A stretch of DNA of 64,000 bases, taken from assembly GCA_018242295.1 (NCBI GenBank), contig JAFECE010000003.1:1-64000 (forward strand). The letters are read 5' to 3'. The position numbers and the translations under genes were made by a program. This document shows, piece after piece, positions 1 through 64,000 of the stretch. Below the pieces are notes generated by a model that saw nothing but the letters and a program-made list of their open reading frames with translations, had not been told where the DNA came from and ran no database searches. Position 1 is the first letter of the stretch, and the number at the start of each line of letters is the position of its first letter. The stretch is from Pseudomonadota bacterium (GTDB lineage: Bacteria; Pseudomonadota; Alphaproteobacteria; Rhizobiales; Hyphomicrobiaceae).

Positions 1-3000
1 CGCAACATCGCCGAGGTGACGACGGCGGTCGCCCGCGGCGACCTTTCGCGCAAGATCACCGTCGACGTCAAAGGCGAAATTCTCGAGCTGAAAAACACCA
101 TCAACACGATGGTCGATCAGCTCAACGCGTTCGCCTCGGAAGTGACACGCGTTGCGCGCGAGGTCGGTACCGAGGGCCGTCTCGGCGGACAGGCGGCCGT
201 TCCGGGCGTCGCCGGTACGTGGAAGGATTTGACCGACACCGTGAACGTCATGGCGGCGAACCTGACGGAACAGGTTCGCGGCATCGTGAAGGTTGTGACG
301 GCGGTCGCCAACGGCGACCTGAAGCCCAAGCTGACCGTGAAGTCGAAGGGCGAAGTCGCGGCGCTTGCCGAAACGATCAACGACATGACGGATACACTCG
401 CGCTCTTCGCAGATCAGGTGACGACGGTTGCGCGCGAGGTCGGCGTCGAAGGCCGCCTCGGCGGTCAGGCGAATGTGCCCGGCGCGGCCGGCACGTGGAA
501 AGATCTCACCGGCAACGTCAACCTGCTCGCCGCGAACCTCACCACTCAGGTGCGCGCGATCGCCGAGGTTACGACGGCAGTGACGAAGGGCGACCTGACG
601 CGCTCGATTCAGGTGGAAGCGCGCGGCGAAGTCGCCGAGCTCAAAGACTACATCAATACGATGATCGGCAACCTGCGCCTCACGACGCAGCTCAACACCG
701 AACAGGACTGGCTCAAGACGAACCTCGCGCGCTTCACCAGCATGCTGCAGGGCCAGCGCGACGTCGTCACCGTGGGCAGAAAACTTCTGTCGGAACTCGT
801 GCCGCTGATCAATGCGCATCAGGGCGTCATCTATCAGTACGATGCGACGGGAAGTGAACTCAAGATTCTCGCGAAGTACGCGGACGACGTCGACGTTCGC
901 TATCCGGAAAGGCTGGAACTTGGTTCGAGCCTCATCGGACAATGCGCGATCGAAAAGAAAAGACGCGTTCTGACCGACATCCCGGAACCGGCGGGGAGCA
1001 TCGACGCCGTCGTCTTCCGGGCCCCTCCCCGCAGCGTCATCGTGCATCCGATCACGTTCGAAGATCAGATCAAGGCCGTCATCTCACTCAGCTCGCTCCA
1101 GAATTTCGAACCGGCGCAGCTGACGTTCCTGGAACAGCTCTCGGTCAGCATCGGCGTCGTCTTGAACAGTATCGAGGCAACGATGCAAACCGAAAGCCTG
1201 CTGATGCAGTCGCAGCAGCTTGCGGCCGAGCTGCAAGATCAGCAAAAGGCGATGCAGAAGACGAACGAGGAGCTGGCGCAGAAGGCGCAGCAGCTTGCGG
1301 AACGCAACTTCGAAGTGGAGCGCAAGAACGAGGAAATCGATCAGGCCCGCCGCGCCGTCGAAGAGAAGGCCGCCGAGTTGGCGTTGACGTCACGCTACAA
1401 GTCCGAATTCCTCGCGAACATGTCTCACGAGCTGCGGACGCCGCTCAACAGCATTCTCATCCTTGGGCAGCAGTTGACCGACAATCCGGACGGCAATCTC
1501 TCCGACAGACAGGTGGAGTTCGCACGCACGATCCACGGCGCCGGTACCGATCTTCTCAATTTGATCAGCGACATTCTCGATCTTTCGAAGATCGAGTCCG
1601 GAACGGTGTCCGTCGATGCCGAAGAGATTGCGTTCAATGGCTTGATCGAGGCGGTGGCACGACCGTTCCGCCACGAGGCCGAGCGGCGCGCGCTCGGCTT
1701 CCAAGTCACGTTTAATGCCGATCTCGGGAAAACAATCTTCACCGACTCTAAGCGCCTGCAGCAGGTGCTGAAGAACCTGCTTTCGAACGCCTTCAAATTC
1801 ACGCGCGAAGGGCATGTCCGGCTCACGGTCAAACCAGCAACCGCCAAGTGGAGCAGCGATCATCCCATCCTCTCGACAGCGCAGACCGTGGTGGCGTTCG
1901 AGGTGGCGGATTCGGGGATCGGCATTCCGGCCGACAAGCAAAAGCTCATCTTCGAAGCGTTTCAGCAGGCCGACGCCAGCACGAGCCGAAAATACGGCGG
2001 CACCGGGCTCGGTCTCGCGATCAGCCGCGAACTCGCCCACCTTCTTGGCGGCGAAATCCAGCTAAGAAGCGAGCCCGGCACCGGCAGCGTGTTCACACTC
2101 TACCTGCCGCTTCGATATGCCTCTTTGGCGAGCGACGTTCGCACAAAGCCCGAAGCTTCGCCCTCTGTGCCGACGCCATTGTCTCTCGCCGGTCCGTTGC
2201 CGGCGCCGATCGAAGACGATCGCGACAACATCGCGGCGGGCGACCAGGTGCTTCTCATCGTCGAGGACGATATCAACTTCGCGCGGATCCTGCTCGATGC
2301 CGCGCACGATACCGGCTTCAAGGGCATCATCTGCCAACGCGGCGTCGAGGCGATGACACTTGCGACCGACTACAATCCGACGGCCATTTCACTTGATATC
2401 CATTTGCCGGACGTGCTCGGCTGGTCGGTACTCAGTCAGCTCAAGCACAATCCGCTGACGCGACATATTCCCGTGCAAGTGCTGACGCTCGATGACGATC
2501 GTCATCATGGCTTGGCGCGCGGCGCCTACTCGTTCCTGACTAAGCCGCTGCAGACCGATCAGCTAAAATCGGCGTTACGCAAGATCGGCACGTTCTCGAC
2601 ATCGACAACCAAGAAGCTTCTCATCATTGAAGACGATCCGGCGGAACTTCTGAGCGTCTCGGCGCTTCTCGAGGACCACGATCTCTCGATTTTGTCTGCA
2701 TCAAGCGGGCAATCGGCAATCGAAATTCTAAATCGCGAAGACGTCGATTGTGTCGTGCTCGATCTGAAATTGCCCGATATGTCGGGCTTCGAGATCCTTG
2801 AGCATATGAGCCGCCAGGAGACGATGCGCGATATCCCCGTCATTGTGTTCACGGGACGGGAGTTATCGAGCGAGGAGAACTTGCAGATCCGTCAATACGC
2901 TCGTACCGTCGTCGTGAAGGGTGTGGAATCCCCGGAACGGCTTCTGGACGAGACTGCGCTGTTCCTGCACCGCGTCGTGACCGAACTTCCAGCCGAGAAG

Positions 3001-3411
3001 CAGGAGCTTTTGTCACGGCTGCACGATACGGACGACTATCTCATCGGCCGCAAGGTGCTTCTTGTTGATGACGACGCGCGAAACATCTTTGCATTGAGCA
3101 GCCTGCTCGAGCGTCGCGGAATGGAAGTCCTGACGGCGAACACCGGGCTGGAAGCCATCGAAACCTTGAGCTCGACCGATGTTTCAATCGTCTTGATGGA
3201 TATCATGATGCCGGAAATGGACGGTTATCAGACTATGCAGAAAATTCGGAGCAGCGAGAAGAACCAGCGGCTGCCGATCATCGCGCTGACTGCAAAGGCG
3301 ATGAAGGGCGACCGTGAGAAATGCCTTGAAGCCGGCGCATCCGATTACCTCGCGAAGCCTGTCGATACCGAGCAGCTGATTTCGGCGCTGCGCATGTGGC
3401 TGCACCGGTAA
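1..3411 (+). CDS. Multi-HAMP hybrid sensor histidine kinase with three receiver domains (5' end outside window)
   Basis: Signal-transducing hybrid kinase. The frame is open from base 1, so the N-terminus, possibly with more HAMP units, is missing. Counting residue 1 at base 16: residues 1-230 hold three HAMP-like units repeating every 92 residues; about 245-395 is a GAF-like domain; 400-460 is a Gln/Glu-rich coiled coil. The dimerisation/phosphoacceptor helix has '[13 protein letters not shown]' with His471. The ATPase domain shows N box '[10 protein letters not shown]', G1 'DSGIGIP' and G2 '[10 protein letters not shown]'. Three receiver domains follow, with phosphoacceptor motifs 'SLDIHLP', 'VLDLKLP' and 'LMDIMMP'. 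This layout matches soluble poly-HAMP hybrid kinases of rhizobia and methylotrophs. The stimulus is unknown. The stop lies 10 bases before the next kinase gene, so the two are probably co-transcribed. Confidence 0.93.
16..700 (+). repeat. Tandem 276-bp HAMP-coding repeats
   Basis: Two full units and a partial third repeat with an exact 276-base (92-codon) period. The 'acg(acg)gcggtc...ggcgacct' start recurs at about 16, 292 and 568. The 'gttgcgcgcgaggtcgg' stretch recurs at about 151 and 427, each followed by the codons for 'EGRLGGQA'. The repeat encodes stacked HAMP linkers. The nucleotide similarity suggests fairly recent duplication or gene conversion, and more units may lie upstream of the window. 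Confidence 0.85.
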
Positions 3412-3421
3412 CGGAGACGAC

Positions 3422-5350
3422 ATGGTAGGCGAAGCCGTTTCGATAGATCCCATCAATATTCTTCTGGTCGATGATCAGCCTGGAAAGCTGCTCACGTACG
3501 AGGCCATTCTCGATGGACTCGACGCGACGCTCATCAAGGCGACGACCGCCGAGGAAGCGCTCACCGCGCTCCTCAAGAACGACATTGCCGTCATCCTGAT
3601 GGACGTCTGCATGCCCGACCTCGACGGATTCGAGCTTGCGGCGATGATCAGAGATCATCCGCGACACGAGAAGACTGCGGTCATCTTCATCTCGGCGGTG
3701 CGGCTTGAAACCGATGACCTTCTGAAGGGTTACCGGACGGGTGCGGTGGATTATGTGTCCGTCCCGGTCGTGCCGGAAATTCTGAAAGCGAAGGTTCAGA
3801 TCTTCGTTGAGCTTTACAGAAAAAGCCGGCAGCTCGACACGCTCAATGCCGAGCTCGAGGCACGCGTGCAACAGCGCGCGCAGCAGCTCGAAGAATCGCA
3901 TGCGCGACTACAGGAGAGCGAAGAACGCCTTCGTCTCGCGAGCGAGGCCGCGAAGCTCGCGACGTTCGAATTCGATCAGAAATCGCAAACGCTTCAGTGG
4001 TCAGCCAACATCTCCGACGTGCTTCACAGCAAGCTTCCGCTGCATCAAACCTTCGAGTCGTTCATGGCGTTCGTGCATGAAGACGATCGCGAAATGGTGC
4101 GCAGCTACGTTCGTACGGCAAATTATGCCGAAACGACGGCAGAATTGGAGTTTCGCGTAACGGGCGCGCGCGGCGTTGCATGGATCCTCGCCCGTGCCCG
4201 CGCCTTTAACACCAGCGATGCCGAGACGCCGCGCGTTCTTGGCAACCTGCTCGACATCACCGATCGCAAGTCGGCCGAAAGCCATCAGCAGCTGCTCATG
4301 GCCGAACTCGATCATCGCGTGAAAAACATTCTCGCCAACGTCGCGGCGATCGCGCGGCTCTCCAGTTCGAATGCCGTTTCCGTCGCCGCGTTCGCTGCGG
4401 CGCTCGATGGGCGTATTCACGCGATGTCGGCGGCCCACGATCTTTTGCGGCAAAGCAGCTGGACCGGCGTCGATCTTCACGAACTCGTTCAGGGGGCACT
4501 TGCGCCTTTCCGTTCCCGCTCGGACAACGACATCGTCGTCGAAGGCGACCGTGTACGCCTGACGTCGAAGTTCGGCCAGTCAATGGCGCTCGTTCTGCAT
4601 GAGCTCGTCACGAACGCCGTCAAACACGGGGCGCTGTCGAAGCCGGGCGGCCGGGTGTCCGTCGAATGGGCGCGGATCGTGACGCCGGACGGCGATAAAA
4701 TCAGGTTCTCGTGGCGGGAAAGCGGGGGACCTATTTGCACCAAGCCCGAGCGCAACGGATTTGGACTGGCCGTCATTCGCAGTGCCGCATCCGAGTGCGG
4801 CGGGGTCGCGGAAATGAATTTTGCGCCGGAAGGTTTTCAATTCAATTTCCTCGGAGATCTGTCGTCGCGCGCACATATGGTTGGCACGCGGCACATTGCG
4901 ATCGTGCCGAAACTGCGCGTGCCTTTGCTCCCCGCCAACTTGGCGGTTCCCGGTCCCTGGCGCATCCTGCTCGTGGAAGATGAGGCGCTGATCGCCATGC
5001 AGTTGCAGCTCGACCTCGAGGCCGATGGGCACAAGGTCGTCGGCCCATTCGGTCAGCTTTCCGAGGGTCTCAAGGCTGCCACGGATTCAAACTTCGACAT
5101 CGCGCTCATCGATATCAATCTCGGTGCGGACAACAGTGCGCCGATCGCCGAGATTCTCGACCGGCGCCGGATCCCGTTCGCGTTCACGACGGGCTACAAC
5201 GATCTGGTGTTCTTGCCGCCGCGGCTCAGGGATTATCCGCACCTGACGAAACCTTACAATCCTGCTGACGTGAAGGATCTCGTCACGCTCCTGGGCCATG
5301 GTGCTGAGCAGCGCCGTTCCGCAGAAAGCGCGTCCAACCAAGTCGCGTAA
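3422..5350 (+). CDS. Receiver-PAS-HWE histidine kinase-receiver protein
   Basis: Cytoplasmic hybrid signalling protein of 642 residues. An N-terminal receiver domain (about 12-130) carries 'LVDDQ', phosphoacceptor Asp61 in 'LMDVCMPDLDG' and a coiled-coil exit. A PAS-like domain covers about 165-285. The HWE-family kinase core follows, with phosphoacceptor His298 in 'ELDHRVKNIL', the N-box 'HELVTNAVKHGALS', and the diagnostic 'WRESGGP'. A second receiver begins near 515 ('RILLVEDEALIAMQ', 'ALIDINLG'). It has no membrane segments. The start ATG has GGAG 7 bases upstream. It sits 10 bases after the large hybrid kinase, so it probably takes part in the same phosphorelay. HWE kinases are often tied to the general stress response of alphaproteobacteria; that link is inference here. 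Confidence 0.92.
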   Translation: MVGEAVSIDPINILLVDDQPGKLLTYEAILDGLDATLIKATTAEEALTALLKNDIAVILMDVCMPDLDGFELAAMIRDHPRHEKTAVIFISAVRLETDDLLKGYRTGAVDYVSVPVVPEILKAKVQIFVELYRKSRQLDTLNAELEARVQQRAQQLEESHARLQESEERLRLASEAAKLATFEFDQKSQTLQWSANISDVLHSKLPLHQTFESFMAFVHEDDREMVRSYVRTANYAETTAELEFRVTGARGVAWILARARAFNTSDAETPRVLGNLLDITDRKSAESHQQLLMAELDHRVKNILANVAAIARLSSSNAVSVAAFAAALDGRIHAMSAAHDLLRQSSWTGVDLHELVQGALAPFRSRSDNDIVVEGDRVRLTSKFGQSMALVLHELVTNAVKHGALSKPGGRVSVEWARIVTPDGDKIRFSWRESGGPICTKPERNGFGLAVIRSAASECGGVAEMNFAPEGFQFNFLGDLSSRAHMVGTRHIAIVPKLRVPLLPANLAVPGPWRILLVEDEALIAMQLQLDLEADGHKVVGPFGQLSEGLKAATDSNFDIALIDINLGADNSAPIAEILDRRRIPFAFTTGYNDLVFLPPRLRDYPHLTKPYNPADVKDLVTLLGHGAEQRRSAESASNQVA

Positions 5351-5361
5351 AGTTTTCAGGT

Positions 5362-5787
5362 TTAGTGGGCTTGCGTCAGCGTCGCGGAGGCCGCTGCGAA
5401 ATCATCGATCGCACTATGGATAACGGCGCGTTTCTTGAGTTCGCCGCTCAAAAGCAAGACATCGAGTTCAGATTTCGGGATTGCGCCTTCGGTGGGCAGT
5501 CCGGCAAGAGGATCTTCCGACGCTCGCCCGAAGATCAAGCGCCATTCCTTAATGCGCTCTTGAAATGCCCTTTTGTTGGCCCGATCTCCTACGAAGCCAT
5601 CTCCGTCACGGAGCATACTGTTGTAGCAATCGATGCGGACGCCTTGGAGCAGACTCATTCCATGATGCAAATCACCGAGCTTCAAAGTCGTCTGGAATTC
5701 GCCCGGCGCGCCGTACATGGGTCCTCGCATTCCGCGCTGCAGGCAACCAACGCGCTTGCTTAAGAGTTGTTCCCGTTTGCAAATCAC
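5362..5787 (-). CDS. Hypothetical protein, possibly a truncated sugar-kinase-like gene
   Basis: The frame encodes 141 residues from a GTG at 5787; an internal ATG at 5730 (starting 'MRGPMYGAP') is an alternative start. Its composition is protein-like, with 'RIDCYNSMLRDGDGFVGDR' and 'RIKEWRLIFG'. I recall similar stretches in longer Rhizobiales proteins annotated as ROK/glucokinase-like, where 'GFVGDRA.K.AF' is followed by 'AIDDFA' and then a further nucleotide-binding half. Here the frame stops right after 'AIDDFAAASATL', just 11 bases from the end of the convergent kinase gene. It may therefore be a C-terminally truncated remnant. The family assignment is from memory and weak. A plus-strand frame over the same bases looks less protein-like. 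Confidence 0.5.
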   Translation of the reverse strand: MICKREQLLSKRVGCLQRGMRGPMYGAPGEFQTTLKLGDLHHGMSLLQGVRIDCYNSMLRDGDGFVGDRANKRAFQERIKEWRLIFGRASEDPLAGLPTEGAIPKSELDVLLLSGELKKRAVIHSAIDDFAAASATLTQAH

Positions 5788-5803
5788 TCCCTAGGGGGAC
5801 CCG

Positions 5804-7714
5804 ATGACCCTGACGACCTTCCAACCGTATCGCTCATCGCTCGACGTCGCGGCAATCGGCAACGGACGCGTTGCTGCGCTCATCGATCAAGGCGCACGGA
5901 TCGTGTGGTGGTGCTTTCCGCGACTGGATGGCGATCCGATCTTTTGCCGTTTGCTCGCGGGCGACGAGGACAAGGGCTTTTGCGATGTCGTGCTCGAGGG
6001 CCAAGTCTCGGCGCAATCCTACTACATACGCAACACCTGCATTCTGGAAACGATCCTGATCGCCGACAACGGCGCCAGCGTGAAGGTGACGGATTTCTGC
6101 CCGCGCTTCTGGCGTTACGACCGATCCTTCCATCCGACGCAACTCATTCGGCGGATCGAACCGCTAAGAGGATTGCCGCGCATCTCGGTGCGCGTCCGGC
6201 CGACGTATAATTATGGGCAGCCTGCGTGCAGCGCGTCGCACGGATCAAACCACATCCGGTATCTCTGCGGCACCACAGCCGTTCGCCTCACGACAGATCT
6301 TCCCGTGTCCTACATCGCGCACGAGACGTCGTTCTCGCTAACGCACCCGGCGACACTCGTCATCGGTTCGGATGAGCCAATCGAAAGCTCGATCGATTCG
6401 ATGTCGAGAGAGTTCCTCGAACGCACGCGCGATTTCTGGGTGACATGGGTCAGGGGTCTGGCCGTCAGCTACGAATGGCAGCCCGAAATCATACGCGCCG
6501 CGATTTCCCTCAAGCTCTGCACCTTCGAGGAGACAGGCGCCATCACGGCCGCTTTGACGACATCGATCCCAGAAGCGCCAAACACTCCGAGGACATGGGA
6601 TTACCGGTTCTGCTGGCTGCGTGACGCTTACTTCGTTATCCGCGCTCTCAATCGATTGGGCGCCACGCAATCCATGGAGAACTATCTCGATTACATCACG
6701 ACCGTCGTCTCCGACACGCAAACCCCATTGAAACCCGTCTACGGGATCGTTCACAACGATACTGCCGCGGAACGGATCGCGCCGCACTTGCAGGGCTATC
6801 TCGGCATGGGTCCCGTGCGCGTCGGCAATCTCGCGTCCGACCAGCTGCAGCATGACGCCTATGGCAGCGTGATCCTCGGCGTCGCTCAGATGTTCATCGA
6901 TCAGCGATTGCCGCGGATGGGCGACGTCAGCCTATTCCGCGAACTCGAATTTCTCGGAGAGCATGCGCGCCGTCTCTATCTGGAACCTGACGCGGGCATT
7001 TGGGAGTATCGCGGGCGTTTGCGCATTCATACGCACTCGGCGCTGCTCTGCTGGGTGGCATGCGATCGCCTTGCGCGCATTGCACAGCTTCTCGGCTTGC
7101 CTGACCGTGTGGTCCACTGGAAAGAATCCGCCGACAAGATCCGCGCGGAAATTCTCACCCGAGCCTGGAGCGACAAGCGCGGCTCATTCACTGGAGCATT
7201 CGATCACGACGAACTCGATGCCAGCGTGCTGTTATTAGGTGATCTGGGGTTCCTACCACCCACCGATCCGCGGTTCGTCAAGACGACCAATGCCATCGGC
7301 CGCGAACTCATGCGCAACGGCTTGATGTTGCGCTATGCGGCGGAAGACGATTTCGGCCTGCCGGAATCGGCATTTCTCGCCTGTCAGTTCTGGTACATCG
7401 ACGCACTCGCGTCCGTGGATCGAAAGGATGAGGCGCGCGAACTCTTCGACGAGCTACTGAAGAAACGCAACGCATTCGGGCTTTTGAGCGAGGACCTCAA
7501 TCCTGCAACCGGCCAGTTGTGGGGTAACCTTCCGCAGACCTACTCGATGGCCGGGATGATCAATTCCGCGATGACACTCTCGCGGACGTGGGAAGATGCC
7601 TGGTGCGGAGCGCCGGCAAAACACGACACCACTCCCAAAGGTCAGGAGCCGGCCGAGCATGATCTCACTGCCGCGGGCCTGATCAGTCCGCGCCGGCCGC
7701 TGAACGTCAACTGA
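5804..7714 (+). CDS. Glycoside hydrolase family 15 (glucoamylase-like) protein
   Basis: Predicted cytoplasmic alpha-glucosidase of the GH15 type, 636 residues and full length. No signal peptide is visible. The N-terminal all-beta domain (about 1-220) starts 'AAIGNGRVAALIDQGARIVW'. The catalytic (alpha/alpha)6 barrel carries the family motif 'WDYRFCWLRDA' near residue 265 and 'LWGNLPQTYSMAGMINSA' near 570. Bacterial relatives act on maltooligosaccharides, isomaltose or trehalose. The trehalose operon 1.4 kb downstream makes trehalose or a related glucan a reasonable but unproven substrate. The ATG follows a purine-rich site (AGGGGG, 5790-5795). The last 8 bases overlap the end of the convergent HWE kinase gene. 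Confidence 0.88.
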   Translation: MTLTTFQPYRSSLDVAAIGNGRVAALIDQGARIVWWCFPRLDGDPIFCRLLAGDEDKGFCDVVLEGQVSAQSYYIRNTCILETILIADNGASVKVTDFCPRFWRYDRSFHPTQLIRRIEPLRGLPRISVRVRPTYNYGQPACSASHGSNHIRYLCGTTAVRLTTDLPVSYIAHETSFSLTHPATLVIGSDEPIESSIDSMSREFLERTRDFWVTWVRGLAVSYEWQPEIIRAAISLKLCTFEETGAITAALTTSIPEAPNTPRTWDYRFCWLRDAYFVIRALNRLGATQSMENYLDYITTVVSDTQTPLKPVYGIVHNDTAAERIAPHLQGYLGMGPVRVGNLASDQLQHDAYGSVILGVAQMFIDQRLPRMGDVSLFRELEFLGEHARRLYLEPDAGIWEYRGRLRIHTHSALLCWVACDRLARIAQLLGLPDRVVHWKESADKIRAEILTRAWSDKRGSFTGAFDHDELDASVLLLGDLGFLPPTDPRFVKTTNAIGRELMRNGLMLRYAAEDDFGLPESAFLACQFWYIDALASVDRKDEARELFDELLKKRNAFGLLSEDLNPATGQLWGNLPQTYSMAGMINSAMTLSRTWEDAWCGAPAKHDTTPKGQEPAEHDLTAAGLISPRRPLNVN

Positions 7715-8813
7715 GTGAGGGGGCGCGACCGCGTGTCCGCCGTGTCGTCGCCTGCTTCAACACGGCGACGATGCGGCAACGAACGCCGTGCTCGTTGAAT
7801 TCACGCTCCACCTGGGCGCTCGGAAAGCCGCTATCGATCAGCGTCGTTCCGAGTCCGCGTCTTTCGGGAGCCTGGACGCGCGGGCCGCCGCGCTCGTCCC
7901 AGACGAGTTCGAAAGACGATTCATCGTCGTCGATCCGGCTCAGCGTCCATTTTACGCTGACCGTTCCGCGCTCGGCCGACCAGGCACCGTATTTTATGGC
8001 GTTCGTACCAAGCTCGTGAAGCGTCAACGCGAGCGCGCTCGCAACGTCGCCGGGAATGACTGTGTCGTGCCCGGCCATCTCGAACCGGTGCGCGCCAGGA
8101 GGCACAAGAGGTTTCAACGTTTCAACGATCAGCTCCTTCAGCGATGCGCCGAGGAAGCTGCGCGTTGCGATCAGGTCCATCGCGTTCCCCATCGCCGAGA
8201 GGCGGCCGGACAGCGACTGCGCGAAACTGTCCACGTCACGGCTAAACCGCGCCGACTGGCTGACGAGGCCGGCTATGACGGCAAAAGTGTTCTTCAGGCG
8301 ATGGCGAAGTTCGATGTTGAGCTGCTCCAGCTGCAGCTCGCCGAGCGCGCTATCCTGAAATAATGCCTCGTTGCGCGCGCGCTCGTTCACCAGCCCCTCG
8401 ACTTTGCGATTGAGGAGATGGACGACGGCAATGATGAGACAAGACAGGATCGTGAAACTTCCGAGGGCCACAATCGCCGGAGGATCGATGCTCCAACCGG
8501 AAACAGGAAGAAAGTAGTACCAGCTGAACAGTAATGAGGCAGCGGCGACCATCAACGCCGGCCCGGTTCCTGCGACGAGCGACGCCACGAGAACAGCCAG
8601 AAAAAAGGTCAAGAATGGCATGCTGTCCTGCAGCCAACGCGTCAGACCCATTCGCGCCAACGCAGCGCTGGCAAAAATTGCCATCGCTACCGGATAGGCT
8701 ATGAGTGGCCGGCGCCTGAGGCGCGGAAACACACGTTCGATCAGATTATCGACGAGTTGAACCATTCGCCCCACGAACGGCCCCGCGCCCATCCAGCATG
8801 CGGCAGCCAGCAT
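7707..8813 (-). CDS. Membrane HWE-family histidine kinase with KdpD-like (DUF4118) sensor region
   Basis: Sensor kinase of 368 residues. Residues 40-135 contain about four closely spaced hydrophobic helices ('FLTFFLAVLVASLVAGTGPA', 'TILSCLIIAVVHLL'), in the manner of the DUF4118 membrane module of KdpD-like kinases, with a short helix leading to the kinase core. The core shows 'ELRHRLKNTFAVIAGL' (phosphoacceptor His), the N-box 'HELGTNAIKYGAWS' and 'WDERGGP', all HWE/HisKA_2 signatures. There is no receiver domain, so the partner regulator is elsewhere or is one of the receivers in the first two genes. The gene is divergent from otsA, with a 278-base gap, and converges on the GH15 gene. The N-terminal start is not certain. 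Confidence 0.88.
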   Translation of the reverse strand: MLAAACWMGAGPFVGRMVQLVDNLIERVFPRLRRRPLIAYPVAMAIFASAALARMGLTRWLQDSMPFLTFFLAVLVASLVAGTGPALMVAAASLLFSWYYFLPVSGWSIDPPAIVALGSFTILSCLIIAVVHLLNRKVEGLVNERARNEALFQDSALGELQLEQLNIELRHRLKNTFAVIAGLVSQSARFSRDVDSFAQSLSGRLSAMGNAMDLIATRSFLGASLKELIVETLKPLVPPGAHRFEMAGHDTVIPGDVASALALTLHELGTNAIKYGAWSAERGTVSVKWTLSRIDDDESSFELVWDERGGPRVQAPERRGLGTTLIDSGFPSAQVEREFNEHGVRCRIVAVLKQATTRRTRGRAPSLS

Positions 8814-8994
8814 TCCGGCGGCGCTGTAGAGCCGTCGCCGTCCCCCATTTGCATTCCCGGAAAGCTATCATGAAATGCGGGCTCACGCGAGCACCCGCGG
8901 CGGACTGTTGCAAAGAATGCTTGCCACCAATGGATCGACGCGCCTCGCAATCACCGCGGAACAGGGCGAGAACACCGCGGCGGGTCGCAGAGAG

Positions 8995-9020
8995 GGAACC
9001 TACAGCAATACCGGGGGGTT
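8995..9020 (+). promoter_or_regulatory. Candidate EcfG (general stress sigma factor) promoter for otsA
   Basis: GGAAC at 8995-8999, a 17-base spacer, then GGTT at 9017-9020. The known EcfG/RpoE2 consensus is GGAAC-N16-17-CGTT, so only the first base of the -10 element differs. A transcript would start near 9028, about 64 bases before the otsA GTG. otsA is a known EcfG-regulon gene in several alphaproteobacteria. The assignment is by motif only. Confidence 0.5.
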
Positions 9021-9091
9021 TATGAAAAAGCGCAGTGCCGCTCGGGGGCAGGCTCTATTCTTGGCTCTCGAGTCGGTTGGAAGGAGGTCGC

Positions 9092-10567
9092 GTGGCCAGA
9101 CTTGTCATGGTGTCGAACCGTGTCATCGACTTCAATGTGGCCCAGCAGGCAGGTGGCGTCACAGTTGCGATTTACAACACCCTCGCCCGGCAAAACGGAT
9201 TTTGGTTCGGCTGGGATGGACAAATCGATAATTCCGATTCACCCCAATTAAAGGTCGCGAGCGTCAACGGCCACACCACCGTGACGGAACCGCTGACGAC
9301 GGACGACTACAACGAATACTATCTCGGCTATTCGAACTCGGTCTTGTGGCCCGTGTTTCATAATCGGCTCGATCTTGCGCAGTTCGAGGCCGGTTATTAT
9401 TCCCGCTATATGGCGGTGAACGAGAGATTTTCCCGTCATCTCGCTCCGCTCATCGAACCTGACGACGTCATTTGGGTGCACGACTATCATCTAGTACCGA
9501 TGGCGCTCGAGTTGCGCAGGCTCGGCATCGAGAACCCGATCGGCTATTTCCTCCATATCCCGGTCGGCCCCGCGCAGGCTCTGCTCGCCATTCCGGAATA
9601 CAAGGAGATCGCCAAGGCTCTCAGCGCCTACGATCTCATCGGCCTGCAGACCCAGTCAGACGTGAGGAATTTGATCGACTTCTTCCAGCAAAGCGTATTC
9701 GGCAGGCTTCTGCCGTCGGGCCGCATTCGCGTTTTCGAGGCGGAGCTCGACATCGGCTGCTTCCCCGTCGGCATCGATCCCGCCGACTTCGCCTTCGGCC
9801 CCAATGAAGCGGAAGCATTGAAGGCGCCCGAGACCTCGGAGACGAACCGGATCATCGGCATCGACCGGCTGGACTACACCAAGGGTCTGCCGCAGAAATT
9901 CAAATCCTACGGGAGATTCCTTGAAGAATATCCGGAATACCGTCGGCGCATCGTGCTATCGCAGTTCGCGCCGCCGACGCGCGAAAGCGTCGAAGCGTAT
10001 GCCGACATCAAGGCCGAACTCGAATCTCTCGCGGGTTCGATCAACGGCCGGTTTGGCGAACTCGACTGGGTGCCGATCAACTACATTCACAGAACCATTC
10101 CTCGTGCAGAGCTTCGCGACGTCTATCGCTCATCGCGGATCGGATGGGTTACGCCGCTATTGGACGGCATGAATCTCGTCGCGAAGGAGTACATCGCCTG
10201 TCAGAATCCGGCCGACCCGGGGGTTCTTATCCTGTCGAAGTTCGCGGGCGCCGCGGAGCAGCTCGCCGATGCGGTTCTCGTCAATCCTTACGACCTCAGC
10301 GACCTCGTGCACGGCTTGCAGATTGCGCTTGAAATGCCGCTCGACGAACGGCGCGCGCGTCACGCGCGCCTTTTCGATATCGTGCGGAAAAGCGACTCAA
10401 ATGACTGGAGCCGCAGCTATTTTTCGGCCCTGATCAAGGCCGGACAGCGGCGCCTCGGGCGAGCGCTAAAGTCGTCTTCTGAAATGGGGAAAGCTCTGGA
10501 GCGATTGCAGAGCACCGCCAAGAAGAACAATCCGCCTAGCCGCTTCGCGGCCAATGTGGTGACATAA
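9092..10567 (+). CDS. otsA: Trehalose-6-phosphate synthase
   Basis: GT20 enzyme making trehalose 6-phosphate from a nucleotide-diphosphoglucose and glucose 6-phosphate, in the cytoplasm. The GTG at 9092 is chosen because the conserved N-terminus 'LVMVSNRV' follows at once and a strong ribosome-binding site, AAGGAGG (9081-9087), sits 4 bases upstream; the frame is open further upstream but without such a signal. The product has 491 residues. Visible family motifs are 'FWFGWDG' in the donor/acceptor region, 'VWVHDYHL', 'IIGIDRLDYTKG', and 'TPLLDGMNLVAKEY' with 'DPGVLILSKFAGAAEQL'. The length is normal. It is the first gene of an operon with a ROK kinase, a PfkB kinase and otsB, with a candidate stress promoter upstream. 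The stop overlaps a possible ATG of the next gene (TAATG). Confidence 0.95.
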   Translation: MARLVMVSNRVIDFNVAQQAGGVTVAIYNTLARQNGFWFGWDGQIDNSDSPQLKVASVNGHTTVTEPLTTDDYNEYYLGYSNSVLWPVFHNRLDLAQFEAGYYSRYMAVNERFSRHLAPLIEPDDVIWVHDYHLVPMALELRRLGIENPIGYFLHIPVGPAQALLAIPEYKEIAKALSAYDLIGLQTQSDVRNLIDFFQQSVFGRLLPSGRIRVFEAELDIGCFPVGIDPADFAFGPNEAEALKAPETSETNRIIGIDRLDYTKGLPQKFKSYGRFLEEYPEYRRRIVLSQFAPPTRESVEAYADIKAELESLAGSINGRFGELDWVPINYIHRTIPRAELRDVYRSSRIGWVTPLLDGMNLVAKEYIACQNPADPGVLILSKFAGAAEQLADAVLVNPYDLSDLVHGLQIALEMPLDERRARHARLFDIVRKSDSNDWSRSYFSALIKAGQRRLGRALKSSSEMGKALERLQSTAKKNNPPSRFAANVVT

Positions 10568-10614
10568 TGGGTGTCATCATAGAAAGAATAACCATTCCCA
10601 GCGGGGATGATGCC

Positions 10615-11373
10615 ATGTCCAATCCGAATATCCTCTGCGTGGACATCGGAGGCACGCTGGTCAAGGCTGCGACCGTCAACGCCTCAGGCGTGTTGATTTC
10701 GGATTTCATCACAACGCAAACGCCGAAGCCGAGCACGCCGGATGCGCTGGTCGATCTCATCAGCGACGTCGTTAAGACGCTGCCGACATTCGGGCGCGTT
10801 TCCGTGGGCTTTCCGGGCGTCGTCGGACGCGATCACATCAAGACGGCGCCCAACCTCGGCACCCATCACTGGAACGAATTCGATCTCGAAGCCGCCTTGC
10901 AGCACACGTTCGGCGTTCCCGTCCGCGTGCTGAACGATGCGATCGTCTATGGCTTGGGCATCGCAAAGGGGCCCGGTCGCGAATGCGTTTTGACATTCGG
11001 AACGGGCATGGGTTGTGCCCTTTTCTGCAACGGCTCCGCCTTCTTCGGGCTTGAACTCGGCCAGCACTACGCGAACGACGATCTGAACTACGACCAGTAC
11101 ATCGGTCACGCCGCCTACCTGGCACTCGGTGACGACGCGTGGAACGAACGTGCGAAGTACGTGCTCGCCAAAGTTCAGGGTTTGACAAACGTCGATCATC
11201 TCTTCATCGGCGGCGGGAATTCGCGGCGGATCAACTTCGCTCTCCCGCCATGGGCGAGCGTCGTTCCGCCGGCAAGCGGCATTGCCGGTGGCGCGCGTCT
11301 TTGGCGATCCGAGATGGATCAGTGGTTCAGGCAGGCGAGCGATCTTGTCGGGGCACCCACGGAGTCGAGATGA
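10615..11373 (+). CDS. ROK-family sugar kinase (glucokinase-like)
   Basis: Predicted ATP- or polyphosphate-dependent hexokinase of 252 residues from the ATG at 10615, chosen because the phosphate-1 motif 'ILCVDIGGTLVKAA' then starts at residue 5. An in-frame ATG at 10567 overlapping the otsA stop (TAATG) would add 16 residues and allow translational coupling. Further motifs are 'VGFPGVVG', the catalytic-loop region 'VRVLNDAIVYGLG', the phosphate-2 motif 'LTFGTGMGCALF' and the adenosine motif 'LFIGGGNSRRI'. It lacks the CXCGXXGC zinc motif of the NagC/Glk ROK group, which resembles polyphosphate glucokinases. It could supply glucose 6-phosphate to OtsA. Its end overlaps the next start (ATGA). 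Confidence 0.85.
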   Translation: MSNPNILCVDIGGTLVKAATVNASGVLISDFITTQTPKPSTPDALVDLISDVVKTLPTFGRVSVGFPGVVGRDHIKTAPNLGTHHWNEFDLEAALQHTFGVPVRVLNDAIVYGLGIAKGPGRECVLTFGTGMGCALFCNGSAFFGLELGQHYANDDLNYDQYIGHAAYLALGDDAWNERAKYVLAKVQGLTNVDHLFIGGGNSRRINFALPPWASVVPPASGIAGGARLWRSEMDQWFRQASDLVGAPTESR

Positions 11374-12464
11374 ACGTCCTCACCATTGGCGGCGCAATGG
11401 TTGATACGATCGTCACGATTGCGAGCGACAAGATCGAACAGGTCAAGATGCGCAACGCCGAGAGCTCGTTCCTTCTTCTCGAGGAAGGGCACAAGACGGA
11501 GGCGGAGGAAATCGCATCGAGCTGCGGGGGCGGCGCGGTCAACGCAGCCGTCACGGCTGCCCGCCTCGGTCTTCAAACGTCGATCATCGCCAAGATCGGC
11601 CGCGACGCGAAGGGGGAAATCATACTCAACCTCTTGCGCGCCGAAGGCATCGACGTTTCGTGGATCGCCGTTGACACGAGCGAGCCGACGGGATCATCGG
11701 TTATCATCTCGTCGCACGAACGAAATGCGGCCGTTTTCACGTATCGCGGGGCGAATACGAAAGTCGAAGCTGACGATCTGCCGCCCGAGGCTTTTGCGGG
11801 GCGCGATCTCGTTTACGTTGCCAATCTCAGCAATGAATCGGCCAAATATTATCCGCTCGTCGTGGAACGGGCGAAAGCGGCGGGCGCGCTGCTCGCGGTG
11901 AACCCCGGCATCAGGCAACTGACGGCTCGCTTCGACGACTTTTGGCACAATCTCAAACACATCGATATTCTCTGCGTAAACCGCGCAGAGGCGCAGACGC
12001 TAATGCCGCATCTCCTACAGTCTTTCGGAGAAGGGGGCGCGCCTTTGGTTCCCAAGGACGACGCGCCTGTTCCGCCTCTCGCGAAGCGCGGGCTCCGCAG
12101 CGGCGGCTACGAGATGTCGCTCGCAAAGTTTCTCGGCGCGCTAATCGAACTTGGTGTCGGCGTCATCGTGTTAACGGATGGAGCTAATGGCGCGTTCATC
12201 GCGCGCGGACGGGAACTTCATTATCGCACGGCGCAGCATGTCGTCGCAGCGGCAACGACGGGCGCCGGAGACGCGTTCTCGGCAACGTTCGCATGCTATC
12301 TTACGGATACGAAAGATCCGGCACGCGCGCTGAGCGCGGCGGCGATCAATGCTGCCAGCGTGGTAAAGTTCATCGATACCCAGACCGGCCTTCTCGACAG
12401 GCCGGCGTTGGAGCGAGAAATCGAACGGGCAAGCGCGGCACACCTATTCAGCTTCTCCATCTGA
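11370..12464 (+). CDS. PfkB-family carbohydrate kinase
   Basis: Ribokinase-fold sugar kinase of 364 residues. The ATG at 11370 overlaps the ROK gene's stop (ATGA), with GGAG 5 bases upstream. The N-terminal motif 'GGGAVNAAVTAARLG' and the C-terminal catalytic motif 'TTGAGDAFSATFACYL', with the base Asp in GAGD, identify the PfkB family. A segment of about 35 residues (after 'AQTLMPHLL', rich in Gly, Pro and Lys) is inserted between core motifs and is unusual for the family. Substrate specificity cannot be read from sequence; the position inside the trehalose operon suggests a hexose or hexose phosphate. The otsB start lies 10 bases downstream. Confidence 0.88.
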   Translation: MNVLTIGGAMVDTIVTIASDKIEQVKMRNAESSFLLLEEGHKTEAEEIASSCGGGAVNAAVTAARLGLQTSIIAKIGRDAKGEIILNLLRAEGIDVSWIAVDTSEPTGSSVIISSHERNAAVFTYRGANTKVEADDLPPEAFAGRDLVYVANLSNESAKYYPLVVERAKAAGALLAVNPGIRQLTARFDDFWHNLKHIDILCVNRAEAQTLMPHLLQSFGEGGAPLVPKDDAPVPPLAKRGLRSGGYEMSLAKFLGALIELGVGVIVLTDGANGAFIARGRELHYRTAQHVVAAATTGAGDAFSATFACYLTDTKDPARALSAAAINAASVVKFIDTQTGLLDRPALEREIERASAAHLFSFSI

Positions 12465-12474
12465 GCAGGGGTCA

Positions 12475-13305
12475 GTGGTTTTGACACAGCAATTAAAGAA
12501 AAGCACCGCTACGGACGACATCGCATTGACGACGCATAAACGTGCCGTCGTCGCGCGCGAGACCGTAGAGCGGCTCATTGAGCGCGACGAGCCGGTTGCG
12601 CTTTTCCTCGATATCGACGGCACGCTTCTCGACGTCGCGCTGACACCATCGACGGTGCACGTGCCGCCGAACCTTGCAGAACTGCTGGATATGCTCGCGG
12701 GACGCTTGCACGGCGCGCTGGCGATCGTCACCGGACGGTCCTTGGAGGAAGCCGATCGGCTGCTCCATCCGGCAAAATTCATCGCCGGCGGCGTACATGG
12801 CGGGGAAATGCGATTTTCCGACAATGGAAAAATCGAAACACTCACGCCGAAATTCAGTTCGGTGCTCACAGCCGATATCAAGAAGATTGCCGAGGATCTG
12901 CCCGGCATCATCTATGAGGACAAGGGCAGCGGGATCGCGCTTCATTACCGACTGGCGCCGAAGCTTCAGTCATCCTTGATGATGATGATCGAAGCGCTCG
13001 TGCCGAAATATCCCAATCAATTCTCGATCTGCGAAGGCCGAAAAGTCGTCGAGGTTTTGCCGGTCGGCTTCTCGAAGGGACGCGCGCTCAGGACGCTCGC
13101 CGCCTTGCCGAAGTTTACAGGCCGCATTCCGATCATGATCGGAGACGACATCTCCGACGTCGATGCGTTCCGGGCAGCCGAGGCGCTTGGCGGTTACGGC
13201 TTGAAAGTCGCCGGCGAGAATTTTTCGGAGGCGGAAGCGGCGTTTCAGGGACCAGCCGAAGTGCTCGACTGGCTGCGAAAAGTTTCCGAAACCGGCGCGC
13301 GGTAA
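12475..13305 (+). CDS. otsB: Trehalose-6-phosphate phosphatase
   Basis: HAD-superfamily phosphatase converting trehalose 6-phosphate to trehalose, 276 residues. HAD motif I is 'FLDIDGTLLD' with nucleophile Asp46 and acid/base Asp48. Motif II is around 'AIVTGRSLEEAD', followed by the cap domain ('GGVHGGEMRF'). Motif III/IV is 'SKGRALRTL' and 'IMIGDDISDVDAF'. The start is GTG at 12475 behind AGGGG; a TTG at 12481 is an alternative. It is the last gene of the otsA-ROK-PfkB-otsB operon and ends 10 bases from the convergent membrane-protein gene. Confidence 0.94.
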   Translation: MVLTQQLKKSTATDDIALTTHKRAVVARETVERLIERDEPVALFLDIDGTLLDVALTPSTVHVPPNLAELLDMLAGRLHGALAIVTGRSLEEADRLLHPAKFIAGGVHGGEMRFSDNGKIETLTPKFSSVLTADIKKIAEDLPGIIYEDKGSGIALHYRLAPKLQSSLMMMIEALVPKYPNQFSICEGRKVVEVLPVGFSKGRALRTLAALPKFTGRIPIMIGDDISDVDAFRAAEALGGYGLKVAGENFSEAEAAFQGPAEVLDWLRKVSETGAR

Positions 13306-13315
13306 GCGCGAAGCC

Positions 13316-15115
13316 TCAGGCGGCTTCGGCTTGTGCCGAGGTTTCTCCCCGCGGGCGGCTCGGTTCGTTCAGCACCATCAGAAGCGGGGTCAGCCCCTCG
13401 GAATCGACGAGCTTGAAGATCTCTATGTCGCTCCGCGCCTTTTCGCTCCAGCCAGCAATCTGCAACGCGCGCTCGGCTTTCGAGAAAAGCCCGTGATTGC
13501 GGACCGCTCGCTTATCGACATATTGCTTTAATTCTTCGCCCGTCAGCCCCTGCTCTTCCGCCCATTTCTTGCGGATGGCCGTCAGGTCGGTATCGCTTCC
13601 CTGCGATTCCTCTTTCTTCAATTTCTGCAATTCGTTTTCCTGAAGGAGCCACCACTTCCCGCCCTTCGGCCAGCGCACGAGATCGAGATCGCTCAGCACG
13701 CCTGCCATTTGATTGACGGCCATGCCCTTCGCGGCTTCATCGTTATTGTTGGGATCGCAACTGTAGAGGTTCGGGATAACAAGGTACGAGGCCTTGTTGT
13801 GATGGATGAAGTGGCGGCGAACCCATTCGAGATCGGCACCGGGCACTCGATTGATTGCCGTATTGATCGCATCGCGGATTTGACGGGTGAGCGTGCCGGA
13901 GGGACGAACAGACGGTGGCTCGCGCGGCGGATTGACGATTGCCAGCGCGAGAAGGCCCATGTCGATGCCGATCGTCGCCAGAAGCGCGATGACATCCCGT
14001 CCCGTTATCGGCTCGCCTTCCTCGGTGTGCCCGGCGGTGATGACTTTGCCACCCGAAACCAGATAGCGAAACGCGCTCGCCGTGTAGGCGCCGATATTGC
14101 TCCAAAGATTTTTGACAGCGTTCGCAACGCCAGCAGGGCCTTCGTTGAAAACGGCTGCGCGCAGTTTCAACTCGGCGGGTTGATCGGCCTGCGCTGCGGC
14201 ATCGCGCAACCGCTCGCCAAGCGTCGGATCGTAGCACGACGATCCGGATTTGCCCGGCGGCTGCGAGACTGAATCGGCGAGCGCACGCATTTCGGAAGCG
14301 GTCGATTGGCCGAGCTGGTTGCTGCGCGCCGCGATGTTCCGCGCAAGGCCGCGAATTTCAGATGCCTTGTTCTCGAAGTTGCGCTGACGTTCCTCGATCG
14401 TCGCGCCACCGAGCACATCTGCCGCCTGACGGAGCGACTGGACATCGGCCTGCACCGGCTCCAGCCAGGACCTCGTCATACCATCGCGCAGCGCGCTGAC
14501 GGCATCGCGCACGCTTCGGCGCGCATTGTAGAGCGGGCCCTTGCCGGCACCGGAGGCGACGCCGCAGCTGCCGCCGCTCGTTTCTTCGCGCGACATTTGG
14601 CTGTCAGACCACGCGACGACGCTGTCGAGCTGACCGCGCACCGCGTCGAGCCGTGCCGCAACCGCGGCGCTGGCGTCGCGGGCGTCCTCCTGCAGTCCGG
14701 CAAGCCCTGTCTTCGTTGCTTCCTCGCCGGAGATCAAGCTCCACCAGAAGCCGTAGCCGAAGCCAATCGACCAGATGGCGAGAAATGCGTAGAGCACACC
14801 GGTAATGAGCCGCTGGCCCAATGGTCGCTTGGCACCGAACGTCTCGCGGAGCGTGAGCCACAGCAGAAACGTCAGCGCGATGACAACAGCGGCGACGAGC
14901 ACGTCGTTGGAGATCGATAGGCCTCCGGCTGGTGCGGCGGGCGTCGAGGATACGCCGACGATGAAGTCGCGCATGCCGTGCCATGTCGCGTAGCCGGAAA
15001 TGATCAGCAGCATGAACGAGGCGACGCCGATCAGCGTGTTGCGGCCAAGGATGTAGTCGATCGTTTTACTGATCAGGCTTGGTTGGGTCGAATTCGGCTG
15101 GGCTGCATCCGGCAT
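13316..15115 (-). CDS. Unknown membrane protein with long helical extramembrane region
   Basis: Protein of 599 residues with no family I recognise. The ATG at 15115 is preceded by GGGGA at good spacing; an in-frame TTG lies two codons upstream. Three hydrophobic helices lie in the first 140 residues ('TLIGVASFMLLIISGYA', 'VLVAAVVIALTFLLWL', 'AFLAIWSIGFGYGFWW'). A helical, Ala/Arg-rich stretch of about 180 residues with two possible disulfide cysteines follows (likely coiled coil). A fourth helix, 'VIALLATIGIDMGLLALAIV', is near residue 375, and a charged cytoplasmic-type domain runs to the end. The tail 'SEGLTPLLMVLNEPSRPR' is distinctive. It stands between the trehalose operon and an ABC exporter. 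A mechanosensing or stress role would be a guess. Confidence 0.8.
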   Translation of the reverse strand: MPDAAQPNSTQPSLISKTIDYILGRNTLIGVASFMLLIISGYATWHGMRDFIVGVSSTPAAPAGGLSISNDVLVAAVVIALTFLLWLTLRETFGAKRPLGQRLITGVLYAFLAIWSIGFGYGFWWSLISGEEATKTGLAGLQEDARDASAAVAARLDAVRGQLDSVVAWSDSQMSREETSGGSCGVASGAGKGPLYNARRSVRDAVSALRDGMTRSWLEPVQADVQSLRQAADVLGGATIEERQRNFENKASEIRGLARNIAARSNQLGQSTASEMRALADSVSQPPGKSGSSCYDPTLGERLRDAAAQADQPAELKLRAAVFNEGPAGVANAVKNLWSNIGAYTASAFRYLVSGGKVITAGHTEEGEPITGRDVIALLATIGIDMGLLALAIVNPPREPPSVRPSGTLTRQIRDAINTAINRVPGADLEWVRRHFIHHNKASYLVIPNLYSCDPNNNDEAAKGMAVNQMAGVLSDLDLVRWPKGGKWWLLQENELQKLKKEESQGSDTDLTAIRKKWAEEQGLTGEELKQYVDKRAVRNHGLFSKAERALQIAGWSEKARSDIEIFKLVDSEGLTPLLMVLNEPSRPRGETSAQAEAA

Positions 15116-15306
15116 ACTCAATCCCCACGCTAACTCCCACGCCTTGAGATAGCCGAATTGGCGGGGATGATCCGTGACCCGAGAGCAACACTCGGCGTAT
15201 TCACAGGGGCAGGCTTGGTCGTGGCAGGCGCGCCGGCGTCACGTCCCTGTCACAACTCGCGGGCCGACGGCCGAGACCGTCCGCATAGGTTGCGTGCGAG
15301 TTGAGA

Positions 15307-17151
15307 TCAGACCGCTTCTGCCATCGAGGATTTGTTTTCGAGATATTTGGCGAATTGCAGCTTAAACAGACGATTGTAAGCGCCGCCGCTCGCGATCAAC
15401 TGATCATGCGTTCCGCTTTCGATCACGCGCCCCGCCTCGATCACATGGATGAGGTCGGCATGCAGAATGGTCGACAGGCGATGGGCGATGACGAGCGTCG
15501 TCTTCCCCTTGGTCAGGTTGCGCAGCTCACGCTGAATGGCATCCTCGGTTTCGCTATCCAGCGCTGACGTCGGTTCGTCGAGAAGGATAATCGGAGCGCT
15601 CTTGAGGTAAGCGCGCGCGAGAGCGATGCGCTGCCGCTGACCGCCGGACACCTGGGTACCAAGCTCGCCGACCTGGCTGTCGTATCCTCGCGGCAAGGAC
15701 ATTATGAATTCGTGAGCGCTTGCCGATTTCGCCGCCTCGATGCACTTTTCATCGGATGCGTTGTCGAGGCCGGCCCTGATGTTGTCGATGATCGAGCCTT
15801 CGAAGAGAAACGAATCCTGGCCGACGACCGAAATGTTGTGGCGGAGCGATACAAGCGAGACATCGGCAATCTTCTGACCGTCGATCGTGATGACACCAGA
15901 GTCGGGTTCGCGAAGCCTTTGCAGCAGAGCGAACACGGTTGATTTTCCTCCCCCGGAATGGCCGACGAGCGCCGTCACCTTGCCGGCCGGAACAGAGAAG
16001 CTCATGCCGTTGATCACGGGCTTGTTCGGCAGATACCGGAACGAAACGTCGCTGAGCACGATCTCGCCGCTCGTGACCTGAAGCTCGGGCTTGCCGGGCG
16101 GCTCGCTTTCGCGCGCGGGGGTATCCATCAATTCGTACATCATGCGAACGCCGACAGACGCGGTAGCCAACTGAAGCTGAACGCGCGAAATCCGGCGCGC
16201 AGGATCGGCGCACATCAGCAGCGCAGTGATAAATGCAAAGAACTGGCCGGGACTTTCGCCGTGATAGAGGTTGCGCCAGCCCGCATAAAAAACGACAGCG
16301 GCGACGGCACAACCGCCGATCGTTTCCATCAGCGGATTCACGCCGGCGCCAATCGCGAGCATCTTGTTCGATATCCGCTGAACGGCTTCGATCGCGTCGA
16401 ACATGCGCTGGCGCATCTTATTTTCGAGCTGGAACGATTTTACGACCTGCGCACCCTGGCTCACTTCGCGCGTAATTTGGATAATTCCAGCCAAAGAATG
16501 GACTTCGCTTCGCGTAGCCTTCTTGATGCGCTCGACCATTTTGCGCGACGACAACGCGGCAACGGGGCCGCCGACGAGAGCAATCGCCGACAGGATCGGA
16601 TCCAGCACAATCATCGTTCCAACGAGGCCGATGATCGTGAAGAGATCCCGCCCGAGGTTCAGCGACACCATATTCAGCATGTCCCTGACGGCGTTGGCGT
16701 TATACGACATCCTGGTGACGAGGTCGCTCGACGTGTGTTGCTGGAAGAAAGCCATATCGACTTTCAACATATGATCGAACATGCGCTTTTGCGTCTGGGC
16801 GACAAGCCGATTGCCGATGTTGCCGAGAACGACCTCGGAGAAGTAGGCGGCAAACCCCTTGGCGACGAATATCGCAACAATGCCGACCGTGATTCCGACG
16901 AGAGCGGCGCGATCCTGATGGACAAAAATCGTATCGATCACATACTTCAGCACGTAGGCGCTGAGCGACGTCATGCCGGCAACCAGCAACATGCAAACGA
17001 CCACGAGCGCGTATTGCGGCGCATATTCGCGGCCGTTTTCCCTCAGCAGCCGCTTCAGAAGATCAATGGTCGTCGGCATCCGCTTCTCTATGTCGCCCGT
17101 AATAGGAATCCGCGTGTTTTTCGCCGGCCGGAGGCTACGTTGATTGGCCAT
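15307..17151 (-). CDS. ABC-type lipid/polysaccharide exporter, fused permease-ATPase (MsbA-like)
   Basis: Half-transporter of 614 residues. The N-terminal six-helix exporter domain covers about 45-330 ('YALVVVCMLLVAGMTSLSAY'). The ATPase domain has Walker A 'VGHSGGGKSTVF' near 400, signature 'VSGGQRQRIALARA', Walker B 'IILLDEPTSALD' and the switch 'VIAHRLST'. The domain order and length match MsbA-type lipid A flippases and related exporters. An alternative start at 17079 (starting 'MPTTIDLLKRLL') would remove a basic leader of 24 residues; neither start has a clear ribosome-binding site. The WaaE-like glycosyltransferase 130 bases upstream on the same strand fits a role in exporting an envelope lipid or glycan. 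Confidence 0.9.
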   Translation of the reverse strand: MANQRSLRPAKNTRIPITGDIEKRMPTTIDLLKRLLRENGREYAPQYALVVVCMLLVAGMTSLSAYVLKYVIDTIFVHQDRAALVGITVGIVAIFVAKGFAAYFSEVVLGNIGNRLVAQTQKRMFDHMLKVDMAFFQQHTSSDLVTRMSYNANAVRDMLNMVSLNLGRDLFTIIGLVGTMIVLDPILSAIALVGGPVAALSSRKMVERIKKATRSEVHSLAGIIQITREVSQGAQVVKSFQLENKMRQRMFDAIEAVQRISNKMLAIGAGVNPLMETIGGCAVAAVVFYAGWRNLYHGESPGQFFAFITALLMCADPARRISRVQLQLATASVGVRMMYELMDTPARESEPPGKPELQVTSGEIVLSDVSFRYLPNKPVINGMSFSVPAGKVTALVGHSGGGKSTVFALLQRLREPDSGVITIDGQKIADVSLVSLRHNISVVGQDSFLFEGSIIDNIRAGLDNASDEKCIEAAKSASAHEFIMSLPRGYDSQVGELGTQVSGGQRQRIALARAYLKSAPIILLDEPTSALDSETEDAIQRELRNLTKGKTTLVIAHRLSTILHADLIHVIEAGRVIESGTHDQLIASGGAYNRLFKLQFAKYLENKSSMAEAV

Positions 17152-17283
17152 GCCGCCAAAGTCAACGGACGCTCATACACATCGTACACAGATACCCTCG
17201 TCACCGTGCCAATGGCTTTGTCGTAAGGCCCGGACCGCTTGTCGTATAGTGGCAATTCTGCCGCCAAAGACTGCGGCGTTTAC

Positions 17284-18105
17284 TCAGGCTTCAACTTCGA
17301 AATTTTCAGAACCGCCAGCGGTTTCCGGCGCCTCGGGCGGCCGCCGGCTCGAATTTCTGTCGCGCCACATATGAAAAATCTTCAGCAGCCGGTAGTCGGC
17401 CTGGATCCATGAATACCGCAGGCCGTTCAGGCCTCCCGTGATATGTCGTCGGCCGATATAATATTTGAAGAAGTTTACGGGGAACTCGAGCGCCATTCGC
17501 GCCACGAGCGCCGACGGCGACGAGTTTGCGTGCTTGGCGGAGAGCTGCATCCTTTCGCCGAGTTTTCGCTTCAGGTCCTCATAGCTGCGGAACATATAGT
17601 GGTAAGCGGGCGCGCGAAGTATGCCGACGGCGTGACCGTCAGTCACCACTGTGTCGTGGACCTTGGAATTGCGAAACCTGACGACGCGGCGATCGTATAA
17701 GCGCACGTAGTGGTGATCGCGCGCCCACGGTCTTGGCCGTTTGGTATTCGGATAAACGAGTTCCAGCGGCATGCTGTAAGCAACGCGCGACGGCATTCGC
17801 TGCGCAAAGAGCGCAATGATTTCTCTTCGCAGCGATGGCGTGATGACTTCATCCGCATCGAGGTTCAGCACCCAATCGTTGCGGCACTGGTCTTCCGCAA
17901 ATCGCTTTTGCCCGCCGAAGCCCAGCCATCGCTGAGTGATCACGCGGCAGCCTTCAGATGCGGCGACGCGGACGGTATCGTCGGTGCTTTGGCTATCGAC
18001 GACGACAACTTCATCGACCCACGGCCGCACGGAACGAATGGTGCGGGCGATGCGATCGGCTTCATTCTTGGCGATGATGAAACAGGAGATCGGCAATTTA
18101 TCCAT
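17284..18105 (-). CDS. Family 2 glycosyltransferase, WaaE/KdtX-like
   Basis: Predicted inverting glycosyltransferase of 273 residues with a GT-A fold, acting at the cytoplasmic face. The N-terminus reads 'ISCFIIAKNEADRIARTI' with the nucleotide-binding 'VVVDSQSTDDT', then 'GFGGQKRFAE' and the metal-binding 'WVLNLDADEVI'. This combination is typical of the WaaE/KdtX lipopolysaccharide-core glucosyltransferase group. A basic amphipathic C-terminus ('KIFHMWRDRNSSRRPP') could contact the membrane. The ATG follows AAGG at 9 bases. It probably works with the MsbA-like transporter downstream. The acceptor sugar is not known. Confidence 0.88.
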   Translation of the reverse strand: MDKLPISCFIIAKNEADRIARTIRSVRPWVDEVVVVDSQSTDDTVRVAASEGCRVITQRWLGFGGQKRFAEDQCRNDWVLNLDADEVITPSLRREIIALFAQRMPSRVAYSMPLELVYPNTKRPRPWARDHHYVRLYDRRVVRFRNSKVHDTVVTDGHAVGILRAPAYHYMFRSYEDLKRKLGERMQLSAKHANSSPSALVARMALEFPVNFFKYYIGRRHITGGLNGLRYSWIQADYRLLKIFHMWRDRNSSRRPPEAPETAGGSENFEVEA

Positions 18106-18724
18106 AAAAAATGCCTTTCAAAATCGACGTTAACATCACTTCAGACATAACGCATGCCGTCCGCATTTTGCCGAAATCAGCCGGGCAAATCGTTCGCCAG
18201 CCTTTTCGACACACTGCATCGTCATCGAATACTTCGCGTTTGATTTGTGCTCGGCCTAACGACTGAGAACATTCGGACTAACTCGAAACCTTTAAAGAGT
18301 GACGCGCTGGTGAAGCTTGAAATGAAGCCGCACATGGACCGCATACACCGGGCATTGCTCAATTGACAGTCCGAGACTCTATTATAATTTCTCGAGTTGC
18401 CACGGCGCCACCGGAGTGCGGGCGTTAGGAATGGCGCAAAAAAATTTGAGCATTTCACCATTTGCGAACACGCCGCCTCACCTTAATTGCCAAACGCGGC
18501 CTATCTTTTGTCCAAGGGTTCAGCGCGCCTTATTCGGAGTTGACGCCAGAGCGTTTCAGCGCGCCCATCGTATTGGGCGGAGCTCAGAGTGCGTATGGGA
18601 CCGATTGCCAAGGAAGCCTGTTGATCGCGTCAGCCGTTGGCCAGGCGAATCCGCAGTCCCACGCTGCGGCAATTCTCTCATCACTGCCGCAACAGCTTCA
18701 GCGCGTGGAACGCTTTTGAAAAAG
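18106..18724. other. Gene-poor stretch before the tRNA-Pro island
   Basis: About 620 bases without a gene I can defend. A plus-strand frame at 18462-18719 (TTG start) reads protein-like near its end ('SELTPERFSAPIVLGGAQS') but has no convincing start or ribosome-binding site; it could be a gene remnant or chance. The upstream promoter of the minus-strand glycosyltransferase presumably lies in the first 100 bases. Confidence 0.5.
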
Positions 18725-18771
18725 AATGGTCGGAGCGAGAGGATTTGAACCTCCGACCCCCGGTCCCCCAG
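18725..18771 (-). repeat. Left attachment-site repeat (tRNA-Pro 3' fragment)
   Basis: Forty-seven bases matching the anticodon loop, T arm, acceptor 3' strand and CCA end of the tRNA-Pro at 24787-24864, with a single difference at 18762 (g where the right copy has a). The sequence diverges directly after position 18771, so no D arm or 5' acceptor strand exists here. It is not a functional tRNA but the att site left after integration. Confidence 0.9.
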
Positions 18772-18870
18772 TTCGGTAAAACCAGATTTTCCACGATTCC
18801 GGTTGTCTTCTCATGTCTTTATAAAATATGTTTTATTTCAGCTTGCTATCCATTTTTTCTAAGACGCGAC

Positions 18871-19373
18871 ATGTCAAGTTGCCGGAAATCGGACGAACCG
18901 GGACACCGCGGGGACACGGAATTGAAACTTCTACCCCTGCGTCGTAGCGTTGCGCATGCCGAAATCGCTAGCAATGTTCTTGCAGTGAAGTCGCGTCTCA
19001 AAGGGGAGCCCGCAGTTTACCAGATTGCGGGCGTACCTGGATTGCATTTGGCTGTGCTCGGCGAAGGACGGGGCTTGTGGCGCATTCGATATCGTCCGCG
19101 GCGCGTGCTGAAAGGCGTTGGTATACCCTCGGGGACGCTCGGACTATCGAACTTGGCGACGCAATTCGGAAGGCCAAGGATCTGCTAGCCGCGCTGCAGC
19201 TCGACGGCATCGACCCAAACGCAGAAGCTTATCGGCGGGCAGCCGCGCAACTCACGTTTGAAGATGCCTTCAAAGAATGGCTGGACCACCACAGCCGTGA
19301 AATCAGCCTCTACCTCCGCCCACGAATTCTTCAGCTGAAACGCCGAACGACAGCCGTGCTCGGGAAGTCCTGA
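18871..19373 (+). pseudogene. Tyrosine-recombinase integrase remnant, frameshifted and truncated
   Basis: An N-terminal arm-binding domain of a phage/island integrase is readable from ATG 18871, through 'GLWRIRYRPRRVLKG'. The frame must then shift near 19105-19120 to continue with 'RRWYTLGDARTIELGDAIRK', 'ALQLDGIDPNAEA' and 'LTFEDAFKEWLDHHS', which are typical of DUF4102-type integrases. Reading stops at 19373, before the catalytic domain with the Arg-His-Arg-Tyr residues, and I cannot find that domain downstream. Position and direction next to the attachment repeat support the identity. The protein cannot be active. Confidence 0.8.
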
Positions 19374-19537
19374 CAGACGTCGCAATCGTGGCGGCGCTTA
19401 TTACAACGTCGATTGCAGCTTATTGAGCGGGAGCGTCTGGACCTTGCGCTTCACCGATCCAACTTACCGTTGGATCTTCAAGACTTCGACGCACCAAAGG
19501 ATCTAGGAATTCGGGATCTAATTGTTTGGAGCACGTT

Positions 19538-20635
19538 TTAGGTCCCGTATCGGAAATGCCAGAAGCGACGGCCTCGCCTTCGGAATAACTTCTTTGCAAA
19601 TGAATATATTTCTTGATCTAGCTGGGTCACAGCGCTGATCGCCGCGATTGTTTTTCGCGGCAACGCGGATCGTTTTGTGCCAACGCTTGCGTTCTCATGT
19701 GGAATTTGGAGTGATGGCCCAAACCCGAGGTTTCGAGAAATCTCGACGGCATCAGCATCGAACGTATCAGTGAATCCGACAAAGTCGAATCTCTCTAGGT
19801 TCCTTTTTGCTAGGTCAAGCATCTGGGCCTCGCTATAGTCCATGACTGTTGGACCCAGTTTGGCAGCATCTTTCGGGTAGACCCAACCGTGCGCAAGCTG
19901 CCAAGCCTGATTATTCCAGATCATGCTATGGCAATGAAATCGTGGAATATCAGATTCAGAAAATTGGCTGCCAAATTCCACAAACTGGTCAATGCTCATT
20001 TTGTTGGCTATTTCGTAAATAGGGTACTCCTCGGGGGCGCGGCTTCGGCAAAATGAATAAAGAGATACTATCCTGTCTATTGGGTCTCTAAGAAAAGTGA
20101 ACGAATATCGCTCAGGCAAGAACTGGGCCGCAAACGCGAAGCCGAAATGACCGGAAATAAACGCTTTGTCTTTGTAAGCATGCAGCGGTTCAGCGAGCCA
20201 ATCTCCGTGGCTGATCACGTCGTCGCTTCCGTACTGCTCTCGCGCTATAGCAACAATCGAAGTGCCAGCTGTCTTTTGCGTATGCAGAAATAGCGCTTTT
20301 CGCAATGCCAAGCCTTCGATCTCCAAATGATCTGCGGATGCCAAGGGAGAAGGCCTAGGCCGATCAGCTAGTACCGGAAAATATACCAAAGATTCGAAGA
20401 ACCGAAAGAAACAGAATTCCATTCGGCCACGAAATCCGCGGAGTTCGTTCGGGAGGCAGTCGAAGAACAGCACCATGTTGAGCCGAGCAAGCTTCTCCAT
20501 TTCGCGAAGAGCCGATGGGCATACCAATTCAACGACAGATGGCCCCAACACACAATTAGAAGAGACACCAAGAAGATGAGAAGTGTTGGCGACGTCGCTG
20601 AATGCAGCTGCTGCAAAAGAACCTTGAACGGGCAC
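19538..20635 (-). CDS. Sulfotransferase family protein with unexplained N-terminal extension
   Basis: Predicted PAPS-dependent sulfotransferase, open over 365 residues. The sulfonate-donor binding loop 'LHTQKTAGTSI' is at about 118-127, and the 3'-phosphate motif 'FTFLRDPIDRIVSLYSF' follows some 65 residues later, the usual spacing in carbohydrate sulfotransferases. The approximately 105 residues before the loop do not look like the normal N-terminus. They include 'EKLARLNMVLFFD' and a hydrophobic Phe-rich stretch, and may be a fusion with the tail of another gene or untranslated sequence, so the true start may be far downstream (near 20310). Codon use and base composition differ from the chromosomal neighbours, as expected for island cargo. 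The likely substrate is a surface or extracellular glycan. Confidence 0.75.
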   Translation of the reverse strand: MPVQGSFAAAAFSDVANTSHLLGVSSNCVLGPSVVELVCPSALREMEKLARLNMVLFFDCLPNELRGFRGRMEFCFFRFFESLVYFPVLADRPRPSPLASADHLEIEGLALRKALFLHTQKTAGTSIVAIAREQYGSDDVISHGDWLAEPLHAYKDKAFISGHFGFAFAAQFLPERYSFTFLRDPIDRIVSLYSFCRSRAPEEYPIYEIANKMSIDQFVEFGSQFSESDIPRFHCHSMIWNNQAWQLAHGWVYPKDAAKLGPTVMDYSEAQMLDLAKRNLERFDFVGFTDTFDADAVEISRNLGFGPSLQIPHENASVGTKRSALPRKTIAAISAVTQLDQEIYSFAKKLFRRRGRRFWHFRYGT

Positions 20636-20914
20636 TTCATCGGAGCTGCTCTCACCGCAGCCACCGTCAAAGAAGGCACTATAGTATGGGTTGCAAGATA
20701 GCGTTGCGCCACGAGCATGCGCTGCGAAGGTCCCAGAGGTCCGAGAGCGATCGTTTTCCCCGTCGAATGATCACCATGGAATGGAGAACTTCGATCGAGT
20801 CAATTATTCCCGGTTCGGTCGCGCATAGTGCAGTAAGTTCAAAAATGAGATTGGTGAGCGGCGTCTTGCCGGCGGGCGGAAGCGTAATTTTATACGATCA
20901 ACTCTTCAACCCCA

Positions 20915-21164
20915 TCAGCCAAAGTAGGGAGTTGCCCAAAGCTTCGCCGGCCAATGGGCCCAGCCCCAATCTATGCCCATTTCGAAAATCTTGGGATTTG
21001 CGGGAAAGCGCCAAGGATGCTTCCTTCGCTATGACGTCTCGAGCCTTGAGCAGCCTAGGACCGTCTTCGCTTTGACTGGGGCGCTCATGGTATTCTTTAG
21101 GGTCGATCGTCACGTGTAAAGGAATGCCATTTATAATGAGATGATTGGGGTCTTTCCATTCCAA
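20915..21164 (-). pseudogene. Fragment of a methyltransferase/hydroxylase-like gene, frameshifted
   Basis: From ATG 21164 the frame reads 'LIINGIPLHVTIDPKEYHE' and 'KARDVIAKEASLAL'. A one-base shift near 20995 is then needed to read 'NPKIFEMGIDWG', which resembles the start of a Rossmann-type motif I ('PK.I.E.GI..GG') found in class I methyltransferases and cephalosporin-hydroxylase-like proteins. In that frame a stop comes at 20915-20917. Only the N-terminal third remains. The family call is tentative. Confidence 0.45.
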
Positions 21165-21202
21165 GTGAGCGCGATACCTGAATATGTTCGAGAAATACGG
21201 AC

Positions 21203-21418
21203 TTATATTTCAGAACATATTTGAAGGTTCCTTTGATCCGACGCAGACCTCTTTCTCAATTCATCTTCAACTAGCGACACAGAGTGATCACAAAAAATAG
21301 ACTCCGCCGCATAAGAATTCGGGGGCTCCGTATTCTGGGCAGGCCAACCGGCAAATGAAACAAGAGCTCTGACCATTCGGTCATTAACGCCGTCTGCTTC
21401 GAAGACTGCTTTGGCCAT
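21203..21418 (-). CDS. Short island ORF of unknown nature, possibly a remnant
   Basis: A 71-residue frame starting 'MAKAVFEADGVNDRMVRAL' and ending 'ASDQRNLQICSEI'. The composition is protein-like and soluble, but I recognise no family. It lies between the methyltransferase-like fragment and the WbsX gene in a part of the island where other genes are broken, so it may be a piece of a larger lost gene. Confidence 0.3.
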   Translation of the reverse strand: MAKAVFEADGVNDRMVRALVSFAGWPAQNTEPPNSYAAESIFCDHSVSLVEDELRKRSASDQRNLQICSEI

Positions 21419-21533
21419 GGCGCAGCCAACCGGACTTATGACCGATTCGAGAAATCATCTAATATTGTGAGGCTTCTTTCGCCCGATCATGGTAGAGGTT
21501 TTTGAGCGCCAATCCCACCCATGCTCTCGCAAA

Positions 21534-22763
21534 TTAAGGTCGAAGTGTGGCGCCCTGCTTGGCATGTCGAGCGGGCCGCAAGGTCCGCTTCACGTTGCGC
21601 CACCTGCGGCTTATCCAAGATTTCTGCGGCAGCTTATACAATATCGCGGTATTCTCATTAGATTGTTGGGGCGGAGGCCCTTTATGCGTCCAGCCAGTCA
21701 ACGATGATCCTTCTTTCGCCCGGATGGTTGCTTCTAGGTAGCGGCGACCAAACTTTCTATCCGGTTCAAGATGGCATCCTTCCGCCCATTCGTTCCATGC
21801 GTTGATGAATACAAATCTTTCTTGTCCGGGGAATTCTTGGGCCGTCTTAAATATCGCTTCAGAGAGCCAAAATTCGTAATTTTCGGGAGAACCATTCAGC
21901 ACTAGCGTTGCGCGATCTCCCCGACGTGCCGTGTTATCCCATGAGGGGAATACTCCCCGAAAACCACTTGAGTCGGGGCTGTATCGACGATCCAAATATT
22001 TCTTCGCAACGTCGGCATAATCCGCGCAGTAGCCGTGAAACGGAGCAAAAAAGCCCATTTTTTGAGCCATGTTGGGCAGGTTCATGTTGTGCGGTGGAAA
22101 TTCTACTGCGCTATCAAAGCCAAATTTCTTGTGATCCCAATTCGAGTGGGTCAGCGCGCAGGCTGTGTGAATTTGAGGCATGCCTTGGCTGGCACAATAC
22201 TCACGCCAAATCCTCAGCGTCTCCTGGCAGTCCGGAAGATGCTGTGGGTTATAAACCAGAATGAGTGGAGCCCCATCAATTCTAATGTAGCGGGGATCCC
22301 TCAGATACTTGATGAGGTCCTCGATAAATCTACGATCGGCATCGGGACCATAGCTCTGCTCGATCAAGATTTCCTGTTCGGCGCCATCCCATCTTCGCGT
22401 CCAATTCTCATTTGCCCAGCATAAGCAAAAAGGCATATCACTTTCAGGATCTGCCAACATATCATCGAGCGGCTTTTCGAGGAGGCGCTTCCCACCGAAC
22501 CAATAGTAGTAGTAGCAAAACCCATCGATGCCGTACTGCTTTGCCAGTAGAATCTGATCTCTTCTGGTCTCGCGCAATCGCAGATCATAAAATCCGAGGT
22601 CTGTGGGCAAATGTGGCTGGTAGTGCCCTGGGAAAAGCGGCCTTGCCTTTGTAGCATTGGTCCACTCGGTGAAGCCTTTTCCCCACCAAAGATCATTTTC
22701 TGGTATCGGGTGAAACTGAGTTAGATAGAACGCGAGCAGTTTAACCGATGATCGATCGGGCAC
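21534..22763 (-). CDS. WbsX-type (GH99-like) glycan biosynthesis protein
   Basis: Protein of 409 residues of the WbsX / glycosyl-hydrolase-99-like family found in O-antigen and other surface polysaccharide clusters. Diagnostic stretches are the N-terminal 'LAFYLTQFHPIPENDLWWG' and 'GFTEWTNATKARPLFPGHY', then 'IDGFCYYYYWFGGKRLLEKP', 'CLCWANENWTRRWDG' and 'FINAWNEWAEGCHLEPD'. The start is GTG at 22763 with GGGGA about 9 bases upstream. It lies 18 bases after the methyltransferase gene and is probably co-transcribed with it. The exact reaction in this family is not well established (endo-mannosidase-like fold versus glycosyltransferase-associated). Length and motifs look intact. Confidence 0.85.
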   Translation of the reverse strand: MPDRSSVKLLAFYLTQFHPIPENDLWWGKGFTEWTNATKARPLFPGHYQPHLPTDLGFYDLRLRETRRDQILLAKQYGIDGFCYYYYWFGGKRLLEKPLDDMLADPESDMPFCLCWANENWTRRWDGAEQEILIEQSYGPDADRRFIEDLIKYLRDPRYIRIDGAPLILVYNPQHLPDCQETLRIWREYCASQGMPQIHTACALTHSNWDHKKFGFDSAVEFPPHNMNLPNMAQKMGFFAPFHGYCADYADVAKKYLDRRYSPDSSGFRGVFPSWDNTARRGDRATLVLNGSPENYEFWLSEAIFKTAQEFPGQERFVFINAWNEWAEGCHLEPDRKFGRRYLEATIRAKEGSSLTGWTHKGPPPQQSNENTAILYKLPQKSWISRRWRNVKRTLRPARHAKQGATLRP

Positions 22764-22781
22764 GCTATTTTCCCCATCAGT

Positions 22782-23633
22782 TTAAGAATTGGCGACTATC
22801 TGAATTTTTTCCAATGTGGACGTCGTGTCCTCGCCTTCTGGAGAAGGTACAAATTTCATCGTTTCCGTCCAATACTCGACTGTCTTGTCGCTGGGCGCCG
22901 GCACATCTGCATCCATGAGACGCAAATTCAATTTCGCCCGCTCTTGAGGTACGGCACGACTCACGACCTGATAAACATGGGAAAAGCGATTGTTCTGCAA
23001 AGCCTGTCTTAAATTATCCGGCAATCGCCGCCACCGCGGAGCGAACTCCGTCATCTCCGGGGTTCTTACGACAAATTCGGACTGTTCTATCGATAGCCCC
23101 TCCGAGTTATAGAGGTTCTGGATATTCTTTATTCCAAAGAAGCGAATATGGGTGCGATCCAAAAGCCCCCAAGGCCTATATTCGAAGTCCTCGTCGAATA
23201 GGCATCCAGCGATTGCAGCATGGCCGACATGAGGGATGGATAGGACTATCGACCCCGTGTCGTTGAGAAGCGACTTCATGCCTCTGAGAACGCTCCACGG
23301 ATCGTAAACATGTTCGAGAACGTCAGCCGCAATGACAACATCGAAGCAGCCTTCCTTTGACTTAAGTACATCACTCCAAGAACTGTTATTCAGATCCAAG
23401 GGATATACTTTGCGTGCGAAGGGGGTGAGTCTTTGAAGAGCTGATTGGTCGATCTCAACCGCCACCACGTCACAGCCAAGCGTTCCGGAAAGATGTTTAG
23501 TGATTGAGCCGGGACCCGCTCCGACTTCGAGGACCTTTTTGCCGTTGCCCACCATCCTGATTACCCGAGCGGGCGCAACGTCGCTGTCAAGATCAATGTC
23601 ATATTCATAGGTATGTCGAGGACTAGCCGTCAT
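22782..23633 (-). CDS. SAM-dependent class I methyltransferase
   Basis: Predicted methyltransferase of 283 residues. Motif I is 'KVLEVGAGPGSITKHLS' (about 33-49), with an acidic residue for the SAM ribose in 'VVAVEIDQSA' and the post-motif 'FDVVIAADVLEHVYDP', typical of Methyltransf_11/23 domains. The C-terminal approximately 80 residues are less conserved and may bind the acceptor. It is the first gene of a two-gene unit with the WbsX protein in the tRNA-Pro island, which suggests methylation of a surface sugar; that is inference. No good ribosome-binding site is visible before the ATG. Confidence 0.85.
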   Translation of the reverse strand: MTASPRHTYEYDIDLDSDVAPARVIRMVGNGKKVLEVGAGPGSITKHLSGTLGCDVVAVEIDQSALQRLTPFARKVYPLDLNNSSWSDVLKSKEGCFDVVIAADVLEHVYDPWSVLRGMKSLLNDTGSIVLSIPHVGHAAIAGCLFDEDFEYRPWGLLDRTHIRFFGIKNIQNLYNSEGLSIEQSEFVVRTPEMTEFAPRWRRLPDNLRQALQNNRFSHVYQVVSRAVPQERAKLNLRLMDADVPAPSDKTVEYWTETMKFVPSPEGEDTTSTLEKIQIVANS

Positions 23634-24423
23634 GTGGACTAATGGCTCGCAATTCGAAAAATTTGGCCGACCGTCAGACGTTCTGAAACTAAGCGTCGTC
23701 CTTGCGTCGGCGCCGGGAAAACTCGTTGGCTGCGTTGAAAGCCCCGACTACAAACACCTTCTCCCCCGAGAAGGCGCATCCTTGAGAGGACATGTACCGG
23801 AGTTGCTTCTTAGCGGCTCGCTCGTGGCTGTCAAGGTCGCTGCAGGACAATGAGGCTACGCATCCGTGGACAACTTGCGGATCCGCAAAGGCCCAACTAA
23901 TCGCTGAAGTTCAATGTCACAAAGTTAGGAGTGCGGAGCTTACAGCAAGCCTCCGACATGCTTTGTGAGTTGAACCTGGTGCCAACAACGATGGTTATCG
24001 CATCGGGGGATTTGGGAACGGCAGCCAACGATCGAGGCCCGCCATGTCACCCAGACCCGCTCAGCGGCGCTTCTCTGCATATGCGAGCCGCCTTGCAATT
24101 AATCCGCAAATTTCGGGCGACAAAAAAAGATATCCCCGCTCACCGAAGTGAGTGCGACTATTCACTGTTTTCATCGAGGGAAAATTTATGCCGACGAACC
24201 CGTTGGGGGTCATTGCATGGCGGCGGAGCGGGGCGCACGGGTCGGATTGGATTGCATTTCCTTCCCGACCCCTCACCTACGCGCAGAGGAGTGTACCCGG
24301 CTCGCCGTCACCAGATAAGCTTGAACCTCGGCAATCGATAGCTGCTAATCACCGAATTCCGACCTATCGTGTGGAGATGGTGATATATGGTTAGCAGAGG
24401 GGGTCTCTGCGGAGTCAACTTCA
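23634..24423. other. Gene-free right part of the island
   Basis: About 790 bases with only short frames on both strands, none with a recognisable domain or ribosome-binding site. Together with the broken genes on either side, this looks like decayed DNA inside the island. The promoter of the methyltransferase gene should lie in the first 100-200 bases. Confidence 0.5.
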
Positions 24424-24614
24424 ATGACTGCTTCAAATTATTCGATCCTTGCAGCATCGATTTTTTTAATTGTTGCTGTTCTACAATTGGCCCGCGCGAT
24501 ATTCCGTACTATTTAAATGTTGGCACCATATCGATTCCAGTGTGGGCCAGTTGGATCGCATTTGCGGTTGCAGGCCTGTTAGCCTGGCTCGGGTTTACAG
24601 CCCCACCCAGCTGA
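24424..24614 (+). pseudogene. Frameshifted small two-helix membrane protein
   Basis: ATG 24424 opens 'MTASNYSILAASIFLIVAVL', a first hydrophobic helix, and stops after 'ARAIFRTI'. The adjacent frame continues with 'VGTISIPVWASWIAFAVAG' and 'LLAWLGFTAPPS', a second helix ending at 24614. A single frame change near 24505-24520 would restore a small protein of about 62 residues with two transmembrane helices. I recall similar short proteins in Rhizobiales genomes, without a known function. It is probably inactive. Confidence 0.55.
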
Positions 24615-24784
24615 GTGGGAGCACTCGATCAAGTACAGCGCGCGTTACATGCTCGGGCAACGGCTTGCTCATAGCCGCGAGAACCTGCGAGTCGCAAAAC
24701 ACCGGCAAGTCCCTTCAATCGGGACACAGATGGGAAACGAGCGATTTTTAGGGTGAGTTGCGAATTCTGTAAGTCGTTAAAAAA

Positions 24785-24831
24785 AATGGTCGGAGCGAGA
24801 GGATTTGAACCTCCGACCCCCAGTCCCCCAG
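24785..24831 (-). repeat. Right attachment-site repeat within tRNA-Pro
   Basis: The partner of the repeat at 18725-18771, lying inside the intact tRNA-Pro gene and covering its anticodon loop to CCA end. The tRNA has remained whole because the incoming element carried a copy of its 3' half. Confidence 0.9.
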
Positions 24832-24864
24832 ACTGGTGCGCTAACCAGGCTGCGCTACGCTCCG
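24787..24864 (-). tRNA. tRNA-Pro (anticodon GGG)
   Basis: Full cloverleaf on the minus strand. The acceptor stem CGGAGCG pairs with CGCTCCG, followed by A-CCA (CCA encoded). The D arm is GCGC...GCGC. The anticodon stem CCAGT/ACTGG carries the loop CTGGGGG, hence anticodon GGG. The T arm is GGAGG-TTCAAAT-CCTCT. Length is 78 bases with CCA. It is the integration target of the adjacent island. Confidence 0.95.
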
Positions 24865-25061
24865 ATTTGGAAATCTCGATGGCATCGGCCTGAACTTCAC
24901 GTCAGGGAGGCCACCCGGCCGATTTGGCCGGTCGATCTTGGCGTTGGGTACCCGGAACGCTCCCCCCCGTCAAGGACGATGTACCCGCCGGCCGCGCATC
25001 GGGGTTTTTCGGGCTCAGACCGAAGGTTCCGGATCCGCGAAGCCCCAGCGCACCCAATGTC

Positions 25062-26093
25062 TTAACGACGGTATTCCGGCAATCGCTTCAGGATATCGAT
25101 GATCGGATTATCGACCCAGGCATGGGTTACGAGATCCCGGTGCCGGCCGTCGCCTCCCGGAACGACCGCGACGCCGCCCGTGGCCAGCCGGGTGTTTATC
25201 TGCGGACTGACGTCGACGTCGTGCGCGGCAAGGATGTCCTCGAACTGCGCGTTCTGATTGCGGGTGGAGCCAAGGTAGGCGCTGACTAAGAACGCCGATG
25301 GATCCGCCTCGATCCAATGGGCGAACTTATCGAGGTCGCCGTAAAGCGAGTCCAAGAGCACCACACCACGGACACGCTTCTTCAATCCGCCGCGCTCGAT
25401 CGCGGACGCAGCCGCGACGTATCCGCCGCTGTAGGCGACGATGATGACCGGCATGCTCGCAAACGTGCGGAGCGATTTGCGATCGCCGTGGAGGCGCGCG
25501 AGCTGCTGTCCGGCCTCGCCGATGAATCGTCCGAAGACACCAGGCTGCCAGAATTTGCCGGCGCTCGAATCTGCGGCATCGAAGGCAAGCTGAGGCGCGA
25601 CGAGAACGACATTCGCATTCGATGCCGAGATCTGGTCCGGAACCTTCTGGCGCGCGAGAACGTCGCGCTCAAGCGTTGCGCCGTGGCCGTGAAAGAAAAC
25701 CATCATCAACGCCGGGCGGCGGATATCGAAGCCCTTCGGAATGTGCAGAAGCACCCGATTGTCGTTGTAGGTCTGATCTTCCCAATAGACGCGGCCGGAG
25801 CCGGTGCGATGCCCCTTGCGGCCGTTTTCATCGACGTTGAGAAACGGCGCGTTCGTGCCCGGCATGGTCCCATGATAGGGAAAGGGCGCCGTATCGAAGG
25901 GGACGAGAGTCGTCTTTGCGGTCTTGGTTGGGCCGCTTCTCGATTGGACCTGCGTTTTGGAAGGCGCGACAGGATGCTTGGCCGTCTTGCTTGCCGCGCC
26001 AGACTCCGAAGCATTCAACGTCCATGCGAGGCTTGCGCCGAGAGCTTGCGCAAGAAATCTTCGTCGCCCGCAATCTATTCTCGGCGGCGCCAT
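25062..26093 (-). CDS. Tat-exported alpha/beta-hydrolase-like protein
   Basis: Protein of 343 residues. A twin-arginine signal is visible as 'CGRRRFLAQALGASLAWTL', so it should be exported folded through the Tat system encoded at 57.9-59.4 kb. A low-complexity Thr/Lys/Ser linker follows to about residue 65. The remainder has hydrolase features: 'LMMVFFHGHGATLERDV' (oxyanion region after strand 3), a nucleophile-elbow-like 'IIVAYSGGYVAAAS' with Ser flanked by Tyr and Gly-Gly, and a late His in 'RDLVTHAWVD'. The nucleophile motif is a variant (A-Y-S-G-G) of the usual G-x-S-x-G. The substrate is unknown. It is divergent from the APC permease gene. Confidence 0.72.
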   Translation of the reverse strand: MAPPRIDCGRRRFLAQALGASLAWTLNASESGAASKTAKHPVAPSKTQVQSRSGPTKTAKTTLVPFDTAPFPYHGTMPGTNAPFLNVDENGRKGHRTGSGRVYWEDQTYNDNRVLLHIPKGFDIRRPALMMVFFHGHGATLERDVLARQKVPDQISASNANVVLVAPQLAFDAADSSAGKFWQPGVFGRFIGEAGQQLARLHGDRKSLRTFASMPVIIVAYSGGYVAAASAIERGGLKKRVRGVVLLDSLYGDLDKFAHWIEADPSAFLVSAYLGSTRNQNAQFEDILAAHDVDVSPQINTRLATGGVAVVPGGDGRHRDLVTHAWVDNPIIDILKRLPEYRR

Positions 26094-26396
26094 GCGCTAC
26101 GACGCTCCGTCATCGTTCATTAGAGTTGCGTTTACCCTCAAACAGAATAGTCAGCCATGATTCGGCTATAAATCGATGCGTGGCTCTAAAGTCCAAAGTT
26201 GTCCAATTCGTGAGATTTGCCGGCGACACTAAAGTGATGACGTTATGACCCACTGCGGCCATGACGTGAACCGAACCCTCCGTGCAACGCTCTAGATGTA
26301 TTTTAGCAACGGGCTTTTAACATGTTCCGTCGGCAGTTGTTGCCCCGCACCCGAGTCAATAGTGTCCCACGAATCGGTCACGGTTAAGCTCAATCA
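26094..26396. other. Divergent intergenic region, hydrolase / APC permease
   Basis: Three hundred bases that must hold both divergent promoters. I see no clear operator, terminator or small gene. Short A/T-rich stretches occur at 26150-26180 and near 26310. Confidence 0.5.
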
Positions 26397-27752
26397 ATGA
26401 CAACTGCCGCCAGCATGCCCGCCCCGTCCTCGATCGCTCCGCGGATCGATGTCCGGACAGTTTCGACGGTAACCGCGACCGCTCTCGCCGTCGCCGACAT
26501 GATCGGCATCGGCGTTTTCACCAGCCTCGGCTTTCAAGTCGCGAGCATTCCCTCGGTATTTCCGGTGCTGTTGCTCTGGATCATCGGTGGTGTTGCGGCG
26601 CTCTGCGGCGCCCTCGCCTATGCGGAATTGGCCGCCGCGTTTCCACGCTCAGGCGGCGAATACAATTTTCTCTCGCGCATCTATCATCCGGCCGTCGGAT
26701 TTCTGGCGGGATGGATATCCGCGACACTCGGCTTCTCGGCACCGATCGCGCTCGCGGCAATGGCATTCGGTGTCTACTTCAAAGCGATCATTCCAGACAT
26801 CTCGCCCCTGTTTCTCGGGCTGGCCGTTGTCTGGATCGTGACGGCCGTCCATCTTAGCGGCATCAAGCACTCGAGCAAGTTCCAGAACATCTCCACGATC
26901 GTCAAAGGCGCCCTCATCCTTGCGCTCATCATCGCGGGGCTTGCCTACGGGACGCCGCAGCCGATTTCGTTCGCGCCGTCGGCAGCCGACATGGACTACG
27001 TCGCGAGCGCACCTTTCGCGGTGAGCCTCGTATTCGTGATGTACGCCTATTCCGGCTGGAACGCCGCGACCTACATCGCAGGCGAAATTCGCGAGCCCTC
27101 CGTCAGCCTGCCGCGCTCGATCGTGGCGGCGACGTTGATCGTCATTATCAGCTATGTCGCGCTCAATGCCGTGTTTCTTTACACGACACCGATCTCGGCG
27201 ATGGCCGGCCAGCTCGACGTTGCCCTCGTCGCCGGCAAGCACATTTTCGGCGAGTTCGGCGGGAGGATCGTCGGCGGCCTGATCTGTATCGGCCTCATTT
27301 CTTCGATCAGCGCCATGACCTGGATCGGGCCGCGCGTCACCATGGCGATGGGGAAAGATCACGCGATGCTCCGTGCACTGTCGCGCACGACGAGTGATGG
27401 CGTTCCGAAAACGGCAATTCTATTGCAGCTCGGTATCGTCAGCCTGCTGCTCATGACGCAGAGCTTCGAGGCTGTTCTCGACACGATCCAATTCAGCCTC
27501 ACGCTGTGCTCTTTCCTGGCAGTGCTCGGCGTCATCGTGCTGCGCTGGACGTCGCCCGACCTGCCGCGGCCCTACCGGACTTGGGGCTATCCGGTCACAC
27601 CACTGATCTTCCTCGGCGTGACCGCTTTCATGATGTACTACCTTGTTGTCGAGCGTCCTCTCCAGTCGCTGGCCGGTCTTGCCATCATGCTGACGGGATT
27701 GGCGGTTTATGCCTTTGCCCAGCAGCGTTCGCTGAGTGATGTAAGACCTTAA
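26397..27752 (+). CDS. APC-superfamily amino acid permease
   Basis: Inner-membrane amino acid transporter of 451 residues with about 12 hydrophobic segments. The first helix holds the APC signature 'ADMIGIGVFTSLG' with the helix-breaking GIG, and the second region has 'LCGALAYAELAAAFPRSGGE', typical of LAT/YfnA-like exchangers or cationic amino acid permeases. The sixth-helix zone reads 'VMYAYSGWNAATYIAGEI', a conserved substrate-site stretch. The substrate is not predictable. An alternative ATG (26415) exists; no strong ribosome-binding site is seen for either. The next gene starts 11 bases after the stop, so the two may share a transcript. Confidence 0.9.
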   Translation: MTTAASMPAPSSIAPRIDVRTVSTVTATALAVADMIGIGVFTSLGFQVASIPSVFPVLLLWIIGGVAALCGALAYAELAAAFPRSGGEYNFLSRIYHPAVGFLAGWISATLGFSAPIALAAMAFGVYFKAIIPDISPLFLGLAVVWIVTAVHLSGIKHSSKFQNISTIVKGALILALIIAGLAYGTPQPISFAPSAADMDYVASAPFAVSLVFVMYAYSGWNAATYIAGEIREPSVSLPRSIVAATLIVIISYVALNAVFLYTTPISAMAGQLDVALVAGKHIFGEFGGRIVGGLICIGLISSISAMTWIGPRVTMAMGKDHAMLRALSRTTSDGVPKTAILLQLGIVSLLLMTQSFEAVLDTIQFSLTLCSFLAVLGVIVLRWTSPDLPRPYRTWGYPVTPLIFLGVTAFMMYYLVVERPLQSLAGLAIMLTGLAVYAFAQQRSLSDVRP

Positions 27753-27763
27753 TAGGATCAAAC

Positions 27764-29038
27764 ATGGCTAGAATGCGGGTCACCGTTGCGATCGCCGTAG
27801 TGGCTGTTGCATTCTCAATTCTTGGCGCATCGGCGCGAGCCGAGCCGAGCGCCAGCATCAACGATACGGCTCGCTTCATTGCAGGGTTGCAGCCGTCGGC
27901 GGGATCGCCGCTCAACGCGTATACGAATGACGGATACTGGAAACAGTACGCGCGCGGCTTGGACGAATCCTGGGATAACCTCGAAAAGCGCCAGCTGTCG
28001 AAGATCCGGAGCATGGTCTCGCGTGATTTCAATACGCGGCAATCGGTGCTGTTCTATCTTTTCAGCGGCCCTGACTTTCTCTACGCGGACGCTTTCTTCC
28101 CGTCTGCCGATACCTACGTGATGGCGGGTCTGGAGCCTCCGGGTGCCATTCCGGATCTGCGCACGTTCTCTCGCGGCGAGATTGCAAGCTCGCTTCGCGA
28201 CCTTCGCTCGTCGCTGAGCTCGGTGCTGAGCTACAGCTTCTTCCAGACGAAGTTCATGAGGGTCGATTTCAGCCGCGCGAAGCTCAACGGCACGCTGCCG
28301 GTGCTGATGACGTTCCTGGCGCGCTCGGGCAAGACGATCTACGACATCTCGCTGTTCGATCTTCAGAACGACGGCACGCTGCATCCGGTCGAGGAGAAGA
28401 TTGCCAATCCGACCGGCAAGGGCGCGAAGATCATTTTCTCCGACCCGGAAGTCGGCAAGAAGCGCACGCTCTATTACTTCAGCACGGACCTGTCGGACAG
28501 CGGCATCAAGACGAGCGGCTTCCTGACGTTTTGCGATCAGCTCGGGCACGGCGACAGCTTCATCAAGAGCGCGTCGTATCTGATGCACTCGGATAACTTC
28601 TCGACCGTTCGCGACTTCCTGCTTTCGCACAGCGTATCGCTGCTTGAGGACGACTCCGGAATTCCGGTGCGCTTCTTCGCACAGGGCTGGCAGCTCCATC
28701 CGTATGGACGGTATGTCGGTCCGATCGGTCTTTTCGGCGGGCAATATCAGACGAAGCTCAAAGAAGTTTTTGCGAAGGAGCGCGCGAAGCCGATCGATTT
28801 CAGCCTCGGCTATCGCTGGCGGCCCATGGAGTCGAACATCCTGCTTGCCGTCAAAGATCCGTCAGCGACTGCTTTCGAGGTGGCGCCTGCGACCAGCGGA
28901 AAGAAGAGCGGCGTCGAGACGTCCGATGCCAAGCCCAGGGTCGAAGCGAAGGCGGATGTTCCTTCGCGGCCACGCTACCGTCGCCATAAGCAGCAGACGG
29001 TCAGCAATCCGTATCAGATCTTCGGCTATTCGCCCTGA
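27764..29038 (+). CDS. Secreted protein of unknown function
   Basis: Protein of 424 residues with a clear Sec signal: 'VTVAIAVVAVAFSILGASAR' ending in 'ARAEP'. ATG 27773 is an alternative start. The body is soluble and has distinctive stretches such as 'VLFYLFSGPDFLYADAFFP', 'FSRGEIASSLRDLRSSL' and 'RFFAQGWQLHPYGRYVGPI'. The C-terminal 60 residues are basic and low-complexity. I recognise no catalytic motif; periplasmic location is inferred. Similar proteins annotated as hypothetical exist in Hyphomicrobiales, to my recollection. It lies 11 bases after the APC permease gene and converges with the phosphopantetheinyl transferase gene. Confidence 0.8.
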   Translation: MARMRVTVAIAVVAVAFSILGASARAEPSASINDTARFIAGLQPSAGSPLNAYTNDGYWKQYARGLDESWDNLEKRQLSKIRSMVSRDFNTRQSVLFYLFSGPDFLYADAFFPSADTYVMAGLEPPGAIPDLRTFSRGEIASSLRDLRSSLSSVLSYSFFQTKFMRVDFSRAKLNGTLPVLMTFLARSGKTIYDISLFDLQNDGTLHPVEEKIANPTGKGAKIIFSDPEVGKKRTLYYFSTDLSDSGIKTSGFLTFCDQLGHGDSFIKSASYLMHSDNFSTVRDFLLSHSVSLLEDDSGIPVRFFAQGWQLHPYGRYVGPIGLFGGQYQTKLKEVFAKERAKPIDFSLGYRWRPMESNILLAVKDPSATAFEVAPATSGKKSGVETSDAKPRVEAKADVPSRPRYRRHKQQTVSNPYQIFGYSP

Positions 29039-29067
29039 TCCCGGGCATTATCTTCCGGCGCCTATGA

Positions 29068-29811
29068 TCATCGCGGGATAAACCCCGCGAGGTCATCCGC
29101 CGGAAACGGAAGCACTTCCAGCCTTTTCGGGAGGCGTTCGGCGGCGATTGCCGCGACGAAATCGTCGCCGACGTCGAGATTTCTGACCTCGAGTCCGTAT
29201 CCAGTATCGTGCGGTCGGCTTCTGCCTTTGCCGCCGACGACGCCCTGCTCCGTCAGCAGCCGGCCGATGCCGATGCCCAGCGCCTTGGCGGCAGCTTCGA
29301 GACGCACCCATGCCGTCATAACGTCGGCATCATGTATTGCTGACAGCTGCCGATCGGCGCCGAAGTGTTCAGCGGAGGCGATGATCCGCTGCCGTCTGTC
29401 GCCGGACATCTTGAGGCTACGTTGCTTTCTTTCGAGGTCGACACCGACCGGCGTGGTCTTCGAGACGGCAATGAGCGCGGCTCCGCCGGTGTGCGAGACG
29501 TTGAACCACGGAGTTCCCGCGGCGAGCCTTGGGCGACCGCCCGGTTCGATCTCGAAGTCGGCCCGGCGGGTGCCGGGACCGCCCGCGCGTTCGAGGACGA
29601 TGCGGGTTGCGATGCGCGCGTTACGCCAGAGCCGCCGTCCTTCGCTATCGCCGGACATGGATGCGACGCGGGCGTTATCCGATGTTGAGAGCCGGGGCGT
29701 TACCTTCTCTTCGGCATCCAGAAGCGATGCCGATCTGACGAGATCGACGAAGAAGACTTCGAAGTCGCCCAGGGTAGCGGCCGCGCCTTGTTCCTTATGA
29801 CCGGCCTGCAC
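29068..29811 (-). CDS. Sfp-type 4'-phosphopantetheinyl transferase
   Basis: Predicted enzyme transferring the phosphopantetheine arm from CoA to a carrier protein, 247 residues, the length of the Sfp/Gsp group rather than the short AcpS type. The motifs are '[17 protein letters not shown]', the Mg-binding 'VGVDLERK', and '[19 protein letters not shown]', equivalent to the family's W-x-x-K-E-A region but with Leu-Glu in place of Lys-Glu. The first 17 bases overlap the end of the MerR regulator gene, and the group follows ihfA and fabH on the same strand. It may serve the fatty-acid acyl carrier protein or an unseen polyketide/peptide synthase. Confidence 0.85.
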
Positions 29812-30313
29812 GCGACTTCTTCAAATCATCGGGACCGTCGGCGGTATTGAGCGGCTGACCAAGAAGGATCGCGCGCGCGATCTCGAGCTCGCGGATTGCG
29901 GTCAAGATCTGAACCTTCGCCGGCACGGGCGTTTCCTCCCGGCTCTTGGCCGGCGGCTCGGTGGCCGTCGTCTTGGCGACGGGCTTGCGGCCGCGTTTCC
30001 GGCTTGCGGGTTCGGCGGGCATTGCTGCCTGCACCGCGGCGGCGCGGTGGGCTGCCGCCTTCACCTGCTCGACGCCGTGCTCGCGGAGAATTTTTTGGAC
30101 ACCTCGGATCGTGTAGCCTTCGGCATGAAGCAGGGCGCGGATGCCGCGCAGAAGCTCCATATCCTCCGGCCGATAATAACGGCGGCCGCCGCCCCGTTTC
30201 ATCGGGCGGATTTGCGGGAATCTTCCTTCCCAAAAGCGCAGGACATGTTTCGGGATTTGCAGCTCGTCAGCCACTTCTCCGATCGTGCGAAATGCCTCCG
30301 CCGACTTGTTCAT
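29795..30313 (-). CDS. MerR-family transcriptional regulator
   Basis: DNA-binding regulator of 172 residues. The N-terminal winged helix-turn-helix reads '[20 protein letters not shown]' then '[20 protein letters not shown]', with the family's '[10 protein letters not shown]' coupling helix by residue 75. The C-terminal half is basic and Ala/Pro-rich, without the Cys ligands of metal-sensing MerR proteins, so the effector is unknown. This gene follows ihfA in many Rhizobiales genomes, to my recollection. The 3' end overlaps the phosphopantetheinyl transferase gene by 17 bases. Confidence 0.9.
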
Positions 30314-30385
30314 GGGATCACCGCCCTCGCGCGTGCCAGACCTTTGGCGATTGAACTCTCAGTCCGATCGCGATGCAATCGGAAC

Positions 30386-30691
30386 TCAGCGCTTCGCGTG
30401 ACCTTTGTTGATACGATCCTTCATGATGTTCGACGGGCGAAACACCAGAACGCGCCGCGGCGTGATGGGAACTTCCTCGCCGGTCTTTGGATTGCGTCCG
30501 ACCCTTTCGCCTTTCTGGCGAATACCGAACGAGCCAAAGGACGAGAGCTTGACCGCGTCGCCCTCTGCTAGGCTCCCGGAAATCTCATCCAGCACGCGCT
30601 CGACGAGATCCTGGCTCTCGTTGCGCGGCAACCCGACTTTCTCAACGACGGCTTCCGCAAGATCAGCTCGCGTCAACGTCTTGCCCACCAT
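30386..30691 (-). CDS. ihfA: Integration host factor alpha subunit
   Basis: Nucleoid-associated DNA-bending protein, 101 residues. The ATG at 30691 is chosen because it gives the normal N-terminus '[15 protein letters not shown]' and has GGGAG 6 bases upstream; the open frame extends upstream but encodes an atypical leader. The family arm region '[19 protein letters not shown]' with the intercalating Pro (NPKTG) is complete. It pairs with a beta subunit (IhfB) encoded elsewhere. It lies between fabH and the MerR gene on the same strand. Confidence 0.95.
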
Positions 30692-30817
30692 CTCGTTCTC
30701 CCAGCCGAACAATCTGTTTCCACCCGCGATGGTAGCGGCGGTTGGTCGCGGGGTCAACGGGAGGAGCAATCAAGCGACTGAAAAGGCACGACTTTCTACG
30801 CTGCAGCGCACCAATTT

Positions 30818-31795
30818 CTACCAGCGGGCGAGGACGGCGCCCCAGGTGAAGCCGCCACCCATGGCCTCCATCAGGATCAGGCTGCCTTCCTTGACCCGAT
30901 GGGCCTCGAATGCGTCATTGAGAGCCAACGGGATCGATGCCGCCGAGGTATTGCCGTGGCGGTCGAGCGTCATCACGATCTTCTCGGGCGCGACGCCCAG
31001 TTTTTTGGCGATCCCATCAAGGATGCGCTTGTTGGCCTGATGGGGAATGAACAGGTCGATCTCGTCCGGAGCATATCCCGTTTCGACCAGCGTCTCTTCG
31101 ATGACGCCGGAAATCTTCTGAACGGCATGCCGGAAGACCTCGCGGCCATTCATGCGGAGGTGACCGACGGTCTTCGTCGATCCGGGGCCGCCGTCGACGT
31201 AGAGGAGATCCTCGAAGCGACCGTCCGAGCGAATTTTCGTGGCGAGGATTCCCCGGTCGTCGCGCGCCCCGTGCTGCGTCTGCGCTTCGAGCACCACGGC
31301 GCCGGCGCCATCGCCGAACAGAACGCAGGTCGAGCGGTCCGACCAATCGAGAATGCGCGAGAAGGTTTCGGCGCCGATAACGAGGGCGCGCTTCGACTGG
31401 CCGAGCTTCAGGAAGTTGTCGGCGACGGTCATCGCGTAGACGAAACCCGAGCAGACGGCCTGGACATCGAAGGCGGCGCCCTTGGTCACGCCAAGCATCG
31501 ACTGGATCCTCACCGCGGTCGCCGGGAAGGTTCGATCAGGGGTCGCGGTCGCGCAGACGATAAGATCGATATCGATCGGATCTATGCCTGCGCGGACCAG
31601 GGCTTGCTTTGCGGCAGCGGCGCCGAGATCTGACGTCAGCTCGTTCTCATCGGCGATGTGGCGGCTGACGATGCCGGATCGCTCCCGGATCCAGGCGTCA
31701 CTCGTATCGACGATTTTCGCGAGGTCGTTGTTGGTCACGGCGCGTTTGGGAAGATGCGCGCCGACGCCGCGGATGACGGAGCGGAGGACTGCCAA
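30818..31795 (-). CDS. fabH: Beta-ketoacyl-[acyl carrier protein] synthase III
   Basis: Initiates fatty-acid synthesis by condensing acetyl-CoA with malonyl-ACP. It has 325 residues. The catalytic triad is visible: Cys115 in '[13 protein letters not shown]', His in '[13 protein letters not shown]' and Asn in '[11 protein letters not shown]'. The start is TTG at 31795, 2 bases after the plsX stop, with GGAAAGG at the end of plsX acting as ribosome-binding site. It forms the conserved plsX-fabH-ihfA-merR run. Confidence 0.95.
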
Positions 31796-31797
31796 TT

Positions 31798-32883
31798 TTA
31801 TGCCTTTCCGAGCGGACCACCGGCCACGCCCTGCGACTGCGAACTGCCGCCGGCTGCCGAAAGCCTATGATGAAAACTATCGATATCCGCCGTCAGACGC
31901 GCGATCAGTCCGGAATCGGCCATCTCATATGCAAGATCGACGGCGCTCGCAAAGCCGAAGGCGTCAGTGCCGCCGTGGCTCTTCACGGCAATGCCGTTGA
32001 GGCCGAGAAATGTACCACCGTTGACGCGGCGCGGATCCATCTTGTCTTTCAACACGCGAAATCCGCCCTGCGCGAGAAAGGCGCCGATCTTGCTCAGCAT
32101 GGAACTCGTCATTGCGGCGCGGAGGTAGGCGCTGATCTGCTTGGCCGTGCCCTCGGCGGTTTTCAATGCGATGTTGCCGGCGAAGCCTTCGACAACAAGA
32201 ACATCGACCGCGCCGCGGCCGATCTGATCGCCTTCGACGAAACCCTTGTATTCGAGCGGCAGGGCATCGACCGACTTCAGCAGCGCGTGCGCCGCCCTGA
32301 CGTCCTCGTTGCCCTTCATTTCCTCGGTGCCGACGTTCAGCAGACCGACGGATGGTTTTTCGATGTGGAACACGGCGCGCGCCATTGCGGCGCCCATCAA
32401 CGAATAATCGGCGAGCTGGCCCGAGGTCGCGCCGATGTTGGCGCCGACGTCGAGGACAATGCATTCCGATTTGATGGTCGGCCAGATGGCTGCGATGGCT
32501 GGGCGTTCGATGCCGGCGATGGGCCTGAGTACAAGTTTCGCGATGGCCATCAGGGCGCCAGTGTTTCCGGCCGAAACCGCTGCGTCCGCCTCGCCTAATT
32601 TCACGGCTTCGAGCGGCAGCCACATGCTGGAGCCCTTGCCACGCCGCAGGGCCTGGCTCGGCTTCTCGTCCATGGCGATGACGTGATCGGTGTGGACGAC
32701 ACGCGCCTTCGCCCGAAGCGCCGTGTGCTGTGCAAGAGCAGCTTCGATACGCGCTTGGTTGCCGTATAAAATGAAACTCAACGCAGGCTGGCGCTCGAGC
32801 GACAATGCCGCCCCGGGGACCACAACCTCCGGACCGTGATCGCCACCCATTGCGTCGAGTGCAATAGTCTTTGGGCTCGCCAT
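31798..32883 (-). CDS. plsX: Phosphate acyltransferase
   Basis: Produces acyl-phosphate from acyl-ACP for phospholipid synthesis, 361 residues. The N-terminal family signature is '[19 protein letters not shown]', followed by '[20 protein letters not shown]' and '[11 protein letters not shown]'-like '[17 protein letters not shown]'. The C-terminus is a Gly/Ser-rich tail. Peripheral membrane association is known for the family. It is first in the plsX-fabH-ihfA group. The gap of 225 bases to the DUF177 gene holds no rpmF, which often sits there in other bacteria. Confidence 0.95.
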
Positions 32884-33108
32884 TTCTTGTCGATTGCCGT
32901 TGAAGTCGTATTGGCACAGAGGATTAGTGCCAGACCCGGCGTGGGTCTATCTGTCCCCGAAATTCGGCGAGACCATATCCTTTTAGGGCCCGCCCACAAG
33001 GCGAAAACGCGCCTCGTGACAGAAGCACTCACATCTTCCGGTTTTCGCTTGACTTTTTCCCCACATAGGGGCGCCACGCCGTGTGTCAGATTGTGCCGGC
33101 CGCCGGGA

Positions 33109-33627
33109 TTAGCGGTCGGGCTTGAGCTTGGATAAAGCCGCAAAGGGGCTCGATTTTTCGGGGCCCCCCGCCTTGGGGTCCTGCCAATCGAACTCGGCGT
33201 CGGGGCGGCGCGGATAGGGATCGAGGGACGCGGACAATGTCTCGTAGACGATGCGCCCAACCGGGATGACGCCATGCTCGAGCAGCTCGACGTCGGCGAT
33301 ACCGAGAATGGTTGCTTCCTCCCCGTCATCCGGAGCGTCAATCTTGGGGAAGAATTCGACTTCATAGTCGGCGTTTACGTTGCCAGCGACGGGCTCCAGC
33401 GACACGACGCACGCCTGCTCGACGACGGCTGCGAGTGTTCCGCGCAGCCGGTATCCATCTCCGGCAATCGCGTTGATCCGATAATTTGTGGAAAGGCTAT
33501 CGACCTTCAGAATATCGAGGGCTTGCGCAAGGGCCTGGCATTCGGCGGGCGCCGCTTTGCGGTCGCGCTGCAATCCGCCCGCTGGAATTTCGGCCGATTT
33601 TTCGATCCAATTCAGTTGGTCAGTCAC
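33109..33627 (-). CDS. DUF177 (YceD-like) protein
   Basis: Soluble protein of 172 residues of the DUF177 family, which commonly precedes rpmF/plsX and is linked to 23S rRNA or ribosome-related expression in plants and bacteria. The family core is the 'VEQACVVSLEPVAGNVNADY' stretch (the C-x-x-x-L-E-P motif) and an acidic central segment ('DAPDDGEEATILGIADVELL'), ending 'YPRRPDAEFDWQD'. The ATG overlaps the stop of the CBP3-like gene (ATGA), so translation is coupled. Confidence 0.88.
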   Translation of the reverse strand: MTDQLNWIEKSAEIPAGGLQRDRKAAPAECQALAQALDILKVDSLSTNYRINAIAGDGYRLRGTLAAVVEQACVVSLEPVAGNVNADYEVEFFPKIDAPDDGEEATILGIADVELLEHGVIPVGRIVYETLSASLDPYPRRPDAEFDWQDPKAGGPEKSSPFAALSKLKPDR

Positions 33628-34208
33628 GTCGTTGAAACCTTACGTTTTGCTGTGGCGGACGCGAGCAGCCGGCTCGCAAGGCCATCGTTTACGAATACAT
33701 CGAATGCATGGTCCGACAGAGCCGTTGATGCGGCCTGCATATAGACCGCAAGGGCGGCCGCGTCGTCTTCCCGCTCGGCCGAGCCGCCGTAAACATGGCC
33801 GTGAAGGGCTTTGGTCAGCTCAGGCCATCCGCGGTCGGGCGAACCTGCCTCGGCCAGGGCGCGGCGGTAGCTCGCGGCGCGCTCGTAAAAGGCTGCTGCT
33901 GCTCGCTTAACCTTCTTCGGCACGGTTAGATCCCCTACCCCCATCTCGCGCATGCAATCGTCCATATCGATGACGAATGCCTCGATCGTCCGGCGTACCA
34001 GCCCTTCTGCGGCGGTTCCTTTACCGCGCAGGACTTCGAGCGCCAGGAAAAGGTGAAGGGCGACCAGCTCGAATCGGCCCTCGGGTGTGTCCGGGACGTC
34101 GAGGCTTTCGTAAAAAGCCGGTTGCCGCGCTGCGGTCACGACACTGCCATAAAGCTCTTCTGCTTTGCGGCTGGTATCGGCTCGCTGCGTCAGCCATCGC
34201 AACATCAT
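33624..34208 (-). CDS. Ubiquinol-cytochrome c chaperone (CBP3-like)
   Basis: Protein of 194 residues matching the Ubiq_cyt_C_chap family, homologous to mitochondrial Cbp3/UQCC1, which helps cytochrome b synthesis and bc1 complex assembly. Recognisable stretches are 'AEELYGSVVTAARQPAFYES', 'GRFELVALHLFLALEVLRG', 'VIDMDDCMREMGVGDLTVPK' and 'YERAASYRRAL'. No signal peptide. The ATG is preceded by GAGGAA. The DUF177 gene overlaps the 3' end. It is divergent from bamE. Confidence 0.9.
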   Translation of the reverse strand: MMLRWLTQRADTSRKAEELYGSVVTAARQPAFYESLDVPDTPEGRFELVALHLFLALEVLRGKGTAAEGLVRRTIEAFVIDMDDCMREMGVGDLTVPKKVKRAAAAFYERAASYRRALAEAGSPDRGWPELTKALHGHVYGGSAEREDDAAALAVYMQAASTALSDHAFDVFVNDGLASRLLASATAKRKVSTT

Positions 34209-34343
34209 CGGTTTCCTCGGTTAGCGGCATGGGCAGAGCAAATGTCTGGGGATCATGCCGGGCGGCCATGGGGGCGTACAGTTGCCGGCTTCTGACGTCC
34301 AATCTAAACACACATCGGCGATAGGGCGAAGAGATTCGCGCCA

Positions 34344-34847
34344 ATGAAAGTTCAAATGAGACAGTACGGCCAAAGAAGTCGGCATCTAACTGCGATATTC
34401 CGCTCCGGGTTGTTTGCGTCGGCTGTCGTTGCGTCAACCATTATGCTTGGGGCATGCGGCGGGGCGACGATCACCAAGCACGGCCAGCAGTTCCGGGCGA
34501 CCGATCTTCAGGCCGTACAGCCCGGAATGAGCCAGGATCAAGTGCGCACGGCTCTCGGCACTCCGGCAACCACGGCCGTGGTTGGTGATGGCCGCGCCTT
34601 TTATTACATCTCCAGCACCGACAGCCAGAAATCGTTCTTCCTTCCGACCGAGACCGATCGGCAAGTGGTGGCGGTCTATTTCAATCAGGGTGGCACTGTC
34701 GACAATATCGCGAACTACGGCCTCAAGGACGGAAAGATTTTCGATTTCGTCAGCCGGAAAACGCCTGCCCCTGGCGGCAAGGATGAGGGCATCCTGAAGG
34801 CGCTCTTCCGCAATCTCGGCAAGCAACAACTCTTCGGCAGCGGCTGA
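34344..34847 (+). CDS. bamE: BamE/SmpA-type outer-membrane assembly lipoprotein
   Basis: Accessory lipoprotein of the beta-barrel assembly machine, 167 residues. A basic N-terminal leader and hydrophobic stretch end in the lipobox 'IMLGACGG' at about 35-42. The SmpA/OmlA core shows 'LQAVQPGMSQDQVRTALGTP' and 'FYYISS', then 'VVAVYFNQGGTVDNIANY'. Length and topology fit alphaproteobacterial BamE. ATG 34356 is an alternative start. It is divergent from the CBP3-like gene. Confidence 0.92.
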   Translation: MKVQMRQYGQRSRHLTAIFRSGLFASAVVASTIMLGACGGATITKHGQQFRATDLQAVQPGMSQDQVRTALGTPATTAVVGDGRAFYYISSTDSQKSFFLPTETDRQVVAVYFNQGGTVDNIANYGLKDGKIFDFVSRKTPAPGGKDEGILKALFRNLGKQQLFGSG

Positions 34848-35004
34848 GCAGCTGTTTCCCTTAGCCTCGGCCGCCGTTCGGGACGCATACCACCATCACC
34901 GCGGCGGCGCGCTTGAAACGCCGCCGGGAAAGACGCAGATTCAACGGCAGTGCCGGCGCCTCGTTCCGTGGCTGGCCTTCAACGAAATCGCGCCGGGGTA
35001 TCGC

Positions 35005-35259
35005 ATGGCCGAAAACATCGAAGTTGGGTTCATGGTTTTTCTGGCGGACGGCAAGGACGGCATCGGTGCCGTCCGCGAAGTCACGCCAACCTCAGTCGTC
35101 ATTTACGTGGAGAACGCCGGTGAGTTCGTCTTGCCGCGATCGGCGGTCAAGGATGTGCACTCGGAAAAGGTGCTGCTGAGACCCGAGCTTCTCGACAAGC
35201 GCCTGCTCAAGGCAATCGGGCACGAGCACGACAGCGAGGATCCGAACCTGGTGGGGTAA
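35005..35259 (+). CDS. Small conserved protein, PRC-barrel/DUF2171-like
   Basis: Soluble protein of 84 residues: 'NIEVGFMVFLADGKDGIGAV' and 'REVTPTSVVIYVENAGEFVL' form short beta-rich units as in PRC-barrel or DUF2171 proteins, and 'SAVKDVHSEKVLLRPELL' follows. The fold family is a tentative reading. A perfect hairpin terminator follows the stop by about 47 bases and separates it from the convergent hppA. Confidence 0.65.
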   Translation: MAENIEVGFMVFLADGKDGIGAVREVTPTSVVIYVENAGEFVLPRSAVKDVHSEKVLLRPELLDKRLLKAIGHEHDSEDPNLVG

Positions 35260-35305
35260 TCCCGCCGTCGCCGTCCTTCGGCCGATGAGATCAGTCGCAA
35301 CAGAA

Positions 35306-35333
35306 AAGGCCCCGGAGATCGCTCCGGGGCCTT
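35306..35333. terminator. Bidirectional hairpin terminator
   Basis: Perfect 12-bp stem, AAGGCCCCGGAG / CTCCGGGGCCTT, around the 4-base loop ATCG, flanked by AAAA on the left and a T-poor right side. It lies between the convergent small-protein gene and hppA. Confidence 0.85.
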
Positions 35334-35357
35334 CGACGTTTTGGGCTCAGTTGCCGA

Positions 35358-37514
35358 TCACCAGTGGGCGAGCACTGCGAGCAGCAGTAGCGCCACGATG
35401 TTGGTGATCTTGATCGCAGGATTGACGGCGGGACCTGCAGTATCCTTGTAGGGATCGCCGACGGTGTCGCCGGTCACGGATGCCTTATGGGCCTCCGAAC
35501 CTTTGACATGCTTGACGCCGTCCTTGTCGACGAAGCCGTCCTCGAAGCTCTTCTTGGCGTTGTCCCAGGCGCCGCCACCCGACGTCATCGAGATTGCGAC
35601 GAAGATGCCGGTGACGATCACGCCCAACAGCATCGCTCCGACGGCGGAGAATGCCGCGCCTTTGCCTGCGATGGCGTTGACGACGATGAACAGCACGATC
35701 GGCGAAAGAACCGGCAGCAGCGACGGCACGATCATTTCCTTGATCGCCGCACGCGTCAGCAGGTCGACGGCACGTGCGTAGTCCGGCTTGGACGTGCCCT
35801 TCATGATGCCCGGATTAGCCTTGAACTGACGGCGCACCTCTTCGACGATCGAGCCGGCCGCCCGGCCGACAGCCGTCATGGCGAGGCCGCCGAACAGGAA
35901 CGGGATGAGACCGCCGAGCAGAAGGCCCGCCACGACGTAGGGATTGTCGAGGCCGAAGTTCACCTGCACGTCCTTGAAGAACTGGTAGCCCGTCGCGCCG
36001 GGAGCGTTGCCCTCGGCGATGAAGTGGTGCAAGTCGTAATTGTAGGCGGCGAAGAGCACGAGGGCGCCGAGACCTGCGGAGCCGATCGCGTAGCCTTTCG
36101 TGACGGCCTTCGTCGTGTTGCCAACGGCGTCGAGCGCGTCGGTCGAACGGCGCACTTCCTTCGGCAGGCCGGCCATCTCGGCGATGCCGCCGGCGTTGTC
36201 CGTCACCGGACCGAAGGCATCGAGCGCAACGATCATGCCGGCGAGGCCGAGCATCGTCGTTGTTGCGATCGCCGTGCCGAAAAGGCCGCCGAGCTTGTAG
36301 GTCGCAATGATGGCGGCGACGATGGCAATCGTCGGGAGCGCGCAGGCCTCGAGCGAGACCGCGAGACCCTGGATCACGTTCGTGCCGTGTCCCGTAACGG
36401 ACGCCTGGCTGATCGATCTCACCGGGCGATAGCCGATACCGGTGTAGTATTCGGTGATCCAGACGATAAGGCCGGTCAGCGCCAAGCCGACGAGGCCGCA
36501 GAGGAACAGGTTCCAACCGGAGATCGTCTGCCCGGCTGCGGTGCCGACGTCTCCGAAGCCGCCGAGTACGTATTCAGTGGCGACGTAGAGGCCGAGTATC
36601 GACAGAACAGCCGATGCGATCACGCCGCGATAGAGCGCGCCCATGATCGAACCGTTCGTGCCGAGCTTCACGAAATATGTGCCGACGATCGAGGTCACGA
36701 TGCACGCCGCGCAGATGGCGAGCGGATAGAGCATCAGGGCACCGAGGTTCGGCTGACCGGCAAAGAAGATGGCGGCCAAAACCATCGTCGCGACGACGGT
36801 CACGGCATAGGTTTCGAAGAGGTCCGCCGCCATGCCCGCGCAGTCGCCGACGTTATCACCGACGTTGTCGGCGATGGTTGCGGGGTTGCGCGGATCATCC
36901 TCAGGGATGCCCGCTTCGACCTTGCCGACGAGATCGCCGCCGACGTCCGCACCTTTCGTGAAGATGCCGCCGCCGAGACGGGCGAAGATCGAGATGAGCG
37001 AGGCGCCGAAGCCCAGCGCGACAAGCGCGTCGACGACATCCCGGCTACCGGCTTCCTTGCCGAGGCCCAACGTCAGAACAGCGTAGTAGGCGGAGACGCC
37101 GAGCAGCGCCAAGCCCGCAACCAGAAGGCCAGTGATCGCACCGGCCTTGAAGGCGATGTCGAGGCCCTTGGCGAGCGAGACGGTTGCTGCCTGGGCGGTA
37201 CGAAGGTTGGCGCGAACCGAGACGTTCATGCCGATGAAGCCGGCGAGGCCTGAGAGAACTGCGCCGATCAAAAATCCGACGGCCTGAAGAGGCCCGAGAA
37301 GCAGCCATGCCAAAATGAAGATGACGACGCCGACGATGCCGATCGTGCGATACTGTCTATTGAGATATGCCTGTGCGCCTTCGCGGACGGCTGCCGCGAT
37401 TTCCTGCATCCGGGCATTGCCCTGGTCGGCACTCAGCACGGATTTGGCTGTCACGAATGCATAGAGGATCGATAACGCCCCACAGGCGATGATCCCCCAA
37501 AGTATATTGCTCAT
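35358..37514 (-). CDS. hppA: Membrane-bound proton-translocating pyrophosphatase, K+-independent type
   Basis: Hydrolyses pyrophosphate and pumps protons across the inner membrane; 718 residues with about 16 hydrophobic helices. The catalytic loops show '[20 protein letters not shown]' and '[20 protein letters not shown]', plus the later Asp-rich '[16 protein letters not shown]' loop. The diagnostic '[17 protein letters not shown]' carries Lys where K+-dependent enzymes carry Ala, so the K+-independent group is predicted. AAGGGA stands 8 bases before the ATG. A single-gene unit with terminators on both sides. Confidence 0.97.
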
Positions 37515-37722
37515 TGAGTGGTCCCTTTTGGCACGCTTCTTATCGAGGCCCGTTTGATTGGGCCCGCATTCCAGGTGCTTTCAGGCGCTGCCGAAACAGC
37601 TATCCCGCCCCCGGCATTTTTTTCGGTCTCTCAATTATTGCGTCGTCGGCCGAGAGCCGCGGCGGACCATGCCAAAAGTGTCGCAGTGTTGCAACTCGGA
37701 CGAGCGGCGCGTACCCGCAAAA

Positions 37723-37758
37723 AAGCGGTCCGGGCGGATGTTCACGCGCGGACCGCTT
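37723..37758 (-). terminator. Hairpin terminator after the His/Tyr-rich gene
   Basis: Ten-base perfect stem, AAGCGGTCCG / CGGACCGCTT, around a 16-base loop. On the minus strand the stem is followed by a T run (complement of the A run at 37719-37724), the order expected for termination of the minus-strand gene at 37789-38241. Confidence 0.75.
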
Positions 37759-37788
37759 GAAAGTCACTCGTTTGAATTTAGGCCGATT

Positions 37789-38241
37789 CTAATGACGGTG
37801 GTGGCCGCCATGGCCACGATGTCCTCCGTGGCCCCAGCCGTGGTGCCGGCCGCCCCAGCCGCGATGGCCGTACCATCCACGGTGGCCCCAGCGGTGATGG
37901 CGCCAGTGACGGTGCCTGTAGCCGCCATAGTACCCGTAATACGGGCCGCCGTAATAGTAGTCGTCGTCATCATAGTAGTAGCGATGGCGAGGATAGTAGC
38001 CGTAGTAGTACGGCCACCCAAAACCGAAATAGATACCGCGGCCCCAGCGGCGATGATGGCGCCAGTCCCATCCGCGATGGCCCCACCCACGATGCCAACG
38101 GGCCTTCGTGACGAGGCCCGGTGACTTCTCGACCTGCACTTGCATAGCGGTTAAGCCAGCGGCCGCATTGGCGGATGCTGGGGCCGCTCCCGCTAACAGA
38201 AGTCCGGCGAGCACGGACAACGACATTACAAGCTTTCGCAT
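37789..38241 (-). CDS. Secreted Gly/His/Tyr/Trp-rich low-complexity protein
   Basis: Protein of 150 residues. The signal peptide 'LVMSLSVLAGLLLAGAAPAS' ends 'ASANA', then a short ordinary stretch ('MQVQVEKSPGLVTKARW') precedes a low-complexity region to the C-terminus made almost wholly of Gly, His, Tyr, Arg and Trp. It includes a central Tyr/Asp block ('RYYYDDDDYYYGGPYYGYY') and His-Gly-rich tail repeats. Such composition suggests metal binding or a surface/matrix role, neither shown here. A ribosome-binding site (GGGAGAG) stands before the ATG. Own terminator downstream. Confidence 0.82.
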   Translation of the reverse strand: MRKLVMSLSVLAGLLLAGAAPASANAAAGLTAMQVQVEKSPGLVTKARWHRGWGHRGWDWRHHRRWGRGIYFGFGWPYYYGYYPRHRYYYDDDDYYYGGPYYGYYGGYRHRHWRHHRWGHRGWYGHRGWGGRHHGWGHGGHRGHGGHHRH

Positions 38242-38502
38242 TGCTCTCTCCCAGATGGGTCATTCTCCCCCGGACGTCTTCTCCGGACGTAGACCCAGCG
38301 CATTTCGAACGCAGAACGTGCCTGTGCGGTTTCGCATGTATCACTGTACCTTCTTCGCACCAGTGAAATTGCGAGCACCTGTGCTTTCGATGCACGATGC
38401 GGCAGATAACTTGTATGGCGGATACGTATCCGGATGGCTGGCAGCCACTGGCCGCCATGCTAGTTAGTTCAGGTCTGACTTCGACAATCACCGGAGACCA
38501 GC

Positions 38503-39408
38503 GTGACCATTGATGACAGCTTCCGGAGTGCGTCGGGACAAGAACTTATTGGAAAAATTGCCGACGCCTACGACATCGACGAGCAAAGCGCGCAACGCGC
38601 CGTTCAATCACTCGCGGACGAACTGCAGGCGCGCATTCAGCGCTCCATGCTATCGCGCGGCGGCGTGGCCGATGTGGTTTCTCTCGTTACGGCTCCAGGC
38701 GCGACCCGGATACCGGAAGACAGTGCCGGCTTCGCCTCGCCGGAGCTTGTCGCGAACGGTGATCAGATCCTCAATGTGCTGATCGGCAACAAGCATGTGA
38801 GCCGCGGAATCGCTCAGCGAACGGCATCGAGCTCTGGTGTCGATGCTTCGACCCTCCAAAAGCTTCTGCCTGTGGTCGCGACCTTGGTGATCAGCGAACT
38901 GCAAAGGCAATCAGGTCCCGCAATTGCGAAGGTCGCGAGCACCATTCCGGGGTTTTCGGGCGCAGGCGGAAGCCCGTTGCCCATGCCGGGCGACACGTTT
39001 CCGCCTATCGGGGGAAACACCTACTCGAAGCCGGATGACCGGCCGCCGTTCGCGGGGAGTGGGCCGGATAAAACGCCCGGATCATCGCGTCCGATCGATG
39101 GCGGTAGTCCTCTTCCGGTTCCGGGCGACGACATTCCGGGTCTTGGGCGGCGTGGCCGCTATCCAGGTCCCGAGTCCGAGCCTGACGACGATAATCCTTA
39201 CAGCCGGCTTCCCGATATCGTTCGGCGCGGCGGTCAGCAGGTTCCGGGGCCCGATGGCGGCTCCCTCGAAAGCGTCATCCGTTCGATCCTCGGGAACCTC
39301 CTCGGTTCGAACAGCGGCATCATCGGCACGATGATCAAGCTGTTCCTTCTTCGCTGGATCGTTTCGATCGCGCGGCGCGTGCTCGCGCAAACACTTGGCC
39401 GGGGCTGA
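38503..39408 (+). CDS. DUF937-like protein with Pro/Gly-rich middle
   Basis: Protein of 301 residues. The GTG at 38503 has GGAG 6 bases upstream. The first 140 residues are helical with the DUF937 pattern: 'YDIDEQSAQRAVQSLADELQ', 'VLIGNKHVSRGIAQRTASSS' and 'LQKLLPVVATLVISELQRQS'. The middle (145-245) is Pro/Gly/Asp-rich and probably disordered. The C-terminal 'IRSILGNLLGSN' repeats a short motif seen in such proteins and ends in a basic helix. No signal peptide is seen, and its role is unknown. A hairpin terminator follows. Confidence 0.8.
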   Translation: MTIDDSFRSASGQELIGKIADAYDIDEQSAQRAVQSLADELQARIQRSMLSRGGVADVVSLVTAPGATRIPEDSAGFASPELVANGDQILNVLIGNKHVSRGIAQRTASSSGVDASTLQKLLPVVATLVISELQRQSGPAIAKVASTIPGFSGAGGSPLPMPGDTFPPIGGNTYSKPDDRPPFAGSGPDKTPGSSRPIDGGSPLPVPGDDIPGLGRRGRYPGPESEPDDDNPYSRLPDIVRRGGQQVPGPDGGSLESVIRSILGNLLGSNSGIIGTMIKLFLLRWIVSIARRVLAQTLGRG

Positions 39409-39438
39409 CGGCGCGATCCTCGTTCGGAAAACAAGAAA

Positions 39439-39465
39439 AAAGGCCGGCTCGAAAGCGCGGCCTTT
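39439..39465. terminator. Hairpin terminator after the DUF937-like gene
   Basis: Eight-base stem, AAAGGCCG / CGGCCTTT, with a short inner GC pair and a loop of about 6 bases, preceded by an A run (39432-39441) and followed by T/C. It can serve the plus-strand gene ending at 39408 and the minus-strand gene ending at 39490. Confidence 0.7.
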
Positions 39466-39489
39466 CTGTATCCCGAAGATCATAAGACT

Positions 39490-39837
39490 CTAGCGGCAGG
39501 GTCGGGCGCTGATATCGCAGCTCCACGAACCGCCAGGGCCGGCTTGAGAGCACTTCACGCTCTTGCTCGATGCACGGCCCCAGTGTGCCCAGTCCGAGCC
39601 ATATTCGAAATCGGTGAAATCGGCCCAAGATTTAATGCCGACAGCAAGTGCGGCCTTCTTCGACGACTGACCAGCGCTCGAGCCATAGTGGTAATGGTCG
39701 ACGAAGCAGGTGCGGCCGCCTTCGCGCCGCTGGTCGTGAATTGCAGCAACGCCCGTATCGTCAGCGAACGCAGGGGCGGCGCAGGCAAAAAGTGCGGCCA
39801 CGGCGAGCGCCGGCCTCATCCATCCGAAGCGAATCAT
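39490..39837 (-). CDS. Small secreted cysteine-containing protein
   Basis: Protein of 115 residues from ATG 39837, which gives the signal peptide 'RPALAVAALFACAAPAFA'; the open frame upstream is atypical. The mature part has four Cys ('RTCFVDHYHYGSS', 'KCSQAG', 'SWSCDISARPCR'), likely two disulfides, and a central 'IKSWADFTDFEYGSDWAHW' stretch. I recall similar short proteins annotated as hypothetical in Rhizobiales, with no assigned function. It stands alone between a terminator and the RidA gene. Confidence 0.78.
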   Translation of the reverse strand: MIRFGWMRPALAVAALFACAAPAFADDTGVAAIHDQRREGGRTCFVDHYHYGSSAGQSSKKAALAVGIKSWADFTDFEYGSDWAHWGRASSKSVKCSQAGPGGSWSCDISARPCR

Positions 39838-40029
39838 TTTTTTCCCGTCTCCGAAGACAATCGGGGGCAGATCCCCCATCGCGTATTTCGCAGATTCAGC
39901 GATGCTCTCGATAGCTTTTCAAGCGGACGGGAATGGAATTTCTACGCGAGAGGTAATCGGGGCACAGGTTGTTGCCGAAGCGCAAATTCTTTACTCGCGC
40001 TTCGGCAATTTCGAATCTGGACGTCGAGT

Positions 40030-40377
40030 TTACTTGACGGCGACGACCGAGATCTCGACGAGCATCCTCGGATCGATGACCTTGGCTTCGACGCAGGCGC
40101 GTGCCGGTGCGCCCTTGCCGTCCAGCCATGCGCTCCAGGCTTTGTTCATGCCGTCGCGGTGGCGGATGTCGTTCAGCCAGACGGTCGCCTGCAGAACTTT
40201 CGTCTTGTCGGTGCCGGCGAGCGCCAACAGTCGGTCGATCTCGGTCAGAACTTCGGCCGTCTGGCCTTCGACGTCCTTGGAAAGATCCGTCGGGATGACG
40301 CCTGCCGTAAACACGAAGCCGTTGGCCTCTGTGACCTTCGAATAGACGGGTGAAGTTTCGTAGCGGGTGACGGTCAC
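40030..40377 (-). CDS. RidA/YjgF-family enamine/imine deaminase
   Basis: Soluble protein of 115 residues of the RidA family, which hydrolyses reactive enamine/imine intermediates to ammonia and keto acids. The GTG at 40377 gives the normal N-terminus ('VTVTRYETSPVYSKVTEANG') and has GGAGA 8 bases upstream; an in-frame ATG at 40416 would add a basic leader without homology. The catalytic-site Arg lies in 'APARACVEAKVID', close to the C-terminus, as usual. The loop 'GVIPTDLSKDVEGQTAEVL' is normal. A single-gene unit. Confidence 0.93.
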   Translation of the reverse strand: MTVTRYETSPVYSKVTEANGFVFTAGVIPTDLSKDVEGQTAEVLTEIDRLLALAGTDKTKVLQATVWLNDIRHRDGMNKAWSAWLDGKGAPARACVEAKVIDPRMLVEISVVAVK

Positions 40378-40443
40378 TTGAGGTCTCCATTTCCGGTTTT
40401 TATCCGGCCGCCTCATAGCAGGTGACCGGCCCCGCCTGAAGCC

Positions 40444-41031
40444 TCAAAGAAGCGGTGGGTCCTCGTGCCGCTCACCGTCGACGATCAGGCCTTTGAGGGC
40501 CGTCGTGCCGTCGGCGGCAACCGCGACGATTGCCTTGACCTCGTGCGACCTGACCTTGTCCTCCAAGGCGCGGCCCGTGCCTTCGGGAACGAAGTAGTTT
40601 TCGATGCCGTAGCGGGCGATTACGCGGGTTACTGCGGCGTTCCCGTCCTGCCAGAGCGACTGCACGCGTCCCTTGATCACGGCCTCTCCGGGCGCGACTT
40701 TGGATGGGTACTGGCTGCTGACATGCGTCTCGGTCCACTTGCCGTCCGAGCCTGAGGCGAGCGTGACGTAAACCGGTCCGCCGACCGAAAAGCCGGTGAA
40801 GTCGGGGTCCGTTTCCGTGGTCGACTTCGTGAGCGTGCTGATGTCGTAGCCGAGCGTTACGTAGTCGCCGCGAAAGATGTCGCGCGGATCGAGCGGCTTG
40901 ACGGCCAGCGCGATTTCCTGCCCGGACTTCAGCAGGCGATCACGGGCGAAGACCATGTCGAAGAGCGCCGCCGATTGGACGATCGCCACGACCGCGAGCA
41001 GCGGCCAGACCAATTTAGATTTGCCGATCAT
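40444..41031 (-). CDS. GDYXXLXY-motif membrane-associated protein
   Basis: Protein of 195 residues with one N-terminal hydrophobic segment ('LVWPLLAVVAIVQSAALFDM') and the family-naming motif 'RGDYVTLGYDIS' near residue 55. The rest is beta-rich ('GGPVYVTLASGSDGKWTETH') and probably periplasmic. The ATG at 41031 is chosen because the frame above it is a shadow of the overlapping upstream gene. It overlaps the DUF2157 gene's stop (ATGA), so the two are translationally coupled, the usual arrangement for these partners. Confidence 0.9.
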   Translation of the reverse strand: MIGKSKLVWPLLAVVAIVQSAALFDMVFARDRLLKSGQEIALAVKPLDPRDIFRGDYVTLGYDISTLTKSTTETDPDFTGFSVGGPVYVTLASGSDGKWTETHVSSQYPSKVAPGEAVIKGRVQSLWQDGNAAVTRVIARYGIENYFVPEGTGRALEDKVRSHEVKAIVAVAADGTTALKGLIVDGERHEDPPLL

Positions 41032-42185
41032 GCCGGACGTCCTGTGCCTGCGCTCTGCCTGGCCAAGCGCAATGCCACGTACGCAAGGAATGAAACAATG
41101 ATCGCCGCAACCAGGAAGAACAGCGATGTTCCGAGAATGGAACCGACCGTGACGCCATAAAGCGTGAGAATCTCGGCTGAGAAGCCGATGTAGCCGATCC
41201 AAAGCGCGCCTCGGTTCCCAGTCGACAAGGCGTAGGCGATAGCGGCGAGGATCAGTGCGAGCGCTACCACGGCCAGGGCGATAAGATCGCCGAGCGGCGG
41301 CACTACCAGGAATTGCCGCGCGAAAAGTCCGGCGAAGGCCACGGCAAGTGCGTACGCAAAGAGCGGCGCTGCGATGTGATCGAGCTTTGCATCGAGATCT
41401 GGTTGCAGCTTTTCCATCGCGACGGCGGCTACGGCTGCGAGAGCGCCGATTACGGCAACGAGGCCATGCTGGTATCCGCCGCTCAGCTGATAGCCGAGCG
41501 AAATCACGAACATCGACAATGCGAGCGCGGAGAGATGAAGGCCGGGACGCCAGCATTGCCAAATGAAGGCGGCCGTGACGAGCGCCCAACCGATAAGGAA
41601 TGCCCAATGGACGCCGTTCTTCTCCGACGTTTCGAAGAACGACCAGACGCAGACGAGAACCATCGCCAGGGCAAGCGCCGGATTGGATCGCAGCATTACC
41701 CCTGCGAAGAGCGTCCCGATCCACCACATCAGAACGCCGTCCGACGGGTTGCCGCCGATGTTGTACATCTGGCTGATCAGCATGATGCTGGCGCCGAACA
41801 TTCCGGCTGAGAACAGTATCGCGGCATCAGCGAGCAGAGGGTAGCCGCGCGCCACCAGCCACCCGGCCGTGCCGTAGCCCGCCCAGATGGTGGCGAGTAG
41901 CAGCAGGAGGCGCCCTAGCCGTGGCATGTCCTCCCAGTGCGCGGCGACGAACGAAATCGCGGCGAACCCGAAGAGGACACTGGCGAGAATTCCGAGCGCC
42001 GGAGCCAGCCCCACTTCACGCCCACTGCTCTCGACGTCGGCCAGGATCGCTGTACGGCCCTCGCCGCTCACCCATCCATTGGATTGCCAACGCTCGAGGT
42101 CGCGCTTCAGACGGTTTTTATAGGGGGACCACATTTCTGGCATCACCGGCGGAATCGCTGCTTCATGCGCCTCATGATGGACCAC
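41028..42185 (-). CDS. DUF2157 polytopic membrane protein
   Basis: Inner-membrane protein of 385 residues. The N-terminal approximately 60 residues are soluble and helical ('LKRDLERWQSNGWVSGEGRT'), followed by about ten hydrophobic helices ('ALGILASVLFGFAAISFVAA', 'FSAGMFGASIMLISQMYNIG'). The DUF2157 pattern of a helical cap and a membrane bundle is clear. No transport or catalytic motif is visible. It is first in a two-gene unit with the GDYXXLXY protein and divergent from mntH. Confidence 0.88.
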   Translation of the reverse strand: MVHHEAHEAAIPPVMPEMWSPYKNRLKRDLERWQSNGWVSGEGRTAILADVESSGREVGLAPALGILASVLFGFAAISFVAAHWEDMPRLGRLLLLLATIWAGYGTAGWLVARGYPLLADAAILFSAGMFGASIMLISQMYNIGGNPSDGVLMWWIGTLFAGVMLRSNPALALAMVLVCVWSFFETSEKNGVHWAFLIGWALVTAAFIWQCWRPGLHLSALALSMFVISLGYQLSGGYQHGLVAVIGALAAVAAVAMEKLQPDLDAKLDHIAAPLFAYALAVAFAGLFARQFLVVPPLGDLIALAVVALALILAAIAYALSTGNRGALWIGYIGFSAEILTLYGVTVGSILGTSLFFLVAAIIVSFLAYVALRLARQSAGTGRPA

Positions 42186-42339
42186 GGGGGCACGGCGTTG
42201 GCTAGACCGCGGCAGCCCGGTTATGCCGCCGCTTTCTCCCGAATCTCGCGATTTATCCTAATTTCGGCGGTAACCACATTTGTCACAGCAAACGGAGCGC
42301 CCCCGTTCTTGACGCGCACCCGCTTCTCAAGCACTCTAG

Positions 42340-42362
42340 TTGCGAATGATTGTCATTTGCAA
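42340..42362 (+). promoter_or_regulatory. Palindromic operator candidate (Mur/Fur-type) at the mntH ribosome-binding site
   Basis: Arms TTGCGAATGA (42340-42349) and TCATTTGCAA (42353-42362) are reverse complements in 9 of 10 bases around the spacer TTG. The right arm ends in the A-rich start of the mntH ribosome-binding site (AAAAGG, 42361-42366). Fur-family manganese regulators (Mur) of Rhizobiales bind similar TGCAAAT-like palindromes upstream of manganese importer genes. A bound repressor here would block transcript elongation or initiation very near the start codon. Identification is by palindrome and context. Confidence 0.6.
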
Positions 42363-42373
42363 AAGGTAACCTT

Positions 42374-43735
42374 ATGGATGCCCGAACGGGAACGGTAGCC
42401 CCTTCTGCCGGAGCAGCCGACGGAAGCTGGCGGAAACCCGTTGCGGAACGCTCGCTTGGCGAAGTCTTCCGGACCATTCGGGTTCAGGACCATACGAGTT
42501 ACTGGCGGCGTCTCGCTGCGTTTTTCGGCCCCGGCTACCTCGTCGCGGTCGGCTATATGGATCCCGGCAATTGGGCGACGTCGATCGCCGGCGGATCGAA
42601 ATTCGGTTACGCGCTGCTGTTCGTCGCGCTCCTCTCGAACGTCATGGCGATCATTCTGCAATCGCTCTGCGCACGTCTCGCCATCGGCTCGGGACGCGAT
42701 CTGGCGCAGGCGTGCCGGGACGGATATCCCAAATGGGCCGCCTTCCCGCTCTGGCTACTGGCCGAAATTGCGATCATCGCGACCGACGTGGCGGAAGTCA
42801 TCGGCACGGCCATCGGCCTCAATCTCCTGTTCGGGGTTCCGCTCGAGATCGGCGTTCTGCTGACAGCTCTCGACGTCTTCGTCGTGCTGCTTTTGCAGCG
42901 GCTCGGCTTCCGGTACCTCGAAGCCTTCATCATCGCCATGCTCGGCGTCATTGCCGTCTGCTTTTCCGTTCAGATCGCGCTTGCCGATCCGGAATGGGGC
43001 GCCGTCATTCGCGGCTTCGCGCCGACGACGGACATCGTACGTAATCCCGATATGCTCTATTTGGCGCTCGGCATCATTGGCGCGACCGTGATGCCGCACA
43101 ATCTCTACCTGCATTCGGCAATCGTGCAGACGCGCGCTTTCGGGACTTCGACGAAAGAGAAGCGAGAGGCTTTGAAATTCGCGACGATCGACTCGACGAT
43201 CGCCTTGTGCTTTGCGCTGCTGATCAATGCTTCGATCCTGATCCTCGCGGCCGCCACGTTCTATAAATCGGGCAACACGGAGGTGGTCGAACTCGGACAA
43301 GCGCAGTCTCTGCTGCATCCGCTGCTTGGATCGGCGATTGCGCCGACGCTTTTCGGCATCGCGCTTCTGTGCTGCGGCATGAACTCGACCGTTACGGCGA
43401 CGCTCGCCGGCCAGACGGTCATGGAAGGCTTTTTGCACATCAGGCTGCCAGCCTGGCAGCGGCGGCTTATTACACGCTCCGTCGCGCTCCTGCCGGCGGC
43501 TGGCGTCACCCTCCTCTTCGGTGAGGCGGAAACGGCGAAGCTGCTGATCCTTTCGCAAGTCGTACTGAGCTTGCAGCTTCCCTTCGCGATCGTGCCGCTC
43601 GTGCAGTTCACGGCGAGCCGCAAAAAGCTTGGCGATCTCGTCTCGCCGCGCTGGTTGACGGTAGCGGCGGGCATTATCGCGGTGACGATCATCGCGCTCA
43701 ACGCGAAGCTGACGTGGGATTACTTCACGGGTTAA
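42374..43735 (+). CDS. mntH: NRAMP-family divalent metal (manganese) transporter
   Basis: Proton-coupled Mn2+/Fe2+ importer of 453 residues and about 11 hydrophobic helices. The NRAMP transport signature in helix 1, '[13 protein letters not shown]' (Asp-Pro-Gly-Asn), and the helix 6 metal-site stretch '[19 protein letters not shown]' (Met-Pro-His-Asn) are both intact. The ATG at 42374 has AAAAGG 7 bases upstream; an in-frame TTG at 42350 lies within the operator palindrome and is unlikely. The N-terminal 45 residues are hydrophilic, longer than in E. coli MntH. Predicted to be repressed by manganese through the palindrome at 42340. Confidence 0.94.
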
Positions 43736-43887
43736 CTGCGCGCCCGTAACACAACTCGTTGCAAGCCCCTGCCGCCCCGCTTAAATAGCAACCGATAGGC
43801 CGCTGAACGCGTGCGCATCGCCGATCGCAGCGGGCCAATTCGCTTCAAATTCTCACCGGAACTTCGTTCCCAGGCTGTGGAGCCGCC

Positions 43888-45321
43888 GTGCATACGCTCA
43901 AGACATCCGCCGTACACGTCATTGGCGCCGGGCTCGCGGGCTCGGAGGCGGCACACCAGATCGCGGCAACTGGCACGCCCGTCGTGCTGCACGAGATGCG
44001 GCCGGTTCGCTCCACGGAAGCTCACAAGACGGATGGCTTCGCGGAGCTCGTTTGCTCCAACTCATTCCGCTCGGACGATTGGGAGAACAACGCCGTCGGC
44101 TTGCTGCATGAAGAACTTCGCCGCGCGGGTTCCCTCATCATGGCGGCTGCGGATAAGCACAAGCTGCCGGCGGGCGGCGCGCTCGCAGTCGATCGCGACG
44201 CGTTCTCGGCGGAAGTGACGGCGCGGATATCGGCAAATCCGCTGATCACGATCGTGCGTGGCGAACTCGACGGCCTGCCTCCCGCAGACTGGGCGAACGT
44301 GATCGTTGCGACGGGACCGCTGACGTCACCCGCGTTGAGCGCGGCGCTCGCGACGGTGACGGGCGAAGACTCGCTCGCGTTCTTCGATGCGATTGCGCCG
44401 GTCATTCATCGCGATTCCATCGACACGTCGATCGCGTGGTTCCAATCGCGTTACGACAAGGCGGGACCAGCGGGCACCGGCGCCGATTATCTCAATTGCC
44501 CGATGTCGAAAGATGAATACGAGGCGTTCGTCGATGCGCTGCTCGCGGGCGAGAAGACGTTGTTCAAGGAATGGGAAGCGTCCACGCCCTATTTCGACGG
44601 CTGCTTGCCGGTCGAGGTCATGGCGGAGCGCGGCCGCGAGACGCTCCGGTACGGGCCGATGAAGCCGGTCGGGCTCGACGATCCGCGCACCGGGCGCTGG
44701 CCACATGCGGTGGTTCAGCTACGGCAGGACAATGCGCTCGGCACGCTCTGGAACATGGTTGGCTTCCAAACGAAACTGAAGCACGCCGAACAGGTGCACG
44801 TCTTCCGTATGATCCCGGGTCTGCAAAACGCGGAATTCGCGCGGCTCGGCGGCCTGCATCGCAATACGTATCTCAATTCGCCGAAGCTCTTGGATCGTTC
44901 GCTGCGGCTCAAGGCGATGCCGCGCGTGCGCTTTGCGGGGCAGATCACCGGCGTCGAGGGGTACATCGAGAGCGCAGCGATCGGCTTGCTTGCCGGGCGC
45001 TTTGCGGCGGCAGATGCGACGGGTGCCGCGTCAGTTGCGCCGCCCGCGACGACGGCGCTCGGCGCCCTCCTCAACCACATCACCGGCGGACATATCGTCA
45101 GCGAAGATAATGAGCGCGGCGCTGCGCGCTCATTCCAGCCGATGAACATCAACTACGGTTTGCTTCCTGATCTCGACGTCAACCCGACGCACGACCAAAG
45201 AGGTCAGCGGCTCAAGGGGCCGGAGCGGGGGCGAGAAAAAAAGCGTGCGATGTCGCGCCGTGCGCTTGCCGATCTCGCGAACTGGCTCGGCGACGCAGTA
45301 CCGGCAAAACGATCCGCCTGA
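43888..45321 (+). CDS. trmFO: Folate- and FAD-dependent tRNA (uracil-54-C5)-methyltransferase
   Basis: Makes ribothymidine at position 54 of tRNAs using methylenetetrahydrofolate. It has 477 residues, the normal length. The N-terminal FAD site is '[18 protein letters not shown]', followed by the family stretch '[20 protein letters not shown]', '[10 protein letters not shown]' and the C-terminal '[20 protein letters not shown]' cofactor region and '[10 protein letters not shown]'. Start GTG at 43888. It converges on the SGNH hydrolase gene, with 5 bases between the stops. Confidence 0.96.
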
Positions 45322-45326
45322 GGATC

Positions 45327-47729
45327 TTATTGTGTACCAGTCGTGCCGCCTGAAGCCGGCGCAAACGGTTTCGGCGCGGACTGATCGTCAGCCGGCGGCG
45401 TTGCCGACGCGGGTTCAGATACCGTCGGCTGTGTGCTGCGATTGAGCGGACGGATCTCGATGGGCGTACCCGCTGGCGCGGGCGGCGGTGGAGACGATGC
45501 CGGAACGACAGCCGTCTCCGTTGGGGGCCGTCCAACGACGGCTTCCGAAGGCGTTTGGTCTTCCGGGCCGGACGTGACGCCCACGGTCGGACCGCCGGAA
45601 GGCGCGTCCGCGTCATCGGGGTCCGCTGGCCCCGTGGCAGGCAGGGCGTTGAGCGGGCCCGAGGGCTTCGCCGGCAATGCGCTCGTCGCGCCGTTGCCTA
45701 TGGCGGGCTGCTTGGCCAACACCGAATTGATGTCGGGAATTTGCGCGTTGGGCTCGGCGACGGCGGGCGGCGGCACGTCGTCAGGGGACGGCACGGTGTA
45801 GCCTGCCGGGTCGGCATCCGGCCCGGCACCGTATTTCGCCAGCACGCCGCGCGCTTTGTCGACGACGGCGTCGGCGATTGCGGCTTGGCCTTCGGCGGTC
45901 GGATGGAAGGCACCCGAGTACGTCGATGCCAGGATGAGCTGGAACGGCGCGAAAGGCTCGATGCGCAGAACCTTCGTCAGCAAACCGGCGGCGACGTGGA
46001 AATTGCCCGTCATGAACGCATCGTTCGGAGTCCGGAACCAGCGCTGACGTGCGGCGTAGGGCTGATAATCAGCCGGGTTATAGGGCGTCCATGCGCCGTC
46101 GATCTTGCGCGGAAGCCTAAGGTCGTCGACCTCGCTCACGCCTTCGACGCTCAAGCCCGCGCATATGCCGCGGCCGATGAAGGCGCGCCGATGCGTTTCA
46201 ACGAATGTCCAGCCGAACTCGAAAGCGTTGTCGCGCATGAGCCGATGCAGCTTGTCGGCAAACCAGGTGCCGAGCTTCAATTTGGTGCGGTCCAACTGGA
46301 AGTCGGGCACGACTTCCATGCCGGAGTTGCCGCTGCCGCACATCTGGCTGCCGTCACCTTCGAGGGCGAGGCCCGGATAGGCGACGAGCAAAATGCGGTC
46401 GCTCTCCTGCCACGGCACATAGAGGATGCTGTGAATGGCGCGATTGAGCGACTTATAGCGCGCGCCCAACGTACTGAGCTCCGCGGACGCTTCCGCCTCA
46501 CCGTGGACTTGGCCGAGCCAGCCGCCAAGCTCGCGCAGCAGGGATTCGTTGGAGAGGACAGCATTCGCCAAGAGCCGCGAGAAGCCGATGTCGTTGCCGC
46601 CGATGGAGAGCAAGACGAGATCAATTTTGCGCGCGTCATCCTGCGGGCATTTGCGGAGGATGATGTTCTGCAGCTCGGGAATAGTCCCGTTCATGTGATA
46701 GGCTTCGGGCAGATCGAGAGTCTGCGTCTGGTTGTTTCCACACTGCGCTTCGGCGACCGCCGATATCTGAGAAAGGCGCGGCGGGTTCGGCACCCATTCG
46801 TTGCCCTTGTAGCGCAGAAAGAGTCCGTCCGTGATTTCGGCGCCCGCACACGATACGCCGACGAACGTCACGGCGCGGTGCGGATCTTCGATGGCGAGTT
46901 GCAACGCTGTCCGGAGCTGCTCGGAATAGAGCGAGCGATGGCAGGCCTGATCAAGCCAGAGCGCATTCTCCTTGATGAAGGCCTTATCGCCGAGATCGCG
47001 CCAAGGGCCGATGCGCGAGGGATATCCGGTCAGTCCGCTATAAAATCCGACGGTGCTGTAGTCGGACGAGCGCTCGCGCGAAAAGCGGACGGCGCGATCG
47101 GGATTACCTTCGCCGGAAGCAAAGCTATCTCCCATGCCGGCAATCAGAATGTCGCGAACCTTGATCAGCTGCTTCGCAATTTCGCGGCCGCCGATTTCAA
47201 CGGTGACCATCATGCCGCCAGGGTACGGAACGACGAAACGCGCCGGTTCGTTGCACGGCTGGGTGATGGCGTCGCCGCGAGGATTCTTGGCGTCGCCGCG
47301 CGGCGCCGTCAGCCATCGGCACGAGAGCGTGGACGCATCGTCTACGCCCGTCACCTGAACGATGACGGCGTGGTTCGACGGATTGATGTAATCGTCATAA
47401 GCATCGCATTTGAAGCGATTGTTGTTCCAGCACGTCTTGCGGAACATCGATGCGGCCCAGCCATCGCGATCGCCGCTTTGCAGTGCATGCTCGCTAGACA
47501 AAACCGGCGTGGCGCGTTCCGTCGGGCCTAAGGCGCGATAGGTGGCGCGGTGGGCTTCCGTATCGTGGGGGTCAGTGAAGAAGCGGAACGGGTTTTCAAG
47601 CCGCCAGGTGATGACGGGCGAGCCGGCTTCGGCGCGATCCGGTGCAAGGACGCTTCCAGCCGTCCACAAAAGCGAAAAGACCAGCCCTGCTGCGAGTGCC
47701 CGCAGCCCACGTCTTGAGAAGAACCCCAT
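45327..47729 (-). CDS. Large secreted SGNH/GDSL-type hydrolase with disordered C-terminus
   Basis: Predicted exported esterase/lipase-like hydrolase of 800 residues. ATG 47729 gives a signal peptide ('ALAAGLVFSLLWTAGSVLAP') and has GAGGGC before it; the open frame above it is a shadow of the next gene. The SGNH blocks are 'IAGMGDSFASGEGNPDRA' (nucleophile Ser, near 200), 'LLSIGGNDIGFSRLL' (Asn, near 376) and 'GAFHPTAEGQAAIADAV' (His, near 606; the usual D-x-x-H has Ala-Phe before His). Residues 640-800 are Pro/Ala/Thr-rich and probably disordered. The catalytic domain is interrupted by long inserts, making it about twice the family's normal size. Substrate unknown. Confidence 0.85.
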   Translation of the reverse strand: MGFFSRRGLRALAAGLVFSLLWTAGSVLAPDRAEAGSPVITWRLENPFRFFTDPHDTEAHRATYRALGPTERATPVLSSEHALQSGDRDGWAASMFRKTCWNNNRFKCDAYDDYINPSNHAVIVQVTGVDDASTLSCRWLTAPRGDAKNPRGDAITQPCNEPARFVVPYPGGMMVTVEIGGREIAKQLIKVRDILIAGMGDSFASGEGNPDRAVRFSRERSSDYSTVGFYSGLTGYPSRIGPWRDLGDKAFIKENALWLDQACHRSLYSEQLRTALQLAIEDPHRAVTFVGVSCAGAEITDGLFLRYKGNEWVPNPPRLSQISAVAEAQCGNNQTQTLDLPEAYHMNGTIPELQNIILRKCPQDDARKIDLVLLSIGGNDIGFSRLLANAVLSNESLLRELGGWLGQVHGEAEASAELSTLGARYKSLNRAIHSILYVPWQESDRILLVAYPGLALEGDGSQMCGSGNSGMEVVPDFQLDRTKLKLGTWFADKLHRLMRDNAFEFGWTFVETHRRAFIGRGICAGLSVEGVSEVDDLRLPRKIDGAWTPYNPADYQPYAARQRWFRTPNDAFMTGNFHVAAGLLTKVLRIEPFAPFQLILASTYSGAFHPTAEGQAAIADAVVDKARGVLAKYGAGPDADPAGYTVPSPDDVPPPAVAEPNAQIPDINSVLAKQPAIGNGATSALPAKPSGPLNALPATGPADPDDADAPSGGPTVGVTSGPEDQTPSEAVVGRPPTETAVVPASSPPPPAPAGTPIEIRPLNRSTQPTVSEPASATPPADDQSAPKPFAPASGGTTGTQ

Positions 47730-47749
47730 CTGCCCTCTTCGCTTGGCCG

Positions 47750-48583
47750 TCAGACGCGACCTGACCAATGCGCGCGTGCAATACGCCACAATCGAGCGAT
47801 AGGCGCGATTTCCAAGATGTCGCGCGCCGGCTCGTGTCGAGGGTTCTGCAAAGCGCGAAAATAGGGCTCCACGAGGGCAAGCGGCAATAAAGCCGTTGTA
47901 GTGGCTTTGGGTTTGCCCTTGAGCAGGCGGCGGACTTCGGCGAGCGCTTTGCGTCCTTCGCTTACGAGCCATGCCGTTTGTGGACGCCAATCTTGCGGCT
48001 CATCGGGTCCGAAAGGGTTTGGAGAGCGCACCATCGGCAGCAGCGCCCGGCCGCGCATCAGAGCATATGGCAGATCGAGGCCGATGCGGGCGAAGCCCGA
48101 AGCCCGGGACGCTGCGCCGATCAGCGGCTCATCAAGAGCAACGCAGAGGATCGCCGCCGCAAATATGAACGGCGTGCCGTCGATGAGGCGAATGGATTTA
48201 GCGAGGGCGGCATCGTCCGCCGGGGCCTCGCCGTAAAGAGCGTCGGCATGCGCCGCGAGATAATCCTCGATAAGCCCAAGGGACAACGCGCGGCGGCGGA
48301 TGACCTCAGCAAAGGCATCGAGCACGGGATTGCCGGAGCGTCCACTTTCCCCCCGACTCAGAAAAGAGTCTCGCCACCACGCAACGCGGATTTCGCCGAG
48401 AGCGGCTTCGCTGACGAGACGCGATATGCGTTCGATCTCGCCGGTAAATGCCGCGAGTGCAATGAGATCTTCGCGTGCCTCCCGGGGTGCGAAGAGCGCG
48501 GCGTAGAAACGATCAGGCGCGTGAGTTCGCGCGGCGAGGCGCACCGCATCGAAGTCGATCGCTCGCGTATCGGAGTTGCTCAC
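47750..48583 (-). CDS. Squalene/phytoene synthase-like protein (NDUFAF6-type)
   Basis: All-helical protein of 277 residues in the squalene/phytoene synthase superfamily ('DRFYAALFAPREAREDLIAL', 'WWRDSFLSR', 'GFARIGLDLPYALM'). The two Asp-rich prenyl-diphosphate Mg-binding motifs are absent, so synthase activity is unlikely. Alphaproteobacterial members of this type are related to mitochondrial NDUFAF6, a complex I assembly factor, and the neighbouring Mth938-domain gene is related to NDUFAF3; both assignments are family knowledge, not shown here. It lies 20 bases upstream of the SGNH hydrolase gene on the same strand. Confidence 0.85.
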   Translation of the reverse strand: MSNSDTRAIDFDAVRLAARTHAPDRFYAALFAPREAREDLIALAAFTGEIERISRLVSEAALGEIRVAWWRDSFLSRGESGRSGNPVLDAFAEVIRRRALSLGLIEDYLAAHADALYGEAPADDAALAKSIRLIDGTPFIFAAAILCVALDEPLIGAASRASGFARIGLDLPYALMRGRALLPMVRSPNPFGPDEPQDWRPQTAWLVSEGRKALAEVRRLLKGKPKATTTALLPLALVEPYFRALQNPRHEPARDILEIAPIARLWRIARAHWSGRV

Positions 48584-48625
48584 ACGTCACTCGCGAATTG
48601 GAGGCGCTACTTTGGACGGCGGCTG

Positions 48626-48727
48626 GAGCGTTTCCGCTTTTCTTTGAAAAGCGAAAGCGCTCTAGCCTTTTGTTTTGACGCAATTCCGGACGCAAAACCG
48701 TTGCACACTTTTGCTGGAATTGCTCTA
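48626..48727. repeat. RIME-like intergenic mosaic element
   Basis: About 102 bases forming two hairpins. The first pairs GAGCGTTTCCGCTTTTC with GAAAAGCGAAAGCGCTC (two G-U pairs). The second pairs GCAATTCC with GGAATTGC around an inner GCAAAA/TTTTGC stem. The layout and sequence resemble the Rhizobium-specific intergenic mosaic elements (RIME1) as I recall them. It lies between the Mth938-like and the squalene/phytoene synthase-like genes. Its last bases (cta, 48725-48727) form the stop codon of the Mth938-like gene. Confidence 0.75.
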
Positions 48728-49102
48728 CGGAACTGCGATCAGCGCCGCTGCGATCGTTCGCTTCTCTGCGATGAGGATGTTGTACGTGCGGGCCGCGGCT
48801 CCTGTAGACATCGGCTCGAGGCCAACGCCGGCTTTCGCGAATGCGGAATAGACCTCTGACGACGGCCAAAGCTGCTTCTCGCCCGTACCGAGCAGAACCG
48901 TGATCGGAGGCTCGAGGCGGCTCAGAATGAAGTCGATGTCTTTATCGTCGAGCGCTTCGGCGCTCGTCGCGGTCCAGGCATAGACGCCGCTCGGCACGCA
49001 GATGATCGAGCCGCGATGGCTCATCTCCGCGAAACGGAAGCCGCCATTGCCGTAGGCCGTGATCGCCGTTTCATAAGGGTAGCGGGCGACCTCGGGCGTC
49101 AT
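48725..49102 (-). CDS. Mth938-domain (NDUFAF3-like) protein
   Basis: Small soluble protein of 125 residues of the Mth938-like family, with 'AYGNGGFRFAEMSHRGSIIC', 'PPITVLLGTGEKQLWPS' and the C-terminal 'AARTYNILIAEKRTIAAALI'. Relatives include mitochondrial NDUFAF3 (complex I assembly). It commonly follows secF in alphaproteobacteria. The stop codon TAG is formed by the end of the RIME-like element, so the native C-terminus may have been altered by the insertion. It starts 31 bases after the secF stop. Confidence 0.9.
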   Translation of the reverse strand: MTPEVARYPYETAITAYGNGGFRFAEMSHRGSIICVPSGVYAWTATSAEALDDKDIDFILSRLEPPITVLLGTGEKQLWPSSEVYSAFAKAGVGLEPMSTGAAARTYNILIAEKRTIAAALIAVP

Positions 49103-49132
49103 AACGGCGGCGTTCCTCGTTCGCGCCGCCTA

Positions 49133-50110
49133 TCAGGCCTTGGCGCGGCTCGTCTTGGTCGCGGCGACCGCTTTCGCAGCAGCGTCGCTCCAGTCGCGCT
49201 TGACGCCGAGGTAGCCCAACAGCGGGGCAGCGATGAAGATCGACGAGTACGTCCCGATCACGACGCCCAAAAGCATTGCGAGGTTGAAGCTGCGAATGAC
49301 TTCACCGCCGAAGATGTAGAGCGAGACCAGCACCGCGATCGCAGTGATACCGGTCAGGATGGTGCGCGACAGCGTCTCGTTGATCGACAAGTTCAGGAGT
49401 TGGTTCAGCTCCATTTTCTTGAACTTGCGGAGGTTCTCACGAATTCGGTCCGACACGACGACGGTGTCGTTCACGGAGTATCCGAGAATGGTCAGAAGCG
49501 CGGCGACAGTCGAGAGATCAAATTCGAGCCGGAATAGCGAGAAGATACCAGCGGTCAAGAGGACGTCGTGCGACAACGCCACGACAGCGCCGAGGGCGAA
49601 CTGCCATTCGAAGCGGAACCAGACGTAGGCGACGATCGCCAAGATACCGGCTGCGACGGCGATGAAGCCAGTCATACGCAATTCGCTCGACACGGCCGGG
49701 CCGACCACTTCGACACGACGCTGGACAAAGTCGGCGCTCGTTGCGTCAATCACCTTCTGTACGGCGGGCTGTTGAGCGGTTTCCCCGCCTGGCTGCTCCT
49801 CGAGTCGCACGAGCACGTCGTTTGGCGTGCCGAACTCCTGAATCTGCACGTTGCCGAGGCCTAGAGCGTTGAGCTTCTCACGCAGCGACGAGATGTCGGC
49901 ATTTCCGCTCTTCGTCTGCAATTCGATCAGCGATCCGCCCTTGAAGTCGACGCCGTAGTTCAGGCCGAGCGTCGCGCACAGCGCTATGGATATAGCCATC
50001 GCAACGATCGATGCGATGAGCGCCGGCCCCTTGAACTTCATGAAGGGCAAGTTCAGGTCGTGCGGGAAGAAGTCGAAGCCCTTGAAGACCGGTATAAGTT
50101 TCATCAACAC
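49133..50110 (-). CDS. secF: Protein translocase subunit SecF
   Basis: Inner-membrane component of SecDF, which uses proton motive force to pull proteins through SecYEG. It has 325 residues and six hydrophobic helices. The N-terminal 'GLNYGVDFKGGSLIELQ' is the SecF signature, and the fourth/fifth helices carry 'SLFRLEFDLSTVAALLTILG' and 'YSVNDTVVVSDRIRENL', which hold the conserved Asp/Arg of the proton path. A 12-base gap separates it from secD. Confidence 0.96.
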   Translation of the reverse strand: MLMKLIPVFKGFDFFPHDLNLPFMKFKGPALIASIVAMAISIALCATLGLNYGVDFKGGSLIELQTKSGNADISSLREKLNALGLGNVQIQEFGTPNDVLVRLEEQPGGETAQQPAVQKVIDATSADFVQRRVEVVGPAVSSELRMTGFIAVAAGILAIVAYVWFRFEWQFALGAVVALSHDVLLTAGIFSLFRLEFDLSTVAALLTILGYSVNDTVVVSDRIRENLRKFKKMELNQLLNLSINETLSRTILTGITAIAVLVSLYIFGGEVIRSFNLAMLLGVVIGTYSSIFIAAPLLGYLGVKRDWSDAAAKAVAATKTSRAKA

Positions 50111-50122
50111 GGAAGTGGTCTC

Positions 50123-51742
50123 CTAGACCGGCACGGTTTGGATGCGGCCCTTCGGCTGAGCCTTGAGCCAGAACGAGATGAGCAGCCTGACGACAGTCAC
50201 GGACGCGAAGATCGACGTCAGAATGCCGATGGTCAGCGTCACAGCGAAGCCGCGGATCGGACCCGAACCCAGCCAGAACATGATGAGCGCGCAAGCCAGC
50301 GTCGTCAGCTGACTGTCGGCGATCGTCACGAAGGCGCGCTGGAATCCTGCATCGATGCCGGCGATTGCCGTTTTGCCCGCCCGCAATTCTTCACGAATAC
50401 GCTCGTAGATCAGAACGTTGGCGTCGACGGCCATGGCGACGCCCAAGACCAAGCCCGCGATGCCCGGTAGCGTCAACGTCGAGCCGATGAGCGTCATCAG
50501 GGCGAGCGTCAAGATCAAGTGCACGAGCAGACCGACGCACGCGAAGATGCCAAATGTCCCGTAGGCAAGGACCGTCAAAAGGATGACCGCGATACCGCCG
50601 ATGATACCGGCGCGCTTGCCGTCGGCGATCGAGTCGGCGCCGAGCGACGGACCGACGGTTCGCTCTTCGACAATCGTCAACTTCGCAGGCAGCGAGCCGG
50701 AGCGGAGCTGAACGGCGAGGCGGTTCGAGCTTTCTACGTTGAAGCTGCCGGAAATCTGGCCGGAACCACCGAGGATCGGCTCGCGGATAACCGGCGCCGA
50801 TAGCACCTTGTTGTCGAGCACGATCGCAAATGGCTTGCCGACATTATCCTTCGTGAAATTGCCGAACTTGCGTGCGCCGCTTTGATTGAAGCGGAAGTTG
50901 ATGACCGCCTCATTGGTGCGGTTGTCGAAGCCCGGCTGGGCATCGGCGAGATCGTCGCCCTGAACGACAGGCTGCTCACGCAGCAGATATTCCGCGGGAC
51001 CTTCGCTTCTGTCACCGGGGTAGATCTTGTAGCCGGGCGGAATACTCGTCTGCTTGGCTTCCTCGGCGGTGAGCGAGGGGTGGACTTCATGGAAGGTCAG
51101 CTTGGCGGTTTCGCCGATGAGCGCCTTCAGGTCCTTAGTATCTTTGAGGCCCGGGAACTGGATCAGGATGCGGTCCGTGCCCTGCCGTACGATCGTCGAT
51201 TCCGAGGTGCCGAGATTATTGACGCGGCGGTTGATCGTTTCAATCGAGGCCGCAGCGGCGTTGGAGATACGGGCACGGAGGCCCGGCTCCGTCGGCTTTA
51301 CGATGATGGTGCCATCGTCACTGCCGGCCGTGACGGAGATATCGTAACCGCCGGTGCCGAGCACGGCGCTGCCGATCGATTGCCTCGCCTTGTCCAATTG
51401 CTTGATCGCCGCGTCCCGTTCTTCGGGCTTGGCGAGCTTGACGACGAGCTGCGTGCCTTGGATGCCGATGCCGGTGAAGCCGATTTTTGCATCACGGAGA
51501 AGCTTGCGCGATTCATCGCGCAGGTTGTTCATCCAATCCTTCTTGATCTCGTCTTGATCCATCGCGAGCAGAAGATGCGCGCCGCCCTGAAGGTCGAGAC
51601 CCAAAGGCAGCTGCTTCCTCGGCATGAAGGACGGCCACGATGCAACCGTGTCCTTCGCGAAGAAATTCGGCATCGCGACTGCGAAGCCCGCGAGACAGGT
51701 CAAAATGATCAGAATGATTTTCGTGCGTGTGAATTGCAGCAT
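50123..51742 (-). CDS. secD: Protein translocase subunit SecD
   Basis: Partner of SecF, 539 residues, the normal length. The first helix is followed by 'LPLGLDLQGGAHLLLAMDQD', then a large periplasmic domain ('INRRVNNLGTSESTIVRQGT', 'RILIQFPGLKD') and a C-terminal membrane block with 'AMAVDANVLIYERIREEL'. It starts 88 bases after the yajC stop. yajC-secD-secF form one operon. Confidence 0.97.
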   Translation of the reverse strand: MLQFTRTKIILIILTCLAGFAVAMPNFFAKDTVASWPSFMPRKQLPLGLDLQGGAHLLLAMDQDEIKKDWMNNLRDESRKLLRDAKIGFTGIGIQGTQLVVKLAKPEERDAAIKQLDKARQSIGSAVLGTGGYDISVTAGSDDGTIIVKPTEPGLRARISNAAAASIETINRRVNNLGTSESTIVRQGTDRILIQFPGLKDTKDLKALIGETAKLTFHEVHPSLTAEEAKQTSIPPGYKIYPGDRSEGPAEYLLREQPVVQGDDLADAQPGFDNRTNEAVINFRFNQSGARKFGNFTKDNVGKPFAIVLDNKVLSAPVIREPILGGSGQISGSFNVESSNRLAVQLRSGSLPAKLTIVEERTVGPSLGADSIADGKRAGIIGGIAVILLTVLAYGTFGIFACVGLLVHLILTLALMTLIGSTLTLPGIAGLVLGVAMAVDANVLIYERIREELRAGKTAIAGIDAGFQRAFVTIADSQLTTLACALIMFWLGSGPIRGFAVTLTIGILTSIFASVTVVRLLISFWLKAQPKGRIQTVPV

Positions 51743-51830
51743 CGGAACAGGGTCTCAGACATTAGGAGATGCGCGGATCAGAACTTGCGCATCTGGCGCA
51801 GCTACGTTCTCGCACGATGAAGACGTTCAA

Positions 51831-52169
51831 TCACGTTGCGTCTTTGACAGGTTCGCCCTTCGTACGGACTTCCAGAAGGGTGCCCTTGACGATGCGGACC
51901 TTCAAATTGTCGGCGAGTTCGACTTCGATTTCGTCGCTCGTGTCGGAAGCCTTGGTAACCTTGCCGACCATGCCCCCGGAGGTGACGACGGTGTCGCCGC
52001 GACGGACGGCGTTCAACCGCTCGCGAAGCTGCTTCGCGCGCTGCGACTGCGGACGGATCAGGAGGAAGTAGAAGATCGCCAGCATCGCCAGCATCGGGAT
52101 CAGAAGGCCGCCCAGTGGGTCCAACGGGCTAGCTGCGGCGGTCTGCGCGAATGCGGAAGTCGTAAACAT
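51831..52169 (-). CDS. yajC: Sec translocon accessory protein YajC
   Basis: Single-helix membrane protein of 112 residues. ATG 52169 is chosen because it gives the usual short N-terminus ('MFTTSAFAQTAAASPLDPLG') before the helix 'LLIPMLAMLAIFYFLLIRPQ'; the frame is open much further upstream but has no family match there. The C-terminus holds the YajC stretch 'RRGDTVVTSGGMVGKVTKAS'. First gene of yajC-secD-secF; divergent from the AAA ATPase gene. Confidence 0.93.
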   Translation of the reverse strand: MFTTSAFAQTAAASPLDPLGGLLIPMLAMLAIFYFLLIRPQSQRAKQLRERLNAVRRGDTVVTSGGMVGKVTKASDTSDEIEVELADNLKVRIVKGTLLEVRTKGEPVKDAT

Positions 52170-52396
52170 TGGAAAGAATGGTCCTCCGGATGCGGTTGAA
52201 ATAAGCACTACCGCCCCGGATCCCAATGGGCCGGAGGGATGAGCCCCCTCAAATTCGGGCGGACTATAGTGGTCCGAAACCCTTTTGCAACCTCGCATAG
52301 GTCCATGAAAGGCCGTTGGCACTGGATCGAGCAACGATTAAACACGCTTTTTCCGGCGGATAGCGCGCCGGGCCTTCAGCCTCCTGGAAATCCTTA

Positions 52397-53260
52397 ATGA
52401 CAGACGCAGATGCCAATCGCCCGCTCTTGGAACGGATCGCCGACGCTCTCGAGCGTTTAAGCCCCGCCCCGCGCCGAACCGCCAATTTCACCGACGCCGA
52501 CGCGTTCGTGTGGCAAGCCGATACGGCGAGCTTCGAGCCGGTTCCGGAGGTTAGCCGGGTGCCGTTGAAGCTTCTCAAGGGCATCGACCGAACTGCGGGC
52601 ATTCTGCTCGACAACACGCGGCGCTTCGCGGCCGGCCTTCCGGCCAACAACGCGCTCCTTTGGGGTGCACGCGGGATGGGCAAATCGAGCCTCGTCAAAG
52701 CGGCGCACGCCGATGCCTTAAGCCTCAGCGGCGGACTGAAGCTCATCGAGATCCACCGCGAGGATATCGGATCACTGCCGAAGTGCCTGGCCATCCTCAA
52801 GGCTACGCCCTTCCGCTTCATCGTCTTCAGTGACGATCTTTCGTTCGATCATGACGACACGAGCTACAAATCGCTGAAGGCCGTGCTCGACGGCGGTATC
52901 GAGGGCCGTCCCAAGAACGTGATCTTCTACGCGACATCCAACCGCCGTCACCTCATGCCGCGCGACATGATCGACAACGAGCGGGCGACGGCGATCAACC
53001 CCGGAGAAGCGACCGAAGAGAAAGTGTCGCTCTCGGACCGCTTCGGGCTCTGGCTCGGCTTTCACAACGCGAGCCAGGACGACTATCTCGCGATGGTCCA
53101 AGCCTATGTCGAGCACTTCGGCATCAAGGTCGACCCGAACGAATTACAGCGCGACGCTCTCGAATGGGCGACGACGCGCGGCGCACGGTCGGGCCGCGTC
53201 GCGTGGCAATACGTGCAGGATCTGGCGGGCCGCACGGGAACTTCGACGGACAAAGTCTGA
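52397..53260 (+). CDS. DUF815-type AAA+ ATPase
   Basis: Soluble ATPase of 287 residues. Walker A is 'LLWGARGMGKSSLVKA' (about 96-111), Walker B-like 'FIVFSDDLSFD', and sensor 1 'VIFYATSNRRHLMPRD' matches the DUF815 group. The C-terminal part includes 'LSDRFGLWLGFHNASQDDYL'. Function unknown; neighbours on both sides are unrelated (yajC divergent; nlpD convergent). This gene is often near yajC/secDF in alphaproteobacteria, to my recollection. A large imperfect palindrome follows the stop. Confidence 0.9.
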   Translation: MTDADANRPLLERIADALERLSPAPRRTANFTDADAFVWQADTASFEPVPEVSRVPLKLLKGIDRTAGILLDNTRRFAAGLPANNALLWGARGMGKSSLVKAAHADALSLSGGLKLIEIHREDIGSLPKCLAILKATPFRFIVFSDDLSFDHDDTSYKSLKAVLDGGIEGRPKNVIFYATSNRRHLMPRDMIDNERATAINPGEATEEKVSLSDRFGLWLGFHNASQDDYLAMVQAYVEHFGIKVDPNELQRDALEWATTRGARSGRVAWQYVQDLAGRTGTSTDKV

Positions 53261-53265
53261 GCGCT

Positions 53266-53420
53266 TTCGTCATCCTCGGCCGAGCGCGCCATCGGCGCGT
53301 CGAAGGTCGGGGATCCAGCGCAAGACTCGCTGAAAGCGCGTCATAATTTGCGTCTTCGACGACTCTCACGCTGGATCCCCGAACGCGCATCGCTCTGCTC
53401 ACGCGTTCGAGGATGACGAA
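53266..53420. repeat. Interrupted inverted repeat, 155 bp
   Basis: Outer arms TTCGTCATCCTCG (53266-53278) and CGAGGATGACGAA (53408-53420) are perfect complements, and inner arms TCGGGGATCCAGCG (53307-53320) and CGCTGGATCCCCGA (53369-53382) pair perfectly as well. The element lies just after the ATPase stop and before a terminator. Palindromes with this 'cctcg...ggatcc' theme occur between genes in many alphaproteobacteria, to my recollection. A partial copy of the outer arm (cgaggatgacg) occurs at about 57557. Confidence 0.75.
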
Positions 53421-53443
53421 GCGCCAGAAAAAATAAAAAGAGA

Positions 53444-53463
53444 GCCGGATCGATCGATCCGGC
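53444..53463 (-). terminator. Hairpin terminator of nlpD
   Basis: Twenty-base self-complementary stretch: stem GCCGGATC/GATCCGGC around GATC. On the minus strand it is followed by CTCTTTTTATTTTTT (53427-53443 read in reverse), the layout of an intrinsic terminator 50 bases after the nlpD stop. Confidence 0.8.
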
Positions 53464-53513
53464 CCCCAGTCTTCCCTCAGTGCCAGCGCGTTGCCCCGCG
53501 CTAGAGGTCAGCG

Positions 53514-55142
53514 TCAAAGCTTTTCGAGATACGGCATCGGATCGACCGGCTTCGAGCCTTGACGCAATTCGAAGTGGACTTGCGGCTGATCAACGGAGCC
53601 GGTTTTGCCGGCCTTGGCGATGACCTGTCCGCGCTTGACCTTGTCGCCGCGCTTCACGAGCAATTCGTCATTGTGCGCGTAGGCGGTGACCCAGCCGTTG
53701 TCGTGGCGAAGCAGCACGAGGTTGCCATAACCTTTGAGTTCGCTGCCCGCGTAGGCGACGACGCCCGACTCCGCGGCGTGTACCTCGGTTCCGAGCGGCA
53801 CCTGGAGATTGATGCCGTCGTTGTGCGTTCCGTCGGGACGGCCGCCAAAGCCTGCAACGATCTTGCCGCTTGTCGGCCACCGCAGCTTGCCGGTGTTGGC
53901 CGCAGAGTCAGCGACCGAAGCCGGGACCGAAACGGCGACTTTGTCCTCGGGCGCCGCGGGTTTAGCGGCCGGGGGCGCCTTTTCGGCGACCGGTGCTGGC
54001 GGCGCGGGCGGAACGTCAGGAGACGCGTCGGTCGCCTTGTTCTCGGACAGCGCTGCGACGCGCTTCTCGCCATTGATGACGGTCGGCTGCATCGTGGTGG
54101 CATCGCCATAGCGCGCAGGCGGGCTCGGCACGATCGGCGGCACCTCGGCGGTCGCCGACGGGGCGGCGGCCGGCGCGGGCGTCGAAGGCGGCGACGCGGC
54201 GGCAAGCGGTGGCGCGGACGGCAGCGGCGTGGGTGTTACCGCGGCGACGCGTACTGGGGTATCGTGCGCGGCTTCGCCCGGAATCTTCAGAACCATGCCG
54301 GGCTTCACGCGATGCGGATCGCTGATGCCGTTCACCTGCTGAAGCTCGGCGAACTTCACCTTGTTCGACCGCGCGATGCCATAGAGGGAGTCGCCGGGAC
54401 GCACGGTGTAAGTTGCGTTGTAGCGCGCGGCGATTTCAGGCGCGGCAGGAGAGAGCGGCGCGGGCAACGGCGTTGCTGCCTCGACGGCCTTTGCCGCGGC
54501 GACGCTGCTGCGATCGGACGAGCCGCCGGCGGCCGGAAGATAGAGCTTCTGCCCTGGCTTCAGGTTCGGGTTGCTCAAGCCGTTCAGCGACGTCAATTCA
54601 GTGAGCGAAACCTGATGACGACGTGACAGCCCGTAGAGCGTATCGCCGGGCTGAACCTCGATCATTTCACCCTTGGCGAGCGGCGCCGCCTGCGGAGAGG
54701 TAGCCGCATTGCGGGCCTGGGTCTCCTCGCGCGGTGCGCGGGCAAAAGGCTTTGCCGAGCGATAGGGCTGAGAGGTGACAGGCTGCGATGTGGCTGCCGG
54801 TGATGTGACAGGCGGCTGCTGCGCATAGGGCGCGCCATGATCGCCCGTTGCGTCGGGCAGAGCAGCGACCTGAACGGACGAAGCGCCGGCACCATAGGGT
54901 CCGCGCGGCGACGAACCGCCGAGAGATTGGTTATCGCTTAATGAACTCGTGTGCACCGGCTCAGGCGGAACCGGGACACTGGCCGTGCTTGGATCATCAT
55001 TAAAATTGAATGACGTGCTATCGAAGCGCGTGACGTCCGCGCTGCAACCCGCGAGGGTAAGGCTTGCAATTATTAGAGAAACGGCACTCGCGGACTTGAG
55101 GCCCAAGCGCCCGCACTGGCCTACGCCAAAACAACTCATCAT
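53514..55142 (-). CDS. LysM-M23 lipoprotein, NlpD/DipM-type cell-wall hydrolase activator
   Basis: Envelope lipoprotein of 542 residues. ATG 55142 has AGAGG about 8 bases upstream; ATG 55166 is the alternative. A hydrophobic leader ends in the lipobox 'TLAGCSADV'. Two LysM domains bind peptidoglycan ('PGDTLYGLSRRHQVSLTEL' near 163 and 'PGDSLYGIARSNKVKFAEL' near 246), a Pro/Ala-rich linker follows, and an M23/LytM domain occupies about 420-540. Its zinc ligands are degenerate: 'HNDGIN' replaces H-x-G-x-D, and 'QVHFELR' replaces H-x-H. It should therefore activate amidases rather than cleave. It follows surE, the classical surE-nlpD arrangement. Confidence 0.88.
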   Translation of the reverse strand: MMSCFGVGQCGRLGLKSASAVSLIIASLTLAGCSADVTRFDSTSFNFNDDPSTASVPVPPEPVHTSSLSDNQSLGGSSPRGPYGAGASSVQVAALPDATGDHGAPYAQQPPVTSPAATSQPVTSQPYRSAKPFARAPREETQARNAATSPQAAPLAKGEMIEVQPGDTLYGLSRRHQVSLTELTSLNGLSNPNLKPGQKLYLPAAGGSSDRSSVAAAKAVEAATPLPAPLSPAAPEIAARYNATYTVRPGDSLYGIARSNKVKFAELQQVNGISDPHRVKPGMVLKIPGEAAHDTPVRVAAVTPTPLPSAPPLAAASPPSTPAPAAAPSATAEVPPIVPSPPARYGDATTMQPTVINGEKRVAALSENKATDASPDVPPAPPAPVAEKAPPAAKPAAPEDKVAVSVPASVADSAANTGKLRWPTSGKIVAGFGGRPDGTHNDGINLQVPLGTEVHAAESGVVAYAGSELKGYGNLVLLRHDNGWVTAYAHNDELLVKRGDKVKRGQVIAKAGKTGSVDQPQVHFELRQGSKPVDPMPYLEKL

Positions 55143-55424
55143 GGTACGCACCTCTACTCGCACCATCCATTAACCTTTAACCGGTTAACGGGGAGTAAAC
55201 GTCCCCGTGCGATTTAAATTTGATGCCCCGAGTTGCACTGCTTGCGGTGAGAGCCGCGTGCCCTGCCCCACAGAAAAGCGGCCCATCAGAAACGACTGTG
55301 ACTTTCGACGGTGCGTTGCACACCGCCTGAGTTTTATCGGAATAGCTGAGGATTGCGCTCTATTCGCGGAGGGATTTCGTCATTCTGACGACTTTCGCGG
55401 TGTTGTAGCGGCGGCAAAATCCGA

Positions 55425-56189
55425 TCACTTCAGCCGGCTGCTCAACGATTTCAACGCGCCGTGATTGGTCAGATCGATGCTCAGTGGAGTGACGGAAATT
55501 TTGTTTTGCGCAATGGCCGCAAGATCGGTCCCGGAAACGAGCGTTGATTTCCGCCGTTCAAATCCGAACCAGAAATACGGCGTACCCCACGGATCGGAGC
55601 GGCTATCGATATCGAGCAGCGCCTGATCGCGAACGCCCTGCGTGGTGACGGCGACGCCTTTGATTTCATCCGGATTTGCGTCCGGGAAATTGATGTTGAT
55701 GAGCGACTTCGGCGCCCATTTCTCTTGCAACAGCTTCTTTATCAACGATGGCGCGTGCGCGAGCGGCGTATCCCAAAGCGCTCGCCGCGAGCCTTCTTCG
55801 TAGCCCATCATCAACGACAGCGCGATCGAAGGAATGCCGAGGATCGCGCCTTCCATCGCCGCCGCGACCGTGCCCGAATAGGTGATGTCCTCGGCGAGGT
55901 TCGACCCGTGGTTTACGCCCGACAGGATCAGATCAGGCGGCTGATCCTTCAGAACATGACGCACGGCCATGATCACGCAATCGGTCGGAGTGCCCGCAAT
56001 GGCATGGGTGCGATCATCGAGCGAGCGCAAACGAAGCGGGGTGTGCAGCGTCATCGAATGCGACGTGCCCGATTGGTTCGTTTCCGGCGCGACCGTCCAA
56101 ACATCGGGTGAAATGCCGAGCGCGATGGCTTTCAGGATTTCCAATCCGCGCGCATTTATGCCGTCATCGTTGGTGATCAGAATTCTCAT
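55425..56189 (-). CDS. surE: 5'/3'-nucleotidase SurE
   Basis: Metal-dependent nucleoside monophosphate phosphatase of 254 residues. The N-terminal metal/catalytic motif is 'ILITNDDGINARGL', followed by 'VAPETNQSGTSHSMTLHTPL' and 'ILSGVNHGSNLAEDITYSGT', all typical. It starts 9 bases after the serS stop and is upstream of nlpD on the same strand; the gap of 282 bases before nlpD holds no pcm gene, which is present in many relatives. Length is normal. Confidence 0.95.
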   Translation of the reverse strand: MRILITNDDGINARGLEILKAIALGISPDVWTVAPETNQSGTSHSMTLHTPLRLRSLDDRTHAIAGTPTDCVIMAVRHVLKDQPPDLILSGVNHGSNLAEDITYSGTVAAAMEGAILGIPSIALSLMMGYEEGSRRALWDTPLAHAPSLIKKLLQEKWAPKSLININFPDANPDEIKGVAVTTQGVRDQALLDIDSRSDPWGTPYFWFGFERRKSTLVSGTDLAAIAQNKISVTPLSIDLTNHGALKSLSSRLK

Positions 56190-56198
56190 GGGAGGACG

Positions 56199-57479
56199 TT
56201 ACGCTTTCTGTATTTGCGCTAAGCCGCCCATATAGGGACGAAGTGCATCGGGAATGACGACGCTGCCGTCGGCCTGTTGATAGTTTTCGAGAACGGCGAT
56301 CAGCGTGCGTCCGACGGCGAGGCCCGAGCCGTTCAGCGTGTGGACATAGACCGGCTTGCCACCGTCCTTCGGGCGGAAGCGCGCATCCATTCGCCGGGCC
56401 TGGAAATCGCCGCACACCGAGCACGAGGAAATCTCGCGATACGTGTTCTGGCCGGGCAGCCAGACCTCGATGTCGTAGGTCTTCTGCGAAGCAAAGCCCA
56501 TGTCGCCCGTGCACAGAAGCATCGTGCGGAACGGCAGGCCCAAACGCTTCAAGACTTCTTCGGCGCACGACGTCATACGCTCGTGCTCTTCGAGCGCTTT
56601 CTCCGGCGTAACAACGGAGACAAGTTCGACCTTCGAGAACTGATGCTGGCGGATCATGCCGCGCGTGTCGCGTCCGGCGGCGCCCGCTTCGGAGCGGAAG
56701 CACGGTGTCCACGCGGTCATGCGCGTCGGCAACTGCGCTTCATCGAGGATCTGCTCGCGCACGAGATTCGTCAGTGGGATCTCGGCCGTTGGGATGAGCC
56801 AGAAATCGTTTGTCGTCTTGAAAAGATCCTCGGCGAACTTCGGCAGGTTGCCGGTGCCGTAGGCCGCCTGATCTTTGACGAGCAGCGGCGGGTTGACTTC
56901 AGTGTAGCCGAACTCGCCCGTATGCAAATCAAGCATGAAGCTGCCGATGGCGCGCTCCAATCGTGCGATGGCGCCCTTCGTCACGACAAAGCGCGCACCC
57001 GAAATTTTCTGCGCCGCCTCGAAGTCCATCAGGCCCAGCGCTTCGCCGATCTCGAAATGCTGCTTGGGTGTGAAGTCGAACGTGCCGGGCGTGCCGACCT
57101 TGCGAACTTCGACGTTGCCCGTTTCATCCGTTCCAAACGGCACCTCCTCACGGGGCGTATTCGGAATGACGGAAAGCGCATCGCGAATTTCGGCGTCGAG
57201 CTGGCGCTCGTCCTCCTCGCCCTTGGCGATGGACTGCTTGAGCTCGGCGACTTCGGTCATCAGACGCGAAGCGGTGGCTTCGTCTTTCGCTGCCTTCGCT
57301 TTGCCGATTTCCTTGGACGCCGCGTTCCGCTGCGACTGCGCTTCCTGCAGCGACGTCAGCAGAGCGCGGCGCTTTTCATCGAGCGCGATAAGGCTGGCTG
57401 ATTGCGGCTCAAGCCCGCGGCGGCGCAGACCCTCGTCGAAGGTCTCGGCGTTGTCTCTGATCCACTTGATATCGAACAC
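56199..57479 (-). CDS. serS: Seryl-tRNA synthetase
   Basis: Class II aminoacyl-tRNA synthetase of 426 residues. An N-terminal coiled-coil tRNA-binding arm ('[20 protein letters not shown]') is followed by the catalytic core with motif 2 '[20 protein letters not shown]' and motif 3 '[19 protein letters not shown]'. Length and motifs are normal. Probable operon with surE (9-base gap). Confidence 0.97.
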
Positions 57480-57598
57480 GGGGCGGCCTCTTCGCGAGCG
57501 GAGCTATCCGGCCGTCGTATACGATGCTTTTCGCCCGGTCCAGGGTCGCAAAGAACGAGGATGACGCCCGGATCAGCGGACGCCATCCCCGAAAGGCC

Positions 57599-57748
57599 TT
57601 AGTGGCAGTCCCAGACGCCGTGCCACGTGTAAGCGTGTCCTTCGCACTGATCATACGTACCCCTGTTATCCGAGGTGGCATAGGCCAACGTGGCGGTGCC
57701 AGAAGCCAGCACGAAAGACGCGAGAATAACTTTCAAAAATGTACTCAT
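57599..57748 (-). CDS. Small secreted peptide
   Basis: Frame of 49 residues from ATG 57748, preceded by GGGAG (57757-57761) at a good distance. The leader 'FLKVILASFVLASGTATLA' is a Sec signal; the mature peptide of about 25 residues has two Cys and aromatic residues ('YDQCEGHAYTWHGVWDCH'). The ribosome-binding site and the signal peptide argue for a real gene, but no family is recognised. It stands alone between tatC and serS. Confidence 0.6.
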   Translation of the reverse strand: MSTFLKVILASFVLASGTATLAYATSDNRGTYDQCEGHAYTWHGVWDCH

Positions 57749-57899
57749 CAAAAATCTCCCAAAGATAAAATTTAATCCCAAAATGGGGCGCGCTCGCCTG
57801 TGCATCGCCCACACACGGAGGTAAGTTTGATGATTGAGGAGCGTTCCTGCGACATTTATCGACTGGGCCTATTTCCGCACGTGCGGAAATGAATAGCAG

Positions 57900-58730
57900 C
57901 TATTCGCCAGTCTTTGCCTTAGCCTGCTGTCTCTCGACGAAGCGTACAGCAAGGATCGATATTTCATAAAGTCCGATCGTTGGAAGCGCCATGATGCACA
58001 TGCTCAGGGCATCGGGCGGAGTCAGCAGCGCGGCGGCGACGAAGATTGCGACAATGGCGTAACGGCGTCCCTTCGCCAGAGCTTCCGACGTCACGAATCC
58101 TACGCGCGCAAGAAGGGTCAAAACGACCGGCAGCTGAAAAACGATGCCGAAGCCGAAGATCAGCGTCATGATTAGCGACAGGTATTCGGACACCTTCGGC
58201 AGCAGCTCGATCTCGGGCACGCCCTCGCCTGACATGTGCGTCAGGCCGATTGAGAAGCGGATCAGCACCGGCATCGCGACGAAGTAGACCATCATCGCGC
58301 CGACGACGAACAGCACGGGCGTGGCGATCAGATACGGCAGGAAGGCGCGGCGCTCGTTCTTGTAGAGGCCGGGCGCGACGAACTTATAGATCTGCGTCGC
58401 GGCGACGGGGAACGACAGGAAGGCCGCGCCAAACATGGCGAGCTTCACCTGCGTCATGATCTGTTCAAGGAAGTGCGTCGCGATCAGCTTTACGTGGTCA
58501 CTTCCGGACGCCCACATGTAGGGCCAGACCAGCACGTTGTAGATGTGGCCGGCGACCGCGAAGCACAGGAAGAACATGACGACGAAGGCACCGAGCGCCC
58601 AGATCAACCGCTGGCGCAGTTCGATCAGATGATCGAGCAAGGGCGCTTTGCTGGCGTCGATTTCCTCCTGGCCTTCGCGCAGGGGCTCGATGCCCGGGCC
58701 TGTCGCCGACGGCGGTAACCGCTCCTGCAT
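57900..58730 (-). CDS. tatC: Sec-independent protein translocase TatC
   Basis: Receptor core of the twin-arginine translocase, 276 residues with six helices. The N-terminus carries the conserved 'PLLDHLIELRQRLIWAL' (LxELRxR), and the body has 'FVAPGLYKNERRAFLPYLIA' and 'LSLIMTLIFGFGIVFQLPVV'. It is 4 bases after the tatB stop. tatA-tatB-tatC form one unit. A probable substrate encoded in this window is the hydrolase at 25062-26093. Confidence 0.97.
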   Translation of the reverse strand: MQERLPPSATGPGIEPLREGQEEIDASKAPLLDHLIELRQRLIWALGAFVVMFFLCFAVAGHIYNVLVWPYMWASGSDHVKLIATHFLEQIMTQVKLAMFGAAFLSFPVAATQIYKFVAPGLYKNERRAFLPYLIATPVLFVVGAMMVYFVAMPVLIRFSIGLTHMSGEGVPEIELLPKVSEYLSLIMTLIFGFGIVFQLPVVLTLLARVGFVTSEALAKGRRYAIVAIFVAAALLTPPDALSMCIMALPTIGLYEISILAVRFVERQQAKAKTGE

Positions 58731-58734
58731 CGCG

Positions 58735-59187
58735 CTAGGACTCCGTCCGCTCGGCGGTGGAAGATGATTTCTCGGGCAGTACTTGCGCTTCGGATGGCGA
58801 CTGCGGCGGGGCCGGACGCGGCGGCTCAGCGGGCGTCAACAGCGGGGATTCGGCGGGTGCGGGCGGCGGAGACGACGATGCCGCCGGGGGCGTACTTGCG
58901 TTCGGATCTGAGTGCGTCGCCGCGCTGGCATCGTGGATCGACGCCTTCGCCTTCATGACTTCCGCGTTGATCGAGCTCTGCATCTGCTCGACTTCCTTGC
59001 GCATCGAGTCGAGCTCGGCTTCGCGCATGGCGGCATCGAACTGGCCTTTGAACTCGTTGGCATGGCGGCGCACGATACCGGCGTAGCGGCCGAGCGTCCG
59101 CATGAAGACCGGCAGTTCCTTCGGGCCGACGAAAATCAGCGTCACGATCCCGAGGATCAGAAGCTCGCTCCAGCTGATATCAAACAT
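58735..59187 (-). CDS. tatB: Sec-independent protein translocase TatB
   Basis: Protein of 150 residues: the N-terminal helix 'MFDISWSELLILGIVTLIFV' with the 'GPKELPVFMRTLGR' amphipathic helix, then a long Ala/Ser/Pro-rich tail. The pattern F-x-x-S-x-x-E-L identifies TatB. It overlaps no gene; tatC starts 4 bases downstream and tatA ends 47 bases upstream. Confidence 0.95.
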   Translation of the reverse strand: MFDISWSELLILGIVTLIFVGPKELPVFMRTLGRYAGIVRRHANEFKGQFDAAMREAELDSMRKEVEQMQSSINAEVMKAKASIHDASAATHSDPNASTPPAASSSPPPAPAESPLLTPAEPPRPAPPQSPSEAQVLPEKSSSTAERTES

Positions 59188-59234
59188 CGAGCAACCTTGT
59201 CGGGACCAGCCGCGAACTTATCAACGTGAAGGGA

Positions 59235-59447
59235 TCATCCGACCTTCGTGCGGTCCGGATTCACGGCTTCGTTCTCGATCGTACGCGGCGCAGGCTTGAC
59301 CACAGGATCCTCATCCTCGGCCATGCCCTTCTTGAAACTCTTGATGCCCTTGGCGACGTCGCCCATCAACTCCGAAATCTTGCCGCGGCCAAAAAGCAGC
59401 AGAGCAATGACGAGGAGGAGGAGAATATGTTGCGCGCTTAAACCCAT
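59235..59447 (-). CDS. tatA: Sec-independent protein translocase TatA
   Basis: Pore-forming component, 70 residues. The hydrophobic helix '[14 protein letters not shown]' is followed by '[20 protein letters not shown]', including the Phe-Gly hinge and the amphipathic helix, then an acidic and charged tail. The N-terminal 'MGLSAQHI' is in line with alphaproteobacterial TatA. First gene of tatABC. Confidence 0.95.
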
Positions 59448-59687
59448 TGAAAGACCTCTCGGCGGCAGCGTGGCGCTGGCCAGCAGCTGAACGCATCTTC
59501 GTATCTAAGACCTTATCGCAGAACCGCCAGGGCGGGGCAAGTTTTGCGGATGTGCGGGAAGATGCCCGACCGGCGAAATTCGTAAATCGTCAGGACGGTT
59601 TAGGCCCGCTTCGCTTGACGGCGGACGCTCGCCGCGGCCCAAATTAATGATAAGTAATATTTGCCCGTGGCGGGGCGACGAAGGCGG

Positions 59688-60557
59688 TTAGTCCTTGCCC
59701 TCTTCCTTCGCAGGCTCGTCCTTCGCGGACTCGCCCTCTTCGTCGTCCTCACTGCCCTCGTGGTCCAGGGGCAGTGCTCCCTGCTCTTCTTCTTCCTCCT
59801 CGTCGCCGTCGTCGGTCAGCGGAAGCTCATCCGGCATCAGCGCCGCGACATCCGTCGGCGACGGCACGGTGAAACCTGGCGGCAGGTTGGCGTCCAAAAG
59901 GCCCGCAGCCTTGAGATCGGCGAGACCCGGCAGGTCCTTGATGTTGTCGAGGCCAAAGTGGACGAGAAAATCTTCCGTCGTTCCATAGGTCAGCGGCCGG
60001 CCCGGCGCCCGGCGCCGTCCACGCGGGCGGATCCAGCCGGTTTCCATCAGCACGTCGAGCGTGCCGGGCGACGTCGATACGCCCCTGATCTCTTCGATCT
60101 CGGCGCGGGTGACGGGCTGATGATAGGCGATGATCGCCAGCGTTTCCTGCGCCGCCTTCGAGAGCTTCCGCTCTTCCTTCTGCTGACGTTCGAGCAGAAA
60201 TGACAGATCGTCGGCGGTGCGGAACTGCCAGCGGCCCGCGACGCGCGAGAGAACGACGCCGCGATCTTTGTATTCGGCTTGCAGCGAGATCAGCAGGGAA
60301 TGAACGTCATCGCCGGCATCGAGGCAGCGGGCCAGTGACTTGGCGTCGAGCGGCGCGGATGAAGCAAAAAGCATCGCTTCGAGGCGTCGCAGCTTCTCGC
60401 GGCTGGCGCTTTTCGACAGGTGATCGACAGCGGCATCAGGGTCGCTCAGCGCGGGCACCGGCCCACTGTCGTGCGCCGCTTCCGCGTCGTCGTTCCGAGC
60501 CGTTTCGGTTTTCTCGCGCGTATTATCCGACACTAGCGTCAGTCTCGGCGGAACCAT
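59688..60557 (-). CDS. scpB: Segregation and condensation protein B
   Basis: Kleisin-interacting WHD subunit of the SMC-ScpAB complex, 289 residues. The core reads 'RLEAMLFASSAPLDAKSLAR', 'LAIIAYHQPVTRAEIEEIRG' and 'GRPLTYGTTEDFLVHFGLDN', all typical. The C-terminal 50 residues form a very acidic tail, far longer than in Firmicutes ScpB, a feature of alphaproteobacterial members. It starts 36 bases after the scpA stop. A gap of 240 bases to tatA holds no gene. Confidence 0.95.
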   Translation of the reverse strand: MVPPRLTLVSDNTREKTETARNDDAEAAHDSGPVPALSDPDAAVDHLSKSASREKLRRLEAMLFASSAPLDAKSLARCLDAGDDVHSLLISLQAEYKDRGVVLSRVAGRWQFRTADDLSFLLERQQKEERKLSKAAQETLAIIAYHQPVTRAEIEEIRGVSTSPGTLDVLMETGWIRPRGRRRAPGRPLTYGTTEDFLVHFGLDNIKDLPGLADLKAAGLLDANLPPGFTVPSPTDVAALMPDELPLTDDGDEEEEEEQGALPLDHEGSEDDEEGESAKDEPAKEEGKD

Positions 60558-60592
60558 GGCTTTTTTCTAGCCCCCATATCTTTCCGGCGCTG

Positions 60593-61429
60593 CTAGCCGA
60601 TCTTTTCCCAAACCGCTCCCGCTTCGCGTTTGCGCATGTAGATCGGCGCGAACGGCTCATCCTGCCGAAGCTCGATCAGCCCTTCACGCGCCATCTCGAG
60701 GGTGGCGCCGAACGAACTTGCAAGTGCCGAGCGCTCTTCTTCGTTCCTCGGCAGATATTGCTCAAGGAAAAGGTCGAGCTGCGCCCAGTCGCCTTCGGTT
60801 GCGCCAACAAGCCTTTCGAGACGGGTCCGCGCCTCCTTGATCGACCAGACGCGACGCGCCTTGACGACGTGGACGACGCGAATGGTGCGCTTCCTCTGCT
60901 CGGCATAGGCTTTGAGAAGGTCGTAGACAGTCGCGGTGTAGGTCGTGTCGCGCGTAACCTTGATGCGCTCGGGCGCACCGCGCGCAAAGACATCCTGATC
61001 GAGGCGCCGCCGCGTCAGCAAGATCGCGGCCTTGTCGCGCATCGCCTCAAGCCGCATCAGACGGAAGGACAGTCGCTGCGCCAGCTCTTCGGCCGTCGCG
61101 GTGTCGGCGGTGTCCTTTTCCTTCGGCAGGAGAAGGCGCGATTTCAGGTATGCGAGCCAGGCCGCCATCACGAGGTAGTCGGCGGCGATTTCGAGCTTCA
61201 GGCGCTGCGCTTCGGCGATGAATTCCAGATACTGCTCGACGAGGGCGAGGATCGAGACCTTCGTCAGGTCGACCTTCTGGGTGCGGGCAAGAGCCAGCAG
61301 GAGGTCGAGCGGGCCTTCGAAACCTTCGATATCGACGACGAAGGCATCGTCTCCGGCCGGCATGTTCTCAAGGCCCGAAGCGTCCCAGCCGGAATCTCCG
61401 CTTTCGCCTTGCGTTGCCGTCTCGTCCAT
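60593..61429 (-). CDS. scpA: Segregation and condensation protein A
   Basis: Kleisin subunit of SMC-ScpAB, 278 residues. The N-terminal SMC-binding stretch is 'DIEGFEGPLDLLLALARTQK', then 'VDLTKVSILALVEQYLEFI' and 'YLVMAAWLAYLKSRLLLP'. The C-terminal winged helix is 'LIELRQDEPFAPIYMRKR'. Upstream is nagZ, 71 bases away. Expressed with scpB. Confidence 0.96.
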   Translation of the reverse strand: MDETATQGESGDSGWDASGLENMPAGDDAFVVDIEGFEGPLDLLLALARTQKVDLTKVSILALVEQYLEFIAEAQRLKLEIAADYLVMAAWLAYLKSRLLLPKEKDTADTATAEELAQRLSFRLMRLEAMRDKAAILLTRRRLDQDVFARGAPERIKVTRDTTYTATVYDLLKAYAEQRKRTIRVVHVVKARRVWSIKEARTRLERLVGATEGDWAQLDLFLEQYLPRNEEERSALASSFGATLEMAREGLIELRQDEPFAPIYMRKREAGAVWEKIG

Positions 61430-61499
61430 CGCGTCTCGATTATGTTCCAGTGCCGGGCGCCGCTCTCATTTTGAGGCGCGACCGCGACACTACACTGAT

Positions 61500-62522
61500 T
61501 CAGACAACCGGAGTCTGCTGGCCCAGGAGGCCGGCGAGGAGTTGTAGCGCCTCCTCCCTATCGTAAGGTTCGATCCGGCCGATGCAAGAGCACGCGTCCT
61601 CAAATCTCTTGGCGGCTCGGCCCTGAAGCGGGGCCACGCCTTCCGCAGCTGCGCGCATTTCCGCAATATCGCCGTTACAGTGGAGCGGGAGGTCGGACCC
61701 TGCGGCAATGACGGCCTCGGCGCGGGCGCGCATCGGCCCGCTCAGGGCCTTCATGCTGAGATCGTCGCTCATCAGAAGGTTATCGAAGCCGATCTCGCCG
61801 CGGATGACCTCTCTCGTCAGGATTTCCGAGGTGCTGGCGGGATTGGCTGGATCGATCGCGGAATAGACGACATGTGCCGTCATCGCGGCCGGGATATTCG
61901 CGAGCGCCTTGAACGGCGCGAAGTCCGTTTGCGATAAGACTGAGCGCGGTGTGCCGACGACAGGCAACGAGAAATGGCTGTCGGCCGTCGCCCGGCCGTG
62001 ACCCGGAATATGTTTAATCACCGGAACGACGCCGCCCGCGAGATACCCATCCGCGACCGCCCGAGCCAGCGCGACGACCTCGCCGACGGTCGAGCCATAG
62101 GCGCGGTCGCTGATGATCTCGTGCGACCCGTCGACGGGAAGGTCGGCCACCGGCGCGCAATTCATCGTTATGCCGAACGTCCGAAGCTCTTCTCCTGTCA
62201 GCCGTGCCACGGCGAAGGCGGCACGCTTCGCTGCTTCCGGATCGCGCGCATAGAGCTGAGCATAGGCGGCGGCGGGGGGAAGAGACCGCGCTATCGGCGG
62301 CCTCAGGCGCTGAACGCGGCCACCTTCCTGGTCAATCAGGACGAGAAAACTGCTGCGGCCGACGGCATCGTGAACGTCTTCGACAAGCCGTTTCAGCTGC
62401 TCGCGATCGGCGACGTTACGGCTGAACAGGATCAGTCCGGCCGGTTGAACGTCGCGATAAAAGCGGCGCTCGTCATCCGTCAGGGCGACGCCAGAAAGGC
62501 CAACAATCAGACTTGCGACCAT
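61500..62522 (-). CDS. nagZ: Beta-N-acetylglucosaminidase of peptidoglycan recycling
   Basis: GH3 enzyme cleaving GlcNAc from anhydro-muropeptides in the cytoplasm, 340 residues. The motifs are 'FLVLIDQEGGRVQRLRPP', the 'VIKHIPGHGRATADSHFSLP' loop with catalytic His of NagZ-type GH3, and the nucleophile Asp in 'NLLMSDDLSMKAL'. No signal peptide. The SPOR gene upstream and scpA downstream are its usual neighbours. Confidence 0.95.
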   Translation of the reverse strand: MVASLIVGLSGVALTDDERRFYRDVQPAGLILFSRNVADREQLKRLVEDVHDAVGRSSFLVLIDQEGGRVQRLRPPIARSLPPAAAYAQLYARDPEAAKRAAFAVARLTGEELRTFGITMNCAPVADLPVDGSHEIISDRAYGSTVGEVVALARAVADGYLAGGVVPVIKHIPGHGRATADSHFSLPVVGTPRSVLSQTDFAPFKALANIPAAMTAHVVYSAIDPANPASTSEILTREVIRGEIGFDNLLMSDDLSMKALSGPMRARAEAVIAAGSDLPLHCNGDIAEMRAAAEGVAPLQGRAAKRFEDACSCIGRIEPYDREEALQLLAGLLGQQTPVV

Positions 62523-62619
62523 CGCAGCTTGGCCCTCCGAGGCCGAATGTCCTGGCTATTAAACGCGACCGGCCGGTGCGGGTGCACCAGCCGGAGACAT
62601 ACCACGTATGCTTTCGGGA

Positions 62620-64000
62620 TCAGTAAGAGGTGACCCAGCAATCTTTGTAGCCTTGCGCCTTCAGCTGCGAACAAACATTGCTCGCCTCTTCCCGTGATCC
62701 GGGCGGCCCGACGACGAGGCGGTCATAGGCACCCTTCGCCAGGGTGGCGGACGCGACGTCCGGCGTTTTGCCCGCCAGCGCGCTGCCGTACTTCTGCTGC
62801 ATATCGGCAAAGGTTTTCAGGGCGTCGATGCGGCTCGTGTCAGATCGGGGGATCGAGGCCAAGACGGCAACGAACCCGGACCCTCCTCCCGACGACGACT
62901 GGACGACCGGCGGTGCATCCGCAGTCGCATCCGTTTCAACTGTTGGCTGGGCGCGCGCGACCTTCTTCAGCTTCTTGACCGGTGCCGCTGGGGCATCGGC
63001 GGCCGCGTCATCCGCGCTGCCAGTGCTGCCGGTCGTATTGACCGAATTGATCGTCGCGACCTTGACGGGCTTCACCTTCTTCGCAGTCGGCGCAGCCGGT
63101 GCCGCCTCTGCGTTCAAGGGCGTGGGGCGCACGGGCGGTCCGCTCGCGGCCGGTGCGGGTGCCGCCATGCCTTGATGCTGGCCGAAGTCGACCAGCGACG
63201 TGCCGGGAACGCCGCTAAAGCCCTGCTGAGGTCCGCGATCCGGCTCAGACGCGGGCGGCGGAGACTGAATGGTGCCGTCGCGGCCGACAACGAGGGTCGA
63301 AACCTTCCGCGCGCCGCCGTTATTATCGTCTGTCGCGGACGCGTTCGCCGTGGTGTCGGAGCTGCCCGACGAGGAGTCCTGGGAATTGTTCGCCCCTTCC
63401 GCCGAAGCTTGCGATGTGCCGTCGCCAAGACGGCCCATGATCTTCGTATCGGAATAGGGAAACTGCTTGCCGCCCGCATCGGCCGGCTTCGTCTTCGAAG
63501 GGAACTCCGCGCTCTTGATGACCGGCGGGTCGCCCTGCGGATTGCCTCCGCCGGTGATCTTCTTATAGCCGTAGGCCATGCCGCCACCGATCACGATGGC
63601 GCCGATCAGTGCCGCCACGATCATCAGCGGGCGGCGGCCGCGCGGCGCTTCTTCCTCGTCCTCGTATTCGACGTCTTCCTCGCCATAGACGGGCTCAAGC
63701 TCGCCGCCTTCGGCCTGACCGAAGCCGAGATGAGCATCGCCGCGATTCTGCTGGTAGGGGTCATGAGCGAAGTTGTCGTGAGGACCGGCCCAATCGGCCG
63801 CGCTCAGCTCGTTCTCCTGGTACTGCTGCTGGCCGAACGTTTGCGCCGGATGCGCAGCCTGCCGGGCGGGCTGCGGCGCGAAAGCCGGTTGGCCGAAGCC
63901 GCCGTTATCGAAGCCATGCGGATCGTGACCCTGGACCGGCCATTGCGCCTGCTGCTGGTTTCCGTAGGCCTGAGTCGGCTGCGACGTCTGCTGGGGGGCG
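62620..64000 (-). CDS. SPOR-domain membrane protein (5' end outside window)
   Basis: Septal peptidoglycan-binding protein; the frame is open from 63999 down to the stop at 62620, so about 460 residues are seen and the start lies beyond the window. The visible N-terminal part is Gln/Pro-rich and acidic (cytoplasmic, e.g. 'VYGEEDVEYEDEEEAPRGRR'), then one membrane helix 'LIGAIVIGGGMAYGYKK', a long Pro/Ala/Ser linker and a C-terminal SPOR domain ('GSGFVAVLASIPRSDTSRID' to 'GYKDCWVTSY'). The internal ATG at 63624 is not the start. It is in the common alphaproteobacterial order SPOR-nagZ-scpAB. Confidence 0.9.
   Translation of the reverse strand, partial: APQQTSQPTQAYGNQQQAQWPVQGHDPHGFDNGGFGQPAFAPQPARQAAHPAQTFGQQQYQENELSAADWAGPHDNFAHDPYQQNRGDAHLGFGQAEGGELEPVYGEEDVEYEDEEEAPRGRRPLMIVAALIGAIVIGGGMAYGYKKITGGGNPQGDPPVIKSAEFPSKTKPADAGGKQFPYSDTKIMGRLGDGTSQASAEGANNSQDSSSGSSDTTANASATDDNNGGARKVSTLVVGRDGTIQSPPPASEPDRGPQQGFSGVPGTSLVDFGQHQGMAAPAPAASGPPVRPTPLNAEAAPAAPTAKKVKPVKVATINSVNTTGSTGSADDAAADAPAAPVKKLKKVARAQPTVETDATADAPPVVQSSSGGGSGFVAVLASIPRSDTSRIDALKTFADMQQKYGSALAGKTPDVASATLAKGAYDRLVVGPPGSREEASNVCSQLKAQGYKDCWVTSY

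What the first reader, a model, noticed from the sequence alone, without database searches (positions are those of the whole stretch)
18725..24831. Decayed genomic island in tRNA-Pro(GGG) with 47-bp attachment repeats
Two copies of the tRNA-Pro 3' half (46/47 identical, 6060 bases apart) flank a block that is A+T-richer than its surroundings. The right copy is within an intact tRNA; the left is a bare 3' fragment next to an integrase remnant pointing inward. This is the signature of a tRNA-targeting integrative element that has become fixed.
Basis: partly seen in the sequence, partly recalled or inferred. Interest (0 to 1): 0.72.

Follow-up and report, generated by a model that had tools for sequence, protein, structure and literature searches.

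The report
Stranded mobile island in tRNA-Pro
A piece of foreign DNA once inserted into a proline tRNA gene of a Hyphomicrobium bacterium, lost the genes it needed to move, and kept its attachment ends plus a few intact-looking sugar-polymer genes: a well-documented example of an ordinary kind of genomic island at a busy landing site.

Summary
The genome is a Hyphomicrobium (inferred from named relatives). One relative (G012) has an empty site. The nearest relative (G014) has a different 21.6-kb insert with another integrase type. Ten of 15 genus genomes with this locus show an extra copy of the tRNA 3' half. Full-length elements of the window's family exist in G019 and G003. Against them the window keeps both ends: codons 3-124 of a 438-codon integrase, frameshifted (18961-19325); the first 12 codons of an excisionase-like HTH gene (24637-24672); the core repeats; and a putative arm-site pair at each end. 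Two refinements: only the mobility genes are clearly decayed (methyltransferase, WbsX-type and sulfotransferase-like genes are open, and the first two look constrained), and the displaced tRNA half has drifted, so precise excision would leave an A-C mismatch in the tRNA anticodon stem. Best filed as a decayed tRNA-targeted genomic island that works like a CIME: a new member of a known kind. Whether the cargo came with the element or later is open.

The parts
18719..18771 (+). Distal att copy: displaced 3' half of tRNA-Pro(GGG), anticodon loop to 3' end plus 8 nt
   Evidence: Direct repeat of 24779-24831; its 3' flank base 18724 G agrees with the empty site of G012, the tRNA copy's does not
18900..18917 (+). 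Putative integrase arm-site pair, distal end: GGGACAC twice, 11 bp apart
   Evidence: like pairs in G019 and G003; function inferred
18961..19325 (+). Integrase remnant: codons 3-50 (18961-19104) and 53-124 (19110-19325) of a 438-codon gene, in two frames, catalytic domain missing
   Evidence: tblastn with the G019 integrase
19538..20635 (-). Sulfotransferase-like ORF; homology starts at residue 109-110, so the true gene is probably about 19538-20320
   Evidence: Pfam Sulfotransfer_2 4.8e-11; 59-60% to ORFs of G014 and G016
21534..22763 (-). WbsX-type glycosyltransferase gene, open, 409 aa
   Evidence: Pfam Glyco_tran_WbsX 7.9e-136; 79% to G014 copy; pN 0.133, pS 0.838
22782..23633 (-). Methyltransferase gene, open, 283 aa
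   Evidence: Pfam Methyltransf_23 1.6e-16; 78% to G014 copy; pN 0.147, pS 0.773
24637..24672 (-). First 12 codons of an excisionase-like HTH gene; the rest is gone
   Evidence: tblastn with the G019 HTH protein, E 7e-06 in 18600-24900, 12/12 identical then divergent
24721..24738 (+). Putative integrase arm-site pair, tRNA end, one mismatch
   Evidence: function inferred
24779..24831 (+). Proximal att copy, the part supplied by the element
   Evidence: polarity
24787..24864 (-). tRNA-Pro(GGG), intact, the integration target
   Evidence: ARAGORN
17284..18105 (-). Left flank gene (glycosyltransferase-like by reading), marks the chromosome side of the distal end
   Evidence: Next to the site in G012, G014 and others
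25062..26093 (-). Right flank gene (hydrolase-like by reading), beside the tRNA in 15 of 22 genus genomes

Best explanation
An integrative element of a tyrosine-recombinase family integrated into tRNA-Pro(GGG) by recombination between its att core and the part of the gene from the anticodon loop to the 3' end. Its own copy completed the tRNA (24779-24864) and the chromosome's 3' half was displaced to the far end (18719-18771). The element had its integrase gene at the far end and an excisionase-like HTH gene at the tRNA end, both reading inward. Loss or replacement of the middle cut both genes off, after about 124 and 12 codons, and left the two att ends with putative arm sites around foreign polysaccharide-type genes. 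Shown: both ends, the empty site in a relative, full-length relatives, the truncations. Inferred: crossover in the anticodon loop, arm-site function, loss of self-mobility, that the ends could still be used by a related integrase (CIME-like). Left open: whether the cargo came with the element.
For: Repeat and tRNA; empty site in G012; different insert in nearest relative G014; extra tRNA 3' copies in 10 of 15 genus genomes with the locus; all 14 distal copies compared keep anticodon loop to 3' end; 7 of 7 PF13356 integrase genes lying beside a tRNA-Pro copy have the same relation to it as the window's remnant; integrase and HTH stubs at opposite ends as in full-length G019 and G003 elements; arm-site pairs exactly at both ends (2 in 64 kb, shuffle mean 0.08, 0 of 100 shuffles with two); composition and synonymous saturation of the cargo.
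Against: G012 is a fragmented metagenome assembly and about 78% identical in the flanks, so the empty site is not from a close strain. A second integrase type at the site reads outward (G014, G003, G020), and one older G001 element has it at the tRNA end, so the layout is not universal. The window's tRNA-side arm pair is not significant in the lag test (274 of 500 shuffles), and the pattern was drawn partly from the window itself. No full-length element with this cargo was found.
Confidence: 0.92

Rival explanations
1. The ends belong to an old, almost fully deleted element, and the cargo (about 19.4-24.6 kb) is a separate later insertion, for instance by recombination from a polysaccharide cluster like those of G014 and G016, so the island is a composite of two events. 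This keeps the tRNA-island reading but changes the origin of the cargo.
For: G014 and G016 carry the methyltransferase, WbsX and sulfotransferase genes together away from tRNA-Pro; the full-length elements in G019 and G003 carry other genes; both end genes are cut.
Against: The sulfotransferase has another orientation relative to the pair than in G014 and G016; copies are long diverged (pS 0.77-0.84), so it was not a recent copy from such a cluster; cargo inside such islands commonly varies.
Confidence: 0.35
2. The repeat is a chance or segmental duplication of a tRNA end, and the block is ancestral.
For: None found.
Against: Empty site, integrase remnant beside the fragment, like fragments with integrases in relatives, foreign composition.
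Confidence: 0.01

Closest known systems
tRNA-targeted genomic islands with an anticodon-loop att site (Islander database; PMC4383910, passages seen)
   Same: Intact tRNA plus displaced 3' fragment as end markers, tyrosine integrase, tandem arrays at one tRNA, crossover class around the anticodon loop.
   Different: Islander requires an integrase gene and calls its islands putatively active; here the integrase is a stub. Integrase lies at the fragment end, whereas PMC2704930 (passages seen) says it is often adjacent to the tRNA.
CIME, cis-mobilizable element (PMC5704250, passages seen)
   Same: Integration gene lost, both att ends kept, sits at a site where other elements integrate in tandem in relatives.
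   Different: Mobilisation not shown; no transfer genes are known for this family; the displaced tRNA half has mutated.
Full-length elements of the same integrase family at tRNA-Pro in G019 (about 16.9 kb) and G003 (about 17.1 kb)
   Same: Same tRNA, integrase and HTH gene of the same families at the same ends, 11-bp-spaced GGGACAC pairs at both ends.
   Different: Integrase and HTH genes open, an AAA_25 protein and a resolvase (in G003 the resolvase by reading), other cargo.
KplE1 prophage recombination module (PMC2951348, passages seen)
   Same: Integrase with arm-type sites plus an excision factor at a tRNA site.
   Different: That its integrase and TorI genes lie at opposite ends is recalled, not seen in the passages; sequence relation not tested.

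Membership tests
tRNA-targeted genomic island | Intact tRNA at one end and displaced tRNA fragment in the same orientation at the other | tested here: met
tRNA-targeted genomic island | Tyrosine integrase gene inside | tested here: inconclusive
   Only a frameshifted N-terminal part, about 28% of the gene
tRNA-targeted genomic island | Empty site in relatives | tested here: met
   G012; only one such case among the 15 genomes with the right-flank gene
tRNA-targeted genomic island | Content foreign to the host | tested here: met
   GC, GC3 and synonymous saturation against G014; WbsX matched in 7 of 103 family genomes
CIME | Integration gene lost | tested here: met
   in G000 the G019-type integrase matches only the two pieces in the window
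CIME | attL and attR retained | tested here: met
   Cores and putative arm sites at both ends; function not tested
CIME | Derived from an element that had transfer genes, now lost | tested here: inconclusive
   Of ten proteins of the G019 and G003 elements scanned with Pfam none matched a relaxase; not all their ORFs were scanned
CIME | Can be mobilised by a related element | not testable with these tools
   Needs an excision assay

The most novel reading that the evidence does not exclude
The window is a stranded member of an undescribed family of integrative elements in Hyphomicrobium and its family, with integrase and excisionase-like gene at opposite ends, paired arm sites 11 bp apart on both arms, and a target that changed between tRNA-Pro(GGG) and tRNA-Arg(ACG) among integrases only about 26% different (G019 and G012). 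Here drift of the displaced tRNA half has locked the island in, because precise excision would now leave a damaged tRNA.
Probability: 0.4. Interest if true: 0.42.

Novelty: new member of a known kind. Interest (0 to 1): 0.3.

Why it matters
It shows an integration hotspot in Hyphomicrobium with a readable history: empty, singly occupied, stacked and decayed states of one tRNA-Pro site in different species. It gives a clean case of an element losing mobility genes at both ends while open cargo genes stay, and a testable idea that decay of the displaced tRNA half makes such an island irreversible. The Pro/Arg pair of targets among close integrases could help map what sets tRNA choice.

Tried and rejected
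Ancestral block or plain duplication: rejected. G012 as a mixed empty/occupied population: its contig C30 starts with an att core and an integrase of this type, which suggested an excised copy, but the core is a tRNA-Arg(ACG) fragment. Recent copying of the cargo from the G014 cluster: rejected by synonymous saturation. Looking in G000 for the rest of a G014-type cluster through one neighbour gene: no match, uninformative. Small ORFs at 20898-21164, 21203-21418, 23632-23853 and 24387-24614: no accepted family; a TylF match (E 0.11) and an RGS-like match (E 0.26), both below cut-off, were not taken. ORFs 23931-24341 and 24061-24276 were scanned with PHROGs only, no match. The G019 integrase in plasmid records: 32 records, all under 60% identity, best-ranked row 28%. 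The HTH protein as a whole finds nothing in G000; the 12-codon stub is too short for that search. Papers: the listings show none on islands at tRNA-Pro in Hyphomicrobium; only the best 15, 15 and 10 of 60, 1,493 and 428 papers were listed, and the library holds open-licence papers only. PMC11476347 (passages) lists tRNA-Pro(GGG) among Sinorhizobium tRNA genes; I took nothing further from it. Williams 2002 on att sublocation was not held.

Full report
Observation. The window holds a 53-bp direct repeat, 18719-18771 and 24779-24831, 51/53 identical (mismatches listed). The right copy lies in tRNA-Pro(GGG), 24787-24864 on the minus strand, the only tRNA ARAGORN finds in the window. The left copy is a bare 3' half. 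GC of the interior is 51.5% against 57.2% and 60.0% in the flanks.

Source. The window is contig C5 of genome G000. That it is Hyphomicrobium is inferred: the right-flank protein matches nine named loci, six titled Hyphomicrobium (83-97% identity), two titled Proteobacteria bacterium and one Rhodospirillaceae (41%). By equal contig length, G014 is probably record RXJH01000003.1, G001 Hyphomicrobium facile NZ_FPCH01000002.1 and G012 JAFECH010000027.1.

Relatives. Of 22 genus genomes, 15 have the right-flank gene, and in all 15 a tRNA-Pro match lies beside it (one search read). Ten of the 15 also show a second copy or a 3' fragment of this tRNA on the element side: G000, G001, G003, G007, G010, G014, G016, G018, G019, G020 (in G016 the two copies are on two contigs, and in G003 and G020 the fragments lie 102-153 kb from the tRNA). 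Five show none in that list, which was cut at its end: G004, G008, G012, G015, G017. G012 is an empty site: its tRNA-Pro ends about 390 bp from the left-flank gene on one 20.5-kb contig. The window's flanks joined at the repeat align to it across the junction over 111 columns at 95.5%; most of that piece is the tRNA, and the flank genes align as separate pieces at 71.5% and 80.3%. G015 has about 30 kb between the flanks and no fragment, which I did not resolve. G004, G008 and G017 lack the left-flank gene nearby, so they say nothing on occupancy.

Nearest relative. G014 matches the flanks at 92.0% and 93.6% nt, but its 21.6-kb insert gives no match to the window's interior at blastn E 1e-3, and a 380-aa integrase of another type lies beside its fragment. 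So the two species hold different elements at one site.

Stacks. G001, G003 and G010 carry two fragments each. In G003 the element 2411329-2428435 ends in a fragment, and an integrase of the other type lies directly past it, with the intact tRNA 102 kb further on. This fits new elements entering the restored tRNA, so the most distant fragment would be the oldest; the full 102 kb was not read.

Core. I compared 14 distal copies: window, G014, G019, two in G003, G018, two in G010, G007, two in G001, G020, G002, G009. They were chosen by hand from the matches; weaker or other partial matches were left out. All 14 keep the stretch from the anticodon loop to the tRNA 3' end, with small changes in the window, G018 and one G010 copy. 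Eight diverge right at the loop edge, three run 4 nt further, G002 8 nt, one G001 copy 11 nt, and G007 holds a nearly whole tRNA. This resembles the anticodon-loop class of tRNA att sites (PMC4383910, passages seen). Crossover in the loop is inferred.

Integrase. Seven PF13356 genes lie next to a tRNA-Pro copy (G001, G002, G003, G007, G009, G010, G019), matched by hand; all 7 start beside that copy and read away from it on the same strand as the window's remnant does relative to its fragment. In G002 and G009 the intact tRNA is not on the same contig. The layout is not universal: a second integrase type (G014, G003, G020) lies at the fragment end but reads outward, and one older G001 element has its integrase at the tRNA end. 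With the G019 integrase (438 aa), the window shows codons 3-50 at 87.5% and 53-124 at 59.7% in two frames, then nothing. G000 has only these two matches to it, though an open PF13356 integrase of another kind sits elsewhere in the genome (C2).

HTH gene. At the tRNA end, G019 has a gene with an HTH_17 domain (1.2e-06) and PHROG excisionase matches (3.9e-06, 0.0025); G003 has a 54% relative in the same place. The window keeps its first 12 codons at 24637-24672. So both end genes of one element family are present as stubs, at the right ends and in the right direction, which ties the two att copies to one element.

Arm sites. Between core and integrase, G019, G003 and the window have GGGACAC twice, 11 bp apart. 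G019 has the same pair on the tRNA side; G003 and the window have one there with one change. The pattern with one mismatch occurs twice in 64 kb, once at each end; shuffles give mean 0.08 and 0 of 100 reach two. The pattern was drawn from these elements, the window included, so this is not an independent test. In all 8 elements of the integrase clade compared (window, G019, G003, G012, G121, G086, G078, G083) an 11-bp-spaced repeat of at least 8/10 lies roughly 125-155 nt past the core; 11 was the best spacing, alone or tied, in 7 of 8 (not G019). Single tests range from 0 to 36 of 500 shuffles, 30 of 500 for the window's distal site. The window's tRNA-side site fails that test (274 of 500). 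Of five other DUF4102-type elements, three show such a repeat (0, 5 and 3 of 500) and two do not (384 and 389 of 500). Arm-site function is inference from the lambda-type integrase model.

Target change. G012 and G121 carry integrases of this clade (74% and 53% to G019) beside fragments of tRNA-Arg(ACG), with the full tRNA genes found in both genomes. In G121 the geometry is the same. G086, G078 and G083 integrases (43-45%) lie beside tRNA-Pro fragments, of which G078's is only 20 nt long because its contig starts there.

Cargo. The interior holds a sulfotransferase-like ORF, a WbsX-type glycosyltransferase and a methyltransferase. G014 and G016 have the three genes together elsewhere, with the sulfotransferase in the other relative orientation. 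Against G014, methyltransferase, WbsX and sulfotransferase have pN 0.147, 0.133 and 0.273 and pS 0.77, 0.84 and 0.81 (dS saturated), whereas two flank genes have dS 0.23 and 0.28. So they are foreign or long-diverged copies that stayed under protein-level constraint; three-way arithmetic on the pN values does not make the window copies the faster ones. Saturation means that constraint after integration is not separately shown. WbsX matched 7 of 103 family genomes. About 1 kb at 23.64-24.63 and 0.9 kb at 20.64-21.53 show no recognised gene.

Lock-in. Base 18762 G differs from the tRNA copy. In the joined-flank sequence ARAGORN still sees tRNA-Pro(GGG), but with an A-C mismatch in the anticodon stem. 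None of the other 13 copies compared has this change. If crossover is in the loop, precise excision would leave that tRNA. Its effect on function is not tested.

Comparison. This is a tRNA-targeted genomic island that has lost its mobility genes. The CIME definition (integration and transfer genes lost, both att sites kept; PMC5704250, passages seen) fits in structure; the transfer history is open, so I say it works like a CIME rather than that it is one. PMC2704930 (passages seen) says the integrase gene is often beside the tRNA; here it is at the other end.

Verdict. Real, well explained, new member of a known kind. Interest 0.30.

Noticed in passing
L123 (G012:C30) 10-54 and L127/L143 (G121:C2): Integrases of the same clade as the window's remnant lie beside displaced fragments of tRNA-Arg(ACG), so close relatives use two different tRNA targets.
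   Followed up: partly
L070 (G019) 6689-9449: The full-length G019 element carries genes that read like arsenic resistance (arsenate reductase, ACR3-type transporter); named from the translations only, not tested with a family search.
   Followed up: no
L065 13259-13336 (G007): The distal copy in G007 is a nearly whole tRNA-Pro(GGG) gene that ARAGORN calls, so some elements at this site bring most of the tRNA with them.
   Followed up: no
L063/L064 (G015): About 30 kb lies between the two flank genes without any tRNA-Pro fragment found; hydrogenase-like by reading of translations.
   Followed up: no
window 18480-18718: This stretch between the conserved left flank and the distal att copy does not match G014, which has about 960 bp of other sequence there; it may be an older remnant.
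   Followed up: no
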